In this document: one piece after another, positions 1 through 64,000 of the stretch
Numbering within the stretch: the stretch's first letter is position 1
Layout: each line of letters begins with the position of its first letter
Source of the DNA: Verrucomicrobiota bacterium
GTDB taxonomy: Bacteria; Verrucomicrobiota; Verrucomicrobiia; Chthoniobacterales; UBA10450
Assembly: GCA_003218375.1 (NCBI GenBank)
Contig: QHNH01000022.1
Location: 62,001 to 126,000, forward strand
DNA length: 64,000 bases
Direction of reading: 5' to 3'
The notes under the pieces: model-generated
Told to the model about the DNA's origin: nothing
What the model saw: the letters and a program-made list of their open reading frames with translations, nothing else
The model's database searches: none
Translations under genes and position numbers: made by a program

Positions 1-760
1 TTACTCGCAACGAAACTACGGGTTCTCGCTCGAAACTCGAAAGGCGGTCGCTCCCTTCACCGCCGTGAGCCTCCAATACAGGATCGAGGTGATCGAGCTG
101 TTCAACGTCAACCCCGGTTCCTCGAGCCAGATTTTGCTCGAGCAAGGTCAGACCACCAAGAGCCAGATCACGGCCGGAATTTCCAACGACACGCGCGATA
201 ATCCTTTCCTGACCCGCACCGGGCATCGGGTCTCGTTAACGCCTTACTTCTCCGGCGGGTTCCTCGGGGGAACCGAGCAGATTGTCGGAGCGTCGCTGGA
301 TGCGCGGCAATATTTCCATCTCTGGAAGGATTCGATCCTGTTGTTCAGCGGCGAAGTCGCGTCAGTCGATACCTGGGGCGACGGGACGCGCGTGCGCATT
401 TATGACCGGCTCTTCCTCGGCGGGTCGAATGATCTGCGCGGATTCAATTTCCGGGACGTCAGCCCACGAGACATCAATGGCGAGCCTTTGGGCGGCCAAA
501 GCATGGCGGCCTTCACCATCGAGTACACCATGCCGATTATCGAAAAGGCCCGCTTCGCGGTCTTCTACGACACCGGCTTCGTGAATGCGGCTCCCTGGGA
601 TTTCTCTACCAACCACGTCGTCTCCGATGCCGGCGTCGGTTTGCGTCTCGATCTTCCCATCGGGCCGCTGCGGATCGACTATGGCATCCCGATCCAGAAG
701 AATGGCTTCAAGGACAGCGGCAGCGGGAAATTCAATTTCAGCGTCGGCTATCAATTTTGA
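1..760 (+). CDS. bamA: BamA outer-membrane assembly factor, C-terminal part (5' end outside window)
   Basis: The reading frame is open from the first bases (codons in phase with position 2) to TGA at 758-760, so this is the 3' part of a longer gene. The protein is rich in alternating beta strands. It carries the LRGF version of the (V/I)RGF loop-6 motif near 430-441 and ends in a barrel strand with a C-terminal phenylalanine (VGYQF), the usual outer-membrane insertion signal. In this family the barrel inserts beta-barrel proteins into the outer membrane. The next gene encodes an OmpH/Skp chaperone, the classical bamA-skp order, which supports the call. The POTRA domains would lie upstream of the window. 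Confidence 0.9.
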   Translation, partial: YSQRNYGFSLETRKAVAPFTAVSLQYRIEVIELFNVNPGSSSQILLEQGQTTKSQITAGISNDTRDNPFLTRTGHRVSLTPYFSGGFLGGTEQIVGASLDARQYFHLWKDSILLFSGEVASVDTWGDGTRVRIYDRLFLGGSNDLRGFNFRDVSPRDINGEPLGGQSMAAFTIEYTMPIIEKARFAVFYDTGFVNAAPWDFSTNHVVSDAGVGLRLDLPIGPLRIDYGIPIQKNGFKDSGSGKFNFSVGYQF

Positions 761-815
761 ACGAAGAAAGGGGGTTGCGGTCTAACCCCTTTCCTGCGAC
801 CTGTAACGCTTCGTT

Positions 816-1472
816 ATGAAAAAATTTCTTCTTCTCACGGTGGTTTTGGCCCTGGGTCTCCCGGCCGCAACCTATGCTCAAGGCACTCTTAAAGTCGGCA
901 CGGTCGATATGAACCGCGCCTTCAAGGAGTTCAATAAAACCAAGGACTCGGAGAAGAAAATCAACGACGCCAAGGACGCCGCGAAAAAGGAATACGACGA
1001 TCGCGCTGAGAACTACAAGAAGGCGCTGGAAGAAATCAACAAGCTCAGCCAACAGCTGGAAGCGCCCGCCTTGAGCCAGGATGCCAAGAGCGCCAAGGCC
1101 AAGGAGCGCGACGAGAAGATCGCGAACATAAAGAATATGGAGCGCGAGATCAATGACTTCCGCCAGACTCGCGAGCGGCAGTTACAGGAGCAGGCGATGC
1201 GGATGCGCGAAAACCTCGTCAAGGAAATTACCGACGTGATCATGGAGCGGGTGAAGGCCTCCGGTTACGACCTGGTTTTCGATAAATCCGGCCAGAGCAC
1301 GAACTTCATCGCGGTGCTGATGTATTCCAAGGACAGCATGGATTTCACGACCGACGTGATCACGGCGCTGAACAAGAGGCCGGTCACGACGACGACAACC
1401 GAGAAGCCGGCGACAAGCCCGGCGACGACCACGACCACCACTTCGCCCGCCGCCAGCCCGAAAAAGCCGTAA
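816..1472 (+). CDS. skp: OmpH/Skp family periplasmic chaperone
   Basis: 218 residues. An N-terminal signal peptide (MKKFLLLTVVLALGLPAATYA) is followed by a small beta segment (LKVGTVDMNRAF) and a long charged coiled coil from about residue 40 to 140, the 'tentacle' layout of Skp/OmpH, which holds unfolded outer-membrane proteins in the periplasm. The C-terminal 30 residues are a Thr/Pro/Ala-rich low-complexity tail that E. coli Skp lacks. It starts 55 bp after bamA on the same strand and is followed by a strong hairpin-T terminator, so bamA-skp probably ends a transcription unit here. Confidence 0.88.
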   Translation: MKKFLLLTVVLALGLPAATYAQGTLKVGTVDMNRAFKEFNKTKDSEKKINDAKDAAKKEYDDRAENYKKALEEINKLSQQLEAPALSQDAKSAKAKERDEKIANIKNMEREINDFRQTRERQLQEQAMRMRENLVKEITDVIMERVKASGYDLVFDKSGQSTNFIAVLMYSKDSMDFTTDVITALNKRPVTTTTTEKPATSPATTTTTTSPAASPKKP

Positions 1473-1498
1473 AACGGTCTTCAGTTTTTCTGCGAGAG

Positions 1499-1527
1499 AA
1501 CACGCGGCATCCCCGCGTGTTTTTTTC
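1499..1527 (+). terminator. Rho-independent terminator after skp
   Basis: A perfect 9-bp stem (AACACGCGG / CCGCGTGTT) with a 5-base loop is followed directly by a run of T. It lies 27 bp after the skp stop codon and closes the bamA-skp unit. Confidence 0.85.
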
Positions 1528-1590
1528 TTCCACTGCGATATGACGGCGGCGCTGGTAGTTTAGAACTCAAGGCCGCCGCCGGAGTTTTTT

Positions 1591-2406
1591 GTGAGAATGA
1601 TCATCACGCGAACAGGATTGCTGGCAGTCCTGTGGTTGTTGTTGCTGCCGGGGCACACGGTCGCCGCAGCCGGGTCCTGGGAATCGACTCTCACCGCGTC
1701 CTCGCCGCCATCATTCCCGAATCCGCGACCGATGCATGCGAAGTACGGTTTCGGTTGGAGCGGCTTCCCCTGCGCGACGGCCGAGATCCGCTTGAACAAA
1801 GCCGGCAACGAGCGGTTGCAACTCGAAGTCACCGCGCGGACCGCCGGTCTGGTTCGCGCGCTCTGGAAGTTCGACGCGACGCATACGTCGATGGTCAACG
1901 CCGGCTCTCTCCACCCGATTTCCGTCCGGCAGGTCGAAAACGATCGCGGTAAGAAAATCGTGACCGAGCTTTCGTTCGCTTCCGGCGGTGTCGTTTCCAA
2001 CATCACGGAAACGCCGGGGCCGGAAACAAAAATCCGCCGGTTCGATTTCCCGCACCTGTTCGATTTGCAATCGGCTTTGCTTTATCTGCGCAGCCAGTCG
2101 CTTCAAGAGCGCAGCGTCCAGCGGATTGTCGTTTTTTCCGCTACGGATCCTTATCTCGCCACGGTGACCGTGCTTGGCCGGGAGCGCGTCACCATCCCGG
2201 CGGGAACCTACAACGCCATCAAGTTCGATCTTCAACTCAACCGGATCAAAGACGGCCAGCTTCAGCCGCATCGGAAATTTCGCCGGGCCAACGTGTGGCT
2301 CTCCGACGATCCCGACCGGCTCCTCTTGAAAATCGAAGCGCAGGTTTTTATCGGCAGCGTGTTCTGCGAACTGCAGTCGGTCGATTTCGAAACGCCGAAG
2401 CCGTAA
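1591..2406 (+). CDS. Exported DUF3108 domain protein
   Basis: 271 residues with a cleavable signal peptide (hydrophobic residues 8-25, ending HTVAAAG). The mature part matches the DUF3108 pattern: an early YGFGWSGFPCATAEI-like strand, a central FDFPHLFDLQSALLYLRS segment, and a late strand pair with the TIPAGTYNAIKFD and DDPDRLLLKIEAQ motifs. Members are predicted periplasmic beta-rich proteins of unknown role, often near envelope genes. It stands alone between the skp terminator and a REP pair. Confidence 0.72.
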   Translation: MRMIITRTGLLAVLWLLLLPGHTVAAAGSWESTLTASSPPSFPNPRPMHAKYGFGWSGFPCATAEIRLNKAGNERLQLEVTARTAGLVRALWKFDATHTSMVNAGSLHPISVRQVENDRGKKIVTELSFASGGVVSNITETPGPETKIRRFDFPHLFDLQSALLYLRSQSLQERSVQRIVVFSATDPYLATVTVLGRERVTIPAGTYNAIKFDLQLNRIKDGQLQPHRKFRRANVWLSDDPDRLLLKIEAQVFIGSVFCELQSVDFETPKP

Positions 2407-2410
2407 TCTC

Positions 2411-2500
2411 TTCTGTAGCCGTCGCCCTGTGGGCGACGCGGGGAAAAACTTGGTGCATGGGTTTCGCCCCACGCTTCGCACAGCGAAGCGGCTCCAGAAG
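2411..2500. repeat. REP pair (BIME-like), family A copy 1
   Basis: Two facing hairpins. The left one is GTAG followed by a perfect 8-bp stem (CGTCGCCC, loop TGT). The right one is CTTCGCACAGCGAAG leading into the inverted foot, here GGCTCCAG instead of GGCTACAG. The outer ends read CTTCTGTAG. Other family A copies are at 6976-7058, 26418-26500, 30297-30380 and 58593-58678. It sits between convergent genes. Confidence 0.85.
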
Positions 2501-2515
2501 ACGATCGTTGGTCGC

Positions 2516-3259
2516 TCAGCGCGGAATGTAAATCCGATCGGGACCGATTCGTATCCGCGGCGGAAAGAGGCGGCGGTGAAATCGGCGAAAGCCGCTGGTC
2601 CGCTGTTGTTCGGGCAGCAGGCTGAGCGCCGCTAACGTTTCCACATCGAGCCGGCCGCTTGGCGCTAGGCCAAAGCGCGTCTGGTAATTGCGAAGCGCGA
2701 AATTCATCGCCGGTCCGTAAAGGCCGTCGATTTCATCGCGGTAAAATCCCTGGCGCATCAGGATGATTTGGGCGCGGCTGACGATATCTTGTTGCACCTG
2801 CGGCGGCGCGCTCTGGTAAGGGGTGTCCGCCAGGACTCCGGCACTTTCAACGCGGGGCTGGCGCGGCGGCTCAGGCGCTTCCTCCACTTCACTTTGTTCC
2901 TGCGGCGTCGAACGCAGGGCCGGGGTCGTCGTGGGCGCGGGAGTTTCCTCGAGGAATCCGGGAGGCGTTGGCCCCGGTGTCTGGGCCGGACGCTTCGCCG
3001 GTGTCACGGTCGGTTTTGAAGTAAGGCCGAGCGATCGCTGTGTCTCCGCATTCAGCTCGCCCGTGATCTGCAATCCGTTGCGAATCTGATAACGCCGGAT
3101 GGCGGCGGTCGTGTCGGCATCTTTTTTGCCGTTGATCTCGCCATAGTAAAACCCGCCGTCCTTCAGTTTTTGCTGCGCCGATTCCATCGCCGTGTCGGCC
3201 AAAGCTGTGGACCAGACGGCGAAAAAAAGGAGAGCTGTGACGAGAAACTTGCGGTTCAT
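2516..3259 (-). CDS. Secreted protein with two peptidoglycan-binding (PG_binding_1) domains
   Basis: The start at 3259 gives 247 residues with a signal peptide directly at the N-terminus (MNRKFLVTALLFFAVWSTALA). An upstream in-frame ATG at 3301 overlaps the amidase stop and would add 14 residues before it. Two peptidoglycan-binding repeats are visible: residues about 27-75 (LKDGGFYYGEINGKKDADTT, then IRRYQIRNGL) and about 155-205 (MRQGFYRDEIDGLYGPAM, then LRNYQTRFGL). A Pro/Thr-rich linker separates them. It has no catalytic domain of its own. It lies directly downstream of an amidase with touching reading frames, so the two probably act together on the cell wall. Confidence 0.8.
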   Translation of the reverse strand: MNRKFLVTALLFFAVWSTALADTAMESAQQKLKDGGFYYGEINGKKDADTTAAIRRYQIRNGLQITGELNAETQRSLGLTSKPTVTPAKRPAQTPGPTPPGFLEETPAPTTTPALRSTPQEQSEVEEAPEPPRQPRVESAGVLADTPYQSAPPQVQQDIVSRAQIILMRQGFYRDEIDGLYGPAMNFALRNYQTRFGLAPSGRLDVETLAALSLLPEQQRTSGFRRFHRRLFPPRIRIGPDRIYIPR

Positions 3260-3297
3260 CGGGAATCCCATCTTGGACGCCTGGCGGTGGCCGCTAT

Positions 3298-4101
3298 TCA
3301 TCGCGAGGGAAGATCCACCGCGAGCGGCGTGTGCTTGTCCAGCAGGGTGTCGCGATACTGCAGAATTCCTTGCGCGATTCCGGCGGCCATTTGTTCCCGA
3401 TATTCGGCATTCGCGAGTTTGACCGCGTCGTCTTTGTTCGTCAGGAATCCGCCTTCCACCAGGACGGCGGGGTGATGGACATTCGCGATGACAAAAAATT
3501 GCTGTGGCCGGGTGCCGCGATTCGTCGCCTGGGTGTTCGCCACGAGCGACTCCTGGATGAACGTCGCCAGGCTTTGGCTCTCAATGTTGGGCGGCTCGGA
3601 AGAAGTGCGCTGCAAGAAAGGCAGCCACGAGGCGATGCGCTCCGGAAGCGAAACTGGATGCGCCGCATAATAAGTCTCGATTCCGGTCGCCGCGCTCCGG
3701 CCGGCTTCGTCGAAATGAATGCTCACGAAAACAGATTCCGACTGGCTGTTCGCGATCGTGGCCCGGTCCGCAAGCGAAACATAGGTATCATTCGCACGAG
3801 TCATCACGGTGACGAGACCCCGATCCTGCAGATGGCGCTCAATGCGATGGGCCACATCAAGGGTGAGTTCTTTTTCCACCAGGCCCGATTTCGTCGTTCC
3901 GGAATCCTGGCCGCCGTGACCGGGATCGATCACAACGACCGCGAACGGCGCCGTTGGTGGCGGGGGCAATTCGAGCCGCGTTAGAGATCGGGGAGGGGCC
4001 GTGAGTTGCAGCCAAATGAACGACACGGCCATAAGCAAAAGGCCGAGCCAGGCGAGGAGGGATCGCTCGCTTGTGCGTGCGCGCGGATTTCGCCGGAACA
4101 T
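3298..4101 (-). CDS. N-acetylmuramoyl-L-alanine amidase, Amidase_3 family
   Basis: 267 residues with one N-terminal membrane segment (LLAWLGLLLMAVSFIWLQL), a likely anchor or uncleaved signal. The catalytic domain has the zinc-ligand motifs of the AmiC/CwlM family: DPGHGG, the glutamate in GLVEKEL, HFD in VSIHFDE, and the late VEGGFLTN with the catalytic glutamate. It should cleave the amide bond between MurNAc and L-alanine in the periplasm. It starts only 15 bp after the prcA stop and overlaps the next frame by ATGA, so it may be transcribed with the proteasome genes. Confidence 0.9.
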   Translation of the reverse strand: MFRRNPRARTSERSLLAWLGLLLMAVSFIWLQLTAPPRSLTRLELPPPPTAPFAVVVIDPGHGGQDSGTTKSGLVEKELTLDVAHRIERHLQDRGLVTVMTRANDTYVSLADRATIANSQSESVFVSIHFDEAGRSAATGIETYYAAHPVSLPERIASWLPFLQRTSSEPPNIESQSLATFIQESLVANTQATNRGTRPQQFFVIANVHHPAVLVEGGFLTNKDDAVKLANAEYREQMAAGIAQGILQYRDTLLDKHTPLAVDLPSR

Positions 4102-4116
4102 AATTTCATGCGGAGC

Positions 4117-4896
4117 CTAATCGCCGAGGGCCGATCGAATCTCCGGTTCGGTCAAGGCACGATAACGAATCGCCGTTTTATCATCGCGATCAAGGACCGC
4201 CGCTTCGATGCCCGCCGCGCGTAATCGCTCTTTTCGTTCCGTCACGATTTTATCCCGCGCGGGCAATTCTTTCACTCCGGCATCGCCCAGCGCCAGGTGG
4301 CCGACGGTCCACGCATCGAGAGCCAGCTTGAGCGCGCGTTCGAAAGTAGCGCCGGCGGAATGTTCGGCCGCCAGATAGTTCTCCATCAATTCTGTCGATG
4401 GCCGCGTCCCGCTTAGCACGCCAAAATCCTGCCGGGTCTGCGCGAACGTGGCGCTGTTCGTCGCGATGGCGCCGTCGTAATCGAGCCGGAGAAATAAATC
4501 GTTTTCCTGTTTCGCGCCGATCTCGGCAAACAAAAGCCGCGCCAGATACGGTGCGCCGTAGACTTGCTCGAACGCCGTCTTCAAGACCGGGCTCAGTGAA
4601 TAATGCGCGAGCCGCCGCAGCGACACGTCCGCCGCCGAACGCGTGAATCCTTCGGTGCTCGCCAGCTCGATCGCCGTCATCCGCAGCCGCTCGATGTCGC
4701 CTGGGTGCCCGATCGCGCCCATCGCGATGCGATCGTAAATCTCGAAAAGCTTCTGGCGGGTTTTCCCGAGCGTCAGGAACAAAATTCCGTCCCGGTATCC
4801 GAGCACGACGATCGGACTGCCCGTCGCAAGCTGGGTCTCGATGTATTCCGCGCGGTTCGCGATCGCTTCGACCCAACGATATGGCTCTTCGATCAT
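4117..4896 (-). CDS. prcA: 20S proteasome alpha subunit (PrcA-like)
   Basis: 259 residues, close to the 248 of mycobacterial PrcA. The fold markers are the early strand pair SPIVVLGYRDGILFLTLG, then KLFEIYDRIAMGAIGHPGDIERLR, corresponding to the ELYDR..G..G.FNE..NLR segment of PrcA, and a late VAVLD-like strand (IEAAVLDRD). It lacks an N-terminal threonine, as expected for the non-catalytic gate-forming alpha ring. The ATG overlaps the prcB stop (ATGA), which implies translational coupling and equal stoichiometry. The C-terminal tail is charged (EPEIRSALGD). No proteasomal ATPase lies in the window. Confidence 0.9.
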   Translation of the reverse strand: MIEEPYRWVEAIANRAEYIETQLATGSPIVVLGYRDGILFLTLGKTRQKLFEIYDRIAMGAIGHPGDIERLRMTAIELASTEGFTRSAADVSLRRLAHYSLSPVLKTAFEQVYGAPYLARLLFAEIGAKQENDLFLRLDYDGAIATNSATFAQTRQDFGVLSGTRPSTELMENYLAAEHSAGATFERALKLALDAWTVGHLALGDAGVKELPARDKIVTERKERLRAAGIEAAVLDRDDKTAIRYRALTEPEIRSALGD

Positions 4897-5693
4897 GCGA
4901 CGCTCCGTTTGAACACCGCCGCGATCCGTTTCTCGGGCAACGTCGCGATTCCGTCGCGCGAAACGACCTTGATCACCGGGAAGATTTTCGCGTCGCGATC
5001 CACGCCGCCGGTCGCCGTGTCCGATTCGGCGGCGGTGTCGAGCGCGCGCAACGCCACCGTTACCGCTTCGTCCTCGGTCAATTTCACGAGCGGCTTTTTC
5101 CCCCAGTTGTTTTCGTAATAAAGAATTCCGCGCACCGCGGGGGAACCGGAGCCGGTTGCCGCATAATCCGTCACCTCGAATTGCGCGCCCATCGCGTCGT
5201 AAAAATAAAGGCGCGCGGCCGGGTCCGAACCGGAATCGTAAGTGGCGAAAATCGGAACGACGATGCCCGCGCCCTGGAGGACAAATCCGAAATTATCGCG
5301 CAGCAGTTTCGAAAGCGCGCGCACCTTGCCGTCCACGCTCATCTCCTGCAATTGGGTGCGCCGGAAAAACTGGAACGAATGCTCGAGGACGCGCGCCATT
5401 TCCCACGCGGTCGCCGGCACGCCCGCGATCGCCATGATGGAATGGCGGTCGATCTCGAGCACTTTGTCCGCGCGATCGTAAACGACGGTGTTGCCGGCGG
5501 TGGCGCGGCGGTCGCCTGCCACCAGCACGCCGCCCTGGAATTTGAAGGCGAGGATGGTGGTCGCCTGGGTGAGGGGAATATCAGTGGGCAGCGATGCTGT
5601 CGGAGTCATAGGACCGATAGGACCTATGTGACCTATTCGCCGCAGTAACCCCACGAAATCATCGGAGCCAGCTCCGCCGCCGGGCGCGTCCAT
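4893..5693 (-). CDS. prcB: 20S proteasome beta subunit (PrcB-like), Thr protease with propeptide
   Basis: From the ATG at 5693 the product has 266 residues; a GTG one codon earlier at 5696 is an alternative. A propeptide of about 44 residues precedes the mature start TTILAFKFQGG. Counting that first Thr as 1, Asp17 (AGDRR), Lys33 (RADKV) and Gly47 (IAG) fall exactly at the conserved catalytic positions, so the subunit should be active after self-cleavage. Later motifs SGSPAVRGILY and DSATGGVDRD match bacterial PrcB. Its ATG shares a base with the UBact stop (TGATG), and it overlaps prcA downstream. The propeptide contains a 9-bp-period repeat encoding IGH-IGP-IGP. Confidence 0.94.
   Translation of the reverse strand: MDAPGGGAGSDDFVGLLRRIGHIGPIGPMTPTASLPTDIPLTQATTILAFKFQGGVLVAGDRRATAGNTVVYDRADKVLEIDRHSIMAIAGVPATAWEMARVLEHSFQFFRRTQLQEMSVDGKVRALSKLLRDNFGFVLQGAGIVVPIFATYDSGSDPAARLYFYDAMGAQFEVTDYAATGSGSPAVRGILYYENNWGKKPLVKLTEDEAVTVALRALDTAAESDTATGGVDRDAKIFPVIKVVSRDGIATLPEKRIAAVFKRSVA
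5604..5636. repeat. 9-bp minisatellite inside the prcB propeptide
   Basis: On the coding strand the units ATAGGTCAC, ATAGGTCCT, ATCGGTCCT and a decayed ATGACTCC follow one another in frame, encoding IGH IGP IGP M. A related block lies at 27564-27596 in an unrelated gene and a remnant (CTATAGGTCAT) at 40810-40820 between genes, so this looks like a dispersed sequence and not part of the protease fold. Confidence 0.6.
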
Positions 5694-5863
5694 CACTGGC
5701 CAGTGCGTTGGCGGTAACGCTTCGACTGGTTCGGGTCCACCTTGCGCATCTTTTTCAACAGGTCCCGCGTATCCGGCCGCGAGATGTCGGGCGGCCTGGG
5801 ACCATCGCCATCCCCCTGCTTCGGCCCCCAGGGCATGGGCGGCTTTTGCACGCGCTCAGGCAT
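5693..5863 (-). CDS. ubact: UBact-type prokaryotic ubiquitin-like protein (Pup-like tag)
   Basis: 56 residues, start ATG at 5863 (MPERVQKPPMPWG). The N-terminal half is Pro/Gly/Asp-rich and probably disordered. The C-terminal half carries RPDTRDLLKKMRKVDP and ends RYRQRTGQ. This layout is that of UBact, the Pup-like modifier reported from Gram-negative proteasome-bearing bacteria including Verrucomicrobia. The terminal Gly-Gln resembles Pup of mycobacteria, where Gln must be deamidated to Glu before ligation to lysines. The stop overlaps the prcB start (TGATG), so tag and protease are co-expressed. No ligase (PafA) or deamidase (Dop) gene is in the window. The identification is from remembered family features, not a database search. 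Confidence 0.86.
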   Translation of the reverse strand: MPERVQKPPMPWGPKQGDGDGPRPPDISRPDTRDLLKKMRKVDPNQSKRYRQRTGQ

Positions 5864-5956
5864 GCGAAAAAGGTTAGGGATAATTCCTTGAAAGGCAAGC
5901 TGGCCGGGCGCCGCCACGCTTGCCTCACCCTTGCGCAAGTGCCAAAATGCCAGCCC
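5864..5956. promoter_or_regulatory. Divergent intergenic region between ubact and the LysM gene, with an inverted repeat
   Basis: This is the only gap from which the ubact-prcB-prcA unit can be transcribed. It contains an 8-bp inverted repeat, AGGCAAGC (5893-5900) and GCTTGCCT (5918-5925), 17 bp apart. That could be an operator or a hairpin. No convincing -35/-10 pair is visible on either strand. Confidence 0.35.
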
Positions 5957-6430
5957 ATGCCTCGCCTTGCCGTTGCCTTGTTGACTCTGCTCAGCGCCTT
6001 GATGCTTGGCGCGAACGCATCCGCGCAAACCTTCGCCGGCAATGACAAGACCGAAAAAATGCTCGAGGCCTTGAGCAAAAAAATCGACGAGCAGAACGCG
6101 AAGATCGATACCCTCTCGCAGCAGATCCTGAAATTGGAACAACAAGTCTCCAAGTTCCGCCCCGGCATAATGATCGGCGAAACGCCATCCCCATCGCCCG
6201 GCAGCAATGCCACCGCCGAAGCGCCGAAGCCGACCCAGCAATCGGGCAACAGCCATGTCGTCGCGAAAGGCGAGACCCTCACCTCGATCGCGAAGATGCA
6301 CAAAGTCACTGTCGAAGAATTGCAGAAATTCAACCACATCGAGAACGACCGGAAGTTGCAGATCGGCCAGACGATCATGATTCCGCCCTCCGCGAGTTCT
6401 CCGGGCGCTTCAACAACGCCGAACGGATAA
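5957..6430 (+). CDS. Secreted LysM-domain protein with N-terminal coiled coil
   Basis: 157 residues from the ATG at 5957. Longer versions starting upstream run through the ubact gene on the other strand and lack a signal peptide. A signal peptide (MPRLAVALLTLLSALMLGANASAQ) is followed by a heptad-like helix (about 28-65, KKIDEQNAKIDTLSQQILKL), a Pro/Ser-rich linker, and one LysM domain at about 98-142 (HVVAKGETLTSIAKMHKVTV, then LQIGQTIMIP). LysM binds GlcNAc-containing glycans, so a periplasmic peptidoglycan-binding role is likely. The stop overlaps the next start (TAATG). Confidence 0.82.
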   Translation: MPRLAVALLTLLSALMLGANASAQTFAGNDKTEKMLEALSKKIDEQNAKIDTLSQQILKLEQQVSKFRPGIMIGETPSPSPGSNATAEAPKPTQQSGNSHVVAKGETLTSIAKMHKVTVEELQKFNHIENDRKLQIGQTIMIPPSASSPGASTTPNG

Positions 6431-6984
6431 TGGAGGCGGCGGCCGGGCAGGATTGGTTCCTCCGCAAGCACGAGGAGGGCAGCATCTTCGGCCCGCTCCC
6501 GTTCGCGCAGCTCGCCCGCTGGGCTTCTTCCGCCCAGGTCGCGCCGCACGACGCTGTCTCGACCGATCAACTCACCTGGACGAAAGCGCCGATGCTCCCC
6601 GAGCTGGGAATGGATTGGCTGGTCGAGGTGACAACGGAACGCTTTTACGGTCCGACCACGCTCGGCGCGATCCAGGAGTTCATGCGCCTGGGCGAGATCA
6701 ATGGCGAAACGTTCGTGATCAATACCAGCGACGGCTCGCGCCGGCGCGTGAACGAAATGCCGCTCGTCCTTTCGCAAAATGCGGAGGCCGCCACCGCGGA
6801 GGACATTTCTTCCTTCGAACCCGCTGCCGCGGGAATGGCGATCGATGTCCGGGATCGGATCCGCGATCTCGAGCAAAGTTTACTCGAAGAACGCCGTGCC
6901 CTGCAGGAAGCCGAGGAACGTTACCGCGTCCTCGAACTGAAATACCAGGCACTGGCTCAGCGCGTGTCGCCGCCGCTTCTGTAG
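6430..6984 (+). CDS. GYF_2-domain protein with C-terminal coiled coil
   Basis: 184 residues without a signal peptide. Residues about 8-60 (WFLRKHEEGSIFGPLPFAQL, then LTWTKAPMLPELG) match the GYF_2 (DUF4339) pattern, and a second related segment follows (RFYGPTTLGAIQEFMRLGEI). The last 45 residues form a charged coiled coil (RDRIRDLEQSLLEERRALQE). Such domains are thought to bind proline-rich peptides; the partner is unknown. It is translationally coupled to the LysM gene. The last codons CTT CTG TAG belong to the REP element beginning at 6976. Confidence 0.7.
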   Translation: MEAAAGQDWFLRKHEEGSIFGPLPFAQLARWASSAQVAPHDAVSTDQLTWTKAPMLPELGMDWLVEVTTERFYGPTTLGAIQEFMRLGEINGETFVINTSDGSRRRVNEMPLVLSQNAEAATAEDISSFEPAAAGMAIDVRDRIRDLEQSLLEERRALQEAEERYRVLELKYQALAQRVSPPLL

Positions 6985-7058
6985 CCGCTTCGCTATGCGA
7001 AGCGTGGGGGGCGGCCGCCTTTTCGCTCACGCTTCGCACAGCGAAGCGGCTACAGAAG
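6976..7058. repeat. REP pair, family A copy 2
   Basis: CTTCTGTAG, then stem CGCTTCGC-TAT-GCGAAGCG, about 20 bp of spacer, then the mirror hairpin GCTTCGCACAGCGAAGC ending GGCTACAGAAG. The TAG of the left foot is the stop codon of the GYF gene. It separates convergent genes. Confidence 0.87.
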
Positions 7059-7063
7059 ACATC

Positions 7064-8875
7064 TTAGACCGGCACGTCCGCCGTCTCTTCTGGAATCGAG
7101 CGTTCGACATTCGGCGTTGGGCGTTCAGCGTTTTCTTCCAATTCTTCGACCGGCTTCTCGAGAAAGCTCTGCTCCCAAAGCCGCGCATATTTCCCCCCAA
7201 GTTCGAGCAGCGACGCATGCGTCCCTCGTTCGATGATTCGCCCGCGTTCCAGCACCAGGATCTGGTCTGCCCGCAGGATCGTGGAAAGCCGGTGCGCGAT
7301 GACGAAACAGGTCCGGTGCGACATCAGGTGTTCCAGCGCTTCCTGGATCAGCCGCTCCGTCGTCGTGTCGACGCTTGCGGTGGCTTCATCGAGAATCAAA
7401 ATCGGCGGGTCCTTCAAGAGCGCCCGCGCGATCGAGACCCGTTGCTTCTCGCCCACGCTCAACTTCACGCCGCGCTCCCCCACGTTGCTCTCCAGCCCGT
7501 TCGGCAACCGGTCGATGAATCCACGCGCGTTCGCCGCTTCTGCCGCCGCGAGAGTCTCCGCGGCGCTCGCGTCCGGCCGGCCCATGAGCAGGTTCTCGCG
7601 GATCGTACCGTTGAAGAGAAAACTTTCCTGCGTCACGAGCCCGATCATTTCGCGCAGGCGCCGCATTCCGAATTCGCGCAGCGGCACGCCGTCGATGAGA
7701 ATCTCGCCGCTGTCGTATTCGTAGAAACGCGTCAGCAAATTCACCAGCGTCGATTTTCCCGCGCCCGTCGTTCCCACCAGCGCGATCGTCTCGCCCGGTC
7801 GCGCGTGAAAGGCGATATGCTGCAACGCCGGCACGTTTTCTTTTCCGTAGCTGAACCCGACGTCGTCGAACCGCACGTCGCCGGTCACACGCGTCGCGGC
7901 TTTCGTCCGATCCCAGTCCGGCTCGATCGGCTCGTCGATAATCTCGAACACCCGTTCGCCCGCCGCGCGTCCCGCCTGCACGAGCTGATTGAGTTGATGC
8001 AGCCTGTGGATCGGTTCGTAGAGGAATCCGGTGAGCAGGAGGAACGCGAACAGGTCGCCCGTTTGCATGCCGCCGGCCAGCACCATCCGCGCTCCGAACC
8101 AAACCGTCAGGACAATCCCGAGCGACCCGATGAGGACCATCGACGGCGAATAGAGCGCCCAAACCCGCATCACGATCAGCGTCGCGTGCCGAAGCCGATC
8201 GCTGACCGAATTGAAACGTCCATGCTCCGCGCGCTCGCGGACGTAACTCTTGATCTGGCGAATCCCCGTCAGGTTATCGTGCAGGAGCGAGTTCATCGCT
8301 GACGCCGCCTGCCGTTGGAGCCGATAACGCCGGTGGGCCGTGAGCGTGTACCAAAGCGCACCCGCCGCCAGCACCGGCAACGGCGCCAGCGCCACGAACG
8401 TCAGCGAAACGCTAAAATAAAACATCATCCCCAGCACGATCACGAGCTGGAGCACCGCCACCACACCCTGTTCGATCCCATCGATCAGCATCCGTTCCAC
8501 CGAGGTTACGTCTTCGAGAATGCGCGTCATCAAATCGCCCGTCGCCCGATTATCGAACCAGCGCAGCGGCAGCATTTGAATATGCGAATACAGATCGCTC
8601 CGCAGATCGAAGATCACCCGTTGCTCGAACGTGTTGTTGAGAATGATCCGGAGCGAGTTCAGTCCTTCCCGGAACAGAAACGCCAGCGCCGCCGCCATCA
8701 CCAGCGGCATCAGCCGCTCCGGCCGATGCTGAATGAGCACCTCATCGATCACCCACTTCGTCACCGCCGGAAACACCAACACCATCGCCGTCCCCACCAC
8801 CGCACAAGAAAGCGTCCCCAGCGCCAGCCAGGGATAGCGCCGCAAATAAGCAAAGACTCGCGGGACTGTTCTCAT
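7064..8875 (-). CDS. ABC transporter, fused permease-ATPase (MsbA-like exporter)
   Basis: 603 residues from the ATG at 8875; an ATG at 8914 would add a non-hydrophobic leader. The N-terminal half has six predicted membrane segments (first LALGTLSCAVVGTAMVLVF) of the ABC_membrane fold. The ATPase half has Walker A GTTGAGKST, Q-loop VTQESFLFNG, an ABC signature degenerate at the third position (LSVGEKQ for LSGGQ), Walker B ILILDEATA and the H-loop AHR. A homodimer exporting a lipid or hydrophobic molecule across the inner membrane is likely; the substrate cannot be told from sequence. It ends beside REP copy A2. Confidence 0.9.
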   Translation of the reverse strand: MRTVPRVFAYLRRYPWLALGTLSCAVVGTAMVLVFPAVTKWVIDEVLIQHRPERLMPLVMAAALAFLFREGLNSLRIILNNTFEQRVIFDLRSDLYSHIQMLPLRWFDNRATGDLMTRILEDVTSVERMLIDGIEQGVVAVLQLVIVLGMMFYFSVSLTFVALAPLPVLAAGALWYTLTAHRRYRLQRQAASAMNSLLHDNLTGIRQIKSYVRERAEHGRFNSVSDRLRHATLIVMRVWALYSPSMVLIGSLGIVLTVWFGARMVLAGGMQTGDLFAFLLLTGFLYEPIHRLHQLNQLVQAGRAAGERVFEIIDEPIEPDWDRTKAATRVTGDVRFDDVGFSYGKENVPALQHIAFHARPGETIALVGTTGAGKSTLVNLLTRFYEYDSGEILIDGVPLREFGMRRLREMIGLVTQESFLFNGTIRENLLMGRPDASAAETLAAAEAANARGFIDRLPNGLESNVGERGVKLSVGEKQRVSIARALLKDPPILILDEATASVDTTTERLIQEALEHLMSHRTCFVIAHRLSTILRADQILVLERGRIIERGTHASLLELGGKYARLWEQSFLEKPVEELEENAERPTPNVERSIPEETADVPV

Positions 8876-9086
8876 GCGGCACGGGAGCTTAGAACGGCCG
8901 CCGCGAGCATGCATGGATAATTCCGGAAGCTCGCAGCTGGGCCGGTATCAAAAACAGGAACTTTCCGGATAGGATGCCGTAGAAGGTTTGGTCCGCACCT
9001 ACGGACGAAAATAATGGAATTCGTCCATCAGCAAGAATCGATTGGCTTCCCGCGGCGAAACTGATAAGACAAAAACGCTATCGAAA
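8876..9086. other. Divergent intergenic region
   Basis: About 210 bp between the ABC exporter (minus) and the peroxidase gene (plus). It must hold both promoters, but I see no clear motif, hairpin or small gene. Confidence 0.4.
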
Positions 9087-10499
9087 ATGCCCCTCGTGAT
9101 CGAACCCTATAGATCGTCACCTCCGGATCGATATTGCCGCCTTTTTCGTCGCAATCTGCGCGAAGTTGGCGATGGAACCATCGAGACGCTTGGGCATCTC
9201 GCGTTTTCGATGATGATGGATGAGAGCCCACTTCCGAAAGCCTGTTGGCACCCTCAGCCACCCGTGGCGGGCTACACTTACTTCGGCCAGTTTATCGATC
9301 ATGATCTGACAGAAGATGACACCGCTATTCGCGACGCCGGAGAGCGTGAACCCTGGGAAACAGTCAATTACCGAGGCCCTTGGCTGAACTTGAGCGGGAT
9401 TTATGATCCCGCTCACGATCGTGGTCGGTGGAAATCACTTTATCAAGACGACGGCGTGAGATTTCGGCTCGGCGAACCTCGTCGATCGACAAACGGCGAA
9501 GAGTTCGATTTGCCCTTGGACGATGAGGGGTTGCCAGTCCTAATCGATGATCGCAACAACGAAAATATCATCATCCGCCAGATCCACGTTATCTTTTTGA
9601 AGTTGCACAACATCGCGATTGAAGAGGTTCGGGCGGACTATCCGTTCATGCCGGATCGCGAGCTCTTCGCAAACGCGCAAGACCGTGTTTGCTGGCAGTA
9701 TCAATATCTGGTGCGCCACGATTTTCTCGCGAAGGTCTGCAAACCGAGCGTGTTTGACGAACTCGTTACGCGAAATGGAACGCCGACCGTAGATTGGCGG
9801 AAGGGATTTTCAATCCCGGTCGAAGTTGCTCAAGCAGCGTTTCGCTTTGGGCATAGCATGGTGCGTCCCTCGTATACTCTCAGCGTTTCAAGTGGTGCTG
9901 TGCCATTGGACAAGCTCTTGCGCAGCGGGAGACCAGGCCCGCTAAGGCCGGCCGACGAAGTGCACTGGCCGAGTTTCCTAACGACAGGCGAATTTGCCAT
10001 GAGAATCGATACTGGAATTGCGAGTCCACTCTTCGGATTGGAGAGCAAAGACATCCATTCCTACGTCGACACGCCGAGCCCTCATTTGCCTCACGCCTTG
10101 CCGGTTCGCACCCTGGTCAGGGGCGCGAAAAGTAGACTGCCAACGGGGCAGGACGTAGCCTCCAAGTTCGGTTTGACTCCGATCCAAGCAGGGCCTCAAA
10201 AGTGCAATGGTGTTTCCTATGACCCGGGCAAGTACTTGCGGGACCTTGGTCTAGGTGAAGCAATCCCTCTCTGGTATTATATCCTTCTTGAAGCGGAAAT
10301 TGATGACGACGGGCACGGCGCCTACCTCGGAGAATTAGGCAGCCGTTTGCTCATCGAAACGATCAATGGCGCGCTGCGGGAAGACCCGGCTTCCTATTTG
10401 TCGCGGTTTGGCCCTGGATGGCGACCTTTGCCGTGGAAGCGGACTGGTCGCGTTGTCACCACGCTTGCTGAGCTTGCGAAGCTCGTAGGATTATTTTGA
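9087..10499 (+). CDS. Animal-type haem peroxidase (peroxidase-cyclooxygenase superfamily)
   Basis: 470 residues from the ATG at 9087; a TTG at 9042 is possible. The motif GQFIDHDLTEDD carries the distal histidine and the Asp that in mammalian peroxidases helps bind haem and calcium. The proximal histidine lies in AFRFGHSMVRP. The helix FLKLHNIAIEEV corresponds to the LxxEHNR segment. There is no signal peptide, so the enzyme is probably cytoplasmic or exported by a non-classical route. Likely activity is peroxide-dependent oxidation or halogenation of small substrates. It stands alone, and codon use appears slightly less GC-extreme than in neighbouring genes. Confidence 0.85.
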   Translation: MPLVIEPYRSSPPDRYCRLFRRNLREVGDGTIETLGHLAFSMMMDESPLPKACWHPQPPVAGYTYFGQFIDHDLTEDDTAIRDAGEREPWETVNYRGPWLNLSGIYDPAHDRGRWKSLYQDDGVRFRLGEPRRSTNGEEFDLPLDDEGLPVLIDDRNNENIIIRQIHVIFLKLHNIAIEEVRADYPFMPDRELFANAQDRVCWQYQYLVRHDFLAKVCKPSVFDELVTRNGTPTVDWRKGFSIPVEVAQAAFRFGHSMVRPSYTLSVSSGAVPLDKLLRSGRPGPLRPADEVHWPSFLTTGEFAMRIDTGIASPLFGLESKDIHSYVDTPSPHLPHALPVRTLVRGAKSRLPTGQDVASKFGLTPIQAGPQKCNGVSYDPGKYLRDLGLGEAIPLWYYILLEAEIDDDGHGAYLGELGSRLLIETINGALREDPASYLSRFGPGWRPLPWKRTGRVVTTLAELAKLVGLF

Positions 10500-10583
10500 T
10501 ACCCGGCATTCGTCGCGGGGGAACGCCATAAGTTGTTATTGTCATGTCCCCCCGCGGTGCTAACGATCGGCCGATTGCGCGAT

Positions 10584-11051
10584 TTAGCCGGGCCGCTTGC
10601 GCGATTTAGCGCTTGCCCTCTTCTGGGCGCTACCATCTTTGCCTTTGGACGTCTTATTTTTTTTGCGCGGTGCCGTTTTGCGTCGCCTAGCGCGGAGAGT
10701 CTGATAGGGAAACCAGGTACACCGGAATACCTCTTCAACCGGAGTGGTTAGGCGTTCGGGCGGCGGAAGCTCCGTCCCCGCAACTGGTATTTGGAGAACG
10801 ACAAGATTGTCCGCCTTGGGCAGGTCCCAAGCTTCGGAAGCTCGGAACTCCGTTGCCGTTGGAATAAAGACGAACGCTCGATCCCGTTTCGGATTTTCTT
10901 CCAAATAAAACCAGTTTTCTGCGAACATTTCTTTCGTGCGCTGGGGGTCGTCTATACATTTTTGCTGTTCAGCCGGCGTAAGCTTCCAGAATCGCCTGCA
11001 AAAATCCCAGGTGGCGTTGATTCGCGCGTCAAAATTATCCCAGTTGTACAT
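10584..11051 (-). CDS. Hypothetical protein with basic C-terminal tail
   Basis: 155 residues, not recognised. The N-terminal 100 residues are rich in aromatic residues and Trp (YNWDNFDARINATWDFCRRF, then ENWFYLEENPKRDRAFVFIP). The last 35 residues are almost entirely Lys, Arg, Ser and Ala, which suggests nucleic-acid binding or a disordered tail. No signal peptide or membrane segment is seen. It ends 23 bp before the kinase-TPR reading frame on the same strand, so it could be transcribed with it if a promoter lies upstream. Confidence 0.5.
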   Translation of the reverse strand: MYNWDNFDARINATWDFCRRFWKLTPAEQQKCIDDPQRTKEMFAENWFYLEENPKRDRAFVFIPTATEFRASEAWDLPKADNLVVLQIPVAGTELPPPERLTTPVEEVFRCTWFPYQTLRARRRKTAPRKKNKTSKGKDGSAQKRASAKSRKRPG

Positions 11052-11074
11052 GGCAATCTCCTAGTTGTGTTTCT

Positions 11075-13787
11075 TTACTGCGTGTGTGAAAGGGCGTTGT
11101 TGCCAATTGATGGCGGTGCTTCAGCGAAGGACCTAAGTCGATCGACGGATTCTTTCATTTCCAGGCTTATTTGCTGGAATTGTGGCTCGGAACGAAGCGC
11201 ATCGAATCGAGGGTCCACAATCATTGATCGGTAATCGAGCAAGCCCGCTTGCCTGGCAGCGGCAAGGTGAGCAAGTGCGTCTACGATATTCTTTTGGGAT
11301 GCTTCGAGGGCGGCGAGGCGATAAAGGATTTCCGGATGGCCGGGCGCGGCCGCCAAGGCGGAGAGTTCTTTCTGCTCGGCGATTGCTAAGAGCATTCGAC
11401 CACCAGCTGGGTCTCCGCGCTCGAGACGAATTCGACCGAGCGCTGATTCATAACTGACCGCACTGTAGAAATGGCTGCCGCCTCCCGGATCGGTGTTCGA
11501 AAGTTCAGAATAAAATCTCTCGGCCTCGATAAAATTTCCGGCGAAAAATTCTACCTGCGCCGCCATCTGTCGCGGATAGACGGATTCCGGATGATGGTTC
11601 TTGTTTTCGTCGCACAGGGCGCGCGCTCCGGCGAAGTCACGGTTAAGCAATTTCAGGTGGCACAATCCGATCCAACCATCAGGTAGTTGAGGGTACAGTT
11701 CGACAGCGCGTCGATAGATCGCTTCGGCTTTTGCGTCGTCGCCAAGATCAGCCCAGCAGTCTCCAATTATCCAAATGTCTTCAGCGGGACGGCGTTGCCA
11801 TTGAGCCATGAGTTCGAACCAAGCCAGAGCCTGTTCCGGGTGCCCTAGAGTTCTCCACAAGCTGCCCGAAAGTGCGATAGCGGGAACGTCGGGACCGCTC
11901 AGCTCGATGAATTGGAGAATTTCCTCGAGTGAATCCGCGGGCCGCCCCGTGTGGAATAGAACGCTCGCGAGAGCCCGGTGCGCCTCGCCGGAGGACCCGT
12001 CCATTTCGACAGCCTCGCGCGCCGCTTTACTGGCCGAGGCCAACAACGCAGTATCGAATTGGTAGTGAGTCCTGGTTGTGATCGCCCGGGTAAATTCGGT
12101 TCGCGCCAAGATCGATTTCGGCTCTGCGTCGATCGCTTTATTAAAACACTCAATCGCACGGGCAAGATCAGCTGCCGACTGACGCTGTGTCAGCTCGCGG
12201 CCCGCGAGCAGCAAATCTCGAGAACGCTCGTTCCTAAACGCTGCATCTTCCTGGGCGGAGATCAGCTTGTCCCAGTTCGTCTGATCGAGGAGGGAGTAAA
12301 TGTCATTCAGATCGCTGTCACTAATCTCGCTAAATACGCCTTCGACAGTGGCGGCTGTTTTGATGCGACGGAATAGGAGATTGCCTTCAGCATCAGTGAG
12401 GCGGAGTGAAATTCGAATCCCACCCGGCCCAGATCGGTAAGTTCCCGATAAGACGGCGCGCGCTTTGTAAGTCCTTGCTGCCATTCGAATGTTGGCGGCA
12501 TTGCTGAACGCGCTAGACGTATCTTGGAAGCTACCAGCAAGGACGCGCGCGGGCCCCCTACGCTGCAAGTCGACATTCAAAACCGCACTGAAATTCGATC
12601 CGAGATCCGGGTTGAGCTTGGCATGGTCCAAATCGAGAAAAGGCAGCACCGCAATTGAATGTTGCGCGAGGACCTGCTCGCGCACGGTATCGACCAATCG
12701 GCGAGTCTGCATTTGCCGCATAACCAGCGTTGTTCCCAGAATCGCACACGCGGCGATCGTGACTCCCAGTTTTGGATTACGTTTCGCCCATCGCCAAATT
12801 CGAATCGGCGGCGAGACCGGTCGTGCGACAATCGGCCGGCCTTCGAGCCAGCGTTCCAAATCTTCGGCGAGATCGTGGGCGGAGCGATAGCGGGCAGTAG
12901 GTTCGCGCTCGAGGCAGCGGGAGCAGATGGTTTCCAAGTCGCGGTCGGCGAGTTTGGACAGCGTGCGGAGTTTAGGGGCGGGGGATTCGGCGGCCTGGCG
13001 GATGACGGAGAGGGCGTGGGCGCCGAGGAAAGGGGGGCGGCCGGCGAGGAGGTCGAAGAGGATGGCGCCGAGGCTGTAGATGTCGGCGGTGGGTTTGAGC
13101 TCGGCGGCGGAATGGCTGGCTTGTTCGGGGGCGATGTAGCCGGGGGTGCCGAAGATGGTGACGGGCATCGAGGAGAATATTCCCGGGTTTCAGGTCACGG
13201 TGGAGAATGCCGCGGCTGTGGGCGTACTGGACGGCGCGCGCGATCTTCGCGACGATCGCCACGCATTGGCGAGGCTCGTTGCGCAAGGCCGGGGCGACCT
13301 GTTGCAACGTCCCGCCGGGCGCGAATTTCATGCTGAAGAACGGGAGGCCGTCTTCGCTCTCGCTCACTTCGTAGATCGGAAGGATGTTCGGATGATCGAG
13401 ACTGGCGGCGGCTTGCGCTTCGCGCCGGAAACGGGCGAGCGTTTCACGCGAATCGGAGTGGTAACTCAAAACGCGCTTCACGGCGACGATGCGGCGCGAA
13501 TGGCGTTGGCGCGCGCGATAGATTACGCCCATGCCGCCGCGTCCGATCTCTTCGAGGATCTCGTAATTGCCGAGCCGCCAGTTTTGGTCGGGCAGATTTA
13601 CTTCGGCAAGAATGCCGGTGAGCGTTTCCGATTCACCTTCGTCGGCAGGATCGAGGCCGGCTTCGAGCAGGCACCCGACGCACAATCCGCCGGCGATGTG
13701 CGAGGAGGAATCGCAATGCGGACAGGGCCGCGGATCGGCGATCACGCTCGCGATGGAATCGGAAAGTCCTGGGGAAAACGTTTTCAT
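11075..13787 (-). pseudogene. Ser/Thr kinase with TPR domain, broken by deletion and frameshift in the activation loop
   Basis: The 5' part (from ATG 13787) encodes a zinc-ribbon-like CPHC...CVGC motif, the P-loop GRGGMGV, the VAVKR lysine and the catalytic loop HRDLKPGNILLD. The 3' part, in another frame from about 13168, resumes at TIFGTPGYIAPEQ and continues through the kinase C-lobe, one membrane segment (LGVTIAACAILGTTLVM) and a TPR-rich region of about 450 residues. The DFG motif and activation segment are absent at the junction near 13160-13170, so this is a deletion with a frame change, not only a single-base error. The start overlaps the sigma-factor stop (TGATG). Either the gene is inactivated or the assembly lost about 20-30 codons. 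Confidence 0.8.
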
Positions 13788-14566
13788 CACAGGGCGGCGG
13801 ATTCCGCGGCGAGCACGCCGCACAGGTGGCGGATTTCGTCATCGACTTCGCCCGGGTCGGCGACAGTTTCGGCGACTTCATCGCGGAGGAGGCTGCGATA
13901 ACGCTGACGGAGCCGGTGGACGAGGCGTTTCACCGTGGCCTCGGGCACGCCGAGCGTTTGAGAAAGGGTGGGGTAGGAGACGTCTTGACGTTCGGCGCCG
14001 AGGCACGGGCGCAGCGCCTCAAAGGCACGAAGCTTGCCCTGGCTTTCACATTCCTCGCGCAAACGGCGCACGGCGTGTTCGACGACGGTAGCGGCCCAGC
14101 GCAAATCGAAGAGCCGCTCGGCTGGCCACGACTCGAGGGCCCGGGCGGGAACGGTGAGCTGCGATGGCGCTTCGGCCATCCAATCATCCCAGGAAACAAA
14201 TTCCACATCGCCGCCGCGCTTGCGCGCATGTTTTTTCGCCGCGGCGTCGTTGAGAAAATTCTGGAGCGACTTGAGCAGGAGCGAACGAAAACGGCCCCGC
14301 TGCGGGTCGGCGTGCCTGAGCCAATTACCTTCCAGAATCATAAGAAAAAAATCCTGGGTGAGATCCTGGGCGTCTTCGGGGGAATGGCCGCGCCGGCAGA
14401 CGAAGGAAAAGATCGGGCGCCAATAGAGCCGGCAAAGTTCCGAGAGCGCCTGGCGTGCTTTCTCGTCGTCGCCGGCGAGATCGGCCGAGGTGAGGATGAG
14501 ACTCCAGCGCGTGGTCGCGAAGTTGCGAGGGGCGCCGCCGCCTTCCGCGGCTACACTGGAGTTCAC
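13787..14566 (-). CDS. ECF-type RNA polymerase sigma factor coupled to a Ser/Thr kinase
   Basis: 259 residues from a GTG start. Region 2 is visible as FATTRWSLILTS followed by ALSELCRLYWRPIFSFVCRRG and DAQDLTQDFFLMIL. Region 4 is the helix-turn-helix at about 190-235 (YPTLSQTLGVPEATVKRLVH, then RLRQRYRSLL). The C-terminal extension DEIRHLCGVLA is, as I recall, typical of PVC-group ECF factors paired with kinases. The stop codon overlaps the kinase start, so kinase and sigma factor are co-translated. With the kinase broken, the signal input to this sigma factor may be lost. Confidence 0.86.
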   Translation of the reverse strand: MNSSVAAEGGGAPRNFATTRWSLILTSADLAGDDEKARQALSELCRLYWRPIFSFVCRRGHSPEDAQDLTQDFFLMILEGNWLRHADPQRGRFRSLLLKSLQNFLNDAAAKKHARKRGGDVEFVSWDDWMAEAPSQLTVPARALESWPAERLFDLRWAATVVEHAVRRLREECESQGKLRAFEALRPCLGAERQDVSYPTLSQTLGVPEATVKRLVHRLRQRYRSLLRDEVAETVADPGEVDDEIRHLCGVLAAESAAL

Positions 14567-14765
14567 GAAGCGCGATGATGATTTTCCGTTTCATGTAAGA
14601 CAAGCTTAAACTGCGGCGGTCGTTAGGCCCATGGCCCGCGACAAAACTTGTCTCTGATACTACGGAAAGCAGCCGATGAAGTTCTCGCGGCGCCGCCCGG
14701 CAGCGCCGGCTTTCCGGCGACTATCCGCGCGTTCGTCCTGCTGCGAAAATCAGCCAGCGACCCTT

Positions 14766-16016
14766 TTAGTTCTTTTGGTAAACGTCCAGGGTGACCACCT
14801 GGTTCTTTGAGCTCAGGTCTTTGTATTGAATCTGGGTCGTTCCGAGTTTCGTGAACCCGGCCGGCGCAGGCGATCCTTGTTTCATTAGGAGCGTACCGCC
14901 TGAGACGAAACCGATTCCAGCAGGGCCTTGCGGGCCGGTTGCACCAGTGGCGCCGGCTGGACCTTGCGGACCAGTTGGGCCAGCGGGACCTGTTGCACCA
15001 GTCGCTCCCGTCGCGCCAGCGGGACCCTGTGGGCCAGCGGGTCCTTGCGGGCCGGCAGGACCGGCAGGGCCCGGGCAACCACAGGCGGCGCCCTTGAAAG
15101 CGATGTACTCCGGACCGCTATTTCCAGCCGCACGACCAATTCCTGTAGCGAAGGTGGTCATCGTGCCGCCAGGCGTAAATTTTAGAATATCGCCTGAGGT
15201 AGTCGCAGGGACTTCGGCGACAAAGAGATTGCCATCGATGTCAAAGGCCAGTCCTCGAGGATTATTCGTTAGCCCCGTCGCAAAAACAGTCTTGGTGCCA
15301 TCCGGAGCGAATTTAAGAATCTCGCCGCTGCCAGCACTGTCCGCGGCGGAGGCGAAGAGATTACCGGAGCTGTCGAACCCGAGGCCGATCGGTCCTTGCG
15401 CGCCGGTGAAATTCGCGGGACCTGCGAAAACGCTGCGAACGCCCGCCGGAGTAAACTTGTAGATGGTCTGATCGGTCCCGGCGCTGGCGGCGAAAACATT
15501 GCCGGAACTGTCCACGGCGATCCCAAAGGCCTGGGCCGGAACCGTGCCGAAGGTAGTTACCGTGCCATCGGGCGCCACTTTGAAGACAGTGCCTGCCAAA
15601 TTGGGATCGGCGAGATCCGAAGAATTGACGAAAATGTTGCCACTCCCATCGAACGCGAGTCCCTCGAGGAAACGATCGGCGGGAAATCCGGTCGCGAAGG
15701 CGGTCGTCGTGCCGTCGGGAGCGATCTGAACGATTGTTCCCGTAGTAGGAGGTGCGCTGGCGGCGTTGGTGGACACGAAGAGATTGCCACCGCTGCCAAA
15801 GGCGAGGCCCCGAGGCTTGCTGATGGCGGAAACGAAGGTGCTTTGGGTCCCGGCGGGAGTGTATTGGTAGATCGCGCCGGGTGTGCTTCCGGGCCCGGGA
15901 GCATTAACAGAAACGAACAGGTCGTCGTGGTCAGCGTGAGCGGTCGAGGCAGCACCAATTGAGAAACAGGTAGCCGTCACGAGCGAGCTCAGAATTGCTT
16001 TAAGATTAGTTTTCAT
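14766..16016 (-). CDS. Secreted NHL-like beta-propeller protein with collagen-like Gly-X-Y stretch
   Basis: 416 residues. A signal peptide (ends ASTAHA) is followed by about six repeats of a PRGLAFGSGGNLFVS type unit at about 30-310, each giving GLAFD-x-x-GN-(L/I)-F(V/A), typical of NHL or gluconolactonase-like propellers. Next comes a Cys-Gly-Cys knot (GAACGCPGPAG) and a collagen-like run of roughly 20 Gly-X-Y triplets (GPAGPQGPAG, GATGATG). A short C-terminal domain of about 60 residues follows (TLLMKQGSPAPAGFTKLGTT). The product is probably an extracellular or surface filament-like protein. The triplet tract may be length-variable. Confidence 0.78.
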   Translation of the reverse strand: MKTNLKAILSSLVTATCFSIGAASTAHADHDDLFVSVNAPGPGSTPGAIYQYTPAGTQSTFVSAISKPRGLAFGSGGNLFVSTNAASAPPTTGTIVQIAPDGTTTAFATGFPADRFLEGLAFDGSGNIFVNSSDLADPNLAGTVFKVAPDGTVTTFGTVPAQAFGIAVDSSGNVFAASAGTDQTIYKFTPAGVRSVFAGPANFTGAQGPIGLGFDSSGNLFASAADSAGSGEILKFAPDGTKTVFATGLTNNPRGLAFDIDGNLFVAEVPATTSGDILKFTPGGTMTTFATGIGRAAGNSGPEYIAFKGAACGCPGPAGPAGPQGPAGPQGPAGATGATGATGPAGPTGPQGPAGATGATGPQGPAGIGFVSGGTLLMKQGSPAPAGFTKLGTTQIQYKDLSSKNQVVTLDVYQKN

Positions 16017-16121
16017 TGGTTAGGTGGATTTCCTGCCACGATGATAATTTTTGTTCTTCAAATTACGCAAGCCTAATCCACCATCGTTACCTTGAAGACA
16101 GGTCCGGAATATGACGGTGAC

Positions 16122-16472
16122 GTGATTCGCATCGAGCGGATCGAAGTGTTCGCCCATATCGGCGTGCCCGATGACGAACGCTCTGAGCCGCAACGGCTGA
16201 CGATCAGCATCGTATTTTGGCCTAACAAGTCCGGCGCCGAGTTGAACGATAACATCGCCTCGGCGGTGAACTACGCCGCAGTCTGCGCGGAAGCGAAAAA
16301 ATTCATCGGCCAACGCCGCGACAGATTGATCGAGACGCTCGCCAACGCGCTCGCCTTCCGTTTACTCGAGGTGTTTGAAATTCGCCGGGTCACCGTCGAG
16401 CTGCGCAAATACATTCTCCCGGAGGTTGAGTTTGTTTCCGTCACCGTGACGCGCGAGCGTGCGAAGGGATAA
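16122..16472 (+). CDS. folB: Dihydroneopterin aldolase (FolB)
   Basis: 116 residues from the GTG at 16122, which places the usual first strand (IRIERIEVFAHIGV) at the N-terminus; a TTG at 16092 would add ten residues. Family motifs are FAHIGVPDDER with the catalytic Glu, the NYAAVCAEAK segment, ETLANALAFRLLE and a final strand VEFVSVTVTR. It converts dihydroneopterin to 6-hydroxymethyl-dihydropterin in folate synthesis. argH follows after 3 bp, so the two are probably co-transcribed although their pathways are unrelated. Confidence 0.85.
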   Translation: MIRIERIEVFAHIGVPDDERSEPQRLTISIVFWPNKSGAELNDNIASAVNYAAVCAEAKKFIGQRRDRLIETLANALAFRLLEVFEIRRVTVELRKYILPEVEFVSVTVTRERAKG

Positions 16473-16475
16473 CCA

Positions 16476-17837
16476 ATGCGACAGGGACGATTCGACGAAC
16501 CGGCGAACGAAATCGCGCAGCTTTATAGCGAATCGGTTTCGACCGATTGGCGGCTCTACGCGCACGACATCAAGGGCTCGCTGGCGCACGCGGCGGCGCT
16601 CGTCGCGGCCGGCATCCTGACGAAGGAAGAGCGCGAAAAAATCGAAGCGGCGCTGACGGTCATCGAGGCGGAGATCAAGGCCGGCGATTTCCGCTGGGAA
16701 CGCAAGCTCGAAGACGTTCACATGAATATCGAGGCGGCATTGACGAAGCGCATCGGCGCGGCGGGCGCGAAACTCCACACGGCCCGGAGCCGCAACGACC
16801 AGGTCGCGCTCGATCTGCGGCTTTACGTCAAGGCGGAAGCCGCGGAAGTCTGCGCCCGCTTGCGGGCGCTCCAACGCGCGTTGCTCAGCCTTGCCGAGCG
16901 CCACCAGGCGGTCATCCTGCCGGGCTACACCCATCTCCAGCGCGCCCAACCGATCGTGCTCGGCCATTGTTTCCTCGCCCAGATCGAGGCGCTCGAGCGC
17001 GATCACGGGCGCCTCATCGATTGCGCGCGGCGCGCCGATGTTCTCCCACTCGGCGCGGGAGCGATCGCGGGGTCGACGATTGTGCTCGATCGCGAATCAA
17101 TCGCGCGCGATCTCGGGTTTTCGAAAGTCAGCCAGAACAGCCTCGATGCCGTGGGCGATCGCGATTTCGTCGCCGAGTTTCTTTTCGGCCTGGCCGTGAT
17201 CGGCATGCACCTCTCGCGGCTGAGCGAAGAGTTGATTCTGTGGAGCACGACGGAATTCGGCTTCATCACTTTCAGCGACGCGTTCTCGACCGGCTCGAGT
17301 TTGATGCCGCAAAAGAAAAACCCGGACATGGCCGAGCTCACCCGCGGAAAGACCGGCCGCCTCTACGGCAATCTCATCGCACTGCTGACCACTCTGAAAG
17401 GATTGCCGTCGTCCTACCAACGCGATTTGCAGGAAGACAAAGGGCCGCTCTTCGATTCCGTCACCACGATCAGGGACGCCTTGCAAGTCTTTGCCGCGAT
17501 GCTGCCGGAACTGACGATCAACACCGGGCGAATGGAGAGCGCCGCCGCCGACCCCAACCTGCTCGCGACCGATCTCGCGGAGTATCTGGTGAAAAAAGGA
17601 ATGCCGTTCCGCGAAGCGCATGAGGCCGTCGGAAAGCTGGTCGCGCGCTCGACCGCGGCAAAGGTCGGGTTGAATAACGTTTCCCTGCTCGAGATGCAGG
17701 AAATCTCGAAGCGCTTCGAAGAAGACGTGCTCAAAGTGTTCGACGTGCGCGGATCCCTGGCGAAGCGGACCGCGCCCGGCGCGCCATCGCCCGAAAACGT
17801 TGCTGCCCAAATCTCACGCTGGAAAAGTCTTCTGTAG
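16476..17837 (+). CDS. argH: Argininosuccinate lyase
   Basis: 453 residues, full length for the family. The superfamily signature GSSLMPQKKNPD is present at about residue 273, with the active-site loop carrying the catalytic serine. Other blocks are EDVHMNIE, TARSRNDQVALDLRLY and GYTHLQRAQPI. It cleaves argininosuccinate to arginine and fumarate, the last step of arginine synthesis. The final codons CTT CTG TAG belong to a repeat element (17829-17971), so the C-terminal LL and the stop are repeat-derived. Confidence 0.96.
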   Translation: MRQGRFDEPANEIAQLYSESVSTDWRLYAHDIKGSLAHAAALVAAGILTKEEREKIEAALTVIEAEIKAGDFRWERKLEDVHMNIEAALTKRIGAAGAKLHTARSRNDQVALDLRLYVKAEAAEVCARLRALQRALLSLAERHQAVILPGYTHLQRAQPIVLGHCFLAQIEALERDHGRLIDCARRADVLPLGAGAIAGSTIVLDRESIARDLGFSKVSQNSLDAVGDRDFVAEFLFGLAVIGMHLSRLSEELILWSTTEFGFITFSDAFSTGSSLMPQKKNPDMAELTRGKTGRLYGNLIALLTTLKGLPSSYQRDLQEDKGPLFDSVTTIRDALQVFAAMLPELTINTGRMESAAADPNLLATDLAEYLVKKGMPFREAHEAVGKLVARSTAAKVGLNNVSLLEMQEISKRFEEDVLKVFDVRGSLAKRTAPGAPSPENVAAQISRWKSLL

Positions 17838-17971
17838 CGCCTTGGCCCCGGAACATAGGCATTCTGCCTGTCCGCCCAGCGGATATTCTATCCGCTGTTC
17901 GTTTTGCAGCGGAGTGAAACTCCGCTGGGCGCACAGACTGAAAGTCTATGTTCCGGACAGCGCTGCAGAAG
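17829..17971. repeat. Composite palindromic element: GTAG ends bracketing a family B element
   Basis: Outer ends CTTCTGTAGCGC and GCGCTGCAGAAG bracket a 109-bp imperfect palindrome (17848-17956) that starts CCGGAACATAG and ends CTATGTTCCGG. The inner element holds hairpins ATAGACTTTCAGTCTGT and CAGCGGAGTTTCACTCCGCTG, seen on the minus strand. Related family B copies are at 28852-28960 and 36999-37117. The minus strand reads in frame as a peptide beginning DFQSVRPAEF, a familiar spurious translation of this repeat. Confidence 0.85.
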
Positions 17972-18008
17972 CATTCGCTTTTCAGGGCGCGCCCCATAAT
18001 CTTCCCGC

Positions 18009-18596
18009 GTGCAGGGCAATTGGGAAATCATTTCGAGCAAGACCTGTTTCGAGGACAAGAACCTCCAGGTCGTCGCGGAAGAAATTCGCAGTCCCGCGCG
18101 AACGGAACCGCGGAGCTGGACGACCGTCCGACGAAAGCGCGCCGTCGTGATCGCGCCCATGACGGCGGAAGGCAAACTGGTCCTGATTCGCCAGGAACGA
18201 ATTCCGATCCGGGCCGCGATCTGGGAAGTTCCCGCCGGCCAGGTCGATGACGAAGCGGAAACGGACGCCGATGAAATCGCGGCGGTCGCGCTCCGTGAGC
18301 TGCGCGAGGAAACCGGCTTCGAGCTTGCGGAAGGCGGCGAGCTGATTTCGCTCGGCGATTATTTTACTTCGCCCGGATTCACGGATGAGCGCGGCTATTT
18401 CTTTCTGGCCCGGCCCGTGCGCGAATGCGCCGCCGGCCATTCCCGGGACGAATCGGAATCGATCCTCGATTGCCGCGCGTTCACCGGAGAAGAATTACGC
18501 GGGATGATCGCGAGCAACGAAATCCGGGACGCGAACACGCTCGCGATCTGCGCGCGGCTGCTCTCGCGCGGTCTGCTTTCGTTCGGCCGGGCTTGA
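18009..18596 (+). CDS. Nudix hydrolase, ADP-ribose pyrophosphatase-like
   Basis: 195 residues from a GTG start. The N-terminal beta domain (IISSKTCFEDKNLQVVAEEI) and the motif IWEVPAGQVDD precede the Nudix box, which ends RELREETGF. The spacing between the first Gly and the REL part is about five residues longer than the canonical GX5EX7REUXEEXGU, through an extra DADEI-like stretch. The downstream segment SPGFTDERGYFFLA matches ADP-ribose pyrophosphatases. It probably removes ADP-ribose or related nucleoside diphosphates. It ends 5 bp before tatC. Confidence 0.82.
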   Translation: MQGNWEIISSKTCFEDKNLQVVAEEIRSPARTEPRSWTTVRRKRAVVIAPMTAEGKLVLIRQERIPIRAAIWEVPAGQVDDEAETDADEIAAVALRELREETGFELAEGGELISLGDYFTSPGFTDERGYFFLARPVRECAAGHSRDESESILDCRAFTGEELRGMIASNEIRDANTLAICARLLSRGLLSFGRA

Positions 18597-18601
18597 TTGT
18601 C

Positions 18602-19396
18602 ATGGGCCTGCGTGACGTTTTCAAATTTCGAAACCTGCCGGAGAGCGAAACCTCCAAGCCGTTCCTCGAGCACCTCGAGGACCTGCGCTGGACCCTCGTG
18701 AAGATGGCGATCACCCTGCTGGTGGCGATGGTGTTGTGCTTCGCCTTTCGTTCGGTGCTCGTCCAGATCACGCAACGCCCTTTGCACGACATCGATCCAA
18801 GTGTCGGCGCCTTGCGCGCGCTCGCCATCACCGATTCGTTCACGATCTCGTTCCGGCTCGCCTTTTACGCCGGCATCGTGATCTCGTTTCCGCTTCTGCT
18901 TTTTTTCCTGGCGGAGTTTGTCCTGCCGGCGCTCACTGCCGTGGAGAAACGCCTTCTCCTGCCGGCCATCCTGGTCAGCTTCGCGCTTTTCCTCACCGGC
19001 GTGCTCACCGCCTACTACTGGCTGTTGCCGAAAACGATCCTGTTTTTCTTCCGCGACACCCAATCGCTCGGCTGGACGCCGACCTGGACCGTGCAGGAAT
19101 ATTATTCCTTCGTCACCCGGTTCACGATCGCATTCGGCCTGGCATTCGAATTGCCGGTGGCGGTGCTGGCGCTCGTCCGCTTCGGCCTCATCACCTACGA
19201 ATTCATGGCCCGGACCCGGCCTTACGCCATCGTCCTCATGTTTATCTTCGCCACCATCATCAGCCCCACCCCCGACGTCCTGACGATGATCGCCATGGCG
19301 CTGCCGATGTGTCTCCTCTACGAGAGCTGCATCTGGATCACGTGGTTCGTCAGGCGGAAACAACGGCGCGCCGCGATTGATCAGCGTCATGGGTAA
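18602..19396 (+). CDS. tatC: Twin-arginine translocase subunit TatC
   Basis: 264 residues from the ATG at 18602; an upstream ATG in the same frame runs inside the Nudix gene. The N-terminal FLEHLEDLRWTLVK motif, six membrane segments and the conserved FAFELPV-like (FGLAFELPVAVLALVR) and ISPTPDVLTM segments are diagnostic. It recognises twin-arginine signal peptides at the inner membrane. TatA/B genes are not adjacent. The last 8 bp overlap the prepilin peptidase start. Confidence 0.95.
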   Translation: MGLRDVFKFRNLPESETSKPFLEHLEDLRWTLVKMAITLLVAMVLCFAFRSVLVQITQRPLHDIDPSVGALRALAITDSFTISFRLAFYAGIVISFPLLLFFLAEFVLPALTAVEKRLLLPAILVSFALFLTGVLTAYYWLLPKTILFFFRDTQSLGWTPTWTVQEYYSFVTRFTIAFGLAFELPVAVLALVRFGLITYEFMARTRPYAIVLMFIFATIISPTPDVLTMIAMALPMCLLYESCIWITWFVRRKQRRAAIDQRHG

Positions 19397-20489
19397 TACG
19401 CCGGCCGGTTACGAATTCTTCTTCAACGCCATTGCCCTGGCCCTGGGCGCGGTGGTGGGCTCGTTCCTCAACGTCTGCATTTATCGCCTCCCGCTCGATC
19501 TATCGATAAACAAGCCGCGCCGCTCGTTTTGCCCGTCGTGCAAGAAGCAACTCATCTGGTACCAGAACGTCCCGCTCCTGAGCTGGCTTTTCTTGCGCGG
19601 CAAATGCGCGCACTGCGGCGCTCGCATCACCTTTCGTTATTTTGCCGTCGAGCTTTTGACGGCGCTCCTTTTTCTTTGCGTCTGGAAAGCTTTCCCGTGG
19701 GAAATGGCGATCGCGTACTGGGTCTTCGTCTCGCTCCTCATCGCCGCCACCTTCATCGACTTCGAGCATTTCATTATCCCGGATGAAATCACGATCGGCG
19801 GGACGGTCGCCGGCGTCATCGCCAGTTTCATTGTCCCTGAGCTGATGAACACCGCCAGCCGCGGCCGTGCCCTTCTCACCTCGGCGCTTTCCGCTCTGCT
19901 CGGTTACGTCGTTTTGTGGATCGTGCTCGAAGCCGGCAAAAAAGTTTTCGGCAAAAAACGGATCCGGCTCGATGCGCCCACGGCTTTTACCTGGACGCGC
20001 AAAGGCGACGACGCCGATTTCGTCGTGGGCGAGGAACAAGGATTGTGGAGCGATTACTTCGCGCGCGAGACCGATCAGCTCATTCTCCACTGCGACGAGA
20101 CGATCATCGGCGAGCGCAATCTCGGCGCCGCGGACCTGCGCTTCCATTACGATCGCGTGCAGATCGGGGGCGAACAGGTCGCGCTCGACACGCTCGAAAG
20201 AATCAGCGGCGTCGTGTGCGAACTGGAAATCCCGCGCGAAGCCATGGGCCGCGGTGACCTGAAATTTCTCGCGGCCATTGGCGCGTTTCTCGGCTGGCGC
20301 GCGGTTCTGTTCAGCGTTTTCGCCGGCTCACTCCTCGGCTCATTTGTCGGCCTCGGAACCATGCTTATCGGCAAACGCGTCTGGTCGGCGAAGCTGCCGT
20401 TCGGCCCTTACCTCGCGCTCGGCGGCTTGATCTGGCTGTTCTTCGGCGAAGCGCTGGTCCGCTGGTACACCGGCCTGCTCAATCCGTAG
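19389..20489 (+). CDS. Prepilin peptidase (A24) with an inserted cytoplasmic domain
   Basis: 366 residues from the ATG at 19389. It has the N-terminal membrane segment with GSFLNVCIYRLP, two CxxC pairs (CPSC and CAHC) for zinc, the first catalytic Asp in IDFEHFIIPDE and the second in GRGDLKF. It cleaves and methylates type IV pilin or pseudopilin precursors. Between the two aspartates lies an unusual insertion of about 90 residues (DAPTAFTWTRKGDDADFVVG to VCELEIPREA) after a membrane helix; typical PilD has only a short loop there. No pilin genes are in the window. Confidence 0.88.
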   Translation: MGNTPAGYEFFFNAIALALGAVVGSFLNVCIYRLPLDLSINKPRRSFCPSCKKQLIWYQNVPLLSWLFLRGKCAHCGARITFRYFAVELLTALLFLCVWKAFPWEMAIAYWVFVSLLIAATFIDFEHFIIPDEITIGGTVAGVIASFIVPELMNTASRGRALLTSALSALLGYVVLWIVLEAGKKVFGKKRIRLDAPTAFTWTRKGDDADFVVGEEQGLWSDYFARETDQLILHCDETIIGERNLGAADLRFHYDRVQIGGEQVALDTLERISGVVCELEIPREAMGRGDLKFLAAIGAFLGWRAVLFSVFAGSLLGSFVGLGTMLIGKRVWSAKLPFGPYLALGGLIWLFFGEALVRWYTGLLNP

Positions 20490-21462
20490 TAATCGTCGCG
20501 ACCTCGCTCTCCGCGCAATAGGTGGCGTGGAGCGCCCGGTCGATCTCGGCCAGCCGGTTCTGAATTTTTTCCAGGTACTCGTGCAGTCCGAATTTAAAGA
20601 TCTCGCCGATCGTGGCGTAGTCGAGGTCGTAACGGAGCCGGCCCGATAAGCGCTCGGCTTCGTTGTCATACTTCGTCTCGGCCGAGCCCGAGATATGGTG
20701 GAGCGCGGCGTCGAAGCAATCGACAGCAAAGCGGATCGAGCGCGGGAACGCCGAATGGGTGATGATGAATTCCGCCACCTTCCACGGCGCCACCTGGCCG
20801 AAATAGACTTTGCGGTAGGCCTCGAGCGCGCTGCAGGAGCGCAGGACCGACATCCACTGGATGGTATCCACGTTGCCGCCCACTTTCTCGCCGGAAGGCA
20901 GAAGGATGTGATACTTGATGTCGAGCAGGCGCGAGGTGCAATCCGCGCGCTCCAGCAGTTTCCCGATCCGGATGAAGTCCCAGCCTTCGCCGTGGGTCAT
21001 CGTCGCGTCCGTGATTCCCTGGAAAAGATGCGAGCCCGTGATGACGCGCTTGAAGAATTCGTAGGGACTCGTGCGCACCAGCTTCTTCGCCGGATCGCTT
21101 TTCGCGAAGAGATAGAGCTTGTTGATCTGCTCCCACATCTCGCTGGAGATTTGTTCGCTCGTGGTCCGCGCGTTCTCCCGGGCCCGCGTCAGGCACGAGA
21201 CAATCGAGTTCGGATTCTTCTTCTGGAGGCTGACGAAATCGATCACGGCTTTGCCGTCCGGCGTAGGATAAAGCGACGTGAACAGCTCATTTTCTTCCAA
21301 CGAACTGATGATCGGGTCCCATTGCTGGTTCGGATCCGCTCCCTGCTGGTTCGTGAGGTCGAGCAACATCTGGAGATTCACTTCCGCGATGCGAGCATTG
21401 TTTTCCGCCCGTTCGATGTAGCGGCTCATCCAGTAGAGGGATTCGGCGACGCGACTTAGCAT
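20479..21462 (-). CDS. Alpha-E domain protein (DUF403)
   Basis: 327 residues from the ATG at 21462, where the family's hallmark N-terminus [20 protein letters not shown] begins; the longer frame upstream overlaps the partner gene. The rest is nearly all alpha-helical (LTRARENARTTSEQISSEMW, GWDFIRIGKLLERADCTSRL). Alpha-E proteins are almost always next to a circularly permuted ATP-grasp protein, as here with TGATG coupling. Comparative genomics has placed such pairs in predicted peptide-synthesis or modification systems, often with a transglutaminase-like protein and sometimes a proteasome-type Anbu subunit; neither is adjacent here. Confidence 0.88.
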   Translation of the reverse strand: MLSRVAESLYWMSRYIERAENNARIAEVNLQMLLDLTNQQGADPNQQWDPIISSLEENELFTSLYPTPDGKAVIDFVSLQKKNPNSIVSCLTRARENARTTSEQISSEMWEQINKLYLFAKSDPAKKLVRTSPYEFFKRVITGSHLFQGITDATMTHGEGWDFIRIGKLLERADCTSRLLDIKYHILLPSGEKVGGNVDTIQWMSVLRSCSALEAYRKVYFGQVAPWKVAEFIITHSAFPRSIRFAVDCFDAALHHISGSAETKYDNEAERLSGRLRYDLDYATIGEIFKFGLHEYLEKIQNRLAEIDRALHATYCAESEVATITTD

Positions 21463-22910
21463 CAGGCGGCTCCGTCTTCGAGCACCCAGGTGTCTTTGCT
21501 CCCGCCGCCCTGGGACGAGTTCACGATGAGCGATCCTTTCCGCAACGCGACGCGGGTCAGGCCGCCGGGAACGATCGTGACTTTTTCGCCGTAGAGAATG
21601 AATGGGCGCAGGTCGACGTGCCGTCCCTGCATGCTGTCGTCGCAGAAAGAAGGCGCGCGCGAAAGTGGGATGACTGGTTGGGCGATGTAGTTCCGCGGAT
21701 TCTTGCGCACCTTCTCCTTGAACTTTTCGCATTCAGCCTTGGTCGCTTGCGGTCCCATGAGCATGCCGTAGCCACCGCTTTCGTTGACCGCTTTCACTAC
21801 CAATTCGGAAATGTGTTCGAGAATGTAAGTGAGATCTTCTTTCACCGACGCGAGATAAGTCGGCACGTTCGGCAGGAGCGCGTCTTCGCTAAGGTAATAG
21901 CGAATCATCTTCGGCACGAAATGGTAGACCGCCTTATCGTCGGCGATGCCGGTGCCGATGGAATTGGCCAGGCTGACGTTTCCGTCGCGATACGCTTCGA
22001 CGAGGCCGGGAACACCGAGGCCGGAATCTTTCCGGAAAACCTGCGGATCGAGGAAGTCGTCGTTGATGCGGCGATAAATCACATCCACCTGCTGGTGGCC
22101 TTTCGTCGTGCGCATGAAAACTTTGCCGCCTTGCGCGACGAGGTCGCGACCTTCCACGATCTCGATTCCCATCGAGCGGGCGAGAAACGAGTGCTCGAAG
22201 TAGGCGGAATTATGAACGCCGGGAGTGAGAAGGACGACGGTCGGTTCGCGTTGGGCGCGGGGCGCGATGTAGCGCAGGACGTTCAACAATTCCTGGCTGT
22301 AATCTTCCACCGGCCGCACCCGATACTGGCCGAGCAAGCTCGGGAAGGTCCGCTTCATCGTCTGCCGGTTCTCGATCACGTAGGAAACGCCGGACGGGCA
22401 TCGGGCGTTGTCTTCGAGCACGAGATAATTGCCATCCTTGTCGCGGATGAGATCGGTGCCGCAAATGTGGATGTAAACATTCCGCGGCACATCGAAGTGC
22501 ATGAACTCGTGCCGGAAGTGGGCCGCTTCCCAGACGATCGACTTCGGGATCACGCCGTCGCGGAGGATGTTTTGCTGGTGGTAAATGTCGTGGAGAAACA
22601 GGTTCAGCGCCGTGATTCGCTGGACGAGTCCGCGCTCGATCGCGTCCCATTCCTCGGCGGGAATGATGCGCGGCAGCAGATCGAACGGGAAAATGCGTTC
22701 CGTCCCCTGGTCGTCGTTGTAAACCGTGAACGTCACGCCCTGGCTCAGGAACGTGGAGGCGGCGAGGGCGCGTTTCCGCTCAAATTCCTCGCGGTCCATT
22801 TCCTTGAAGCGCGCCAGCAATTTGCTGTAATGGGGCCGCGCCACGCCGGGAGCGGCAAACATTTCATCGAAAAAATCCCCGACCTGATAATCGGAGAAGA
22901 AATTGCCCAT
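21462..22910 (-). CDS. Circularly permuted ATP-grasp protein (DUF404/DUF407 type)
   Basis: 482 residues from the ATG at 22910 ([18 protein letters not shown]). Blocks typical of this ATP-grasp type 2 family are [69 protein letters not shown] and the late [12 protein letters not shown]. These enzymes are predicted to ligate an amino acid or peptide carboxylate using ATP; no substrate is known. It is coupled to the alpha-E gene. An upstream extension to 23030 lacks family similarity. Confidence 0.88.
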
Positions 22911-22944
22911 AAATTCAGTCTGGCAGTGCGATAATCCGACGCAA

Positions 22945-23628
22945 ATGGAAACCCTGAGAGGAAACGCGGCGGACCACGAAAGTGCGTGTGGGCGGGTCGC
23001 CACCCTGTTTCGCCGGCGATGGTTGCGCAACTACGTGCGCGGCAAACTGCGCCGCGACCGAATTTATCAGGCGGCTTACGAACTCCTGGCTTCTTCCGCC
23101 GAGCCGATCCTCGACGTGGGCTGCGGCGTGGGATTGCTGGCTTTTTATTTGCGGGAGCGCGCGTGCCGGCAACCAGTCCTCGGCCTGGATGTCGACGGGC
23201 GAAAGATTCGTTACGGCGCGGAGATCGCGGCCGGCCATTACCGCGACATCGAGCTTCGCTTTCACGACGTCGAAAAAACGATCCCGGATTTTTCCGGAAA
23301 CGTCGCGCTCTTCGACGTCCTGCATTATCTGCCGCCAGCGAAACAGACTGCGCTGCTCACTCATCTGGGGGACTGCGTGGCCCCCGGTGGCGTGCTGATC
23401 ATTCGCGATTGTCCGCGCGACGCGGGCCCGCGGTATTGGATCACCTTGCTGGCGGAAAAATTCGCGCAGGCAATTTCATGGAACCTCGATTCGGCGCTGC
23501 ATTTCCCATCGCGCGCCAGCATCGACGACGTCTTCGAAACGACCGAGTTCGAACGAGAAAGCCGCCCGCTCTGGGGAGCTTCGCCGTTCAACAATCACAT
23601 CTTCATTTTCCGGCGGCACGTCCTGTAG
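22945..23628 (+). CDS. Class I SAM-dependent methyltransferase
   Basis: 227 residues from the ATG at 22945. The SAM-binding motif I is [17 protein letters not shown], motif II around [10 protein letters not shown] and a post-motif [13 protein letters not shown]. The substrate cannot be told. The 34-bp gap to the divergent ATP-grasp gene must contain both promoters. The C-terminus (HVL, TAG) runs into a REP hairpin beginning at 23623. Confidence 0.8.
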
Positions 23629-23671
23629 CGGCGGTCTATGACCGTCGCATTATTACCGTCGCATTATTCTT
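23623..23671. repeat. REP hairpin upstream of the RAYT gene, family E copy 1
   Basis: CTGTAG foot followed by a stem CGGCGGTC-TAT-GACCGTCG with one G-T pair. The right side has a 14-bp tandem duplication (ACCGTCGCATTATT twice). The foot supplies the stop codon of the upstream methyltransferase, and the element ends at the GTG start of the transposase. It matches the hairpins at 24144-24232. Confidence 0.85.
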
Positions 23672-24148
23672 GTGGCCGAACGACTAAGGCGTTTGGAAAT
23701 ATTGTTAGAGCGGCATCCGATTTATTTTGTGACTGCCTGCACGGACCGGCGCATATCGATCCTCTCTCAAAATCCCGTTCACGAGAGCTTGATCGAATTT
23801 GGCAAGACAGGCGAGGCGCATGGAGCCTGGCTGGGCGCTTATGTTTTGATGCCAGATCATCTTCACGTTTTTGTCGTATTCGATGAAGAGCGGATGGGGT
23901 TATCGGCGTGGATGAAATCTCTGAAGAATACGATTTCGAAGACGTTGCGGGCCATCAAAGTCTCAGCTCCACACTGGCAGAAAGGATTTTTCGATCATGT
24001 TTTGCGAAGCGGCGAATCCTATTCGGCAAAATGGGCCTATGTGAGGGAAAATCCCGTCCGAGCAAAGTTAGTCAGTCGATGGGAAGATTGGCCCTACCTT
24101 GGCGAAGTTCATGATCTGGAGTATCGACGCGACACGTTTGGTTTGTAG
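23672..24148 (+). CDS. REP-associated tyrosine transposase (RAYT, Y1_Tnp/IS200-like)
   Basis: 158 residues from GTG. The HUH motif is MPDHLHVFVV, and the catalytic tyrosine lies in SAKWAYVRENPVRAKLV, the conserved Yx2NPxRA helix of RAYTs. RAYTs nick single-stranded REP DNA at the GTAG foot and are domesticated relatives of IS200/IS605 TnpA. Single-hairpin and paired REPs flank it directly (23623-23671 and 24144-24232), and its own stop codon is in the downstream REP. The gene is intact, so it could still act on the REPs in the window. Confidence 0.92.
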   Translation: MAERLRRLEILLERHPIYFVTACTDRRISILSQNPVHESLIEFGKTGEAHGAWLGAYVLMPDHLHVFVVFDEERMGLSAWMKSLKNTISKTLRAIKVSAPHWQKGFFDHVLRSGESYSAKWAYVRENPVRAKLVSRWEDWPYLGEVHDLEYRRDTFGL

Positions 24149-24232
24149 CGGCGGTGTATGACCGCCACGCAATTCTTTTGCTCGAATTTGCGTTAGGAAA
24201 AAAAGTGCGACGGTCATAGACCGCCGCTACAG
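24144..24232. repeat. REP pair downstream of the RAYT gene, family E copy 2
   Basis: TTGTAG followed by the hairpin CGGCGGTGTATGACCGCCACG, a 30-bp AT-richer spacer, then the facing hairpin GCGACGGTCATAGACCGCCG ending GCTACAG. This BIME-like pair shares its sequence with 23623-23671, so the transposase sits between matching REPs. Confidence 0.88.
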
Positions 24233-24236
24233 ATAA

Positions 24237-25052
24237 TCACGCGGCGCGCGGGCGCAGCTGTCCCGGTTGCGGTATGACGCATCGATAGCCATTTTCAGCG
24301 AGGCCACTCAGCGTCAGTTCCAGGCACCGCGGATTGAACTCGGGATTTTTCGCGGCGCGGTGTCCTTCGTGCAGAACGAGGATCGCGCCCGGTTTCGTGT
24401 CGCGCAGGATTCGGCGCGCGACCTGCTCCGGATCGCGCTGGACCGTGTCCAGCCCTCGAACCGTCCAGCCGACCAAGGCCAGACTGCGACGTTCCAGTTC
24501 CGGGTCCACGAACAAGTTCTTCAATCCAACCGGCGCCCGGAAAAAACGCGGCGGACGATCCGGACCGCCGCGCAGCAGTTCCGCGCAAAGATCGATCTCC
24601 AATCCGATGCGGCGCGGACTAGCGAACCAGAATGTTCCGCTCGGGTGCGAGTAGGTGTGGTTCGCGATTTCATGCCCCCGGCTCAGGATCTCCGTGACCA
24701 GATGCGGATATTGTTCCGCGCGCCGGCCGATGACGAAGAAAGTGGCGCGCGCGTTGAACCGGTCCAGGAGATCGAGCATCGCGACGGTGTGGGCGGGCGA
24801 AGGGCCGTCGTCGATCGTCAGCCAGACTTCCGGTTTGTCGGTTTCGAACGAGCGCATGACCGGGCCGAACCATTGGCAATTGGCGACGAGCGTCGGGTAA
24901 AGAAGAAGGACGTGGGAGAGGAAGATCGGCGCGAGCGCGAGGAAAAGGTTGGTGCGCACGAGATAAAACGCCAGGCAAGGCGCGATGAAGACAAACGCCA
25001 GGATAAAGCGGCGAGCCCAGCGCGGTTGATTAGGAATGGGCGCGGTCTCCAT
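24237..25052 (-). CDS. Polysaccharide deacetylase (NodB homology domain)
   Basis: 271 residues. Two N-terminal membrane segments (FILAFVFIAPCLAFYLV, FLALAPIFLSHVLLLY) precede a NodB domain with motif 1 LTIDDGPS (catalytic and metal Asp), motif 2 HTYSHPS, motif 3 RFFRAPVG and the late ILVLHEGH. It is likely a membrane-anchored N- or O-deacetylase of a glycan or glycolipid. Its start overlaps the end of the next upstream gene by 23 bp, in a four-gene minus-strand set reaching back to the FAD enzyme. Confidence 0.88.
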   Translation of the reverse strand: METAPIPNQPRWARRFILAFVFIAPCLAFYLVRTNLFLALAPIFLSHVLLLYPTLVANCQWFGPVMRSFETDKPEVWLTIDDGPSPAHTVAMLDLLDRFNARATFFVIGRRAEQYPHLVTEILSRGHEIANHTYSHPSGTFWFASPRRIGLEIDLCAELLRGGPDRPPRFFRAPVGLKNLFVDPELERRSLALVGWTVRGLDTVQRDPEQVARRILRDTKPGAILVLHEGHRAAKNPEFNPRCLELTLSGLAENGYRCVIPQPGQLRPRAA

Positions 25053-25512
25053 TGCGCAAAGCCAGGATCACGGCGGCTGCGAGATTCATCGCCACTGCGA
25101 CCAACCAGATCGCGGCGATCTCTCCTTGCCAGCCGCCGGCCTGGAGTAACTGGAACGCCATGGCGCTGGCGGCGCCTGCGACCAGAATACTTTGGGCGCG
25201 GCGGACCGGGATTTTGCGGAAAAGGCCGCAAGCCTGGAGCAGCTTTATCACCAGCGAATTTACATAGAGGGCCAGCAGCCAGAAGAGCCAAACCAGAAAA
25301 GCCAGGAGAACGAGACTCAATATCTTCAGCCAAAGACCAAAGGTTGCTGGAATGAATTGGGCAAAGTACAAATAACTGACCAGGTAAACGGCGGTGCTGG
25401 CGATCCATGCTTCCCCGCCATTGTTTTCAGCCCGCTCGGAACTGCCGCCGCGAAACAGCGCCAGCAGACGCGGAAGCGCGAAATAGAAACGCGGAAATTC
25501 CCCGTTGTTCAT
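25030..25512 (-). CDS. Small multi-spanning membrane protein, unrecognised
   Basis: 160 residues from the ATG at 25512, chosen because it overlaps the acyltransferase stop by ATGA; the longer upstream frame is a shadow of that gene. About four hydrophobic segments are visible (ILSLVLLAFLVWLFWLLALYV, LVAGAASAMAFQLLQAG, IAAIWLVAVAMNLAAAVILA). No family is recognised. The overlap with both neighbours suggests a function tied to the acyltransferase and deacetylase. Confidence 0.7.
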   Translation of the reverse strand: MNNGEFPRFYFALPRLLALFRGGSSERAENNGGEAWIASTAVYLVSYLYFAQFIPATFGLWLKILSLVLLAFLVWLFWLLALYVNSLVIKLLQACGLFRKIPVRRAQSILVAGAASAMAFQLLQAGGWQGEIAAIWLVAVAMNLAAAVILALRNGDRAHS

Positions 25513-26414
25513 CGCGCGAAGATTGGAATGAAGGCGAACCATTGGTCCCAACGAGAGGCCACGATCTCTTCGAGAATCGCACACCATTGGCCGACGCCGC
25601 TCGCGATGTCTTTCTCGCGATCGCCCGTGCTCTCCAGGCGGATCGGCTCGTGCACGATGATGGCGTAACGGCGGCAACCGTAACGCGCGATGAAGAGCGG
25701 ATAGATCGGGACCTGCGCGACCAACGCCAGCACGAAAGGCCCGTTCGGCAATTGCACTTCGTGCCCGAAAAGACGCGTCGTGACCTGGCCGACTTCCCCC
25801 TCGGCGCGATCGCCCTGGATCGACACGATTTCGCCCGCGCGCAATGCCTTGAGCAGATCGAAAGAGAGAAGCGCTCCCGCGGTGTTGTAATCGATTTTTA
25901 CCGCGCCTTCCCCGGCTCTTTCGAGCGAGGCGCTCAGGTGTTGCGCACTTTGCCGGTCCGGTTCCGGCGCCCGCACGATCCGGATTTCGCGCCGGAATTT
26001 TTCGGCGAACAACGCGGCGCCGAGATCGTAGCTGCCCATGTGCGCGGTCAAAACAATTGCACCCGGCGCGGCGCCCAGCTCCTCCAGCCATTCCGCCCCG
26101 ATGATTTCGTAGGAGAATTCTTCCTTGATGAGTCTGTGGATGGCGGCCTCGGCAATCGTCCAGGCGAAGTTATAAAGCGTGCGAAAAGCGCGCAGATAAT
26201 TCATCGCGCGCGATGAACCGGGGAGGACGACGGCGAGATTGGCCACGATGGCCCGGCGCGCGGGCGCGGCGAAAAAGAAAAAGAAGAAGGTGAAGAAAGT
26301 GAGCAGGACCGGATAGAAATAGAACGGCAGGTTGACGACCGCCCAATCCAGATATTGGCGCCAGAAAACGCCGCGAACCGCGAAGCGGCCCAGTCGGTTT
26401 GGGCGCTCAGTCAT
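25509..26414 (-). CDS. Lipid A/KDO2-type lysophospholipid acyltransferase (LpxL/HtrB-like)
   Basis: 301 residues. One long N-terminal hydrophobic segment (FYFYPVLLTFFTFFFFFFA) anchors it in the inner membrane. The HX4D acyltransferase motif is AHMGSYD, followed by VSIQGDRAEGE in the place of the second family block. It probably transfers an acyl chain onto a lipid or glycolipid precursor. It could act on lipid A or on a secondary lipid. Neighbours are a deacetylase, a membrane protein and, across a REP pair, a FAD-dependent halogenase-like enzyme. Confidence 0.82.
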   Translation of the reverse strand: MTERPNRLGRFAVRGVFWRQYLDWAVVNLPFYFYPVLLTFFTFFFFFFAAPARRAIVANLAVVLPGSSRAMNYLRAFRTLYNFAWTIAEAAIHRLIKEEFSYEIIGAEWLEELGAAPGAIVLTAHMGSYDLGAALFAEKFRREIRIVRAPEPDRQSAQHLSASLERAGEGAVKIDYNTAGALLSFDLLKALRAGEIVSIQGDRAEGEVGQVTTRLFGHEVQLPNGPFVLALVAQVPIYPLFIARYGCRRYAIIVHEPIRLESTGDREKDIASGVGQWCAILEEIVASRWDQWFAFIPIFAR

Positions 26415-26417
26415 TGT

Positions 26418-26500
26418 CTTCTGTAGCCGCCGCCCTGTGGGCGACGCGAGTTTTGATTTCCAAGCGTTCTCTCACGCGCCTCACAGAGGCGCGGCTACAG
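26418..26500. repeat. REP pair, family A copy 3
   Basis: CTTCTGTAG foot with stem CGCCGCCC-TGT-GGGCGACG, then the facing hairpin GCGCCTCACAGAGGCGC ending GGCTACAG. On the minus strand the right half is translated as the last residues (VAAPL) of the FAD enzyme, so the element contributes to a coding end. Confidence 0.85.
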
Positions 26501-28019
26501 GTGCTGAGCTCGCCGCGGAACTCGATGCCGCGTGCCGTCGGGTTCCAGGTGTGAAGATCAGCCGCAGGTTCGTCAGCTCCGCGCGCCACCAGTGGAAGAG
26601 GCCTTTCCGGATTAGTTTTCCCACCCGCCGATCTGGAACGAAGCCGTCGTAGAGCTCGCGCCAGCCGGAGTTGCGCCTGCCGTAGCAACCTTTGGCCAGC
26701 CGCCGTTTCGCCAACGTCACCAGACGCCGATTGTAAAACTTCATCATCTCCCCGAACACGCGTCCCGCTGTTCCTTCAAAGGGCAAGTGGAGGAATTCGC
26801 GCTCCGGGTTTTTGTAAACCGGAATGACGAGGCCGATGAAATAAGTGCCGACATCCAGGAGGAGCGCGGCCGCCATCAGCTCGGCGTCGCCCATATAATA
26901 GTACTTGTCCTTGTAGAGGGTCTCGAACCAGAGCCGGTAGGTTATCGGGTATTGCTCATTATAATATGTGAGCGCGTCCGCCACGTCCTCGCCGGCGAGG
27001 CTTCGCGCCAGCACGTCGGCGACGTAGTAGCTCGTGTAAGAACAGAAATCGAGGCCCGGGCTGTAAAGCGGGTCGATGAACCCGGCGGCATCGCCGACGG
27101 TGAGCCAGCCGGGGTCGCAAACTTTTGTGCTCGAATACGGCATCGCGGAATAAGCGTGGACGTCGCCTTCGATAATTTGCGCGCCGCCGAAGATTTCGGC
27201 GCCGACCGGATGCGAAAGAAGGTGGGCGCGCAGGCGTTCACCGAGATTCGCGCCCTCCGCCAATTTGAAGATGCGTGAATCGTAAACAATCCCGGCGCTG
27301 ACATCGCCACCGCGCAACGGAATGATCCAGCACCACCAGCCGTGGCCCATGAGATGGTTCGTCGCCCAGTTCCGGCTGGTGCGACACGCGTTCGCGTAAT
27401 CGAGAAACTTTTCCCGCCACTCGTAGCTGTCCCAGTCTTTCACGCCGGTGAAGCGCGCCCAGACCGCGTTGATGGGGTGCTCGGTGTTTTGTTGGAAGTG
27501 CCCGAGCTTTCGGGCCAGCATGGCCGCGCGGCCGCTGGCATCTACGAGCCAGCGCGTGCTTACCTTATAGGTCTCATAAGTCACATAGGATCTATCCGCT
27601 CCCAGCTCCAGGCTGGTAACTTTTGCGGGACGCTGCAGTTCGCAGCCGGCTTCCACCGCCAGCTCCAGCATGTGCTGGTCGAGCGTGCTGCGATCCACCT
27701 GGAACGTGGGCAACCTCGTCTGGTAACGCGCGCCCAATTCCACGCAATCATCGAACGCCTGGTCCGGCCGGCTCGCAAACCACATCCGCAGTCCCTGCTT
27801 CGCCAGATGATGATGCCCGAGATAATTCGTTAGGCCGAGGAGTCGGGTCAGGTAACAACTGCTCAGCTCAGTGGTCGATTCACCGACTTTGCGATCGAAC
27901 TCGGCGGACTTCTCGATGATCAGGATGCGCGCGGCGGGATGCTTGCGTTTTAGCATTAGCGCCGTGGCCGCACCCGAGAAGGCACCGCCGACGATCACGA
28001 CATCGTAATCAAATTCCAT
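26481..28019 (-). CDS. FAD-dependent oxidoreductase of the flavin halogenase / geranylgeranyl-reductase type
   Basis: 512 residues from the ATG at 28019, where the dinucleotide-binding motif begins at once (DYDVVIVGGAFSGAATALML). The KVGESTTE segment and the WWCWIIP stretch resemble the VGEAT and GWxWxIP motifs of tryptophan halogenases, the second imperfectly. DAAGFIDPLYSPGLDF is the FAD-ribityl segment of the family. It probably oxidises, reduces or halogenates a hydrophobic or aromatic substrate; halogenase activity is not established. A 9-bp-period repeat encodes YVTYETYK near residue 145. The C-terminus is rich in Ala/Ser and ends in REP sequence. Confidence 0.78.
   Translation of the reverse strand: MEFDYDVVIVGGAFSGAATALMLKRKHPAARILIIEKSAEFDRKVGESTTELSSCYLTRLLGLTNYLGHHHLAKQGLRMWFASRPDQAFDDCVELGARYQTRLPTFQVDRSTLDQHMLELAVEAGCELQRPAKVTSLELGADRSYVTYETYKVSTRWLVDASGRAAMLARKLGHFQQNTEHPINAVWARFTGVKDWDSYEWREKFLDYANACRTSRNWATNHLMGHGWWCWIIPLRGGDVSAGIVYDSRIFKLAEGANLGERLRAHLLSHPVGAEIFGGAQIIEGDVHAYSAMPYSSTKVCDPGWLTVGDAAGFIDPLYSPGLDFCSYTSYYVADVLARSLAGEDVADALTYYNEQYPITYRLWFETLYKDKYYYMGDAELMAAALLLDVGTYFIGLVIPVYKNPEREFLHLPFEGTAGRVFGEMMKFYNRRLVTLAKRRLAKGCYGRRNSGWRELYDGFVPDRRVGKLIRKGLFHWWRAELTNLRLIFTPGTRRHAASSSAASSAPVAAPL
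27564..27596. repeat. 9-bp minisatellite inside the FAD enzyme gene
   Basis: Plus-strand units CATAAGTCA and CATAGGATC, with a preceding TATAGGTCT, sit in frame with the minus-strand gene and encode a YxTYxTYK stretch. It is related to the block at 5604-5636 in prcB and the remnant at 40810-40820. Confidence 0.5.
27828..27837 (+). other. Over-represented 10-mer TCGTTAGGCC (one of six exact copies)
   Basis: Exact copies: plus strand 14620-14629, 27828-27837, 38136-38145; minus strand 34239-34248, 35413-35422, 57272-57281. The 8-mer core TCGTTAGG also occurs at 31479-31486, 57402-57409 and, on minus, 59303-59310. One-mismatch relatives are at 16219-16228 and 56171-56180 (minus). Copies lie in unrelated genes, in several frames and orientations, and often force rare codons such as CTA, TTA or AGG. 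Confidence 0.65.
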
Positions 28020-28029
28020 CGCAGCGAAG

Positions 28030-29169
28030 ATGATGGACTCAGGGCTTTGGAAACGCAACGCTTCCCCGCCCATGGATGCCACTCCAAGCCACCGGCCGCG
28101 GCGCATCGACATGCACGTCCACATGGTCGGCAACGGCGGGGACGGGTCCGGCGGCTGGCTGCGCCTGAGCGGCTGGCACCGCTGGCTTGCCGGTTTCATG
28201 CTCCGCCAGCTCGGCGTCCCGGCGAGCGCGCTCGAAGGCGATCTCGAATCGATCTACTCCGCGCACCTCGTCGAGCTGGTGCGCGATTCCTCCATGGACG
28301 CGATCGTTCTCCTCGCCCACGAACGCGTCCACGATCCGGACGGAACACCTCGCGACGATCTCGGGTCGATGTTCGTGCCGAACGACGTCGTGCTCGGCCT
28401 CGCCAAGAAATTCCCGGAATTTCTCGCCGGTGTCTCGATCCATCCCGCCCGGCGCGATGCTCTCGATGAACTCGAACGCTGTCTGGCTAGCGGCGCGGTG
28501 CTGATGAAATGCCTGCCGAATTGCCAGAACATCGATCCGTCGGACCGGCGCTATCGTGCGTTTTGGGAACGCATGGCCGCGGCCGGGCTTCCGCTGCTCG
28601 CCCATACCGGCGGCGAGCACACGGTGCCGATCGTTAACGCGGCGTTCGCCGATCCGAAGCTGCTGCGTTTCCCGCTCGAATGCGGCGTGACCGTGATCGC
28701 CGCGCATTGCGGCACGCGCAGCGGCGTATTCGATCGCGACTACTTCGATGATTGGGTTGCAATGCTGGGTAAATTTCCGAATCTCCACGGCGATATTAGC
28801 GCCATGGTTTCGCTGAATCGTTGCGGCCACCTTCGCGATTGTCTCCGCCGTAACATGGACTTCCAGTCTGTGGGTCCAGCGGAGTTGAATTCCGGTGAAA
28901 CCAAAGAAGCAACGGACAACATGTCCGTTGGGCGCACAGGGCGAAGCCCTATGTTCCGGGACGGAATTTCCTCCCGCATCCTGCATGGGAGCGATTTTCC
29001 GGTGCCCGTGCTAGGGCATAGGATGTGGCTGCACGGCTGGATTGATCGCGCCACGTTTCGGCGCTGCCAGCAGATTCGCAACCCGCTCGAGCGCGACTGG
29101 CAGTTCAAGCGCGCCCTCGGATTTTCAGAAGAGATCGCGACACACCCCGCAGGACTGTTACGGCTATGA
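28030..29169 (+). CDS. Amidohydrolase family protein containing an in-frame palindromic element
   Basis: 379 residues from the first ATG; ATGs at 28033 and 28072 are alternatives. The metal-dependent hydrolase markers are MHVHM near the N-terminus, LLAHTGGEH, IAAHCGT and a late LHGSDFPVP with the conserved Asp. It fits the Amidohydrolase_2 (TIM-barrel) family; the substrate is unknown. Residues about 275-311 (NMDFQSVGPAELNS to GRSPMFR) are encoded entirely by a family B palindromic repeat without breaking the frame. The start is 10 bp from the divergent FAD gene, and the stop overlaps nagA (ATGA). Confidence 0.75.
   Translation: MMDSGLWKRNASPPMDATPSHRPRRIDMHVHMVGNGGDGSGGWLRLSGWHRWLAGFMLRQLGVPASALEGDLESIYSAHLVELVRDSSMDAIVLLAHERVHDPDGTPRDDLGSMFVPNDVVLGLAKKFPEFLAGVSIHPARRDALDELERCLASGAVLMKCLPNCQNIDPSDRRYRAFWERMAAAGLPLLAHTGGEHTVPIVNAAFADPKLLRFPLECGVTVIAAHCGTRSGVFDRDYFDDWVAMLGKFPNLHGDISAMVSLNRCGHLRDCLRRNMDFQSVGPAELNSGETKEATDNMSVGRTGRSPMFRDGISSRILHGSDFPVPVLGHRMWLHGWIDRATFRRCQQIRNPLERDWQFKRALGFSEEIATHPAGLLRL
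28852..28960. repeat. Family B palindromic element inserted inside a coding sequence
   Basis: It matches the rc of 17848-17956: AACATGGACTTCCAGTCTGTG at the left, CAGCGGAGTTGAATTCCGG hairpin, then TGGGCGCACAGGGCGAAGCCC and ATGTTCCGG at the right. It keeps the amidohydrolase frame open over 37 codons. Confidence 0.85.
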
Positions 29170-30305
29170 TTTTTGCCAACGCGCGGTTTGTACTACCAGA
29201 CGGAATGCAGGACGGCCTGGAGCTCGTCGTGGAAAACGGAAAGATCGCGGAGATCCGGGAACGATCGTCCGCCGGCGCGGTCGATTTGAAAGGCAGTTAT
29301 CTCGCGCCCGGTTTCATCGATCTGCATATTCACGGCGCGCTCGGCCGCGATACGATGGAGGCGTCGCCGGAAGCGTTCCAAGCGATCTGCGATTATCACG
29401 CGACGGGCGGCACGACGTCCCTGTTGCTTACGACGGTCACCGCTCCGATCAGCGAAATCGTTAATGTCTTGAAAGCCGTGCGATCGCCAGGCGGCGCGAT
29501 CACGCAGATCCTTGGGGTTCACGTCGAAGGCCCTTTCATTTCCAAGGCGCGGGCTGGCGCGCAACGAGCGGAGTTCATTCGCGATCCGGATCCGTACTCG
29601 ATCGATTCACTCCTCGCTTTTGCCGATGTCATCAAGATCATGACGCTTGCTCCTGAGCTGCCGAATGTGCTCGCGCTGATCGACCGGCTGCGCCTGCATA
29701 AAATCATCGTGAGCGGCGGTCACAGCGATGCCTCCGATATCGAAGCCCGCGCTGGCTTCGAGTACGGCATGCGGCGGGTGACGCACACCTTCAACGCGAT
29801 GTCTTCCGCGCACCGGCAGGGGATTTATCGCGAAGCGGGCCTGCTCGAATTTGCCCTGAGCGAGCCGGACATTACCTGCGAGTTGATCGCGGACGGCCAC
29901 CACGTTTCGCCGACGCTGATGAAAATGCTCTATCGCGCCAAAGGCCCCGGCGGAATTTGTCTGGTAACGGATGCGACCGCCGGCGCGGGCCTGGCGCAAG
30001 GCAAGGAATTCACCCTGTCGGGCCGCCATTGCGTCGTGAGCGACGGCGTCTGTTTGCTCGCCGATCGATCGGCGCTGGCGGGCAGCGCGTCGCGCATGAT
30101 CGATCTCGTGCGGGTAATGGTGAATCAAGTCGGCGTTCCGTTGCATGAGGCTGTGGCGATGGCCACCGCGAATCCTGCGCAGGCTCTCGGGTTTATGACG
30201 AAGGGTAAACTCGAAGCCGGCGCCGACGCGGATTTGGTCGTCCTGTCGCCGCAGCTCGAAGTCGCGCAAACGTTCGTGGACGGCGAGCAGATCTTTCTTC
30301 TGTAG
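29166..30305 (+). CDS. nagA: N-acetylglucosamine-6-phosphate deacetylase
   Basis: 379 residues, full length. Motifs: DLHIHGALGRDTMEAS (metal His pair), LGVHVEGPFISKARAGAQ, IVSGGHSDASD, RRVTHTFNAMS and CLVTDATAGAG with the catalytic Asp. It deacetylates GlcNAc-6-P from chitin or cell-wall recycling to GlcN-6-P. It is coupled by ATGA to the amidohydrolase. Together with the kinase-MurQ fusion at 53792 it supports amino-sugar recycling. The last codons CTT CTG TAG are REP sequence. Confidence 0.94.
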   Translation: MIFANARFVLPDGMQDGLELVVENGKIAEIRERSSAGAVDLKGSYLAPGFIDLHIHGALGRDTMEASPEAFQAICDYHATGGTTSLLLTTVTAPISEIVNVLKAVRSPGGAITQILGVHVEGPFISKARAGAQRAEFIRDPDPYSIDSLLAFADVIKIMTLAPELPNVLALIDRLRLHKIIVSGGHSDASDIEARAGFEYGMRRVTHTFNAMSSAHRQGIYREAGLLEFALSEPDITCELIADGHHVSPTLMKMLYRAKGPGGICLVTDATAGAGLAQGKEFTLSGRHCVVSDGVCLLADRSALAGSASRMIDLVRVMVNQVGVPLHEAVAMATANPAQALGFMTKGKLEAGADADLVVLSPQLEVAQTFVDGEQIFLL

Positions 30306-30380
30306 CCGTCGCCCTGTGGGCGACGCGGGCCAGCGCATCGAAAGCACAAGCCCACGCTTCCCACAGGGAAGCGGCTACAG
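30297..30380. repeat. REP pair, family A copy 4
   Basis: CTTCTGTAG with stem CGTCGCCC-TGT-GGGCGACG, spacer, then ACGCTTCCCACAGGGAAGC ending GGCTACAG. It supplies the stop codon of nagA on the plus strand and of the convergent glycosyltransferase on the minus strand (CTA at 30375-30377). Confidence 0.87.
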
Positions 30381-31475
30381 CGAGAGCAAAAACTTCGCGA
30401 TATCCAGGGACGCGTTCGGGCGCCCGAGCTGGCTGATGTTCGCGGCCCATTCCCGCCATTGCGCGGCGTCGTTCGCGAAAGCTTTGTGCACGGCCGCGAT
30501 CACGGCATCGTGACTTAGCGCCACCGTGCCCGATTTCGTTTCCATGATGTAGCGCGCGTTGCCTTCTTCCTGGCCGGGAATGACATGATTCACGATGATC
30601 GGGCACGCGGCCGACATCGCTTCCTGCACGGTCGCGCCGCCGGCTTTGCTGACGACAAGGTGATTCGCACGGAGCAGGCGCGGCAGCTCATCGCTCCAAT
30701 CGACAGCCTCGAATTCCTGGGTGACGGTCTGGCGAATTTTTTCCACGGAAAGTTTTAGCCCGGCGTTGCGGCCGACGGTGACCGTGAGCTGGATCTCAGG
30801 CAAACCAGCGAGACGACGAACCAGGTCCGGCGCCGCCGAATTCGCTGCATTAATAATATAGAGCACGCGCCGGCCGTTCTCGTCCGAGGGCGGCAGTCGC
30901 ACTTCGCCGGGCTGCGCGAAGACCGGGCTAACCGGAAAACCAAACGTCTTCACTTTCTCCTCCGGAATTCCGGCATGGAGCAGGACCGCGGCGCTGACTT
31001 CGTTCGGCAGCAGAAAATAATCGGCGCTGCATTGGTACCAGATCGCGTTCACGCTGATCGAATCCGTCACCACGACGACGCGTTTGTATTGGGGCGCGCC
31101 GCCGCGGCCGAACATTTCGTCGAGCATGTGGGAGTAGGCCGGATAAACCGAGACGATGACATCCGGTTGCAAGCGCTCGAGCAGGCGCCGCAAATAAATT
31201 TTCAACGGAAAGAAGACGCGGAAATCGCCGACAAAATCCGTCTGGCGATCGAGCCAGCGGTAGATGACGCCCCAGACCCGCGGGGTGCGATTGATCATCC
31301 CCATGTAGAGGACGCGCGCCCAATCGTTCACCACCCCATAGGTCTCGGCGAAGAGATCGTGCAGTTCGACGTGCGCGCCGTCCGGCGCGACCTTGCGCAG
31401 GCCGTCGCGGATACCGCGCGCGGCGCTGTTATGTCCTTCGCCGTAGCCGGCCGTGAGAATGAGAATATTTTTCAA
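30375..31475 (-). CDS. Glycosyltransferase of the MGDG-synthase / MurG-like (GT28) family
   Basis: 366 residues. The N-terminal ILILTAGYGEGHNSAARGIRD is the MGDG_synth nucleotide/lipid-binding start. The C-terminal acceptor-sugar region includes ANHLVVSKAGGATVQEAMSA and IIVNHVIPGQEEGNARYI, as in diacylglycerol glucosyltransferases such as UgtP. It probably transfers a sugar from UDP-sugar to diacylglycerol or a related lipid on the cytoplasmic membrane face. The stop codon TAG is REP-derived. Confidence 0.87.
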   Translation of the reverse strand: MKNILILTAGYGEGHNSAARGIRDGLRKVAPDGAHVELHDLFAETYGVVNDWARVLYMGMINRTPRVWGVIYRWLDRQTDFVGDFRVFFPLKIYLRRLLERLQPDVIVSVYPAYSHMLDEMFGRGGAPQYKRVVVVTDSISVNAIWYQCSADYFLLPNEVSAAVLLHAGIPEEKVKTFGFPVSPVFAQPGEVRLPPSDENGRRVLYIINAANSAAPDLVRRLAGLPEIQLTVTVGRNAGLKLSVEKIRQTVTQEFEAVDWSDELPRLLRANHLVVSKAGGATVQEAMSAACPIIVNHVIPGQEEGNARYIMETKSGTVALSHDAVIAAVHKAFANDAAQWREWAANISQLGRPNASLDIAKFLLSL

Positions 31476-31495
31476 GACTCGTTAGGTTACGGTTC

Positions 31496-31579
31496 TCGGA
31501 GGGACATGCTTCTGCATATCCCACTTGTTTCGCAATCCGACTGGGAAAGCGGGACGTGCAGAAGCCCGTCCCTCCGAGG
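31496..31579. repeat. Palindromic element, family D copy 1
   Basis: GGAG foot, stem GGACATGC-TTCT-GCATATCC with mismatches, about 25 bp spacer, then GGGACGTGCAGAAGCCCGTCCC ending CTCCGAG. It is related to 33808-33868 and a half copy near 37118-37140. It lies in the divergent region upstream of the YihY gene. Confidence 0.8.
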
Positions 31580-31641
31580 ATGTGGTTAAAGCTTCGGAGT
31601 TTAATGGATATTTGCCTCCGGCAAAGTAAACTTCGCCGCAG

Positions 31642-32523
31642 ATGAAATTCCTCAGGTTCGCCGGCCGGATTTTTCGCCGGCTGATTTACGAGACGGCGAT
31701 GGACACCACGATGGGCCTCGCCGCCCAGATGGCGTATCAATTTCTCTTCACCCTCGCGCCCGGCCTCCTCTTTCTCTGGTATCTGCTCAGCCTTTTCGGC
31801 ACCGACCCGGCGAAGCTCCACCAGATGATCAACGTCCTGAAAAATTTCCTCCCGGCCGATCCCAAGGTGCAGGAAATCATCGACTCGCTCGTCGCGAACA
31901 TCGTCGTCACCGGCTCGACCGACACCCTGGCGAACGTCGGGATTTTCTTCGGCCTCTGGCTCGGGACCCTTTTCATCTCGACGACTTCGTACGCTCTCAG
32001 CCGCACCCACGGTGTGGTGGAGGACCGCAACTGGTGGTCGAAATACATCATCGCGTTCTTCCTCGTGTTTTGGTTCGGAATCACCACGCTCTTGTGTTTC
32101 AACGCGATGGTCTTCGGCGAAACCCTGGCCGGCGTGGCCGAGGTGAATTTTCAGCTGACCATCCCGCTCCAGGCGTGGGTCGCATTCCTCAGTTTGCCGC
32201 TGACCTGGCTTGCCCTGGTGGGTCTCGCCCTCGCGCTCTACCTCCTCACGCCCGAGAATTATTTTAACTTTCGGCAGGCCTTGCCCGGCGCGATTTTCTT
32301 TTCGACCGGTTGGATCCTGGTCACGAAGCTCTTCCAATTCTACGTCGCGAAATACGATCGCTATAACCCGACCTACCTTGCACTCGCCTCCATCATCGTC
32401 CTGATGACCTGGATGTATCTGACCTGCCTGCTTCTGCTGCTCGGCGGAAAACTGAATGCGATTTTGCGTCGCGAACGCGAACGCGCCACCCGCGTGTCCG
32501 AAGCGGTCCCACAGCCCGCTTGA
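31642..32523 (+). CDS. YihY/BrkB family inner-membrane protein
   Basis: 293 residues with about six membrane segments. The N-terminal MGLAAQMAYQFLFTLAPGLLFL and the later GILFIST-like (GTLFISTTSYALSRTHGVVE) and ATFSTGWILVTKLFQFYVAK-like blocks match the BrkB/YihY family, once thought to be RNase BN. Its role is unknown; it may be a flippase or transporter. The next gene starts within or just after its stop. Confidence 0.88.
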   Translation: MKFLRFAGRIFRRLIYETAMDTTMGLAAQMAYQFLFTLAPGLLFLWYLLSLFGTDPAKLHQMINVLKNFLPADPKVQEIIDSLVANIVVTGSTDTLANVGIFFGLWLGTLFISTTSYALSRTHGVVEDRNWWSKYIIAFFLVFWFGITTLLCFNAMVFGETLAGVAEVNFQLTIPLQAWVAFLSLPLTWLALVGLALALYLLTPENYFNFRQALPGAIFFSTGWILVTKLFQFYVAKYDRYNPTYLALASIIVLMTWMYLTCLLLLLGGKLNAILRRERERATRVSEAVPQPA

Positions 32524-32555
32524 TCGCGCATTCCGCTCTGTTACGCTCGCGTCCC

Positions 32556-33800
32556 GTGATCCGACTTCGCGTTTTTCTCGGCACGGCTTTTGCCCTCGCG
32601 GCGATCCTAGGCGCGTTCGTCCACGCCCAATCGACGGACGAACAGAAAAGGAAAAAGGCGCGCGAAGAGATGCGCGCTGTTACTTCGCCAACGCCGTCAG
32701 AGACGCCGGAACCGACCGCGAAGCCGAAACCCGCGACCCGAAAATCGAAGACGAAAAAGAAAGCGACGCCGACACCGAAGCCAAAAGCGAAGCAGACCGA
32801 AACGCCCGAGCCGACGAAGACTCCGCGAGCGAAGAAGAAAACTCCAGCGGGCGATGAAGACGAAGAAACGTCGCCAACCCCGAAACCAAAAGCGTCGAAA
32901 TCACCCGGCAAGAAGTCGGGCGATCAGGATGAAGAAGTAACGCCGAAGCCGAAGGCTAAGGCGACCGAGACGCCCGCGAGCAAGAAGAGTCCGTCACCGA
33001 AGAAAAAGCCGGACTCCGACGAATCGACACCGAAGCCGAAGCGAATCGAAAAGGCGGAACCCGCGAAAACGCCAAGCCCCGCCGCGAGCATGCCGAAGCC
33101 GGAATCTTTCCGCTCGCCCGCTGAGGCGTCGCCAGTTCCGCGGCCCGCTCCTCGACCTACGCCGCGAGCCGTTCCTCCCCAAACTTCGCTCCCCTCCGAC
33201 ATCACCGTGGAAAAGTCGGGGATCGAACAGGAACAAGGATTCGAGCCGCCGCCGCCCCCGCCGCCAGTGAAGCGCAGTTGGTGGCCCTGGTCGCGGCAGC
33301 CCTCGAACTATCGTTATCTCACGGCCGCAAACATCGACGCGATCCGGCGCGCACCGGTGCAACGGGCGCGCTGGAAATTCATCATCGTCCACAACAGCGG
33401 CACGCGGCAGGGGAGCGCGCGCGTGTTCGATTACTATCATCGCCACGTCCGCCGGATGCGGAACGGGCTCGCCTATCATTTCGTGATCGGCAACGGCAGC
33501 TCGACGCGGAACGGCCAGATCGAGATCGGCGATCGCTGGGTGCACCAGATGCGCGGCGGCCATGTCCACAGCGATTACATGAACAATATCGGGCTCGGCA
33601 TTTGTCTCGTTGGGGATTTCAACCGCGATCAACCCACGCGGGCGCAACTCGAGGCCTGCGAAGAGTTGATCAAGTATCTCCAGGAACGCTGCGGTGCGAA
33701 AATGACGGTGCGCCCGCACCGCGAAGTGAATCCGCCCCGCTGGGCGACCGATTGTCCCGGCGACGTTTTTCCTTACGGGTGGTTCGGCCGGTTCAGGTAA
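32556..33800 (+). CDS. Secreted PGRP/Amidase_2 domain protein with long Lys/Pro/Thr linker
   Basis: 414 residues from the GTG at 32556, which puts a signal peptide at the N-terminus (VIRLRVFLGTAFALAAILGA, ending VHAQS); a TTG at 32520 is less likely. Residues about 45-245 are low complexity with TPxP, KPK and SPxP repeats, probably spanning the periplasm or the wall. The C-terminal domain (about 280-405) has zinc-ligand positions of N-acetylmuramoyl-L-alanine amidases/PGRPs: VHNSGT, YHFVIGNGS, VHSDYMNNIGLGICLVGDF and ATDCPGD. The first conserved ligand and the Cys are present, so catalysis is plausible. Confidence 0.8.
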   Translation: MIRLRVFLGTAFALAAILGAFVHAQSTDEQKRKKAREEMRAVTSPTPSETPEPTAKPKPATRKSKTKKKATPTPKPKAKQTETPEPTKTPRAKKKTPAGDEDEETSPTPKPKASKSPGKKSGDQDEEVTPKPKAKATETPASKKSPSPKKKPDSDESTPKPKRIEKAEPAKTPSPAASMPKPESFRSPAEASPVPRPAPRPTPRAVPPQTSLPSDITVEKSGIEQEQGFEPPPPPPPVKRSWWPWSRQPSNYRYLTAANIDAIRRAPVQRARWKFIIVHNSGTRQGSARVFDYYHRHVRRMRNGLAYHFVIGNGSSTRNGQIEIGDRWVHQMRGGHVHSDYMNNIGLGICLVGDFNRDQPTRAQLEACEELIKYLQERCGAKMTVRPHREVNPPRWATDCPGDVFPYGWFGRFR

Positions 33801-33807
33801 TCCATCT

Positions 33808-33868
33808 TCGGAGGGACGTGCTTCTGCACGTCCCAAAAGTCGGACGAGCGGAAGCTCGTCCCTCCGAG
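33808..33868. repeat. Palindromic element, family D copy 2
   Basis: CGGAG foot, perfect stem GGACGTGC-TTCT-GCACGTCC, short spacer, then GGACGAGC-GGAA-GCTCGTCC ending CTCCG. It lies between convergent genes and may also serve as a bidirectional terminator. Confidence 0.85.
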
Positions 33869-34708
33869 TCAGGGCGAAGATTTGCGGAAACGGACGCCCA
33901 TCTGGACCAGCGCTTTTTTCTTCAATGGCCAGGGCAGCGATCGACTGACGCGCTCCGCGAGCTGCACAATTCTTCGCGGTAATATTCTCAAGAGAGTCTC
34001 CATCTTCACGTGCCCGGCGGTTAACGGGTTGGTGAAGAGAGCGATCTTCTCGACCACCAATCCCGCGCGCTGGGCCAGCGGCTCGATCTCATCGACATGG
34101 AGAAGAAAGATGTGGCCGTCGGCGTTCGGTTTGAATTGGATCGATTCGAAGACCGCTGGGTCCGTGCATTCGGAAAATTTCGGGAGGCGATTTTTGAAAT
34201 AGCCGCCGTTCGGTGTGGTCATGACAATGTAACCGCCCGGCCTAACGAGTGTCGCCGCTTTCGCCAGGAAATCATCGGGATGCGCGACGTGCTCGATAAT
34301 CTCGGTGATGAGGACCGCATCGAAGAGGGAGGGGAACGCCAGCTCGAAGGCGTTGCCGGCGGCGAACGCAATCTTCCCCCGATCCTGTTTCAGACGGACA
34401 TAATCCGCCAGCTCGGTCCGGAGATCGTTCCAGGTCACGTCGAAACCGAGCTCGGCCAGCGTCAGAGAAAAATTTCCCTGCGCGGCCGCGACATCGAGAA
34501 TGCGCGCGCCGGGCGACAGCACCTCGATCAGCAGCCGCAGCGTTTCACGCCGGCGATTTTCGTAAGCGTAGGCGTAACCGTAATGCGAAATCTCCCCGTA
34601 GATTTCGCTCTGGTCGTAGAAGTAGGATTCCTTCCACGACTGCGGCCAGTCCGGCTCCGGTTCGATTCGCTTCACCGACAAAAATTCTTCGACCGTTGCC
34701 AAGCGCAA
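33869..34708 (-). CDS. Class I SAM-dependent methyltransferase (UbiE/Coq5-like)
   Basis: 279 residues from a TTG start; a second TTG is 6 bp downstream. Motif I is ARILDVAAAQGNFSLTLAEL, motif II VTWNDLRTELADYV, motif III LVRPGGYIVMTTPNGGYF, and DAVLITEIIEHVAHPDD is the catalytic-face strand. The C-terminus is basic. The acceptor is unknown; the fold fits small-molecule or lipid methylation. It is divergent from glgX with a 29-bp gap. Confidence 0.8.
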   Translation of the reverse strand: MRLATVEEFLSVKRIEPEPDWPQSWKESYFYDQSEIYGEISHYGYAYAYENRRRETLRLLIEVLSPGARILDVAAAQGNFSLTLAELGFDVTWNDLRTELADYVRLKQDRGKIAFAAGNAFELAFPSLFDAVLITEIIEHVAHPDDFLAKAATLVRPGGYIVMTTPNGGYFKNRLPKFSECTDPAVFESIQFKPNADGHIFLLHVDEIEPLAQRAGLVVEKIALFTNPLTAGHVKMETLLRILPRRIVQLAERVSRSLPWPLKKKALVQMGVRFRKSSP

Positions 34709-34737
34709 AAGCGTAGCGGATAGGAAACGCTCATTTT

Positions 34738-37008
34738 ATGACGCCGGTAAAAATTTGGTTGGGGTATCCATATCCGCTCGGAGCGACCTGGCTCGGCAAC
34801 GGGGTCAACTTCGCGATTTTCTCCGAGATGGCTACCTCGGTCGATCTTTGTCTTTTCGATAACATCGACGCGCCCCAGGAAAATATCCGGATCCCGATGA
34901 CGGAACAGACCGACCAGGTCTGGCACGTTTTTCTGCCCGATGTCCGACCGGGACAACTCTACGGCTACCGAGTCTACGGACCGTACGATCCGGAGCGCGG
35001 GATGCGTTTCAATAGCTCGAAGGTGCTGATCGATCCCTATGCGAAAGCGATCGCGGGCCAGGTGAATTGGGCGGACGAAATGTTTGGTTACGTTGTCGGC
35101 GACGCGCACGAAGATCTTTCGCGCGACTTTCGCGATGACGCCTGGGGGATGCCCAAAGCGGCGGTGATCGATAACGCCTTCGATTGGGGGAACGACAAAC
35201 GGCTCGGCATCCCGTTGCACAGCTCGATCATCTACGAGATGCACGTAAAGGGGTTTACTCGGCTCTGCCCCGACGTGCCGCCGGAATTGCGCGGGACTTA
35301 TGCCGGCCTCGGGAGCGCGGGTGCGATCAAGTATCTAAAAGATATCGGCATCACCGCGGTCGAATTGCTGCCCGTGCATCAGCACATCGACGACAAGGTT
35401 CTGGTCGATCGTGGCCTAACGAATTACTGGGGCTACAACACGATCGGTTTCTTCGCGCCGGAAGCGAAGTACTCGAGCAGCGGCGTGATGGGCGAGCAGG
35501 TCTCCGAGTTTAAGAGCATGGTGCGCAATCTTCACGCGGCCGGGATCGAGGTGATCCTCGACGTTGTCTACAACCATACCGCGGAGGGAAACAATCTCGG
35601 GCCTACGCTGAGTTTTCGCGGCGTGGACAATCCTGCTTATTACCGGCTCTCGCCGGAAGATCCGAGAAAGTACATGGATTTCACCGGGACCGGGAACACG
35701 TTCAACCTGCTCCATCCGCGCACGCTTCAGCTGGTGATGGACAGCCTCCGTTACTGGGTGAACGACATGCACGTGGATGGGTTCCGGTTCGATCTCGCTT
35801 CCACCCTGGCGCGCGACGACAAGGGCGTGAACAAACTCCACGCTTTTTTTGAAATCATTCACCAGGACCCGGTGCTCTCGCAGGTGAAGTTAATCGCGGA
35901 ACCGTGGGACGTGGGCGAGGGCGGTTACCAGGTTGGAAATTTCCCGGTGTTATGGGCGGAATGGAACGGGAAATATCGCGATGAAGTCCGGCGATTCTGG
36001 AAGGGCGACGAAGGCCGGATCGGCGAGATCGCGTATCGGCTCACGGGCAGCCCCGATTTGTATCAGCACAGCGGGCGGCGTCCGTACGCCAGCATCAATT
36101 TCATCACGGCGCACGACGGTTTTACCCTGAACGATCTCGTCAGCTACAGCGAGAAACACAACGAAGCGAACGGCGAGGAGAACCGCGACGGTGACAACCA
36201 CAACAACTCATGGAACTGCGGCGTGGAAGGCCCGACCGACGATCCGCAAATCAACGCGCTGCGATCGCGGCAGCGGCGGAATTTTTTGACGACGCTCTTT
36301 CTTTCCCAGGGCGTGCCGATGCTGCTCGCCGGCGACGAATGGGCGCGGACGCAGAACGGCAACAACAATACGTATTGTCAGGACAACGAGCTGAACTGGC
36401 TTTCCTGGGAGCACAACGACGAGCAGAAAGAGCTGCTCGATTTCACGAAGAAACTCATTCAGCTCCGGCGCGATCATCCGGTTTTTCGCCGGCCAAAATT
36501 TTTCCAGGGCCGCCGGATCCGCGGCTCGGAGATTCGCGATGTGATGTGGTTCAATCCCGGCGGCAACGAAATGACGGACGAGGAATGGACCTCGCCCTTC
36601 GTGCGCGCCATCGAAGTGCTGTTAAGCGGCGATACAATCGACGTCCTGAGTTTCGAGGGCGAACCGATCCGCGACGAGACTTTCCTGTTCCTGATCAACG
36701 CGCATTTTGAGCCGCTTCCTTTTGTTCTGCCGGGCGAAGAACATCTCGAATGGCTGCTCGTTCTCGACACGGAGGAGGAACACGGCTTCCTGCCGGAGCC
36801 GCAGAAGTTCGCGTCTGGCGATGACGTGGAAGTGATCGGGCGTGGAATGAAATTGCTCAAGTTGGCGACGGGCGCGCAGGCGCGGGCGCGTCATGAATCG
36901 TGGAAGAAACGGCAGGTGCAATTGCCCCGCGATGTGATGCCGGGCGCGGGGGCGAAGCCGCCGCCCTTGCCGGAACAACCCGCACAATCTGATGGCGACG
37001 GAACATAG
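34738..37008 (+). CDS. glgX: Glycogen debranching enzyme (GlgX, GH13 isoamylase type)
   Basis: 756 residues. An N-terminal CBM48 (YPLGATWLGNGVNFAIFSEM) precedes the GH13 barrel with DVVYNHTAEGN, DGFRFDLASTLAR (nucleophile Asp), IAEPWDVGEGGYQVG (acid/base Glu) and FITAHDGFTLNDLVSY (third carboxylate). It hydrolyses alpha-1,6 branches of glycogen. The long 3' part (after about 640) includes an SSVIS-like region and a Pro/Gly tail. The stop TAG lies in the GAACATAG start of a family B repeat. No other glycogen gene is adjacent. Confidence 0.95.
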   Translation: MTPVKIWLGYPYPLGATWLGNGVNFAIFSEMATSVDLCLFDNIDAPQENIRIPMTEQTDQVWHVFLPDVRPGQLYGYRVYGPYDPERGMRFNSSKVLIDPYAKAIAGQVNWADEMFGYVVGDAHEDLSRDFRDDAWGMPKAAVIDNAFDWGNDKRLGIPLHSSIIYEMHVKGFTRLCPDVPPELRGTYAGLGSAGAIKYLKDIGITAVELLPVHQHIDDKVLVDRGLTNYWGYNTIGFFAPEAKYSSSGVMGEQVSEFKSMVRNLHAAGIEVILDVVYNHTAEGNNLGPTLSFRGVDNPAYYRLSPEDPRKYMDFTGTGNTFNLLHPRTLQLVMDSLRYWVNDMHVDGFRFDLASTLARDDKGVNKLHAFFEIIHQDPVLSQVKLIAEPWDVGEGGYQVGNFPVLWAEWNGKYRDEVRRFWKGDEGRIGEIAYRLTGSPDLYQHSGRRPYASINFITAHDGFTLNDLVSYSEKHNEANGEENRDGDNHNNSWNCGVEGPTDDPQINALRSRQRRNFLTTLFLSQGVPMLLAGDEWARTQNGNNNTYCQDNELNWLSWEHNDEQKELLDFTKKLIQLRRDHPVFRRPKFFQGRRIRGSEIRDVMWFNPGGNEMTDEEWTSPFVRAIEVLLSGDTIDVLSFEGEPIRDETFLFLINAHFEPLPFVLPGEEHLEWLLVLDTEEEHGFLPEPQKFASGDDVEVIGRGMKLLKLATGAQARARHESWKKRQVQLPRDVMPGAGAKPPPLPEQPAQSDGDGT

Positions 37009-37140
37009 GCCTGGGGCCTGTGCGGCCCACGGACATTCTGTCCGTTGTCTGCCCTGGGCTGCGATCACAGCGGAGTGCAACTCCGCTGGGCGCACAGACC
37101 AGAGGTCTATGTTCCGGGGACGGACAGCGCCCGTCCCTCC
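36999..37140. repeat. Family B palindromic element copy 3 plus half of a family D element
   Basis: CGGAACATAGGCCTGGGGCCTGTG begins the element, GGACATTCTGTCC and CAGCGGAGTGCAACTCCGCTG are inner hairpins, and CTATGTTCCGG ends it at 37117. It is followed by CGGACAGCGCCCGTCCCTCC, which resembles a D-family right half. It lies between convergent genes and overlaps the glgX stop codon. Confidence 0.83.
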
Positions 37141-37143
37141 AAT

Positions 37144-40100
37144 TTACGTTCGTCGCACTTCGAGCTGGCGCCGCAAGATCCAATGCAGGATTCCGAGTAA
37201 TCCCAGCGTGGATGCGATCAGCACGATCGTGTTGAAGATAAACAGGTCCACCTTCAGTCCGAAGTAGCGTTTCTCTTCGCCGAAGAAGACGTTCAATTTT
37301 CCCCCGCGCCGGTAATCGCTCTGTTCCATCTCGGCATTCGAGATCAGGTCGGACACTTTCTGGTTCACGTAGAGCTGCTCGGCCGTAACGGGGCCGGTCG
37401 CGTCCTTGAAGACCTCGCGGTCGAAGGGCCGTTTCCCGGAGATCACGTCGTCCGTGAGCGCGAGGTAACGGTCGAGTTCCTCGGCCGACTTCGCTTCGAG
37501 GCCGGACAACATCGCAAGCACTTCCTTGAGGTCGTTCAGCCGCTTGGTGTTTGCCGGGTCCTGGTTCCGTTGTTCGACAATCTTTTGCATCTCGCGAGTG
37601 ATCCGTTCCTGCCGGCGGGTGAGCGGGTTCAACTTCGCCTGGGCCACCACCATTTCCTCATACGACCAGCGCATCGCGATGAACTGGCAGACGAACGGGA
37701 CCTGCAACCGGCTGCTCATCTTCTTGCCGCTCTCCTCGCTCGGATGTTCGGAGAACCAGCGAGTGAACGTGTAAACCAGCCCGAGGTTCCGGTTCATGTC
37801 CTCATATTTAATGAGCGCGCCGCCCATGATGATCTGCGGGATCAGGACCAGCGGGACGATGTTCGACGCGGTCTTCGGATCGGCCACGAGGGAGGAGACG
37901 ACGAGCCCGAGCGCGACGCCGCCCATTGCGGTCATGAGCATGATGCCGAGATCCACCCAGAACATGCCGCGGATCTCGAGGATGTAATTGCCGATCAGGA
38001 CGAAGAGGATGCATTGGAAGAGCGCGAAGAACCCGAGCGACATGAACTTTGAGAAGACGTAGTAGGGCAGGCGAACGTTTAGATTCCGCTCGCGTTGGAG
38101 GACGGCGCGATCGCGGATGATGTCGTCGGCACTGTTCGTTAGGCCGAGGAACATGGCCACGATCAGGCTGAGGAAAAGGAAGACCGGGATGTGGTAGGCC
38201 GAAGCGTAGTCATACTCGCCGCGCTCCGAATAGCGGAGCAGGGTGGCAATGAGGAGCGCGAGGACCGGCGCGACCCCGATGGTGATGACAAGGTTCGCGC
38301 GATTGCGCAGCTTGCTCATGAAGGAGCGGCGCATCAGGGTGCGCAATTGCGTCCACTCGTCGCGCCAGCGCATGAAGAAACGGCGCTTATTCGAGAGCGC
38401 GGCGGGAAGCGCCGGCGCTGGGCCGCGGCGGAGTGAGACCTGTTTCACGTCCTGGATCAGCCGGAACGCTTCGTATTTGTCCCGCCAGAATTCCGGCGAG
38501 TAACGGCGCGCGGCCACGAGCTGCCCGCGCGTGTTCTCTTCATAGATGATGTCGCCGCTGATATCGCGGAGCGGCGTTTCGAGAACGTCGAAGATGAATT
38601 CCGGCCGGGTGGTTCCGCACGATGGGCACGCGCCGAGATCGGCACCGAACTGGTGCTGATGTTCCGCCTCGGCGAAGTAGCGGAGCATGTCCGTCGGCGT
38701 GCCGAAAAAGACGAGCCGGCCGCCTTTGTCGAACAGGATCGCCTTATGAAACATCTGGAACAGCTTCGAGCTCGGCTGGTGGATCGTGACGATGATGATC
38801 TTGTTGTGGGCGAGGGCGCGGATGATCTCGATGACGTGCTCGGAATCCTTCGACGACAAACCGGACGTCGGCTCGTCGAAAAGGTAAACGTCCGCCGAGC
38901 CGATCATGTCGAGGCCGATGTTGAGCCGTTTCCGTTCGCCGCCGCTCAGCGTTTTCTTCACCGGGCTGCCGACGATGCTGTCGCGCCTTTCGTTTAACCC
39001 GAGCTCGATCAGTTTGCCTTCGAGCCGGCGCGTCAAGTCGCGTCCGGAAAGATGCGGGGCGCGAATGGCCGCGGCGAATTGCAGGTTCTCGCCGATGGTC
39101 AGATGCTCATCGAACGCGTCTTCCTGCGGGATGTAACTGATGTAGCCCTTGAGCAGATCGAGGTTCTCGTAGAGCGGCCGATCATTGAGCAGCACCTGGC
39201 CCTGGGTCGGCTGGAGCTGGCCGCCCAAAACTTTCATGAGCGTGCTTTTGCCCGAGCCGCTCGCGCCCATCACGCAGACGAGCTCGCCGCGATTGATCGA
39301 GAACGAGACGCCTTCCAATCCGATCTCGTTGTTCCCGAAACGGTGAGTGACATCCACCACTTCGAGCGAGCGAATGATGTTGCGCTCTTCCTCGATTATG
39401 CGCTCGGAGAAATTGCAGCGCAGAAATTGGCCGACATCGATCCGGATGGTGTCGCCGTCCTGAAGCGGCGCCGTCGTGCGCACCGGCGTTTCGCCGACGA
39501 GGATCGGGCGGTCGGCGTCGATCACTTCCAAAGTGCCAACGCGCTTGTCGTAGTCGCACAGAATTTTCAGGAGGACGTCGCCGCTCGTCCCCGGCGAGAG
39601 AAGAATGTCGTCTTCCTCGAGCATGCTCGGGTTATTCGAGACGAGGTATTCGGACTTCGAGGCTTTGAGCTGGAACCGGCCGCCCATGGCGCGGGCACGC
39701 CGACGCAGATCGAGCAGGTCCATCTCGCTGTCGTTATGAAAAACGATCCGGTCCTCGAGCGTGGCTTCAACGGTCGAGCCGGCCTTCAGTTTCACGCCAT
39801 TGAGGACGGCGTTCACGTCGCGGAGCGCTTTCACGCGCACCTTCAAACCGAACGTGACTTCGAGCGCGCTTTCGCGGGATTTCGAGCGCTCGAGCTGCAC
39901 TTCATCCGCGTCTTTATGGACGCGCACGAAAATCTGCGGGAGCGAAACATTCTTCTTCGCGTTGAAATACGCGGCCAGCTCCTGGTAGGTGAGGAATTGG
40001 TCGCCGACCAGGATGCGTTGTCCCGGGTAAATCCGGCAAAATCCGCCGCGCAATAGCGGCCGGCCCCGCACCGAGATGGTCTGGCCGGTGTAGTTCTTGA

Positions 40101-40752
40101 GCAGGATCAAGTCGTGATAACGAAACGCGAGCAGTCGATCGTTTCCGGTCAGACTTTTCAGGACTACGTCCGCTGCACCGTTGGTCCCGAACGAAAGCGA
40201 TTCGAGGGGCGACGCGCCGCGCTGGTAAATGGACGCGTCCGCGTCTTCCGAGGCGTTCAACTGGTAAACGATGTCGATCGCCTGCGCCGCCATCCCGAGC
40301 TGCGACATGAACGAGTAAAACGCGACGACCTGTTCCTGTTTCAGTCCCGCCTGCGAAATCAAGTCGTAAAGTTGCACCCCGAGCATGATCTTGCGGTCAG
40401 TGCCAAGAGAGGCTGAGAGCTTCTGCGCCATCGCGCCAAGGTCCTGCTGCTCGTAAAGCGCCTGGCGAAACAATTGGCGCAGCTCCGAGTAAACCGCTTC
40501 GGGATAATCGTAGCGAAGGAACCCAAGGCTCGAGTCGATTTCTTCCTCGAGCAGGACGCCGTCCGCTTTCGAAAAACTGGCCAGCACTTGGATCAGAAGC
40601 GGCAACAGGTTCGGCCCTTCCGAAACACTTCGCGGTTTCCGCAACGCCCGCCGCATCCAGCGCCGGCTCCGCCGCTGGATGCGATACGCGAACGGCGTCA
40701 CCTTCTGCACCGCACGATCGATCTTGTCTGCGACTTTGGTTAGGGCCGTCAT
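37144..40752 (-). CDS. Large ABCG-type transporter with TerB-like and FHA domains
   Basis: 1202 residues. Residues about 45-165 are helical and TerB-like (LPLLIQVLASFSKADGVLLE). Residues about 180-460 hold two FHA-like beta modules (LLAFRYHDLILLKNYTGQTI, GETPVRTTAPLQDGDTIRID). The ATPase has Walker A GASGSGKST, signature LSGGERKR and Walker B DVYLFDEPTSGLSS. Near 700 is a CPSCG motif. The C-terminal ABC2 membrane domain has about six segments split by a soluble region of about 150 residues. FHA binds phosphothreonine, so regulation by a Ser/Thr kinase is plausible. The exported substrate is unknown. Confidence 0.86.
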   Translation of the reverse strand: MTALTKVADKIDRAVQKVTPFAYRIQRRSRRWMRRALRKPRSVSEGPNLLPLLIQVLASFSKADGVLLEEEIDSSLGFLRYDYPEAVYSELRQLFRQALYEQQDLGAMAQKLSASLGTDRKIMLGVQLYDLISQAGLKQEQVVAFYSFMSQLGMAAQAIDIVYQLNASEDADASIYQRGASPLESLSFGTNGAADVVLKSLTGNDRLLAFRYHDLILLKNYTGQTISVRGRPLLRGGFCRIYPGQRILVGDQFLTYQELAAYFNAKKNVSLPQIFVRVHKDADEVQLERSKSRESALEVTFGLKVRVKALRDVNAVLNGVKLKAGSTVEATLEDRIVFHNDSEMDLLDLRRRARAMGGRFQLKASKSEYLVSNNPSMLEEDDILLSPGTSGDVLLKILCDYDKRVGTLEVIDADRPILVGETPVRTTAPLQDGDTIRIDVGQFLRCNFSERIIEEERNIIRSLEVVDVTHRFGNNEIGLEGVSFSINRGELVCVMGASGSGKSTLMKVLGGQLQPTQGQVLLNDRPLYENLDLLKGYISYIPQEDAFDEHLTIGENLQFAAAIRAPHLSGRDLTRRLEGKLIELGLNERRDSIVGSPVKKTLSGGERKRLNIGLDMIGSADVYLFDEPTSGLSSKDSEHVIEIIRALAHNKIIIVTIHQPSSKLFQMFHKAILFDKGGRLVFFGTPTDMLRYFAEAEHQHQFGADLGACPSCGTTRPEFIFDVLETPLRDISGDIIYEENTRGQLVAARRYSPEFWRDKYEAFRLIQDVKQVSLRRGPAPALPAALSNKRRFFMRWRDEWTQLRTLMRRSFMSKLRNRANLVITIGVAPVLALLIATLLRYSERGEYDYASAYHIPVFLFLSLIVAMFLGLTNSADDIIRDRAVLQRERNLNVRLPYYVFSKFMSLGFFALFQCILFVLIGNYILEIRGMFWVDLGIMLMTAMGGVALGLVVSSLVADPKTASNIVPLVLIPQIIMGGALIKYEDMNRNLGLVYTFTRWFSEHPSEESGKKMSSRLQVPFVCQFIAMRWSYEEMVVAQAKLNPLTRRQERITREMQKIVEQRNQDPANTKRLNDLKEVLAMLSGLEAKSAEELDRYLALTDDVISGKRPFDREVFKDATGPVTAEQLYVNQKVSDLISNAEMEQSDYRRGGKLNVFFGEEKRYFGLKVDLFIFNTIVLIASTLGLLGILHWILRRQLEVRRT

Positions 40753-40820
40753 TTTACAGGGGTCGCGCGGAAATTACCGCAGGCACGGGGTTACCGCAAT
40801 GCGCGGCCCCTATAGGTCAT

Positions 40821-40895
40821 TGGAGCCGGCACGCCCTCGTGCCGGAGACTTGAGGCATCGATTCCTCCCAACGGCCTGAGGGCAGGCCGTCTCCA
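40821..40895. repeat. Palindromic element, family C copy 1
   Basis: TGGAG foot, perfect stem CCGGCACG-CCCT-CGTGCCGG, spacer, then AACGGCCTGAGGGCAGGCCGT ending CTCCA. A remnant of the 9-bp minisatellite (CTATAGGTCAT) directly precedes it. It lies upstream of ftsH. Confidence 0.85.
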
Positions 40896-40960
40896 AGTTT
40901 TGCATTGCCAAGACTTCATGTTAGCGTTTTCGCGCCTGACAAAAACGGGCTCCACATCTC

Positions 40961-42997
40961 ATGGCCCAGCCTGATCGCAACTCTCAGAAAGAGAACAAAC
41001 CTCGCGGAAACGAGCCGAGCTTTAATTGGCGCGGCGTTATTCTCATCGCCATCGCCTTTGCCCTCATCGGCCTCGCGGTCCTCTTCCGCGGCGGGGCTTA
41101 TGCAAATTTCGAGGACGTTCCCTATAACCGGTTCCTCGAGCTGCTCGAGAACAAGCAGATCGTCGTGGACAAGAATTATCCGCTCCAGCTGGTTTACCAG
41201 GAAGGGCAGCCCACCCAGACCTTGCGCGGTGCTTATATCAAACAGGCGGTCGGCCCGAACGGCGCGCAGCAGGTTCCGTTTCGCACGACGGTCGCGCTGA
41301 ATTACGCGACGAATCTGCAGGAAAAACTCGCCGCTGCCGGTATCCAGCCCGCGATTCGCACCGACTCTAACCTGATGGCGCAAACGCTCGTCGGGTTCCT
41401 GCCCATCGCGCTCTTCCTGCTCGTCCTTTATTTTCTTTTCCGCCAGCAAATCCGGATGGCCGGCAAAGGCGCGCTCAACTTCGGCAAATCGAAGGCGCGG
41501 ATGCTCGCGCGGGATAAGAACAAGATCACGTTCAAGGACGTCGCCGGCGTCGAGGAAGCCAAGGATGAAGTCCAGGAGCTGGTCGAATTTTTGCGCGATC
41601 CGAAAAAATTCCAGAAACTCGGCGGCCGGATTCCGAAAGGCGTGTTGCTCGTAGGACCTCCGGGAACCGGCAAGACGTTGCTCGCCCGCGCCATCGCGGG
41701 CGAAGCCGATGTGCCGTTCTTCTCGATCAGCGGCTCGGATTTTGTGGAGATGTTTGTCGGTGTCGGCGCTTCGCGCGTGCGCGACATGTTCGAGCAAGGG
41801 AAGAAATCGGCGCCCTGCATTATTTTCATCGACGAAATCGACGCGGTCGGCCGGCATCGCGGCCACGGCGTCGGCGGCGGGCATGACGAGCGCGAGCAAA
41901 CCCTGAATGCGTTGCTTGTTGAGATGGACGGCTTCGATACCCAGGAAGGCGTCATCATTATCGCCGCGACGAACCGGCCCGATGTTCTCGATCCCGCACT
42001 CTTGCGTCCCGGCCGTTTCGATCGCCAGATCACCGTGAATTTGCCGGACGTGAAAGGCCGCGAGGAAATCCTGCGCGTTCATTCGAAGAAAGTGAAACTC
42101 GCGGAAGGCGTCGATCTCCAGGTTGTCGCGCGCGGCACGCCCGGATATTCCGGCGCGGAGCTGGCGAACGTGATCAACGAAGCGGCGCTGCTCGCCGCGC
42201 GCCGCGGTTTGAAGGGAATCACGCTGCACGAGCTCGAGGAAGCGCGCGACAAAGTCCGCTGGGGCAAGGAGCGCCGCAGCATGGCACTGAGCGAAAAGGA
42301 AAAAACGAACACCGCGTATCACGAAGCCGGCCACGCGTTGCTCCTCGAATTGCTTCCGCACACCGAGCCGCTCCACAAAGTCACGATCATCCCGCGCGGC
42401 CCGTCCCTCGGCTCGACCATGTGGCTGCCGGAGGAAGACAAATACACCAATCGCAAGAACGAGCTGATCGCCGGCCTCGCCGTCGGCATGGGCGGCCGCG
42501 TCGCGGAAGAAATTGTTTTCGGCGATGTCACCAACGGCGCTCGCGGCGACATCAAGCAGGCCACCGCTGTCGCCCGCCGGATGGTTTGCGAATGGGGCAT
42601 GAGCGAGAAGATGGGCATGGTCGAGTACGGCGAGCACGAAGATTACGTGTTCCTCGGCCGCGACATCTCGCGGGCCCGCGATTACAGCGAAGCGACCGCC
42701 GAGCAGATCGACGGCGAAGTCCGCAAACTGATCGACAACGCCTACCAGACCGCGATGCAGGTCCTGACTCAGCACCGCGAGCACCTCGAAGCGATCGCGA
42801 AAGCTCTTCTCGAATACGAAACTCTCGACGGCGCCCAGATCAAGGAAATCATCGAGCACGGTCGCCTGATCAATCCACCTCCCGGCGCTCCGCCTCCCGG
42901 CCAGAAGATGCCTCCCGAAAAACCTCCCAAACAAGTCGTCGTCGCCCCCGACGTCGCCCCGCCGCTGCCCGGCGCCCTCGGTGGCGCTCCGGCGTAG
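40961..42997 (+). CDS. ftsH: ATP-dependent zinc metalloprotease FtsH
   Basis: 678 residues. Two N-terminal membrane segments ([36 protein letters not shown]) flank a periplasmic domain. The AAA module has Walker A GPPGTGKT, Walker [13 protein letters not shown] and the second region of homology ([20 protein letters not shown]). The protease domain has the HEXXH zinc site in YHEAGHALL. It degrades misfolded membrane proteins and some cytoplasmic ones. The C-terminus is Pro-rich ([10 protein letters not shown]). The ATG at 40961 gives a good N-terminus. Confidence 0.97.
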
Positions 42998-43024
42998 CCT
43001 GCACGCTGTGCGGATTAGATCCGA

Positions 43025-43432
43025 GTGAACAAAAGTATTCCGGATCGAACTCTAGCTACCAGGCCGTTTCAGTTTACAGGTCGTGTTCGCAGTTTTCGCC
43101 ACGCCATCGTCGGCGTTCTGCGAATGATCCGCTGCCAGCATAACGCGTGGATTCATGCCGCGGCCACGCTGTTGGTTCTAACCGCTGCGTTCGCGCTGCG
43201 AGTTTCCGCGGCGGATTGGTGCTGGATCATTCTGGCGATCTCGATCGTCTGGACCGCTGAAGCCCTGAACACCGCTTTCGAGTTTCTGGCCGACGCCGCA
43301 TCGCCAGAGTTTCATCCGCTGGTTCGCGACGCGAAAGATGTCGCGGACGCCGCCGTGCTTGTTACCGCGATGGCCGCCGCAGTCATCGGGGTCATTATCT
43401 TTTGGCCTTACGTGGCGAGACTAATTTCATGA
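43025..43432 (+). CDS. dgkA: Diacylglycerol/undecaprenol kinase (DgkA-like)
   Basis: 135 residues from GTG. About three membrane segments with the family signature EALNTAFEFLADAA followed by DAKDVADAAVLVTAMAAA. It phosphorylates diacylglycerol or undecaprenol at the inner membrane. The stop codon overlaps the next gene (ATGA). It begins 27 bp after ftsH and may be co-transcribed. Confidence 0.9.
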   Translation: MNKSIPDRTLATRPFQFTGRVRSFRHAIVGVLRMIRCQHNAWIHAAATLLVLTAAFALRVSAADWCWIILAISIVWTAEALNTAFEFLADAASPEFHPLVRDAKDVADAAVLVTAMAAAVIGVIIFWPYVARLIS

Positions 43433-43782
43433 GCACACCGACTAGTTACGACGAATATTTAGCGGGCTTGAGAAACGACAAGCGACGCGCGCTTGAAAAA
43501 CTTCGGAAGGACATCAAAGCGGCGGCGCCGAAGGCGGAGGGGTGCATCAGTTACGGGATTCCCGGTTTTCGGCTGAATGGGAAGTTGTTGGTGAGCTACG
43601 GCGCGGCGGCGAAGCATTGCGCATTTTATCCGGGGTCGATCGCGCAGGATTTCACGAAAGAGTTGAAGGAATACGATACGAGCGGCAAAGGAACGATTCG
43701 ATTTTCGGCGGACAAACCTTTGCCGACAACGCTCGTGCGGAAGATTGTGAAAGCGCGGGCGGCTCAGCAGACCGGAACGTAG
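43429..43782 (+). CDS. DUF1801 family protein (YdhG/YjbR-like)
   Basis: 117 residues from the ATG at 43429, which overlaps the dgkA stop by four bases. The motif AEGCISYGIPGFRLNGKLLVSYGAAAKHCAFYP is characteristic of DUF1801, with a conserved lysine-rich N-terminal helix. Members are small alpha/beta proteins related to YdhG; an iron-chaperone or nucleic-acid role has been suggested for relatives but is unproven here. Confidence 0.78.
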   Translation: MSTPTSYDEYLAGLRNDKRRALEKLRKDIKAAAPKAEGCISYGIPGFRLNGKLLVSYGAAAKHCAFYPGSIAQDFTKELKEYDTSGKGTIRFSADKPLPTTLVRKIVKARAAQQTGT

Positions 43783-43785
43783 CTT

Positions 43786-43861
43786 TGGAGACGGCCTGAC
43801 CTCAGGCCGTTGAGAGAAAGCGATGCTGCAAGCCCACCGGCACGAGGGCGTGCCGGCTCCA
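43786..43861. repeat. Palindromic element, family C copy 2
   Basis: TGGAG foot, perfect stem ACGGCCTGA-CC-TCAGGCCGT, 25-bp spacer, then CCGGCACG-AGGG-CGTGCCGG ending CTCCA. Same two hairpins as 40821-40895 in inverse order. It separates convergent genes. Confidence 0.87.
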
Positions 43862-43878
43862 AGGCGTGGAATCAAAAG

Positions 43879-44244
43879 CTACTTCGGCGAGCGGGAATTG
43901 GCGTGGGTTTTTACTTCGTGGCGCTGTTTCTCCACGACCCGGCGCAGCTCGCGCTCCATGGTCTTGAAAGCGTCGTGGATCACTTTGGTGAGCGGGGCGT
44001 AGGAGCCGTTGTCCATGCCTTTTTCGTCGGCGACCAACTCGTGGCCGGGCGGGACGGTGACATCGATCCGGACCCGGTAGGGGTTTCCCTTTTGATGGGC
44101 GCGGTTCGGCTGCTCGATGGCGACGTCGCAACGGTTGATGTGGTCGCAGAATTTTTCCAGGCGCGCCGCTTTCTCGAGCACGACCTGGTCGATGGCATCG
44201 GATTTGTCGACGCCGCGGTAGGTGATGTTGACTGGTAGTTGCAT
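43879..44244 (-). CDS. Ribosome hibernation/stress factor of the HPF/RaiA family
   Basis: 121 residues from the ATG at 44244 (MQLPVNITYRGVDKSDAIDQ); an upstream start adds a basic leader that the family lacks. It has the beta-alpha-beta-beta-beta-alpha pattern with the LEKFCDHINRCDVAIEQP and IDVTVPPGHELVADEKG strands and an ending helix HDAFKTMERELRRVVEKQRH. It is a short HPF without the C-terminal dimerisation domain. Such proteins bind 16S rRNA in the 30S subunit on entry into stationary phase. Confidence 0.82.
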   Translation of the reverse strand: MQLPVNITYRGVDKSDAIDQVVLEKAARLEKFCDHINRCDVAIEQPNRAHQKGNPYRVRIDVTVPPGHELVADEKGMDNGSYAPLTKVIHDAFKTMERELRRVVEKQRHEVKTHANSRSPK

Positions 44245-44301
44245 AAATTTGCGGCGCGCTTTGGCCGAGCGCATCGGCGACAAGCGCCAGCGTGGATGAA
44301 A

Positions 44302-44760
44302 TTATATCGGTTGTAACGACCGAAAATGTCCGGGTAATTTCGCGGGCTCGATCTTGACCAGGTCCGACTTCACGTGCTCGACGATCCGGTCGCGAATCTC
44401 GGGCGGTAATTGATCGACAACCGCGGAATGAATCGACGCGGGCGCGGCAAACGACCAGCCGTCTTTGCCTTCCCGTTGCACGACCTCGACGATGCTGTCG
44501 GCCAATTGCTTCACGATCCGCCGGTCGTTTTCGTTTTCGATGCCAGTGCGCTCCGCGATGGAATTCATCTGCCCGGGCGCCGCGCCACTGGGAAAGGCGC
44601 CGGCCTGGTCGGTGAATTTGTCCTGGTAATGGCCGTGCGCGTCGGTGGTATCGAAGGCCTGGACTAACTGGAGGCTGGGGCCGCGGGTAGGGGTGTCGTT
44701 AACTTTGTAGGCTTTGAGGGTGCCGCGATCGGTCACGATGATGAGAGATGTCGGTGTCAT
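44302..44760 (-). CDS. Host attachment protein-like (BAERF family)
   Basis: 152 residues from the ATG at 44760. SLIIVTDRGTLKAYKV at the N-terminus and the C-terminal APASIHSAVVDQLPPEIRDRIVEHVKSDLVKIEP match the small 'host attachment' proteins of the bacterial archaeo-eukaryotic release factor (BAERF) group. Their function in free-living bacteria is unclear; a translation-linked role has been proposed. Confidence 0.68.
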   Translation of the reverse strand: MTPTSLIIVTDRGTLKAYKVNDTPTRGPSLQLVQAFDTTDAHGHYQDKFTDQAGAFPSGAAPGQMNSIAERTGIENENDRRIVKQLADSIVEVVQREGKDGWSFAAPASIHSAVVDQLPPEIRDRIVEHVKSDLVKIEPAKLPGHFRSLQPI

Positions 44761-44862
44761 GTTGCTAAGAGTTGTTCGCAGGAGGGAGCGCTTTTGGTTC
44801 GCTCTAACGATCCGCCCATTGGCCAGGATGACAAGCGGCGAGTTCGCGCGTAGGAATGGGAA

Positions 44863-46005
44863 ATGAGGACGCGCAAGAAAGCAAAAGATCCTACCCGGTT
44901 GATCGTGGCGGCGAGCGAACACGATCCCGACATGCTGTATGCGACGCGGTTCTTCGCGCCGGACGCGTTCATTTTTCTCGAGGAACGCGGGAAGCGGACG
45001 CTGGTGCTGAGCGATCTCGAGATCGATCGGGCGCGCAAACAGGCGGAGGCGGACGAGTTCGTTTCCTACAGCGCGCTCGAACGCGAGGTGCAAGGGAAAC
45101 GGAAGAAAGCGCCGGCTTACGAAAAAGTGTTGTCGCACTTTTTGCGGAAACGCGGGGTGCGCTCGGCGCTGGTGCCGGCGAGTTTCCCGCTCGGATTTGC
45201 GCAGGAACTGGCGGCATCGAAAATCCGGCTGCGAGCGACGAACGGACTTTTCTGGCCGGAGCGTGAGGCGAAGTCGGAGGATGAATTGAAACTGATGCGC
45301 CGGGCGTTGCAGATCACGGAAACAGGAATGGCGCGGGGGATCGACGTGTTGTCGGCATCGAAACCGGGCCCAGGAAAAAAAAAGCTATCGTGGTCGGGCA
45401 AAACGCTGACTTCGGAAATCCTGCGGGCGGAGATCGATTCGGCGATTTTGCGCGCGGGCGGACTGCCGGCGAACACGATCGTGGCGGGCGGCGATCAGGC
45501 GTGCGACCCGCATGAGCGTGGCTTCGGACCGCTGAAAGCGGATTCGCTCATTATTCTCGATATCTTTCCGCGCGACGCGAAGAGCGGTTACTTCGGCGAC
45601 ATGACCCGGACGGTGGTGCGCGGCCGGGCGAGTGAAGCGCAGCGCCGGCTTTGGGAAGCGGTGCTCGCCGGGCAGGCACTGGCGTTAAAGAAAATGAAAC
45701 CGGGCGTGGACGGACTGAAGTTGCACAACGAGGTGAAGCAGTTTTTCACAGATCGCGGATTCGCGACAGGAGTGCGCCAGGGGCGGCAGGTCGGGTTTTT
45801 CCACGGGACGGGGCATGGGCTGGGTTTGGAGATTCACGAGTTTCCGCGGTTCCAGAAAACGGTGTTCAAGCCGGGGCAGGTGCTGACGGTGGAGCCGGGC
45901 CTGTATTATCCGGGCTTGGGCGGGGCGCGGATCGAAGACGTGGTCGTGGTAACGAAGTCCGGGACGCGAATGCTTTCGCGGTTCGAAAAGCGACTGGAGA
46001 TTTAA
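44863..46005 (+). CDS. Xaa-Pro aminopeptidase, M24 family
   Basis: 380 residues. The C-terminal pita-bread domain has metal ligands in order: DIFPRDAKSGYFGDMTRTVV (two Asp), GFFHGTGHGLGLEIHE (His) and LTVEPGLYY (Glu), with the last Glu near IEDVVVVT. The N-terminal creatinase-like domain is shorter than in PepP of E. coli. It removes N-terminal residues before proline. It lies divergent from the host-attachment gene with a 102-bp gap. Confidence 0.9.
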   Translation: MRTRKKAKDPTRLIVAASEHDPDMLYATRFFAPDAFIFLEERGKRTLVLSDLEIDRARKQAEADEFVSYSALEREVQGKRKKAPAYEKVLSHFLRKRGVRSALVPASFPLGFAQELAASKIRLRATNGLFWPEREAKSEDELKLMRRALQITETGMARGIDVLSASKPGPGKKKLSWSGKTLTSEILRAEIDSAILRAGGLPANTIVAGGDQACDPHERGFGPLKADSLIILDIFPRDAKSGYFGDMTRTVVRGRASEAQRRLWEAVLAGQALALKKMKPGVDGLKLHNEVKQFFTDRGFATGVRQGRQVGFFHGTGHGLGLEIHEFPRFQKTVFKPGQVLTVEPGLYYPGLGGARIEDVVVVTKSGTRMLSRFEKRLEI

Positions 46006-46061
46006 CGCCGTCGGCGAATGAACGAATGGAGCTCGTCGGCGTCTAATCTTACAACGTTGTC

Positions 46062-46116
46062 AGGTTGAGCGAAGTCGAGGCACCTCTCGAAAGGGTGGAG
46101 GTTCTTCGACTTCGTT
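46062..46116. repeat. Inverted repeat, family F
   Basis: GTTGAGCGAAGTCGAGGCACC faces GGTGGAGGTTCTTCGACTTCG, giving an imperfect long hairpin around a short loop. This TGAGCGAAGTCGA type is widespread in bacterial intergenic regions. Only one copy in this window is clear. Confidence 0.7.
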
Positions 46117-46135
46117 TCATATTAAGAACAACATC

Positions 46136-46837
46136 ATGCTTGCTTACATTTACGGATACGGATTCGGATCGAACTGGCTGCTGCTGGTGGGCATTCCGCT
46201 CATCGTCGGGCTCATCGCGCAGTTCCGGGTGAGCAGCGCCTTCAAGAAATGGGGCGCGGTGCGCGCCAGCTCGAACATCACCGGCGCGGAAGCCGCCCGG
46301 GAAATTTTGGCGGCGGCGCGGATCACCGACGTCCAGGTTGTGCAAACGAACGATTTCCTGGGCGACCATTACGATCCCAGCAGCAAACGCCTCTGTCTTT
46401 CGGACAACGTGTTCAACACCCCGTCCGTCGCCGCGCTCGGCATCGCCGCGCACGAGACCGGCCACGCCATCCAGCATGCGGCCGCCTACGCTCCGCTCAA
46501 GATGCGAATGGCGATCGTGCCCGCCACGATGATCGTTTCGCAGATGTTGCCGTTTGTTATTATCGGCGGGCTTTTTTTCCGCATCACCGGTCTGATCACG
46601 CTCGGCATTTATTGTTACCTGATCCTGCTCGCCTTTCAGTTGATCACGCTACCAGTCGAGTTCGATGCGTCGCGAAGGGCCAAAATTATTTTGCAACAGA
46701 TGGGCATCGTGCAGCCAGGGAATGAAGTCGTCGGGGTAAACAAAGTCCTGAACGCCGCCGCGCTGACCTACGTGGCCGCGTTTATCGCCACCCTGGGAAA
46801 TCTGCTCTACCTCCTCACGGTCCGCGATCGCCGCTAA
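46136..46837 (+). CDS. YugP-type membrane zinc metallopeptidase
   Basis: 233 residues. One N-terminal and two or three later membrane segments. The zinc site HETGH (in ALGIAAHETGHAIQHA) and the Asn-rich preceding strand CLSDNVFNTPSVA match the neutral zinc metallopeptidase/YugP family, related to HtpX. A role in membrane-protein quality control is inferred. Next to it, downstream, is a sigma / candidate anti-sigma / HtrA-like set. Confidence 0.88.
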   Translation: MLAYIYGYGFGSNWLLLVGIPLIVGLIAQFRVSSAFKKWGAVRASSNITGAEAAREILAAARITDVQVVQTNDFLGDHYDPSSKRLCLSDNVFNTPSVAALGIAAHETGHAIQHAAAYAPLKMRMAIVPATMIVSQMLPFVIIGGLFFRITGLITLGIYCYLILLAFQLITLPVEFDASRRAKIILQQMGIVQPGNEVVGVNKVLNAAALTYVAAFIATLGNLLYLLTVRDRR

Positions 46838-46957
46838 CCTCGCGTGGCGCCTCCGAAAAAGATGAATCCAACCATCGCTCTGCCGTCGCCGCGTAATCGC
46901 TTCGCCGATTTTCTGTCGTCGGCTACCAGGCGGCGTGTTAAGGCTAAGCGGGACGCG

Positions 46958-47554
46958 ATGGAACAGCCGAGATCGGACGAAGACCAGCAACTGGTCGCGC
47001 GCACCCAGGCCGGAGAGGCGGCGGCGTTCGATCAGCTCGTGGTCAAATACACACCCCGGCTTTACGGGCTGGTCTACAACATGACCTCGAACCACGAGGA
47101 CACGAACGACCTGCTTCAGGACGTTTTTTCAAAGGCCTACAAATCGATCGGCGGATTCCGCGGCAAATCGTCGTTTTACACCTGGATCCACTCGATCGCG
47201 GTGAACATGACCCTGAATTTCCTCAAGAAGCGCAGTCGCCGGTTTCACCTGAGCCTCGACGACATGGACGCGAGCGTGCAGAACGACAAGGAATTCCTCG
47301 AGCTCACGGCCACGAGCAGCCCGGTGCGCGAAGCAGACTTGTCCGAACTCCAGCGAAGATTGAACACCGCCATGATGAAATTGTCTGATGAACACAGAGC
47401 CGTGGTCACCATGTTTCACATCCAGGGGATGCCCCATGCCGAGATCAGTAAAATCTTGAAAGTCTCCGAAGGCACGGTAAGGTCGCGGCTCTTTTACGCG
47501 AACCGGCAATTGCAGAATTATCTGGACGAATTTCGGAAGAATCCTGTTTCCTAG
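46958..47554 (+). CDS. RpoE-type ECF sigma factor
   Basis: 198 residues from the ATG at 46958; earlier in-frame starts at 46844 and 46862 add a basic, non-conserved leader. Region 2 is AAAFDQLVVKYTPRLYGLVY with DLLQDVFSKAYKSIGGF, and region 4 is the helix-turn-helix MPHAEISKILKVSEGTVRSRLF. It groups by layout with RpoE/AlgU factors. The following gene has one membrane segment and looks like an anti-sigma partner, and then an HtrA-like protein, resembling the algU-mucA-mucD order. Confidence 0.88.
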   Translation: MEQPRSDEDQQLVARTQAGEAAAFDQLVVKYTPRLYGLVYNMTSNHEDTNDLLQDVFSKAYKSIGGFRGKSSFYTWIHSIAVNMTLNFLKKRSRRFHLSLDDMDASVQNDKEFLELTATSSPVREADLSELQRRLNTAMMKLSDEHRAVVTMFHIQGMPHAEISKILKVSEGTVRSRLFYANRQLQNYLDEFRKNPVS

Positions 47555-47587
47555 ACACCCTCGAAAGACTCTCAAAGACCCCGCGGC

Positions 47588-48085
47588 ATGGACCCATTGA
47601 ACGAAGAACAAATCGGCAAGCTTTTGCGGCTCAAGAAATATGAGCAGCCGCCGCCGGGTTACTTCGATAATTTCCTGCATGAATTCCATCGCCGGCAGCG
47701 GGACGAGCTCTTGAAGGAACCGATCTGGCGCATCGCGCTCCAGCGCGTGCAGGATTTTCTGTTCCGGCTCAATATTCCCGGCCTGGCTTCCTACCCGGCC
47801 GCGGTCACGGCGTTGCTCATCTGCGCCGCGGTGATTTCCCTGAAGGTTTACCAGACCCCCGAGACCGTGAAGGTCGCGGCTCAGAATAGCGTCCCTGTGG
47901 TCGCGACGACGACTTCCTTGCCGGCTGCGCAATGGAGTCTTTCCAATCCGGTCACGACCCGCGATCTGGGCCCGTCGCTCGTTCGCACTGTCAAAGACAG
48001 TTCCAAAACTCACCGGGTCGCGGCGCCCCCGCGTTACGTGCTTGATAGTACGCCAGTGAGTTATGAGCCGGCTTTCAGGTTCTAG
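47588..48085 (+). CDS. Candidate anti-sigma factor (single-membrane-span protein)
   Basis: 165 residues. The cytoplasmic N-terminal part (LLRLKKYEQPPPGYFDNFLH, then EFHRRQRDELL) is followed by one membrane segment (YPAAVTALLICAAVISLKV) and a Ser/Thr/Val-rich periplasmic tail of about 80 residues. Location right after the sigma gene and this topology suggest an anti-sigma factor that holds the sigma at the membrane. No ZAS zinc motif (HxxxCxxC) is seen, so this is inference from context. Confidence 0.55.
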   Translation: MDPLNEEQIGKLLRLKKYEQPPPGYFDNFLHEFHRRQRDELLKEPIWRIALQRVQDFLFRLNIPGLASYPAAVTALLICAAVISLKVYQTPETVKVAAQNSVPVVATTTSLPAAQWSLSNPVTTRDLGPSLVRTVKDSSKTHRVAAPPRYVLDSTPVSYEPAFRF

Positions 48086-48134
48086 TCTGCTCAAGGAGCG
48101 ACGGTTTCCAAACCGCCGAATTCTTTCTCCGGCA

Positions 48135-49196
48135 ATGACGTTGCGTTTGGTTTTCGCCAGCTCGCTCGCTTTCGGCATCGCGTTCGTTCGCGCGCAGGAT
48201 GCACCTCCCGCGTCCGCTCCCGAGCAGCCGCGCCCGCAGGAGCCCTCGACCAGTTCCATCAGCCGCGAAGTTAAAGAGATCTACGAGAAGTCCGGCAAAG
48301 CGGTGGTGAAAATTCGCGGGACGGATGAGCACGGCGACCTTTCCGGCACCGGGTTCTTTATCGATCCGGCGGGCACGCTTTATACCGCGTTCTCAGTCGG
48401 TGGCGACACCGAGAACCTGACGGTCGAGTTCGACGGCAAAACTTATCCGGCGCGGGTGATGATGGCCGACCTGCGGAGCGGGATCGCGATCCTCAAGGCG
48501 GACATTGCCACGCCGGCGTTGCCGATCGGCAAATCGGAAACAATGGAAATGGCGACGCCGGTTATGACGATCGGTTATCCGCTCGATCTTCCTTCGACGC
48601 CGAGCTTCGGCATGGTTGCCGGATTCGACCGGAAATTTCTCGACCGTTATTTCTGCACCACTCACGTCCGCGTAAATCTTCCCACCCAGCGCGGTGAAGC
48701 CGGCGCGCCGCTCCTGAACTTTAAGGGCGAAGTCATCGGCATCCTCGTCGCCCAAATCGAAAATGGTTCCGCCTGTTACGCCTTGCCGATCGACGCCGCG
48801 GAAAAGATCCGGAACGATTTCATCCGCTTCGGGGAAGCGCGCCACGGTTGGATCGGCATCAACGTCGCGGCGGCGGATAAGCCGGTGGAAGGCTCGACGG
48901 CCCAGATGACCGAGATCATGAAAGACACGCCGGCCTTCGGTTCGGGCGTGCAATCGGGCGACATTTTGCTTCAGGTCGGCAAGACGAAGGTGCACCAGCC
49001 AGAGGATGTGATCGATGCATCGTTCTTCATCACCGCTGGCGATACCGTCCCGATCACGGTTATCCGCGGCACGGAAAAAAAGACATTCGAAGTCCAGGCC
49101 GATTTTCATCCACAGAGTCACCACGTTCCGCTCTTCGCATCTCCCGGACAAAACGGGCTGCCGCTGCAAATCGATTCCGCGCGGCGGACTCCGTAG
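48135..49196 (+). CDS. Inactive HtrA-like protein with PDZ domain (pseudoprotease)
   Basis: 353 residues from the ATG at 48135, which begins a signal peptide (LRLVFASSLAFGIAFVRAQ). The trypsin-like fold aligns well with HtrA, but all three catalytic residues are changed: His at YTNYHV is Ser87 in LYTAFSV, Asp at TDIAV is Gly116 in SGIAI, and Ser at GNSGGPL is Ala189 in GEAGAPL. A C-terminal PDZ domain is intact (about 240-330, GVQSGDILLQVGKTKVHQPE). It probably senses or binds unfolded proteins without cleaving them. It follows the sigma and candidate anti-sigma genes. The intact HtrA at 58693 has all three residues. Confidence 0.82.
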   Translation: MTLRLVFASSLAFGIAFVRAQDAPPASAPEQPRPQEPSTSSISREVKEIYEKSGKAVVKIRGTDEHGDLSGTGFFIDPAGTLYTAFSVGGDTENLTVEFDGKTYPARVMMADLRSGIAILKADIATPALPIGKSETMEMATPVMTIGYPLDLPSTPSFGMVAGFDRKFLDRYFCTTHVRVNLPTQRGEAGAPLLNFKGEVIGILVAQIENGSACYALPIDAAEKIRNDFIRFGEARHGWIGINVAAADKPVEGSTAQMTEIMKDTPAFGSGVQSGDILLQVGKTKVHQPEDVIDASFFITAGDTVPITVIRGTEKKTFEVQADFHPQSHHVPLFASPGQNGLPLQIDSARRTP

Positions 49197-49230
49197 TTGC
49201 CTTCGCTCGCCGCAGCGAGCGCCTCTGTCT

Positions 49231-50067
49231 TCAGTGAAGGTGCCGAGCCTTCTCGATCCACCACGGCAGCAAGGCCAGGGTCGTAGCGTCGAACACCCCG
49301 TGCGCGATGACCGCGGGCCAGATCGATCTATGCAGGATGATAATGAGGCCGAGCATCAGACCCAGGACTCCGGCGCCGATGGCCGCGAGCACGCCCATCC
49401 TCAGATGCATCGCACCAAATGCGACGGCGATCAGTGAGATGGCCAGGCATTGGCCCCACGTTGAACCGAAAGCCCGGGGCCAAAGCGCCCGCATCGCGGC
49501 GAGGGTCCCGGCGCGCCACATTTCTTCGCGGATTCCGGCCACGACGAAACTGACGAGCGTGATTGTCAGCCAGAAGTAGGCGGGATTGGTCCGCATCGCC
49601 GGGACGCTGACGAGTGCTTCGACATCTGGCCGGTTGGCGTTGACGTATTCCTGCACTTTCTCAGGCGTGACCGTTTGGGTCGCGGCCAGGACCGCCATGA
49701 CTGCAACCGCAATGACGATAAGGCCAATCCGAAGAGCGATGGAGTAGCCAATTCCCAGTGGCACCACCCACCACCGCGGCCGCCATCGCAACATGAGTTG
49801 TTCGCGCGAGGCGCGCGAAATCAGGCAGGCCGCCACGAAGAAAATCGAAAAGACAATCAGCTCGAGAGCGGAGACGAGCAGGAGTCCCCGGACATTGCCG
49901 GACAAGGCTGGCCCGGGCGGAACGCGACCGGTCGGGGCGCGAAAAAACAGACCGAGCGCTGGGTATGAGCCAATGACGAGAAAATGGATCAACCACCGCC
50001 AGCTCCTCTGGCGAACAATCGCTGTCGGGATCGGCGGCGGCTCGGAGCGCGGAACGGGTTCGGTCAC
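49231..50067 (-). CDS. CPBP-family intramembrane metalloprotease (Abi/CAAX-like)
   Basis: 278 residues from GTG, with about eight membrane segments. The motif EExxxR appears as REEMWRAGTLAAMRAL, followed by GAMHLRMG with the first His and a late VIAHGVFDATT with the second. These residues form the membrane-embedded metal site of CPBP (CAAX protease and bacteriocin-processing) enzymes. The substrate is unknown. Confidence 0.85.
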   Translation of the reverse strand: MTEPVPRSEPPPIPTAIVRQRSWRWLIHFLVIGSYPALGLFFRAPTGRVPPGPALSGNVRGLLLVSALELIVFSIFFVAACLISRASREQLMLRWRPRWWVVPLGIGYSIALRIGLIVIAVAVMAVLAATQTVTPEKVQEYVNANRPDVEALVSVPAMRTNPAYFWLTITLVSFVVAGIREEMWRAGTLAAMRALWPRAFGSTWGQCLAISLIAVAFGAMHLRMGVLAAIGAGVLGLMLGLIIILHRSIWPAVIAHGVFDATTLALLPWWIEKARHLH

Positions 50068-50079
50068 GCCTCCAGCTCG

Positions 50080-51657
50080 TTACTTCCGATAGGTGCGAAC
50101 TTCCTTGCTGTCTTTCGCGTAGGTTTCCGTTTTCTCCCGCGGCCCGCCCCACTTGATGGTGACTGATGCGCTGACGATATTGACATGCGCGTCGTAAGTC
50201 CCGATGAGCTGGTGCCCTTGGCTGTCGGTGAAGTTCGAGAACGGCTCGTCGACAAACAGATGGGCGTAGCCGACGTCGAGGTCGAGCCAGTCACGCGGCG
50301 AGTACTTCGCGCCGAAGGAGAGCCAGTAACGGTTGTTATCCGGAATGCGGGGCGTGCGAAATTCCGGGCTCTGGATCGGCGTCTCATCGTAAGCGAAGCC
50401 AGTGCGCAAGGTCAGCTTCTTGCAGGCGTACCATTCAAACCCAATGGCGTACCGTTTCGAGTCGTCGTAATTGATGTTAAGGACGTTTGGGGGCGTGCCG
50501 GGATTGTCGAAAACAATCGGGACTTGCTGAAGCCGACTCCAATGTGTCCAAGTCACATCTCCCATGACGGCGAACTTGTGCGCGAATCGCTGGTAAATGC
50601 TGAAATGGAGAATGTCCGGCAGATTCAGGTTCGCGCTCACGCCCTGATCGAAGAAGACGGCTTGGAATGCGCCCGGCTGTGGAAAGGCGGGCAAGGGCGG
50701 TGCGCCGGCCGCGGCAATCAACGGCACACGGCGGAATGCCGCATCGCCTTCGAGGGTATGATCGATCTTGGAGCGATAGCTGATACCGATGCGGCCATCT
50801 TGAAGGCACCCGTCTTCTCCTTCACCCATCTTCCGATATTCGAAAAGTCCGCCTACGGTGAAACCGAGCGCCCAATCGTCGCCGGTAATTTCCGTCACGC
50901 CGTCGCGGCCCCCGGGGACGAATCCGGCGTTGGTGTAGGCGGCGCGCGTCGACGCGATGATCCCGGGAATAGCCGCCGGTGGGACGCCTTGCGCAGCGAG
51001 AACTGCGGGTAACGCGGCGAAGAACTGTCCGAGCGGCGCTTGCGCGGCGAGACCGAAGTCGATCGCCTGCGTCAAACGCGCGGAGGCGTATTGGATGTCG
51101 AGGCCGGCGCCGAGAGAGAAGCGATCATAGCGCCACGCGATGGTCGGCTGGATATCGATCGTGGTGAGCTTGGTGCGGAGCGCGGCATAACGCCCCACCC
51201 AGTCTGGCTGATAATCCGTTTCCAATCCAAAGGGCGTGAAGACCCCGACGCCCACCGTAACGTCGCCGTAACTGCTATTCCGGACGAGCGGTTGCGATGC
51301 ATACAAATTCCCGACGATGTGATTAATGCCGGCGTTGCCGCCATTGCCGCCGAGAACCGGCAGACCATTGAATGGTGTGCCCGGCAGGTTGTAGCGCGTG
51401 CCCTGGTTGTGGAATTCGTCCGACGGCATAATCGCGTGGAGTCCGAGTTGCAGCTCGCCCTTGTCCAGCAGAGTGAGGCCCGCCGGATTGAAGAAGAGCG
51501 TGGAAGCGTCTTCGGCGTTCGCGGCTCCGCCGGCAAAGGCGACCCCGAGACCGCTCACGCTCTGTTCGCTTAACTGGAAGCTGCCGGCTCGAGCGGCAAG
51601 CGGAAGGGTTGCGATGACAAGACAGGAAACGACGCGGAGGACGATGGATTGGCGCAC
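50080..51657 (-). CDS. Outer-membrane transport protein of the OmpP1/FadL/TodX family
   Basis: 525 residues from GTG. A signal peptide ends LAARA; the mature N-terminus GSFQLSEQSVSGLGVAFAGG followed by AEDASTLFFNPAGLT is the FadL signature, including the NPA turn. The rest is a 14-strand barrel pattern, ending WGGPREKTE with a Lys-rich tail. It moves hydrophobic compounds, such as fatty acids or aromatics, through the outer membrane. It starts with the 12-bp gap to the CPBP gene's N-terminus and may be co-transcribed with it. Confidence 0.9.
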   Translation of the reverse strand: MRQSIVLRVVSCLVIATLPLAARAGSFQLSEQSVSGLGVAFAGGAANAEDASTLFFNPAGLTLLDKGELQLGLHAIMPSDEFHNQGTRYNLPGTPFNGLPVLGGNGGNAGINHIVGNLYASQPLVRNSSYGDVTVGVGVFTPFGLETDYQPDWVGRYAALRTKLTTIDIQPTIAWRYDRFSLGAGLDIQYASARLTQAIDFGLAAQAPLGQFFAALPAVLAAQGVPPAAIPGIIASTRAAYTNAGFVPGGRDGVTEITGDDWALGFTVGGLFEYRKMGEGEDGCLQDGRIGISYRSKIDHTLEGDAAFRRVPLIAAAGAPPLPAFPQPGAFQAVFFDQGVSANLNLPDILHFSIYQRFAHKFAVMGDVTWTHWSRLQQVPIVFDNPGTPPNVLNINYDDSKRYAIGFEWYACKKLTLRTGFAYDETPIQSPEFRTPRIPDNNRYWLSFGAKYSPRDWLDLDVGYAHLFVDEPFSNFTDSQGHQLIGTYDAHVNIVSASVTIKWGGPREKTETYAKDSKEVRTYRK

Positions 51658-51718
51658 GAAGGATGTGGCTATCCGTCCCGCTGGCCAAAGACAATCCTAA
51701 ATTGCAAAAAAATGCGGC

Positions 51719-53782
<2,064 letters not shown>

Positions 53783-53791
53783 TTACCACCT

Positions 53792-55552
53792 GTGAGCGAG
53801 CGCATCCTAGGCGTGGAAGGCGGCGGCACCAAGACGGCCTGGGTTCTGGTCGAACAGGAAGGCGATTCGCTGCGCGTGCTCGATCAGGGGAAGCTGCCCC
53901 CTTCGAACTTCCGCCTCGTCTCAGCGGAACGGCTGCGGGCGATCTTTGAGCAAATGCCGGCCGATGCAAACCGGGTCGGAATGTTTCTCGCCGGTTGCGG
54001 GACGGAAGAAGACCGCGGCGTTTTGACGAAGTTATGCGGCCAGGTTTGGCCCAATGCGAAGATCATCGCCGGGAGCGATCGCGATTCCGGGCTGGCGGCT
54101 GCGCTCGGTCGCGGCGACGGCATCGCGGTCAACGCCGGAACCGGTGCGTCAGTCACCGGGCGTCGCGGGGACCGGATCGAGAAAGCCGGAGGGTGGGGTC
54201 ACATTTTGGGCGATGCTGGCGGCGGATATTTCCTCTCGCTCCAGGCGTTGCGTTTCATTCTGCGCGAATACGATCTGCACCGGGGCGAGGCCCAGTTTAC
54301 CGCCACGATTTTGCGCGCCCTGAGTTTGAACAGCCGCGACGAACTGGTCCGCTGGGCCCAGACCGCCGACAAAATGGACGTGGCGGGACTGGCGCCGGTC
54401 GTTTTCGAATGCGCGATGAACGGCGACGAAAGCGTGATGAAAATCGTCGATGAAGCTGCCGGAGTGTTGAGCGAATACACGGCGGCGGTCGCGACGCGGC
54501 TCGGTCTTCTCGCGCCGAAAGTGATTTTGCTCGGCGGTCTCTTTCAGCGGGATGGCGTCTACGTGCATGCTTTTCGCCGGAAACTGAAAAAGAATCTGTC
54601 CGACGCGCGGGTCTCGATGAGCGAGCACTCGCCGGAACTGGGCGCCGCCTGGCTCGCTTCGCAACGGGACGAGCACGCTGCGGTAACGTTCGCGCCCCGC
54701 GAGACCGAAACGGCAAATCTGGCCCGGGCCTCCACGGAGCAGCGAAATCCGCGCTCCGGAAACCTGGATAAGCTCAGCGCTCGCGAATTGGTGGAGCTGT
54801 TCGTCGAGGAGGAAAGTTTCGTCCAGGAAGCCATCCGCAAAGAAACGGCTTCGCTCGCGCGCGCGATCGAAATGGTGACGAAGTCGATTCGGAACGGCGG
54901 CCGTTTGTTTTACGTCGGCGCGGGAACGAGCGGGCGGCTCGGTGTTCTCGACGCGAGTGAGATCCCGCCTACGTTCAGCGCCTCGCCCGACAAAGTGCAG
55001 GGGATCATCGCTGGCGGCATTACCGCGCTCTCTCGCAGCGTGGAAGGCGCGGAAGATGAACGAGGCAGCGGCGCGCTCGCGATCGAGGAGCGCGGGGTGG
55101 GGAACGCGGACATCGTCTGCGGAATCACGGCGAGCGGACGGGCGCCATTCGTTCTCGGGGCCCTGGCCGAAGCGAAGAAGCGCGGTGCCCAGTCGATCCT
55201 GCTGACGTGCAATCCGGAGCGGAGTCGCGTCGAAGGTTGCGATCTCGAAATCGATCTTGCGACGGGTCCCGAGCTGCTCACGGGATCCACCCGGTTGAAA
55301 GCCGGGACCGCGACGAAGATCGCGCTGAACATCATCAGCACCGGCGCGATGGTGGCGCTGGGGAAAGTGCGCGGGAACCTGATGATCGAGCTGACGATTT
55401 CGAATACGAAACTGCGCGATCGCGCCATCCGGCTCGTCGGGGAGATCGCAAAGTGCGATGCGAGCGAAGCTGCGCAGCGTCTGGAATTGCACGGCTGGAA
55501 TGTGCGCGCGGCGCTGCAGGATGTTGGAGACGGCCTGCCCTCAGGCCGTTGA
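53792..55552 (+). CDS. Fused N-acetylglucosamine kinase (BadF/BadG type) and MurNAc-6-P etherase (MurQ)
   Basis: 586 residues. The N-terminal half (about 1-300) is an ASKHA sugar kinase with LGVEGGGTKTAWV, GTGASVTGRRG, GGWGHILGDAGGGYFLS and LLGGLF. The C-terminal half (about 310-580) is a SIS-domain MurQ: STEQRNPRSGNLDKLS, LFYVGAGTSGRLGVLDASEI, TASGRAPFVLGAL and GPELLTGSTRLKAGTATK. It should phosphorylate an amino sugar and cleave the lactyl ether of MurNAc-6-P, two steps of wall recycling on one chain. The last eight residues (GDGLPSGR) and the stop come from a family C repeat. Confidence 0.9.
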   Translation: MSERILGVEGGGTKTAWVLVEQEGDSLRVLDQGKLPPSNFRLVSAERLRAIFEQMPADANRVGMFLAGCGTEEDRGVLTKLCGQVWPNAKIIAGSDRDSGLAAALGRGDGIAVNAGTGASVTGRRGDRIEKAGGWGHILGDAGGGYFLSLQALRFILREYDLHRGEAQFTATILRALSLNSRDELVRWAQTADKMDVAGLAPVVFECAMNGDESVMKIVDEAAGVLSEYTAAVATRLGLLAPKVILLGGLFQRDGVYVHAFRRKLKKNLSDARVSMSEHSPELGAAWLASQRDEHAAVTFAPRETETANLARASTEQRNPRSGNLDKLSARELVELFVEEESFVQEAIRKETASLARAIEMVTKSIRNGGRLFYVGAGTSGRLGVLDASEIPPTFSASPDKVQGIIAGGITALSRSVEGAEDERGSGALAIEERGVGNADIVCGITASGRAPFVLGALAEAKKRGAQSILLTCNPERSRVEGCDLEIDLATGPELLTGSTRLKAGTATKIALNIISTGAMVALGKVRGNLMIELTISNTKLRDRAIRLVGEIAKCDASEAAQRLELHGWNVRAALQDVGDGLPSGR

Positions 55553-55600
55553 GGGTTTACTGCGAGGCGTGTCTCCCCGGCACGAGGGGTGCCGGCTCCA
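55525..55600. repeat. Palindromic element, family C copy 3, overlapping a coding end
   Basis: TGGAG foot, stem ACGGCCTGC-CC-TCAGGCCGT (one mismatch), spacer, then CCGGCACG-AGGG-GTGCCGG ending CTCCA. Its left half encodes the C-terminal GDGLPSGR and stop of the kinase-MurQ fusion. Confidence 0.86.
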
Positions 55601-55610
55601 ATGGAAAAGA

Positions 55611-56099
55611 CTAGCGCGCCGCGATGCGCTGCGACCGATGTCCGCGATGATGCTTCGCGACGCGGTGTGACGAGTGGCTTCGCTTCCGCGCCTGGGCCGT
55701 CCGCTGCCGGTGATGCATTACCGGTTGCACCGACTTGCTGTCATCGGTCTGGGTTCGATCGCTCGGCCCGGGCGCGCAATCGTTGAAGTCATCGCCCACG
55801 CAATAGCGTGCGAAGACCTCCGGCGTCACCAGCCGCGAGCAGACGTTCCCGCTGTGAGAGCGCAGGACGAAGCTGTAAAGGCCGGCTTCCTGCGCCGTCC
55901 AGCATTCGCGCGGCGGAACCAGAATAGGCCGCCGCGACGTTCCCGTCGGTCCGCGAAAGACAAACGAGTGGACGCCCTGGCAGCCGAACACCTCCACGTA
56001 TGGCACCTGCCGCGACTTCTTTTCCACGACCACCGCGGCGAACGCGCCTCCGGCGAAAGCTAGGACCAGAAGCGAACCGGCGAAGAGTTTGGAGCGCAT
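55611..56099 (-). CDS. Hypothetical secreted protein with His/Arg-rich tail
   Basis: 162 residues. A signal peptide (MRSKLFAGSLLVLAFAGGAFA) is followed by a core with five cysteines (VFGCQGVHSF, PPRECWTAQE, GNVCSRL, ARYCVGDDFNDCAP). The last 40 residues are His, Arg, Gln and Ser-rich. No family is recognised. It is separated by a palindromic element from the convergent kinase-MurQ gene. Confidence 0.5.
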   Translation of the reverse strand: MRSKLFAGSLLVLAFAGGAFAAVVVEKKSRQVPYVEVFGCQGVHSFVFRGPTGTSRRPILVPPRECWTAQEAGLYSFVLRSHSGNVCSRLVTPEVFARYCVGDDFNDCAPGPSDRTQTDDSKSVQPVMHHRQRTAQARKRSHSSHRVAKHHRGHRSQRIAAR

Positions 56100-56279
56100 A
56101 ATGAAGTGGTTGAGCGAACACCGGCGTTCTAGTCTTTTCGACTCCAGGCCGCCAGCAATTTATTCGTCTCCGCCTAACAAACGGGCGTCCGCAAAAAGCG
56201 TCCCGGGATTTTCAAAATTCTTTAAGCGCAGCCGCGCCACCGCGTGCGAAGCAAAATAAACCAACTCAAAGGAAAACAT

Positions 56280-56429
56280 ATGCTCTGGACTATCTTTGTT
56301 GTGCTGCTGATTCTCGCGTTGCTGGGATTCATCAACGTCTATTCCATTGGGAATTTCGTTTACCTGCTTCTCCTGGCCGCGGTGATCGTCCTGATCATCC
56401 AACTGGTCACCGGCCGGCGCTCGCTCTAA
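56280..56429 (+). CDS. lmo0937-family small membrane protein
   Basis: 49 residues from the ATG at 56280, with an AAAGGA Shine-Dalgarno-like sequence 6 bp upstream. Sequence MLWTIFVVLLILALLGFINV, then GNFVYLLLLAAVIVLIIQLV matches the lmo0937/DUF5670 group with two hydrophobic segments. Function is unknown. A 12-codon upstream extension is less likely. Confidence 0.8.
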   Translation: MLWTIFVVLLILALLGFINVYSIGNFVYLLLLAAVIVLIIQLVTGRRSL

Positions 56430-56440
56430 CGCTCCGTCAC

Positions 56441-56668
56441 GTGAAACCAGCCGGAATTCTCGGGATCATTCTGATCGCGGTTGGGATCATCGCCCTCGCC
56501 TACGGAGGCTACACGAGTTACACCACGAAAGAGAACGTGGCCAAGCTCGGCCCGATCGAAATCAACAAGCACGAAGAACATCCCGTCCCGCTCGGGCCAA
56601 TCATCGGCGGCGTTTGCATCGGCGGCGGAATTATCCTGGTGCTGACCGGGAACCGAAAGGCGGCGTAG
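56441..56668 (+). CDS. DUF3185 family small membrane protein
   Basis: 75 residues from GTG. Two glycine-rich membrane segments (ILGIILIAVGIIALAYGGYT and IIGGVCIGGGIILVLTG) flank a short charged loop (KLGPIEINKHEEHPVPLG), the DUF3185 pattern. It follows the lmo0937 gene by 11 bp and is probably co-transcribed. Such genes often appear near stress functions; no direct role is known. Confidence 0.78.
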   Translation: MKPAGILGIILIAVGIIALAYGGYTSYTTKENVAKLGPIEINKHEEHPVPLGPIIGGVCIGGGIILVLTGNRKAA

Positions 56669-56717
56669 GCCGCAATCATCTTTTCTTCACGCTGGTTCGC
56701 TGATTGAATAACCGCCG

Positions 56718-58052
56718 ATGCGCGCGGCGGACCGCTCTGGAATTCGCTGGCTTTTGGCCGAGCTTACGGAACTCGTAGCGGGCGGCATCTTAAGCGCCGA
56801 GACCGCTGAGGCGCTACGGGAACATTACGCGACGACGGATTCAGGAGAACCGCGCCGGATCGGATTCGTCCTCTCCGCGATTCTCGGTTCGCTGCTGGTG
56901 GGCGCCGGAATCATCCTGCTGGTCGCCCACAACTGGGATTTCCTCAGCCGGCCCATTCGTTGTGTGATTGCATTCACGCCCTTGGTCCTGAGCCAGGCGC
57001 TCGCCATTTTCGTCCTGCTGCGCCGGAATGAGTCCGCGCCCTGGCGCGAAGCCGCCGCGATCCTGAACGTCGCCGCCATCGGCACCGCGATTGCGCTCGT
57101 CAGCCAGACTTATCAGATCCAGGGCGACTTCGCCCGGTTCGTCCTCGTGTGGATACTGCTCGCGCTGCCCGTCGTCTACGTGTTGAGGACCAGTCTCGGC
57201 CTCGCGATTTATTTTGTTGGCGCCACCGTGTGGGTTCTCTCCTCGAAAGGCGGGCCCTTCTTCGGGGCGCGGCCTAACGACCTGTGGGTCTGGGCGCTGT
57301 TAGCGCTCGGTGTTCCCGCGTTCATCGCGAGCTTGCGGCAGGATCGGAACAGCTACGGAACCCTCCTCGCTCTGGCCGCGCTCGCCGTGGCCTCGGCCTT
57401 CTCGTTAGGTCAGACCGACGAGATAGGCGCGCAATCTTTCTGGCGCGGTTCCTTTGCTGCGTTCTGGACTGTCGTGTATCTGGTCGGCGCCGCGGCCTTC
57501 AAGGATTGGCGGGCCACGCGTCCGCATCCTTTCGTGGTTGCCGGTTGGATCGGCATTCTGTCGCTCGCGATCTTCCTAAGTTTTAAGGAGAGCTGGCGGA
57601 CCCAACGATGGCAGAACGCGGTGGATCTGATGCCGCGACATTATCCCGATGTGCTCGCCACGGGAATTCAGATCGCATGGGTCCTCGCGGCGCTTTTGTT
57701 CGCGGCTTATGCGCTCTGGAAGGAGCGAAAGGTTAACCTCGCGCCCGCCGCGTTCGCGCCCATCGCTCTCCTGGCTTGGGGGATCGCGAAGTCGACCGGC
57801 GATCCGCTCGTTCCTTCGCTGCTGCTGAATTTTTTTATGCTCGGGCTCGGCGTCTTCACCCTCTTGCGCGCCATTCGGGCCGGGCGCGTTTTCGAAGCGA
57901 ACCTCGGCATGCTCGTCGTTGCCATCCTGGCCATCGCGAGATTCTTCGATAACGATCTTGAGTTTGTCGTGCGCGGCATAGCGTTCATCGCGATCGGCCT
58001 CGGGTTTCTCGGGACGAATCTCGTCGTGTTCAAGCGGAGAGCGCGCGCGTGA
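56718..58052 (+). CDS. DUF2157 multi-spanning membrane protein
   Basis: 444 residues. A short soluble N-terminal segment (LAELTELVAGGILSAETAEA, then LREHY) is followed by about 12 membrane segments (LLVGAGIILLVAHNWDFLSR is the family hallmark). It is coupled by GTGA to a GDYXXLXY protein, the usual partner. Together they are thought to form a membrane complex; the role is unknown. Confidence 0.86.
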   Translation: MRAADRSGIRWLLAELTELVAGGILSAETAEALREHYATTDSGEPRRIGFVLSAILGSLLVGAGIILLVAHNWDFLSRPIRCVIAFTPLVLSQALAIFVLLRRNESAPWREAAAILNVAAIGTAIALVSQTYQIQGDFARFVLVWILLALPVVYVLRTSLGLAIYFVGATVWVLSSKGGPFFGARPNDLWVWALLALGVPAFIASLRQDRNSYGTLLALAALAVASAFSLGQTDEIGAQSFWRGSFAAFWTVVYLVGAAAFKDWRATRPHPFVVAGWIGILSLAIFLSFKESWRTQRWQNAVDLMPRHYPDVLATGIQIAWVLAALLFAAYALWKERKVNLAPAAFAPIALLAWGIAKSTGDPLVPSLLLNFFMLGLGVFTLLRAIRAGRVFEANLGMLVVAILAIARFFDNDLEFVVRGIAFIAIGLGFLGTNLVVFKRRARA

Positions 58053-58591
58053 AATCCTGGCGGCTTGTTGTTTTCGCGGTGGTCGGCCTCGCCCAACTGG
58101 CGGTGCCAGCGTCCCTGATTTGGAAACGAGAGCAGACCCTGCGGCATGGGAGCATTTGGAAATTTCGCACCGCGCCCGTGGATCCGGTCGATGCTTTCCG
58201 CGGCCGCTACGTCGCGCTCGATTTTGAGGCAGAAGGCCAGACTATCTCGCCGCCGCCAACCCTCGGGTACAACGCAAAGGTTTTTGTGACTTTGCGACTG
58301 AACGCAGAAGGTTTCGCCGAAATCGACCAGGTGTTACCGAGCCGGCCGGCAGTTGACGATTTCATTGAAGCGCAACTTCGAGGGATAACCGTCTCCTTGC
58401 CCTTCGACAAATATTGGGTCACCGAGCGCGACGCTCCCGCGGCTGAGACCGCCTATCGCGCCCAAAGCCGGCGCGACAAACAGAACGCCTTCGCCACCGT
58501 GCGCGTCTACCGCGGCGACGCCGCGCTCGAACAACTCTATCTCGACGGCCAGCCGTTGGGCGAATACCTGCGGGCGAACGCAGCGAAATAA
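58049..58591 (+). CDS. GDYXXLXY domain protein
   Basis: 180 residues from GTG. An N-terminal membrane segment (WRLVVFAVVGLAQLAVPASL) is followed by the domain motif RGRYVALDFE (in place of GDYxxLxY) and a later WVTERDAPAAE. It overlaps the DUF2157 gene by four bases, the standard gene pair. The motif's first Asp is Arg here. The gene ends just before a family A REP. Confidence 0.85.
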   Translation: MKSWRLVVFAVVGLAQLAVPASLIWKREQTLRHGSIWKFRTAPVDPVDAFRGRYVALDFEAEGQTISPPPTLGYNAKVFVTLRLNAEGFAEIDQVLPSRPAVDDFIEAQLRGITVSLPFDKYWVTERDAPAAETAYRAQSRRDKQNAFATVRVYRGDAALEQLYLDGQPLGEYLRANAAK

Positions 58592-58592
58592 T

Positions 58593-58678
58593 CTTCTGTA
58601 GCCGTCGCCCTGTGGGCTACGCGGGAGCGGCTTCGAAAGGTTTCTCTCACGCTTCGCACAGCGAAGCGGCTACAGAAG
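58593..58678. repeat. REP pair, family A copy 5
   Basis: CTTCTGTAG with stem CGTCGCCC-TGT-GGGCTACG (one mismatch), spacer, then GCTTCGCACAGCGAAGC ending GGCTACAGAAG. It lies between the convergent GDYXXLXY and HtrA genes. Confidence 0.86.
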
Positions 58679-58692
58679 AATTGCGACCGCGA

Positions 58693-60174
58693 TTACCCGT
58701 CCGCCTTCAGCACCGCGAACGTCTTGCTCCCTTTGCGATCCAAGTAGAGCAGCACGCCCTTCCGTGGATCGGCCTTGTTCAACGCGTCTTTGAACGACGC
58801 CAGGCTCGTGATCTTCCGGCCGTCCACTTCCGTGATCACGTCTTCCCGCTGAATATCCTGCGCGGCGGCCAGGCTGTTCTCGGCCACGTCGGTCACGATC
58901 ACGCCCCGGTCGACGCCAAGCTTGAGACGCGTGGCCACTTCTTTCGTCAGCTCCTGCACCTGGAGTCCGAACTTGTTCGAAGACTCCTCCGGCTTTGTCG
59001 GCGCCGGCGGTTTGATCTCGTTCGATGCCTGTGAAATCTCGTTGGGCAGCTCGCCCGTCGTCACCGGAATCTTGAGCGTCTGTCCCTTTCGCCAAACAGT
59101 CAGCTCCACGTTTTGCCCGATCTTCTTTTTCAAAATCTCCCGCTGCAGCTGCGTGTCGGTGGTCACCGCGGCGCCATCGACTTTGGTGATGACGTCGAAG
59201 GGCCGGAGATCGCTCTTGTAAGCGGGCGCGTCGGCCTCGATCGTCCGCACCACCACGCCCTTGTCGAGTCCCTTGAACAAATCGCGGATCGTCGGGTCGT
59301 CGCCTAACGACTCGATCCGGATGCCGAGCCAAGGTCGCACGATCTTGTGCCCGGCGATGAGCTGCTGTCCGATCTCGTTCGTCAGGTTGCTCGGGATGGC
59401 GAACCCGAGCCCGCGATTGAGCCCGTTGATGAGCGTGTTCATCCCGACCACTTTCCCATCGATGTCGCAAAGCGGGCCGCCGCTGTTCCCCGGATTGATC
59501 GAGGCGTCGGTCTGCAAGTAATCCGAGATCGAATAGCCGCCGGTCGCGATCAATTTGCTCCGGCCTTTCCCGCTGATCACGCCGTAGGTGAACGTGTAAT
59601 CGAGCTTGAACGGCGCGCCGATGGCGAACGCGAACTGCCCCACCCGCACCGTCTCGCTGTCGGCGAACTGCACCACCGGAAGGTTCGTGGCCTCGATCTT
59701 GATGACCGCGATGTCCGTCTTTTCGTCGGTGCCCACGACCTTCGCTTTGAATTCGCGGCCGTCCTTCAGCTTCACATCCACCTGGTCCGCGCCTTCAACG
59801 ACATGATAGTTCGTGTAGATGAAACCGTCGGCCCGGACGATGAACCCCGAGCCTTCACTTTGAATCGGCTGCAACGAGCGCGGCCCGCGGCGCGGCGCGC
59901 TTTCATCCTGCGGGCCCTGGAAAAACAGATCGTCGAGCGCCGAAGTGTCCGGCCCGTCGTTCTTCTTCGTGACTTCGATAATGACCACGGTCGGCGCGAC
60001 GATTTCGAAAACTTTCGTGAAGGCGCTGTTGAGCTGATGAACGACGTCCTTGCCCGCATCAGCCGCTTCCGGCCGAACGGTGGAAGTCGGGCCGGTTTCC
60101 GGTTGGGCGAGCGGCGGTGCGGCGCGCAATGAAAACACAGCTAACAGAACGAGGATGAGAAACGTGAATCGCAT
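58693..60174 (-). CDS. HtrA/DegP-type serine endoprotease with two PDZ domains
   Basis: 493 residues. A signal peptide (LTFLILVLLAVFSLRAAPPL-like, ending PLA) precedes the trypsin-like domain with an intact triad: His124 in YTNYHVV, Asp154 in TDIAVIK and Ser231 in GNSGGPL. Two PDZ domains follow (about 275-365, KGVVVRTIEADAPAYKSDLR; and about 400-490, VIVTDVAENSLAAAQDIQRE). It degrades or refolds periplasmic proteins. It contrasts with the inactive HtrA-like gene at 48135. Confidence 0.94.
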   Translation of the reverse strand: MRFTFLILVLLAVFSLRAAPPLAQPETGPTSTVRPEAADAGKDVVHQLNSAFTKVFEIVAPTVVIIEVTKKNDGPDTSALDDLFFQGPQDESAPRRGPRSLQPIQSEGSGFIVRADGFIYTNYHVVEGADQVDVKLKDGREFKAKVVGTDEKTDIAVIKIEATNLPVVQFADSETVRVGQFAFAIGAPFKLDYTFTYGVISGKGRSKLIATGGYSISDYLQTDASINPGNSGGPLCDIDGKVVGMNTLINGLNRGLGFAIPSNLTNEIGQQLIAGHKIVRPWLGIRIESLGDDPTIRDLFKGLDKGVVVRTIEADAPAYKSDLRPFDVITKVDGAAVTTDTQLQREILKKKIGQNVELTVWRKGQTLKIPVTTGELPNEISQASNEIKPPAPTKPEESSNKFGLQVQELTKEVATRLKLGVDRGVIVTDVAENSLAAAQDIQREDVITEVDGRKITSLASFKDALNKADPRKGVLLYLDRKGSKTFAVLKADG

Positions 60175-60237
60175 GACTTCCCCCTTGGACAGGACTTCTA
60201 CGATAGCTGTTCAACCGCGAGCGCGCGACTTTCTGCT

Positions 60238-60353
60238 CTGGGGAGCGCACGCGCCTCGCGTGCTGGTTTCGGCGCCCACGCCGAAACAATGCCTTTGAAA
60301 GTCCGCGATGGCGGGGCGCCATCGCCAGCACGCAAGGCGCGTGCGCTCCCCAG
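60238..60353. repeat. Long palindromic element, family G
   Basis: Outer arms CTGGGGAGCGCACGCGCC and GGCGCGTGCGCTCCCCAG are inverted. Inside are hairpins TTTCGGCG-CCCA-CGCCGAAA and GCGATGGCG-GGG-CGCCATCGC. It contains the GGAG foot on both sides. Located between divergent htrA and kamA, so it may hold or separate their promoters. Confidence 0.8.
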
Positions 60354-60401
60354 ATTGACACGATCCTTAACCCCCTTAACGTTTCCGTTCACCACTAAAA
60401 A

Positions 60402-61607
60402 ATGCTCACTCTTGCCCAAGGGAAAATGGATGGAAAAGAGTTCATCTCGCCCGCGCCCGGCTATTGGCCCGGGATCCCGCCGGAACTCTGGAACGATTGG
60501 AAATGGCAGCTCAAGAACCGGGTCACCTCGCTGACCCAGCTCGAGCAGCACCTCGAACTTTCGAATGAAGAACGGAGCGGCGTTCTTCTCTCCGGCGACA
60601 AACTCGCGCTCGCCGTCACGCCGCACTTTTTCAACCTGATCCCGCGCGATAACCCTGAGGATCCGATTCGGCGCCAGGTCATCCCGCGGATTGAGGAAAC
60701 CTGGACTTCGCCTTACGACATGATCGACCCGTGCGGCGAAGATTCACACATGCCGGTGCCCGGGTTGGTGCATCGCTATCCGGACCGTGTCCTGTTTCTG
60801 GTGACTGATCGCTGCGCGAGCTACTGCCGTTATTGCACGCGGAGCCGCGTCGTCAGCGGCGTCGGCGAACAGGAATTGCACACCGATTTCGAACAGGCCT
60901 TCCGTTATCTCGAACAACACACCGAAGTCCGCGACGTCCTCCTTTCCGGCGGCGACGCCCTCATCTTCAGCGACGATAAACTCGAAGGCATCCTGAAGCG
61001 CCTCCGCGCCATCCCGCACATCGAGTTTCTCCGGATCGGCACCCGGGTCCCGATCTTCCTGCCGCAACGCATCACCCCCGAGCTTTGCGCGATGCTGCAA
61101 AAATATCATCCGCTCTGGATGAGCGTGCATGGGAATCATCCGCGCGAGCTGACTGTCGAAGTGAAAGAGGCGCTCGAACGCCTCGCGAACGCTGGCATCC
61201 CGCTCGGCAACCAAAGCGTCCTCCTCGCCGGCGTGAATGACGACATCGAGACGATGAAGACGCTCGTGCAAAAACTCCTCATGTGCCGCGTGCGTCCGTA
61301 CTACGTCTATCAGTGCGACCTGATCACCGGCTCAGCCCATCTGCGCTCGTCGGTCGCGAAAGGGATCGAGATCATCGAAGGCTTGCGCGGTCACACTACC
61401 GGTTACGGCGTCCCCCAATTTGTCATCGACGCTCCGGGCGGCGGCGGCAAAGTCCCGATCAATCCCGGTTACGTCCTCTATCACGACAACGAAAAAATCG
61501 TGATCCGAAATTACGAAGGCAAAATCTTCGAGTATCCCGAGACCGGGAACGAAAACGTCCAGTTCGCCCCTCAAAGGGAGTATCATGATGAGTACCTTTA
61601 TTCATGA
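60402..61607 (+). CDS. kamA: KamA-family radical SAM aminomutase (lysine 2,3-aminomutase-like)
   Basis: 401 residues; a second ATG lies at 60426. The radical-SAM cluster motif is CASYCRYC in FLVTDRCASYCRYCTRSRVV. The PLP lysine lies in DAPGGGGKVPINPGY. The length fits KamA rather than the shorter EpmB. It may make beta-lysine or modify a relative; no ablB gene is near. The stop is followed by copies of its own 3' end: the core at 61581-61607 (protein YHDEYLYS) recurs at about 61720, 62834, 62974 and 63816. Confidence 0.9.
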   Translation: MLTLAQGKMDGKEFISPAPGYWPGIPPELWNDWKWQLKNRVTSLTQLEQHLELSNEERSGVLLSGDKLALAVTPHFFNLIPRDNPEDPIRRQVIPRIEETWTSPYDMIDPCGEDSHMPVPGLVHRYPDRVLFLVTDRCASYCRYCTRSRVVSGVGEQELHTDFEQAFRYLEQHTEVRDVLLSGGDALIFSDDKLEGILKRLRAIPHIEFLRIGTRVPIFLPQRITPELCAMLQKYHPLWMSVHGNHPRELTVEVKEALERLANAGIPLGNQSVLLAGVNDDIETMKTLVQKLLMCRVRPYYVYQCDLITGSAHLRSSVAKGIEIIEGLRGHTTGYGVPQFVIDAPGGGGKVPINPGYVLYHDNEKIVIRNYEGKIFEYPETGNENVQFAPQREYHDEYLYS

Positions 61608-61740
61608 GGGGCTCTGCTATCTGAGAAAACGTCGTCCCGCAGCGTGAATGGAGCCGGCGGGAGCCGAGCAACATAGATGGGAAAGCCGTCAGGTCGAGCG
61701 AGCGGCGCGAGTGAGTCAATATCACGACGAGTCTTTGCAA
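61608..61740 (+). repeat. Spacer repeat S copy 1 plus decayed kamA-end core
   Basis: 112 bp starting GGGGCTCTGCTATCTGAGA and ending GTGAGTCAA is nearly identical to 62861-62973. It is followed by TATCACGACGAG at 61720, a decayed copy of the kamA 3' core. It lies between the intact kamA and the first cargo gene. Confidence 0.8.
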
Positions 61741-61878
61741 ACACGCGCCGTCGAATTGGATTAGAGCGAAATCTGGAGAGTAGGCATCCAGAAACAAAGT
61801 TGGCGAAAAAAAGACGCGCACGTGGTGTTCGCCCTACGTAGAACTTAGGTGGCGCAGTCTCGCCAGAGGTACCTCACC

Positions 61879-62619
61879 ATGACCTATCGCACCCACTACC
61901 TTGCTACCGTTACCCTGCTCTCGCTCTTGTCGGCGCCAGTCTTGGCCGAAACGCTGCCCGAATTTCGCCCGGCCCTGCTCGGATCGTTCCGCCGATCATT
62001 AATCAATACGATTAATACGGAGTCGTTGATGAAACGCGGCCAGGGAGATGCCGTCGTCATGTTCACGGCCGGAATCTCCGCGTCAGGCTATGGCTACGTT
62101 TGGGAAACATATCGCGGGACACCCAATTCCCACCTGCTTAGTAAAGAGCTGATGGACCGGACCAGCCAGGCACAATTCGAGCCGGCGGTTTACAAACACC
62201 TGCATGTCGGCGTGAGTCTCACGGGGGCGGTCAGCTTTTCCATCGTCGGTGGGAAACCTCACTTGCGCATTTTTCTCAATCAGGAGGAGAGCGACTTGAA
62301 ACAGGGCAAAGATTTTATCGCGCCCCAACTTGCTTTTGTTGCGGGCAATCCAAAATTCGAGGGAGTTTACTATCCCGGCCATGTGGTGACTGGTCCGGGC
62401 GTCGCCGCCGTGACCCTGGATATAGACGTCAATGGGAAGGTCCAAAACGCGATCCTGGCGTATGAACATCCCGCCGGTAAGGGCTTCGGCGCCGAAGCCG
62501 TCGATGGGCTGCGCAAAGCGGTCTTCATTCCTGGCTTTCGTAACGGCAAAGCGGTGCCTTGCCGATTCACCTTTCCAGTTATTTTTTCCGGTACGAGTCG
62601 CGCGCCCAAGACTGGTTAG
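61879..62619 (+). CDS. TonB C-terminal-like secreted protein (cargo between kamA-end copies)
   Basis: 246 residues from the ATG at 61879, with AGAGGT 12 bp upstream; a GTG at 61849 is possible. A signal peptide (TVTLLSLLSAPVLA) is followed by an alpha/beta N-terminal region and a C-terminal domain that resembles TonB (GVAAVTLDIDVNGKVQNAIL, FGAEAVDGLRKAVFIPGFRN). It lacks an N-terminal membrane anchor with Pro-rich linker, so it is not a classical TonB. It is the first cargo gene in the array. Confidence 0.65.
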   Translation: MTYRTHYLATVTLLSLLSAPVLAETLPEFRPALLGSFRRSLINTINTESLMKRGQGDAVVMFTAGISASGYGYVWETYRGTPNSHLLSKELMDRTSQAQFEPAVYKHLHVGVSLTGAVSFSIVGGKPHLRIFLNQEESDLKQGKDFIAPQLAFVAGNPKFEGVYYPGHVVTGPGVAAVTLDIDVNGKVQNAILAYEHPAGKGFGAEAVDGLRKAVFIPGFRNGKAVPCRFTFPVIFSGTSRAPKTG

Positions 62620-62660
62620 GGTCCGGTCGCGTTTTGCGCCATTCCGACGAGCCCACCCAT

Positions 62661-62860
62661 GGCGCTCCCAGTTCGTCATCGACGCCCCCTGCGGCGGCAA
62701 AGTCCCGATTAATCCCGGCTACGTCCTCTATCACGACAACGAAAAAATCGTGATCCGGAATTACGAAGGCAACATCTTCGAATACCCCGAGACCGGCAGT
62801 GACCAATCCGTCCAGTTCGCCCCTCAAAGGGAGTATCACGATGAATATCTTTATTCGTGA
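62661..62860 (+). pseudogene. kamA 3'-end copy B (about 65 codons, no 5' part)
   Basis: The frame reads QFVIDAPCGGKVPINPGYVL to HDEYLYS, matching the C-terminus of kamA with an in-frame loss of one Gly and several substitutions, for example NIFEYPETGSDQSV against KIFEYPETGNENV. The last part (about 62820 on) is almost identical to kamA. No radical-SAM core is present, so it cannot function as an enzyme. Confidence 0.85.
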
Positions 62861-63000
62861 GGGGCTCTGCTATCTGAGAGAACGTCGTCCCGCAGCGTGA
62901 ATGGAGCCGGCGGGAGCCGCGCGACATAGATGGGAAAGCCGTCAGGCCGAACGAGCGGGCGCGAGTGAGTCAATACCACGACGAATATTTGTACTCGTGA
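62861..63000 (+). repeat. Spacer repeat S copy 2 plus a kamA-end core
   Basis: GGGGCTCTGCTATCTGAGA to GTGAGTCAA at 62973, about 95 % identical by eye to 61608-61719, followed by TACCACGACGAATATTTG and TACTCGTGA (62974-63000), a full copy of the kamA terminal core including the stop. Confidence 0.8.
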
Positions 63001-63014
63001 TTGTCGATCTTATC

Positions 63015-63043
63015 TTGGCTGGTGTGTTGCTGTGTGATATTGT
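63015..63043 (+). promoter_or_regulatory. Candidate sigma-70 promoter of the RHH/PIN pair
   Basis: TTGGCT and TATTGT are 17 bp apart, each a 4-of-6 match to the consensus, in a locally AT-richer stretch 10 bp before the antitoxin start. No good alternative is seen. The upstream kamA core ends at 63000. Confidence 0.35.
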
Positions 63044-63052
63044 CTTACAGTT

Positions 63053-63271
63053 ATGCGAGAAACTCTGACGGTGAGTCTTCCCAGCAAATTGCGCCGCGAA
63101 GTGGCCCTCGCCGCAAAGCACCAGCACGTCTCCGCCAGCGAGTACATTCGTGACGCCGTAAAGCAAAAGCTGTGGCTCGACGCTTTTGACGAGGCGCGCC
63201 GTACGCTCGTGCCAAAGGCACGCGCGGCTGGCATCTACACCGACGAAGATGTTTTCAACGTTGTGTCGTGA
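63053..63271 (+). CDS. Ribbon-helix-helix antitoxin
   Basis: 72 residues. The strand RETLTVSLPSKLRREVALAA is followed by helices ASEYIRDAVKQKLWLDAF, the RHH (CopG/MetJ) pattern of antitoxin N-termini; the C-terminal tail would wrap the toxin. Its stop overlaps the toxin start (GTGA). It should bind its own promoter as a dimer and neutralise the PIN protein. Confidence 0.85.
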   Translation: MRETLTVSLPSKLRREVALAAKHQHVSASEYIRDAVKQKLWLDAFDEARRTLVPKARAAGIYTDEDVFNVVS

Positions 63272-63666
63272 GGCTCGTCCTCGACACAAACGTGCTCATT
63301 GCCGCGATCGCTGCCAACGGTCTCTGCCGTGATCTCGTGCGGGTGCGCCTTCGAGCGCATACCGTCATCACATCGGAACCATTGTTAGCGGAACTACGTC
63401 GCACCCTGCGTGCTAAATTTAGGATCGCACCGGATGAACTTCGGCTCCTGTCATTGTTGCGGGAGCGCTCAGAGGTGGTCAAACCGGCGTCGTTAGACAA
63501 GCGGATCTGTCGCGATCCTGACGACGACATCGTTCTTGCCACAGCCATCGCCGGCCGCGCTGACCTCATCGTCACCGGCGACAACGATTTGCTCGTGCTC
63601 AAGAGCTTTCGTGGCATTCACATTCTGTCCCCGCGGCAAGTTTTGGAAATGTTGCATGCGAAATAG
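63268..63666 (+). CDS. PIN-domain RNase toxin (VapC-like)
   Basis: 132 residues from GTG. PIN acidic residues: RLVLDTNVLIAAI (Asp in first strand), SEPLLAELRRTL (Glu), DPDDDIVLATAI (Asp pair) and LIVTGDNDLLVL (Asp). All four positions of the metal site are present, so an active endoribonuclease is likely. It fits the putative toxin COG1569-like PIN families. It lies between kamA-end copies and forms an intact type II pair. Confidence 0.9.
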   Translation: MRLVLDTNVLIAAIAANGLCRDLVRVRLRAHTVITSEPLLAELRRTLRAKFRIAPDELRLLSLLRERSEVVKPASLDKRICRDPDDDIVLATAIAGRADLIVTGDNDLLVLKSFRGIHILSPRQVLEMLHAK

Positions 63667-63673
63667 TGACGAC

Positions 63674-63842
63674 GGGCGGCAAAGTCCCGATCAGTCCCGG
63701 GTACGTCCTCTATCACGACAACGAAAAAATCGTGATCCGGAACTAGGAAGGCAACATCTTCGAATATCCCGAGACCGGCGCCGACCAGACGGTCCAGTTC
63801 GCTCCCCAACGGGAATACCACGACGAGTATCTCTACTCGTGA
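63674..63842 (+). pseudogene. kamA 3'-end copy C with an internal stop
   Basis: GGCGGCAAAGTCCCGATC to TACTCGTGA encodes the same C-terminal block as kamA, with an in-frame TAG at 63744-63746. It shares the NIFEYPETG-x-DQ version with copy B, so B and C are closer to each other than to the intact gene. It begins 8 bp after the toxin stop. Confidence 0.85.
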
Positions 63843-64000
63843 ATTGATCTCAGTACGGTTGCCTTCAACCCGATCGGCATATGTGGCGTCGCTGAGACCA
63901 CGCCGAGTCGACCTGGCCGGGAACTTTGACAGGCTAGCGACCAGCAGTACTTTCGTGGTGAGATGGCGAACCGACAAACTGTTTTCTATTCATGGCAGAG
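63843..64000. other. No gene seen to the window end
   Basis: 158 bp after the last kamA-end copy. No spacer repeat S follows here, unlike after copies A and B. No reading frame of family resemblance or hairpin was seen. Confidence 0.4.

Follow-up and report, generated by a model that had tools for sequence, protein, structure and literature searches.

The window analysed here, a stretch of 64,000 nucleotides from a Verrucomicrobiota soil bacterium, carries on its minus strand a small tag gene, the genes for the two subunits of a 20S proteasome and two cell-wall genes (Table 1). An earlier note on this DNA had described a 56-residue tag ending in RTGQ, joined through TGATG and ATGA overlaps to a beta and an alpha subunit. 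All three open reading frames were confirmed on the minus strand (the tag at 5863-5693), as were both junctions: TGATG joins the stop codon of the tag to the PrcB start, and ATGA spans the end of PrcB and the beginning of PrcA.

Table 1. Genes of the UBact-proteasome locus and its downstream extension (positions in the window).
Feature	Position	Strand	Description
UBact	5693..5863	-	56-aa ubiquitin-like tag, ends RQRTGQ; NF033388 and PF20513 matches; 111/213 order genomes
PrcB	4893..5693	-	20S beta subunit, 266 aa; 44-residue propeptide before Thr1 (T45); TIGR03690, PF00227
PrcA	4117..4896	-	20S alpha subunit, 259 aa, pocket Lys K49; TIGR03691
N-acetylmuramoyl-L-alanine amidase (Amidase_3)	3298..4101	-	probable fourth operon gene; PF01520 181.8 bits
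Peptidoglycan-binding-domain protein	2516..3301	-	probable fifth operon gene; PF01471 91.5 bits

Tag, proteasome subunits and downstream genes

Profile searches matched the tag to NCBIfam NF033388 (77.1 bits, cut-off 35) and to Pfam PF20513 (75.9 bits, cut-off 27.8), and the Pup profile PF05639 gave zero matches in a search of the whole genome, which bears out the UBact identity that the earlier note had proposed. When the tag was compared with solved structures there was no match, even at an E-value of 10. Measured against relatives of the same length, dN/dS for the tag was 0.01-0.18 where it could be computed. The NF033388 and PF20513 scores together with the low dN/dS indicate that the UBact feature is not due to chance and, judged by sequence comparison, strong purifying selection acts on the tag, whose predicted conjugation tail is unchanged. 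All tags in 110 relatives end in RQRTG[Q/E], with RQRTGQ in 84 and RQRTGE in 26, and Q-ending and E-ending tails are intermingled among similar tags. This alternation resembles that of Pup tails, where tags that end in Glu require no deamidation (PMC12288473). Its occurrence within one bacterial order makes the need for deamidation testable there. Two UBact matches apiece were found in two genomes, G064 and G186.

PrcB was identified by TIGR03690 (171.9 bits), a PF00227 match and similarity to solved mycobacterial PrcB (6.7e-30), and PrcA by TIGR03691 (95.6 bits) and similarity to solved mycobacterial PrcA (6.2e-15). In the profile search of the source genome both subunits scored below the actinobacterial equivalog cut-offs, and none of the genomes of the order passes the cut-off for the beta subunit. 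Consistent with the Thr1/Asp17/Lys33 site read earlier from the sequence, the active-site residues are present as T45 (in TTILAF), D61 and K77 when counted from the ATG at 5693, and all three columns are invariant in the 107 of 107 relatives that were aligned. The earlier numbering of this threonine as Thr46 is correct only when counting starts at an upstream GTG at 5696; from the ATG at 5693, Thr1 is residue 45. Four genomes (G065, G066, G067 and G068) have two beta-subunit matches apiece.

Downstream of prcA, a gap of about 16 nt leads to the amidase gene, which overlaps the peptidoglycan-binding gene by 4 nt, and all of these genes are co-directional. The operon probably extends beyond the 4117-5863 originally marked out, and prcA, the amidase and the peptidoglycan-binding gene are likely co-transcribed. 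Simple promoter and terminator scans of positions 2300-6100 gave nothing above chance. The amidase follows prcA in 58 of the 72 relatives with room for it, usually no more than 100 nt away, and the peptidoglycan-binding gene also lies 3' of prcA in several relatives with different outer flanks. The link between prcA and a following peptidoglycan-binding gene, whether the amidase is present or not, persists when the flanks change, which is suggestive; a functional tie between the proteasome operon and the cell wall is no more than a lead. We also considered functional linkage from the wider synteny (ABC, BamA, Skp, DUF3108) and rejected it as plain vertical synteny within close relatives.

Partner enzymes at separate loci

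The earlier note had found no PafA, Dop or ATPase gene nearby and had proposed that these lie elsewhere or that a different partner is used. None is present in the first 12 kb, and all PF03136 and ARC matches fall outside the window; the sole AAA match inside it scores lower and belongs to an ATPase that is not ARC. Elsewhere the genome (3.96 Mb in 52 contigs, 97.8% complete) contains Dop, a PafA-like gene and ARC, so the first of the two proposals stands and a different partner is unneeded. True absence of the ligase and the ATPase was rejected for the source genome on the basis of two PF03136 matches and one ARC match.

The two PafA/Dop paralogues are located at C35:70916-72286 and C25:106197-107504 (PF03136, 548 and 414 bits). 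Dop is told from PafA by the Dop-loop, the residues beside the catalytic Asp and the alpha-loop (PMC7947786). The C35 paralogue (L001) scored 488.8 bits with TIGR03688, just below the cut-off of 492.3, and aligned over nearly its full length with the solved Dop 4b0r (3.9e-120); the Dop-loop region and the catalytic-Asp motif are both present. By these sequence features the C35 paralogue is Dop-like, in agreement with the deamidase that the earlier note took the terminal Gln to imply. The C25 paralogue (L002) scored 312 bits with the PafA profile versus 301 with the Dop profile, neither score reaching its cut-off, and among solved structures its best match is a Dop. Its sequence (L002, 1453-2925) is intermediate: the Dop-loop is absent, and some of the residues near the catalytic Asp are Dop-like. 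We read it as PafA because the Dop-loop is missing, a few residues are PafA-like, it occupies the corresponding cluster position in relatives and its PafA score is slightly higher. Its designation as a putative PafA ligase is the least secure of all our assignments.

The ATPase, at C35:74739-76250, contains OB and AAA domains (PF17758, PF16450, PF00004) and matches solved Mpa at 1.5e-101. We label it ARC/Mpa-like because its score of 451 bits is below the pup_AAA equivalog cut-off of 504.75, which none of the genomes of the order passes. A DUF885 gene (L006, 6794-8668) lies between ARC and Dop in the source genome; several genomes of the same genus have a similar gap of several kb, and ARC and Dop are adjoining in many other genera.

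To place this arrangement among relatives (Chthoniobacterales/Spartobacteria of Verrucomicrobiota) we used 213 genomes of the order. UBact was found above cut-off in 111 genomes, PafA/Dop in 121 and the bacterial beta subunit in 113, and 109 of the 123 genomes with any one of the three have them all. ARC was detected at E <= 1e-100 in 104 genomes of the order, and mismatched sets of components come mostly from incomplete assemblies. Within the same class, another family with genomes of 2.2-2.5 Mb, several of them single-contig, carries all six genes in one cluster, ARC-Dop-UBact-PrcB-PrcA-PafA. In many Chthoniobacterales ARC and Dop adjoin, UBact-PrcB-PrcA are kept together and PafA is usually elsewhere; in one member of the order (G019) PafA lies about 1.6 kb upstream of UBact, past LysM and GYF genes. 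The six genes of the source genome are distributed over three loci: the window, the C35 locus with Dop and ARC, and the C25 locus with the PafA-like gene. Given the one-cluster relatives and the presence of the partners elsewhere in the genome, their absence from the window is best read as a split cluster and not as a missing pathway, and the single cluster is presumably the older state. Chthoniobacterales keep the components at separate loci, which is why a single window makes the tag look like an orphan. A separate observation concerns a 96%-complete relative (G006), which encodes PrcB, PrcA and a UBact whose N-terminal half contains an insertion (L148, G006:C66), and where PafA, Dop and ARC were not found in the genome.

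The ATPase tail and the alpha-ring pocket

Mycobacterial Mpa docks through a C-terminal GQYL, whose penultimate Tyr contacts Arg26 or Glu119 of the alpha subunit, and the C-terminal carboxylate of Mpa can meet alpha Lys52 (PMC9599533). We compared these features, the mycobacterial side being taken from PMC9599533, with those of relatives sampled from one phylum. The 41 complete ARC tails that were read end in VI (32), VV (7) or II (2), and a penultimate Tyr or GQYL motif is found in 0 of the 41; the stretch before the terminal dipeptide is variable in both sequence and length. ARC loci with such V/I-V/I ends include that of the source genome (L006, 8686-10407) and those of relatives L118-L147 and L151-L160. 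In an alignment of 106 relatives to solved PrcA, the column at Arg26 is occupied by P, S, T, A, G, H or Q and never by Arg, and all 106 have Lys in the Lys52 column. The loss of Tyr from the ARC tail, together with the loss of Arg and retention of Lys in PrcA, suggests a docking motif that lacks Tyr. The UBact ATPase may dock by a C-terminal [V/I][V/I] with the alpha Arg lost and the carboxylate-binding Lys retained, as a variant of the HbYX type, a proposal for which we consider the chances about even. A tail without Tyr facing an alpha pocket that has also changed leads to a simple prediction, open to testing, on the docking of proteasome activators.

Proposed pathway and relation to known systems

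Overall, we interpret the locus as part of a UBact (Pup-like) tagging and proteasome system whose six genes are here split over three loci, with a probability of roughly 0.93. The sequences show gene identity, conservation of the catalytic and pocket residues, joint occurrence of the components, a gene order that is split and purifying selection; every biochemical step that follows is inferred. Dop (C35) would convert the terminal Gln of the tag into Glu by deamidation, and PafA (C25) would phosphorylate that Glu and join it to a substrate lysine by an isopeptide bond. The ARC/Mpa-like ATPase (C35) would bind the tag, unfold the substrate and thread it into the PrcA/PrcB 20S core, probably docking on the alpha ring via its Tyr-less [V/I][V/I] tail such that the carboxylate meets pocket K49. 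PrcB is predicted to cleave itself before T45 and then to degrade the substrate, and Dop could also take the tag off.

It is very unlikely, in our view, that tagging is not the main use of these genes and that the 20S core is instead fed by another activator, with UBact a relic or in another role. Such an arrangement would fit G006, where UBact, PrcB and PrcA are present and no PafA, Dop or ARC was detected, and it would fit an ARC without the GQYL docking tail. The source genome, however, has Dop, the PafA-like gene and ARC, these genes and the tag occur together throughout the order, and the strong purifying selection on the tag and its unchanged conjugation tail speak against such an arrangement. 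Recent transfer of an actinobacterial-type Pup system in place of UBact would account for an enzyme set and tail chemistry that are the same as in Pup systems, but is extremely unlikely because the Pup profile matches nothing in the genome and the UBact profiles match strongly, the subunits and ARC fall below actinobacterial equivalog cut-offs (with no genome of the order passing the beta or ARC cut-off), and synteny of the operon and its flanking genes extends across relatives.

The tagging and proteasome system that we favour is already known (2008, 2017), and the source is a real, ordinary member of a known family. Curated profiles for UBact systems exist, yet these systems appear hardly studied in the literature searched. 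Pup-like proteins that end in G[EQ] were reported in Methylacidiphilum by Iyer et al. (2008), who also included Chthoniobacter flavus among the proteins of their PafA alignment (PMC2588565). These Verrucomicrobia proteins come from the same phylum as our source and are regarded in the 2008 paper as orthologues of Pup. The name UBact was introduced in 2017 for the tag of several Gram-negative bacteria (Lehmann et al. 2017, BBRC 483:946, as cited in PMC12751074). As far as the system is described there, the genes reported here share its tag family (PF20513/NF033388), proteasome subunits, homologues of the conjugation enzymes and Gram-negative hosts, and differ in being spread over three loci in the source genome. 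With the Pup-proteasome system of Actinobacteria (Pup, Dop, PafA, Mpa/ARC, PrcBA) they have in common the enzyme set, the terminal Gln/Glu chemistry and the order tag-prcB-prcA. In contrast to that system, the tag is unmatched by the Pup profile, ARC is without GQYL, the Arg26 position of PrcA is not Arg, and neither PrcA nor PrcB reaches its actinobacterial equivalog cut-off.
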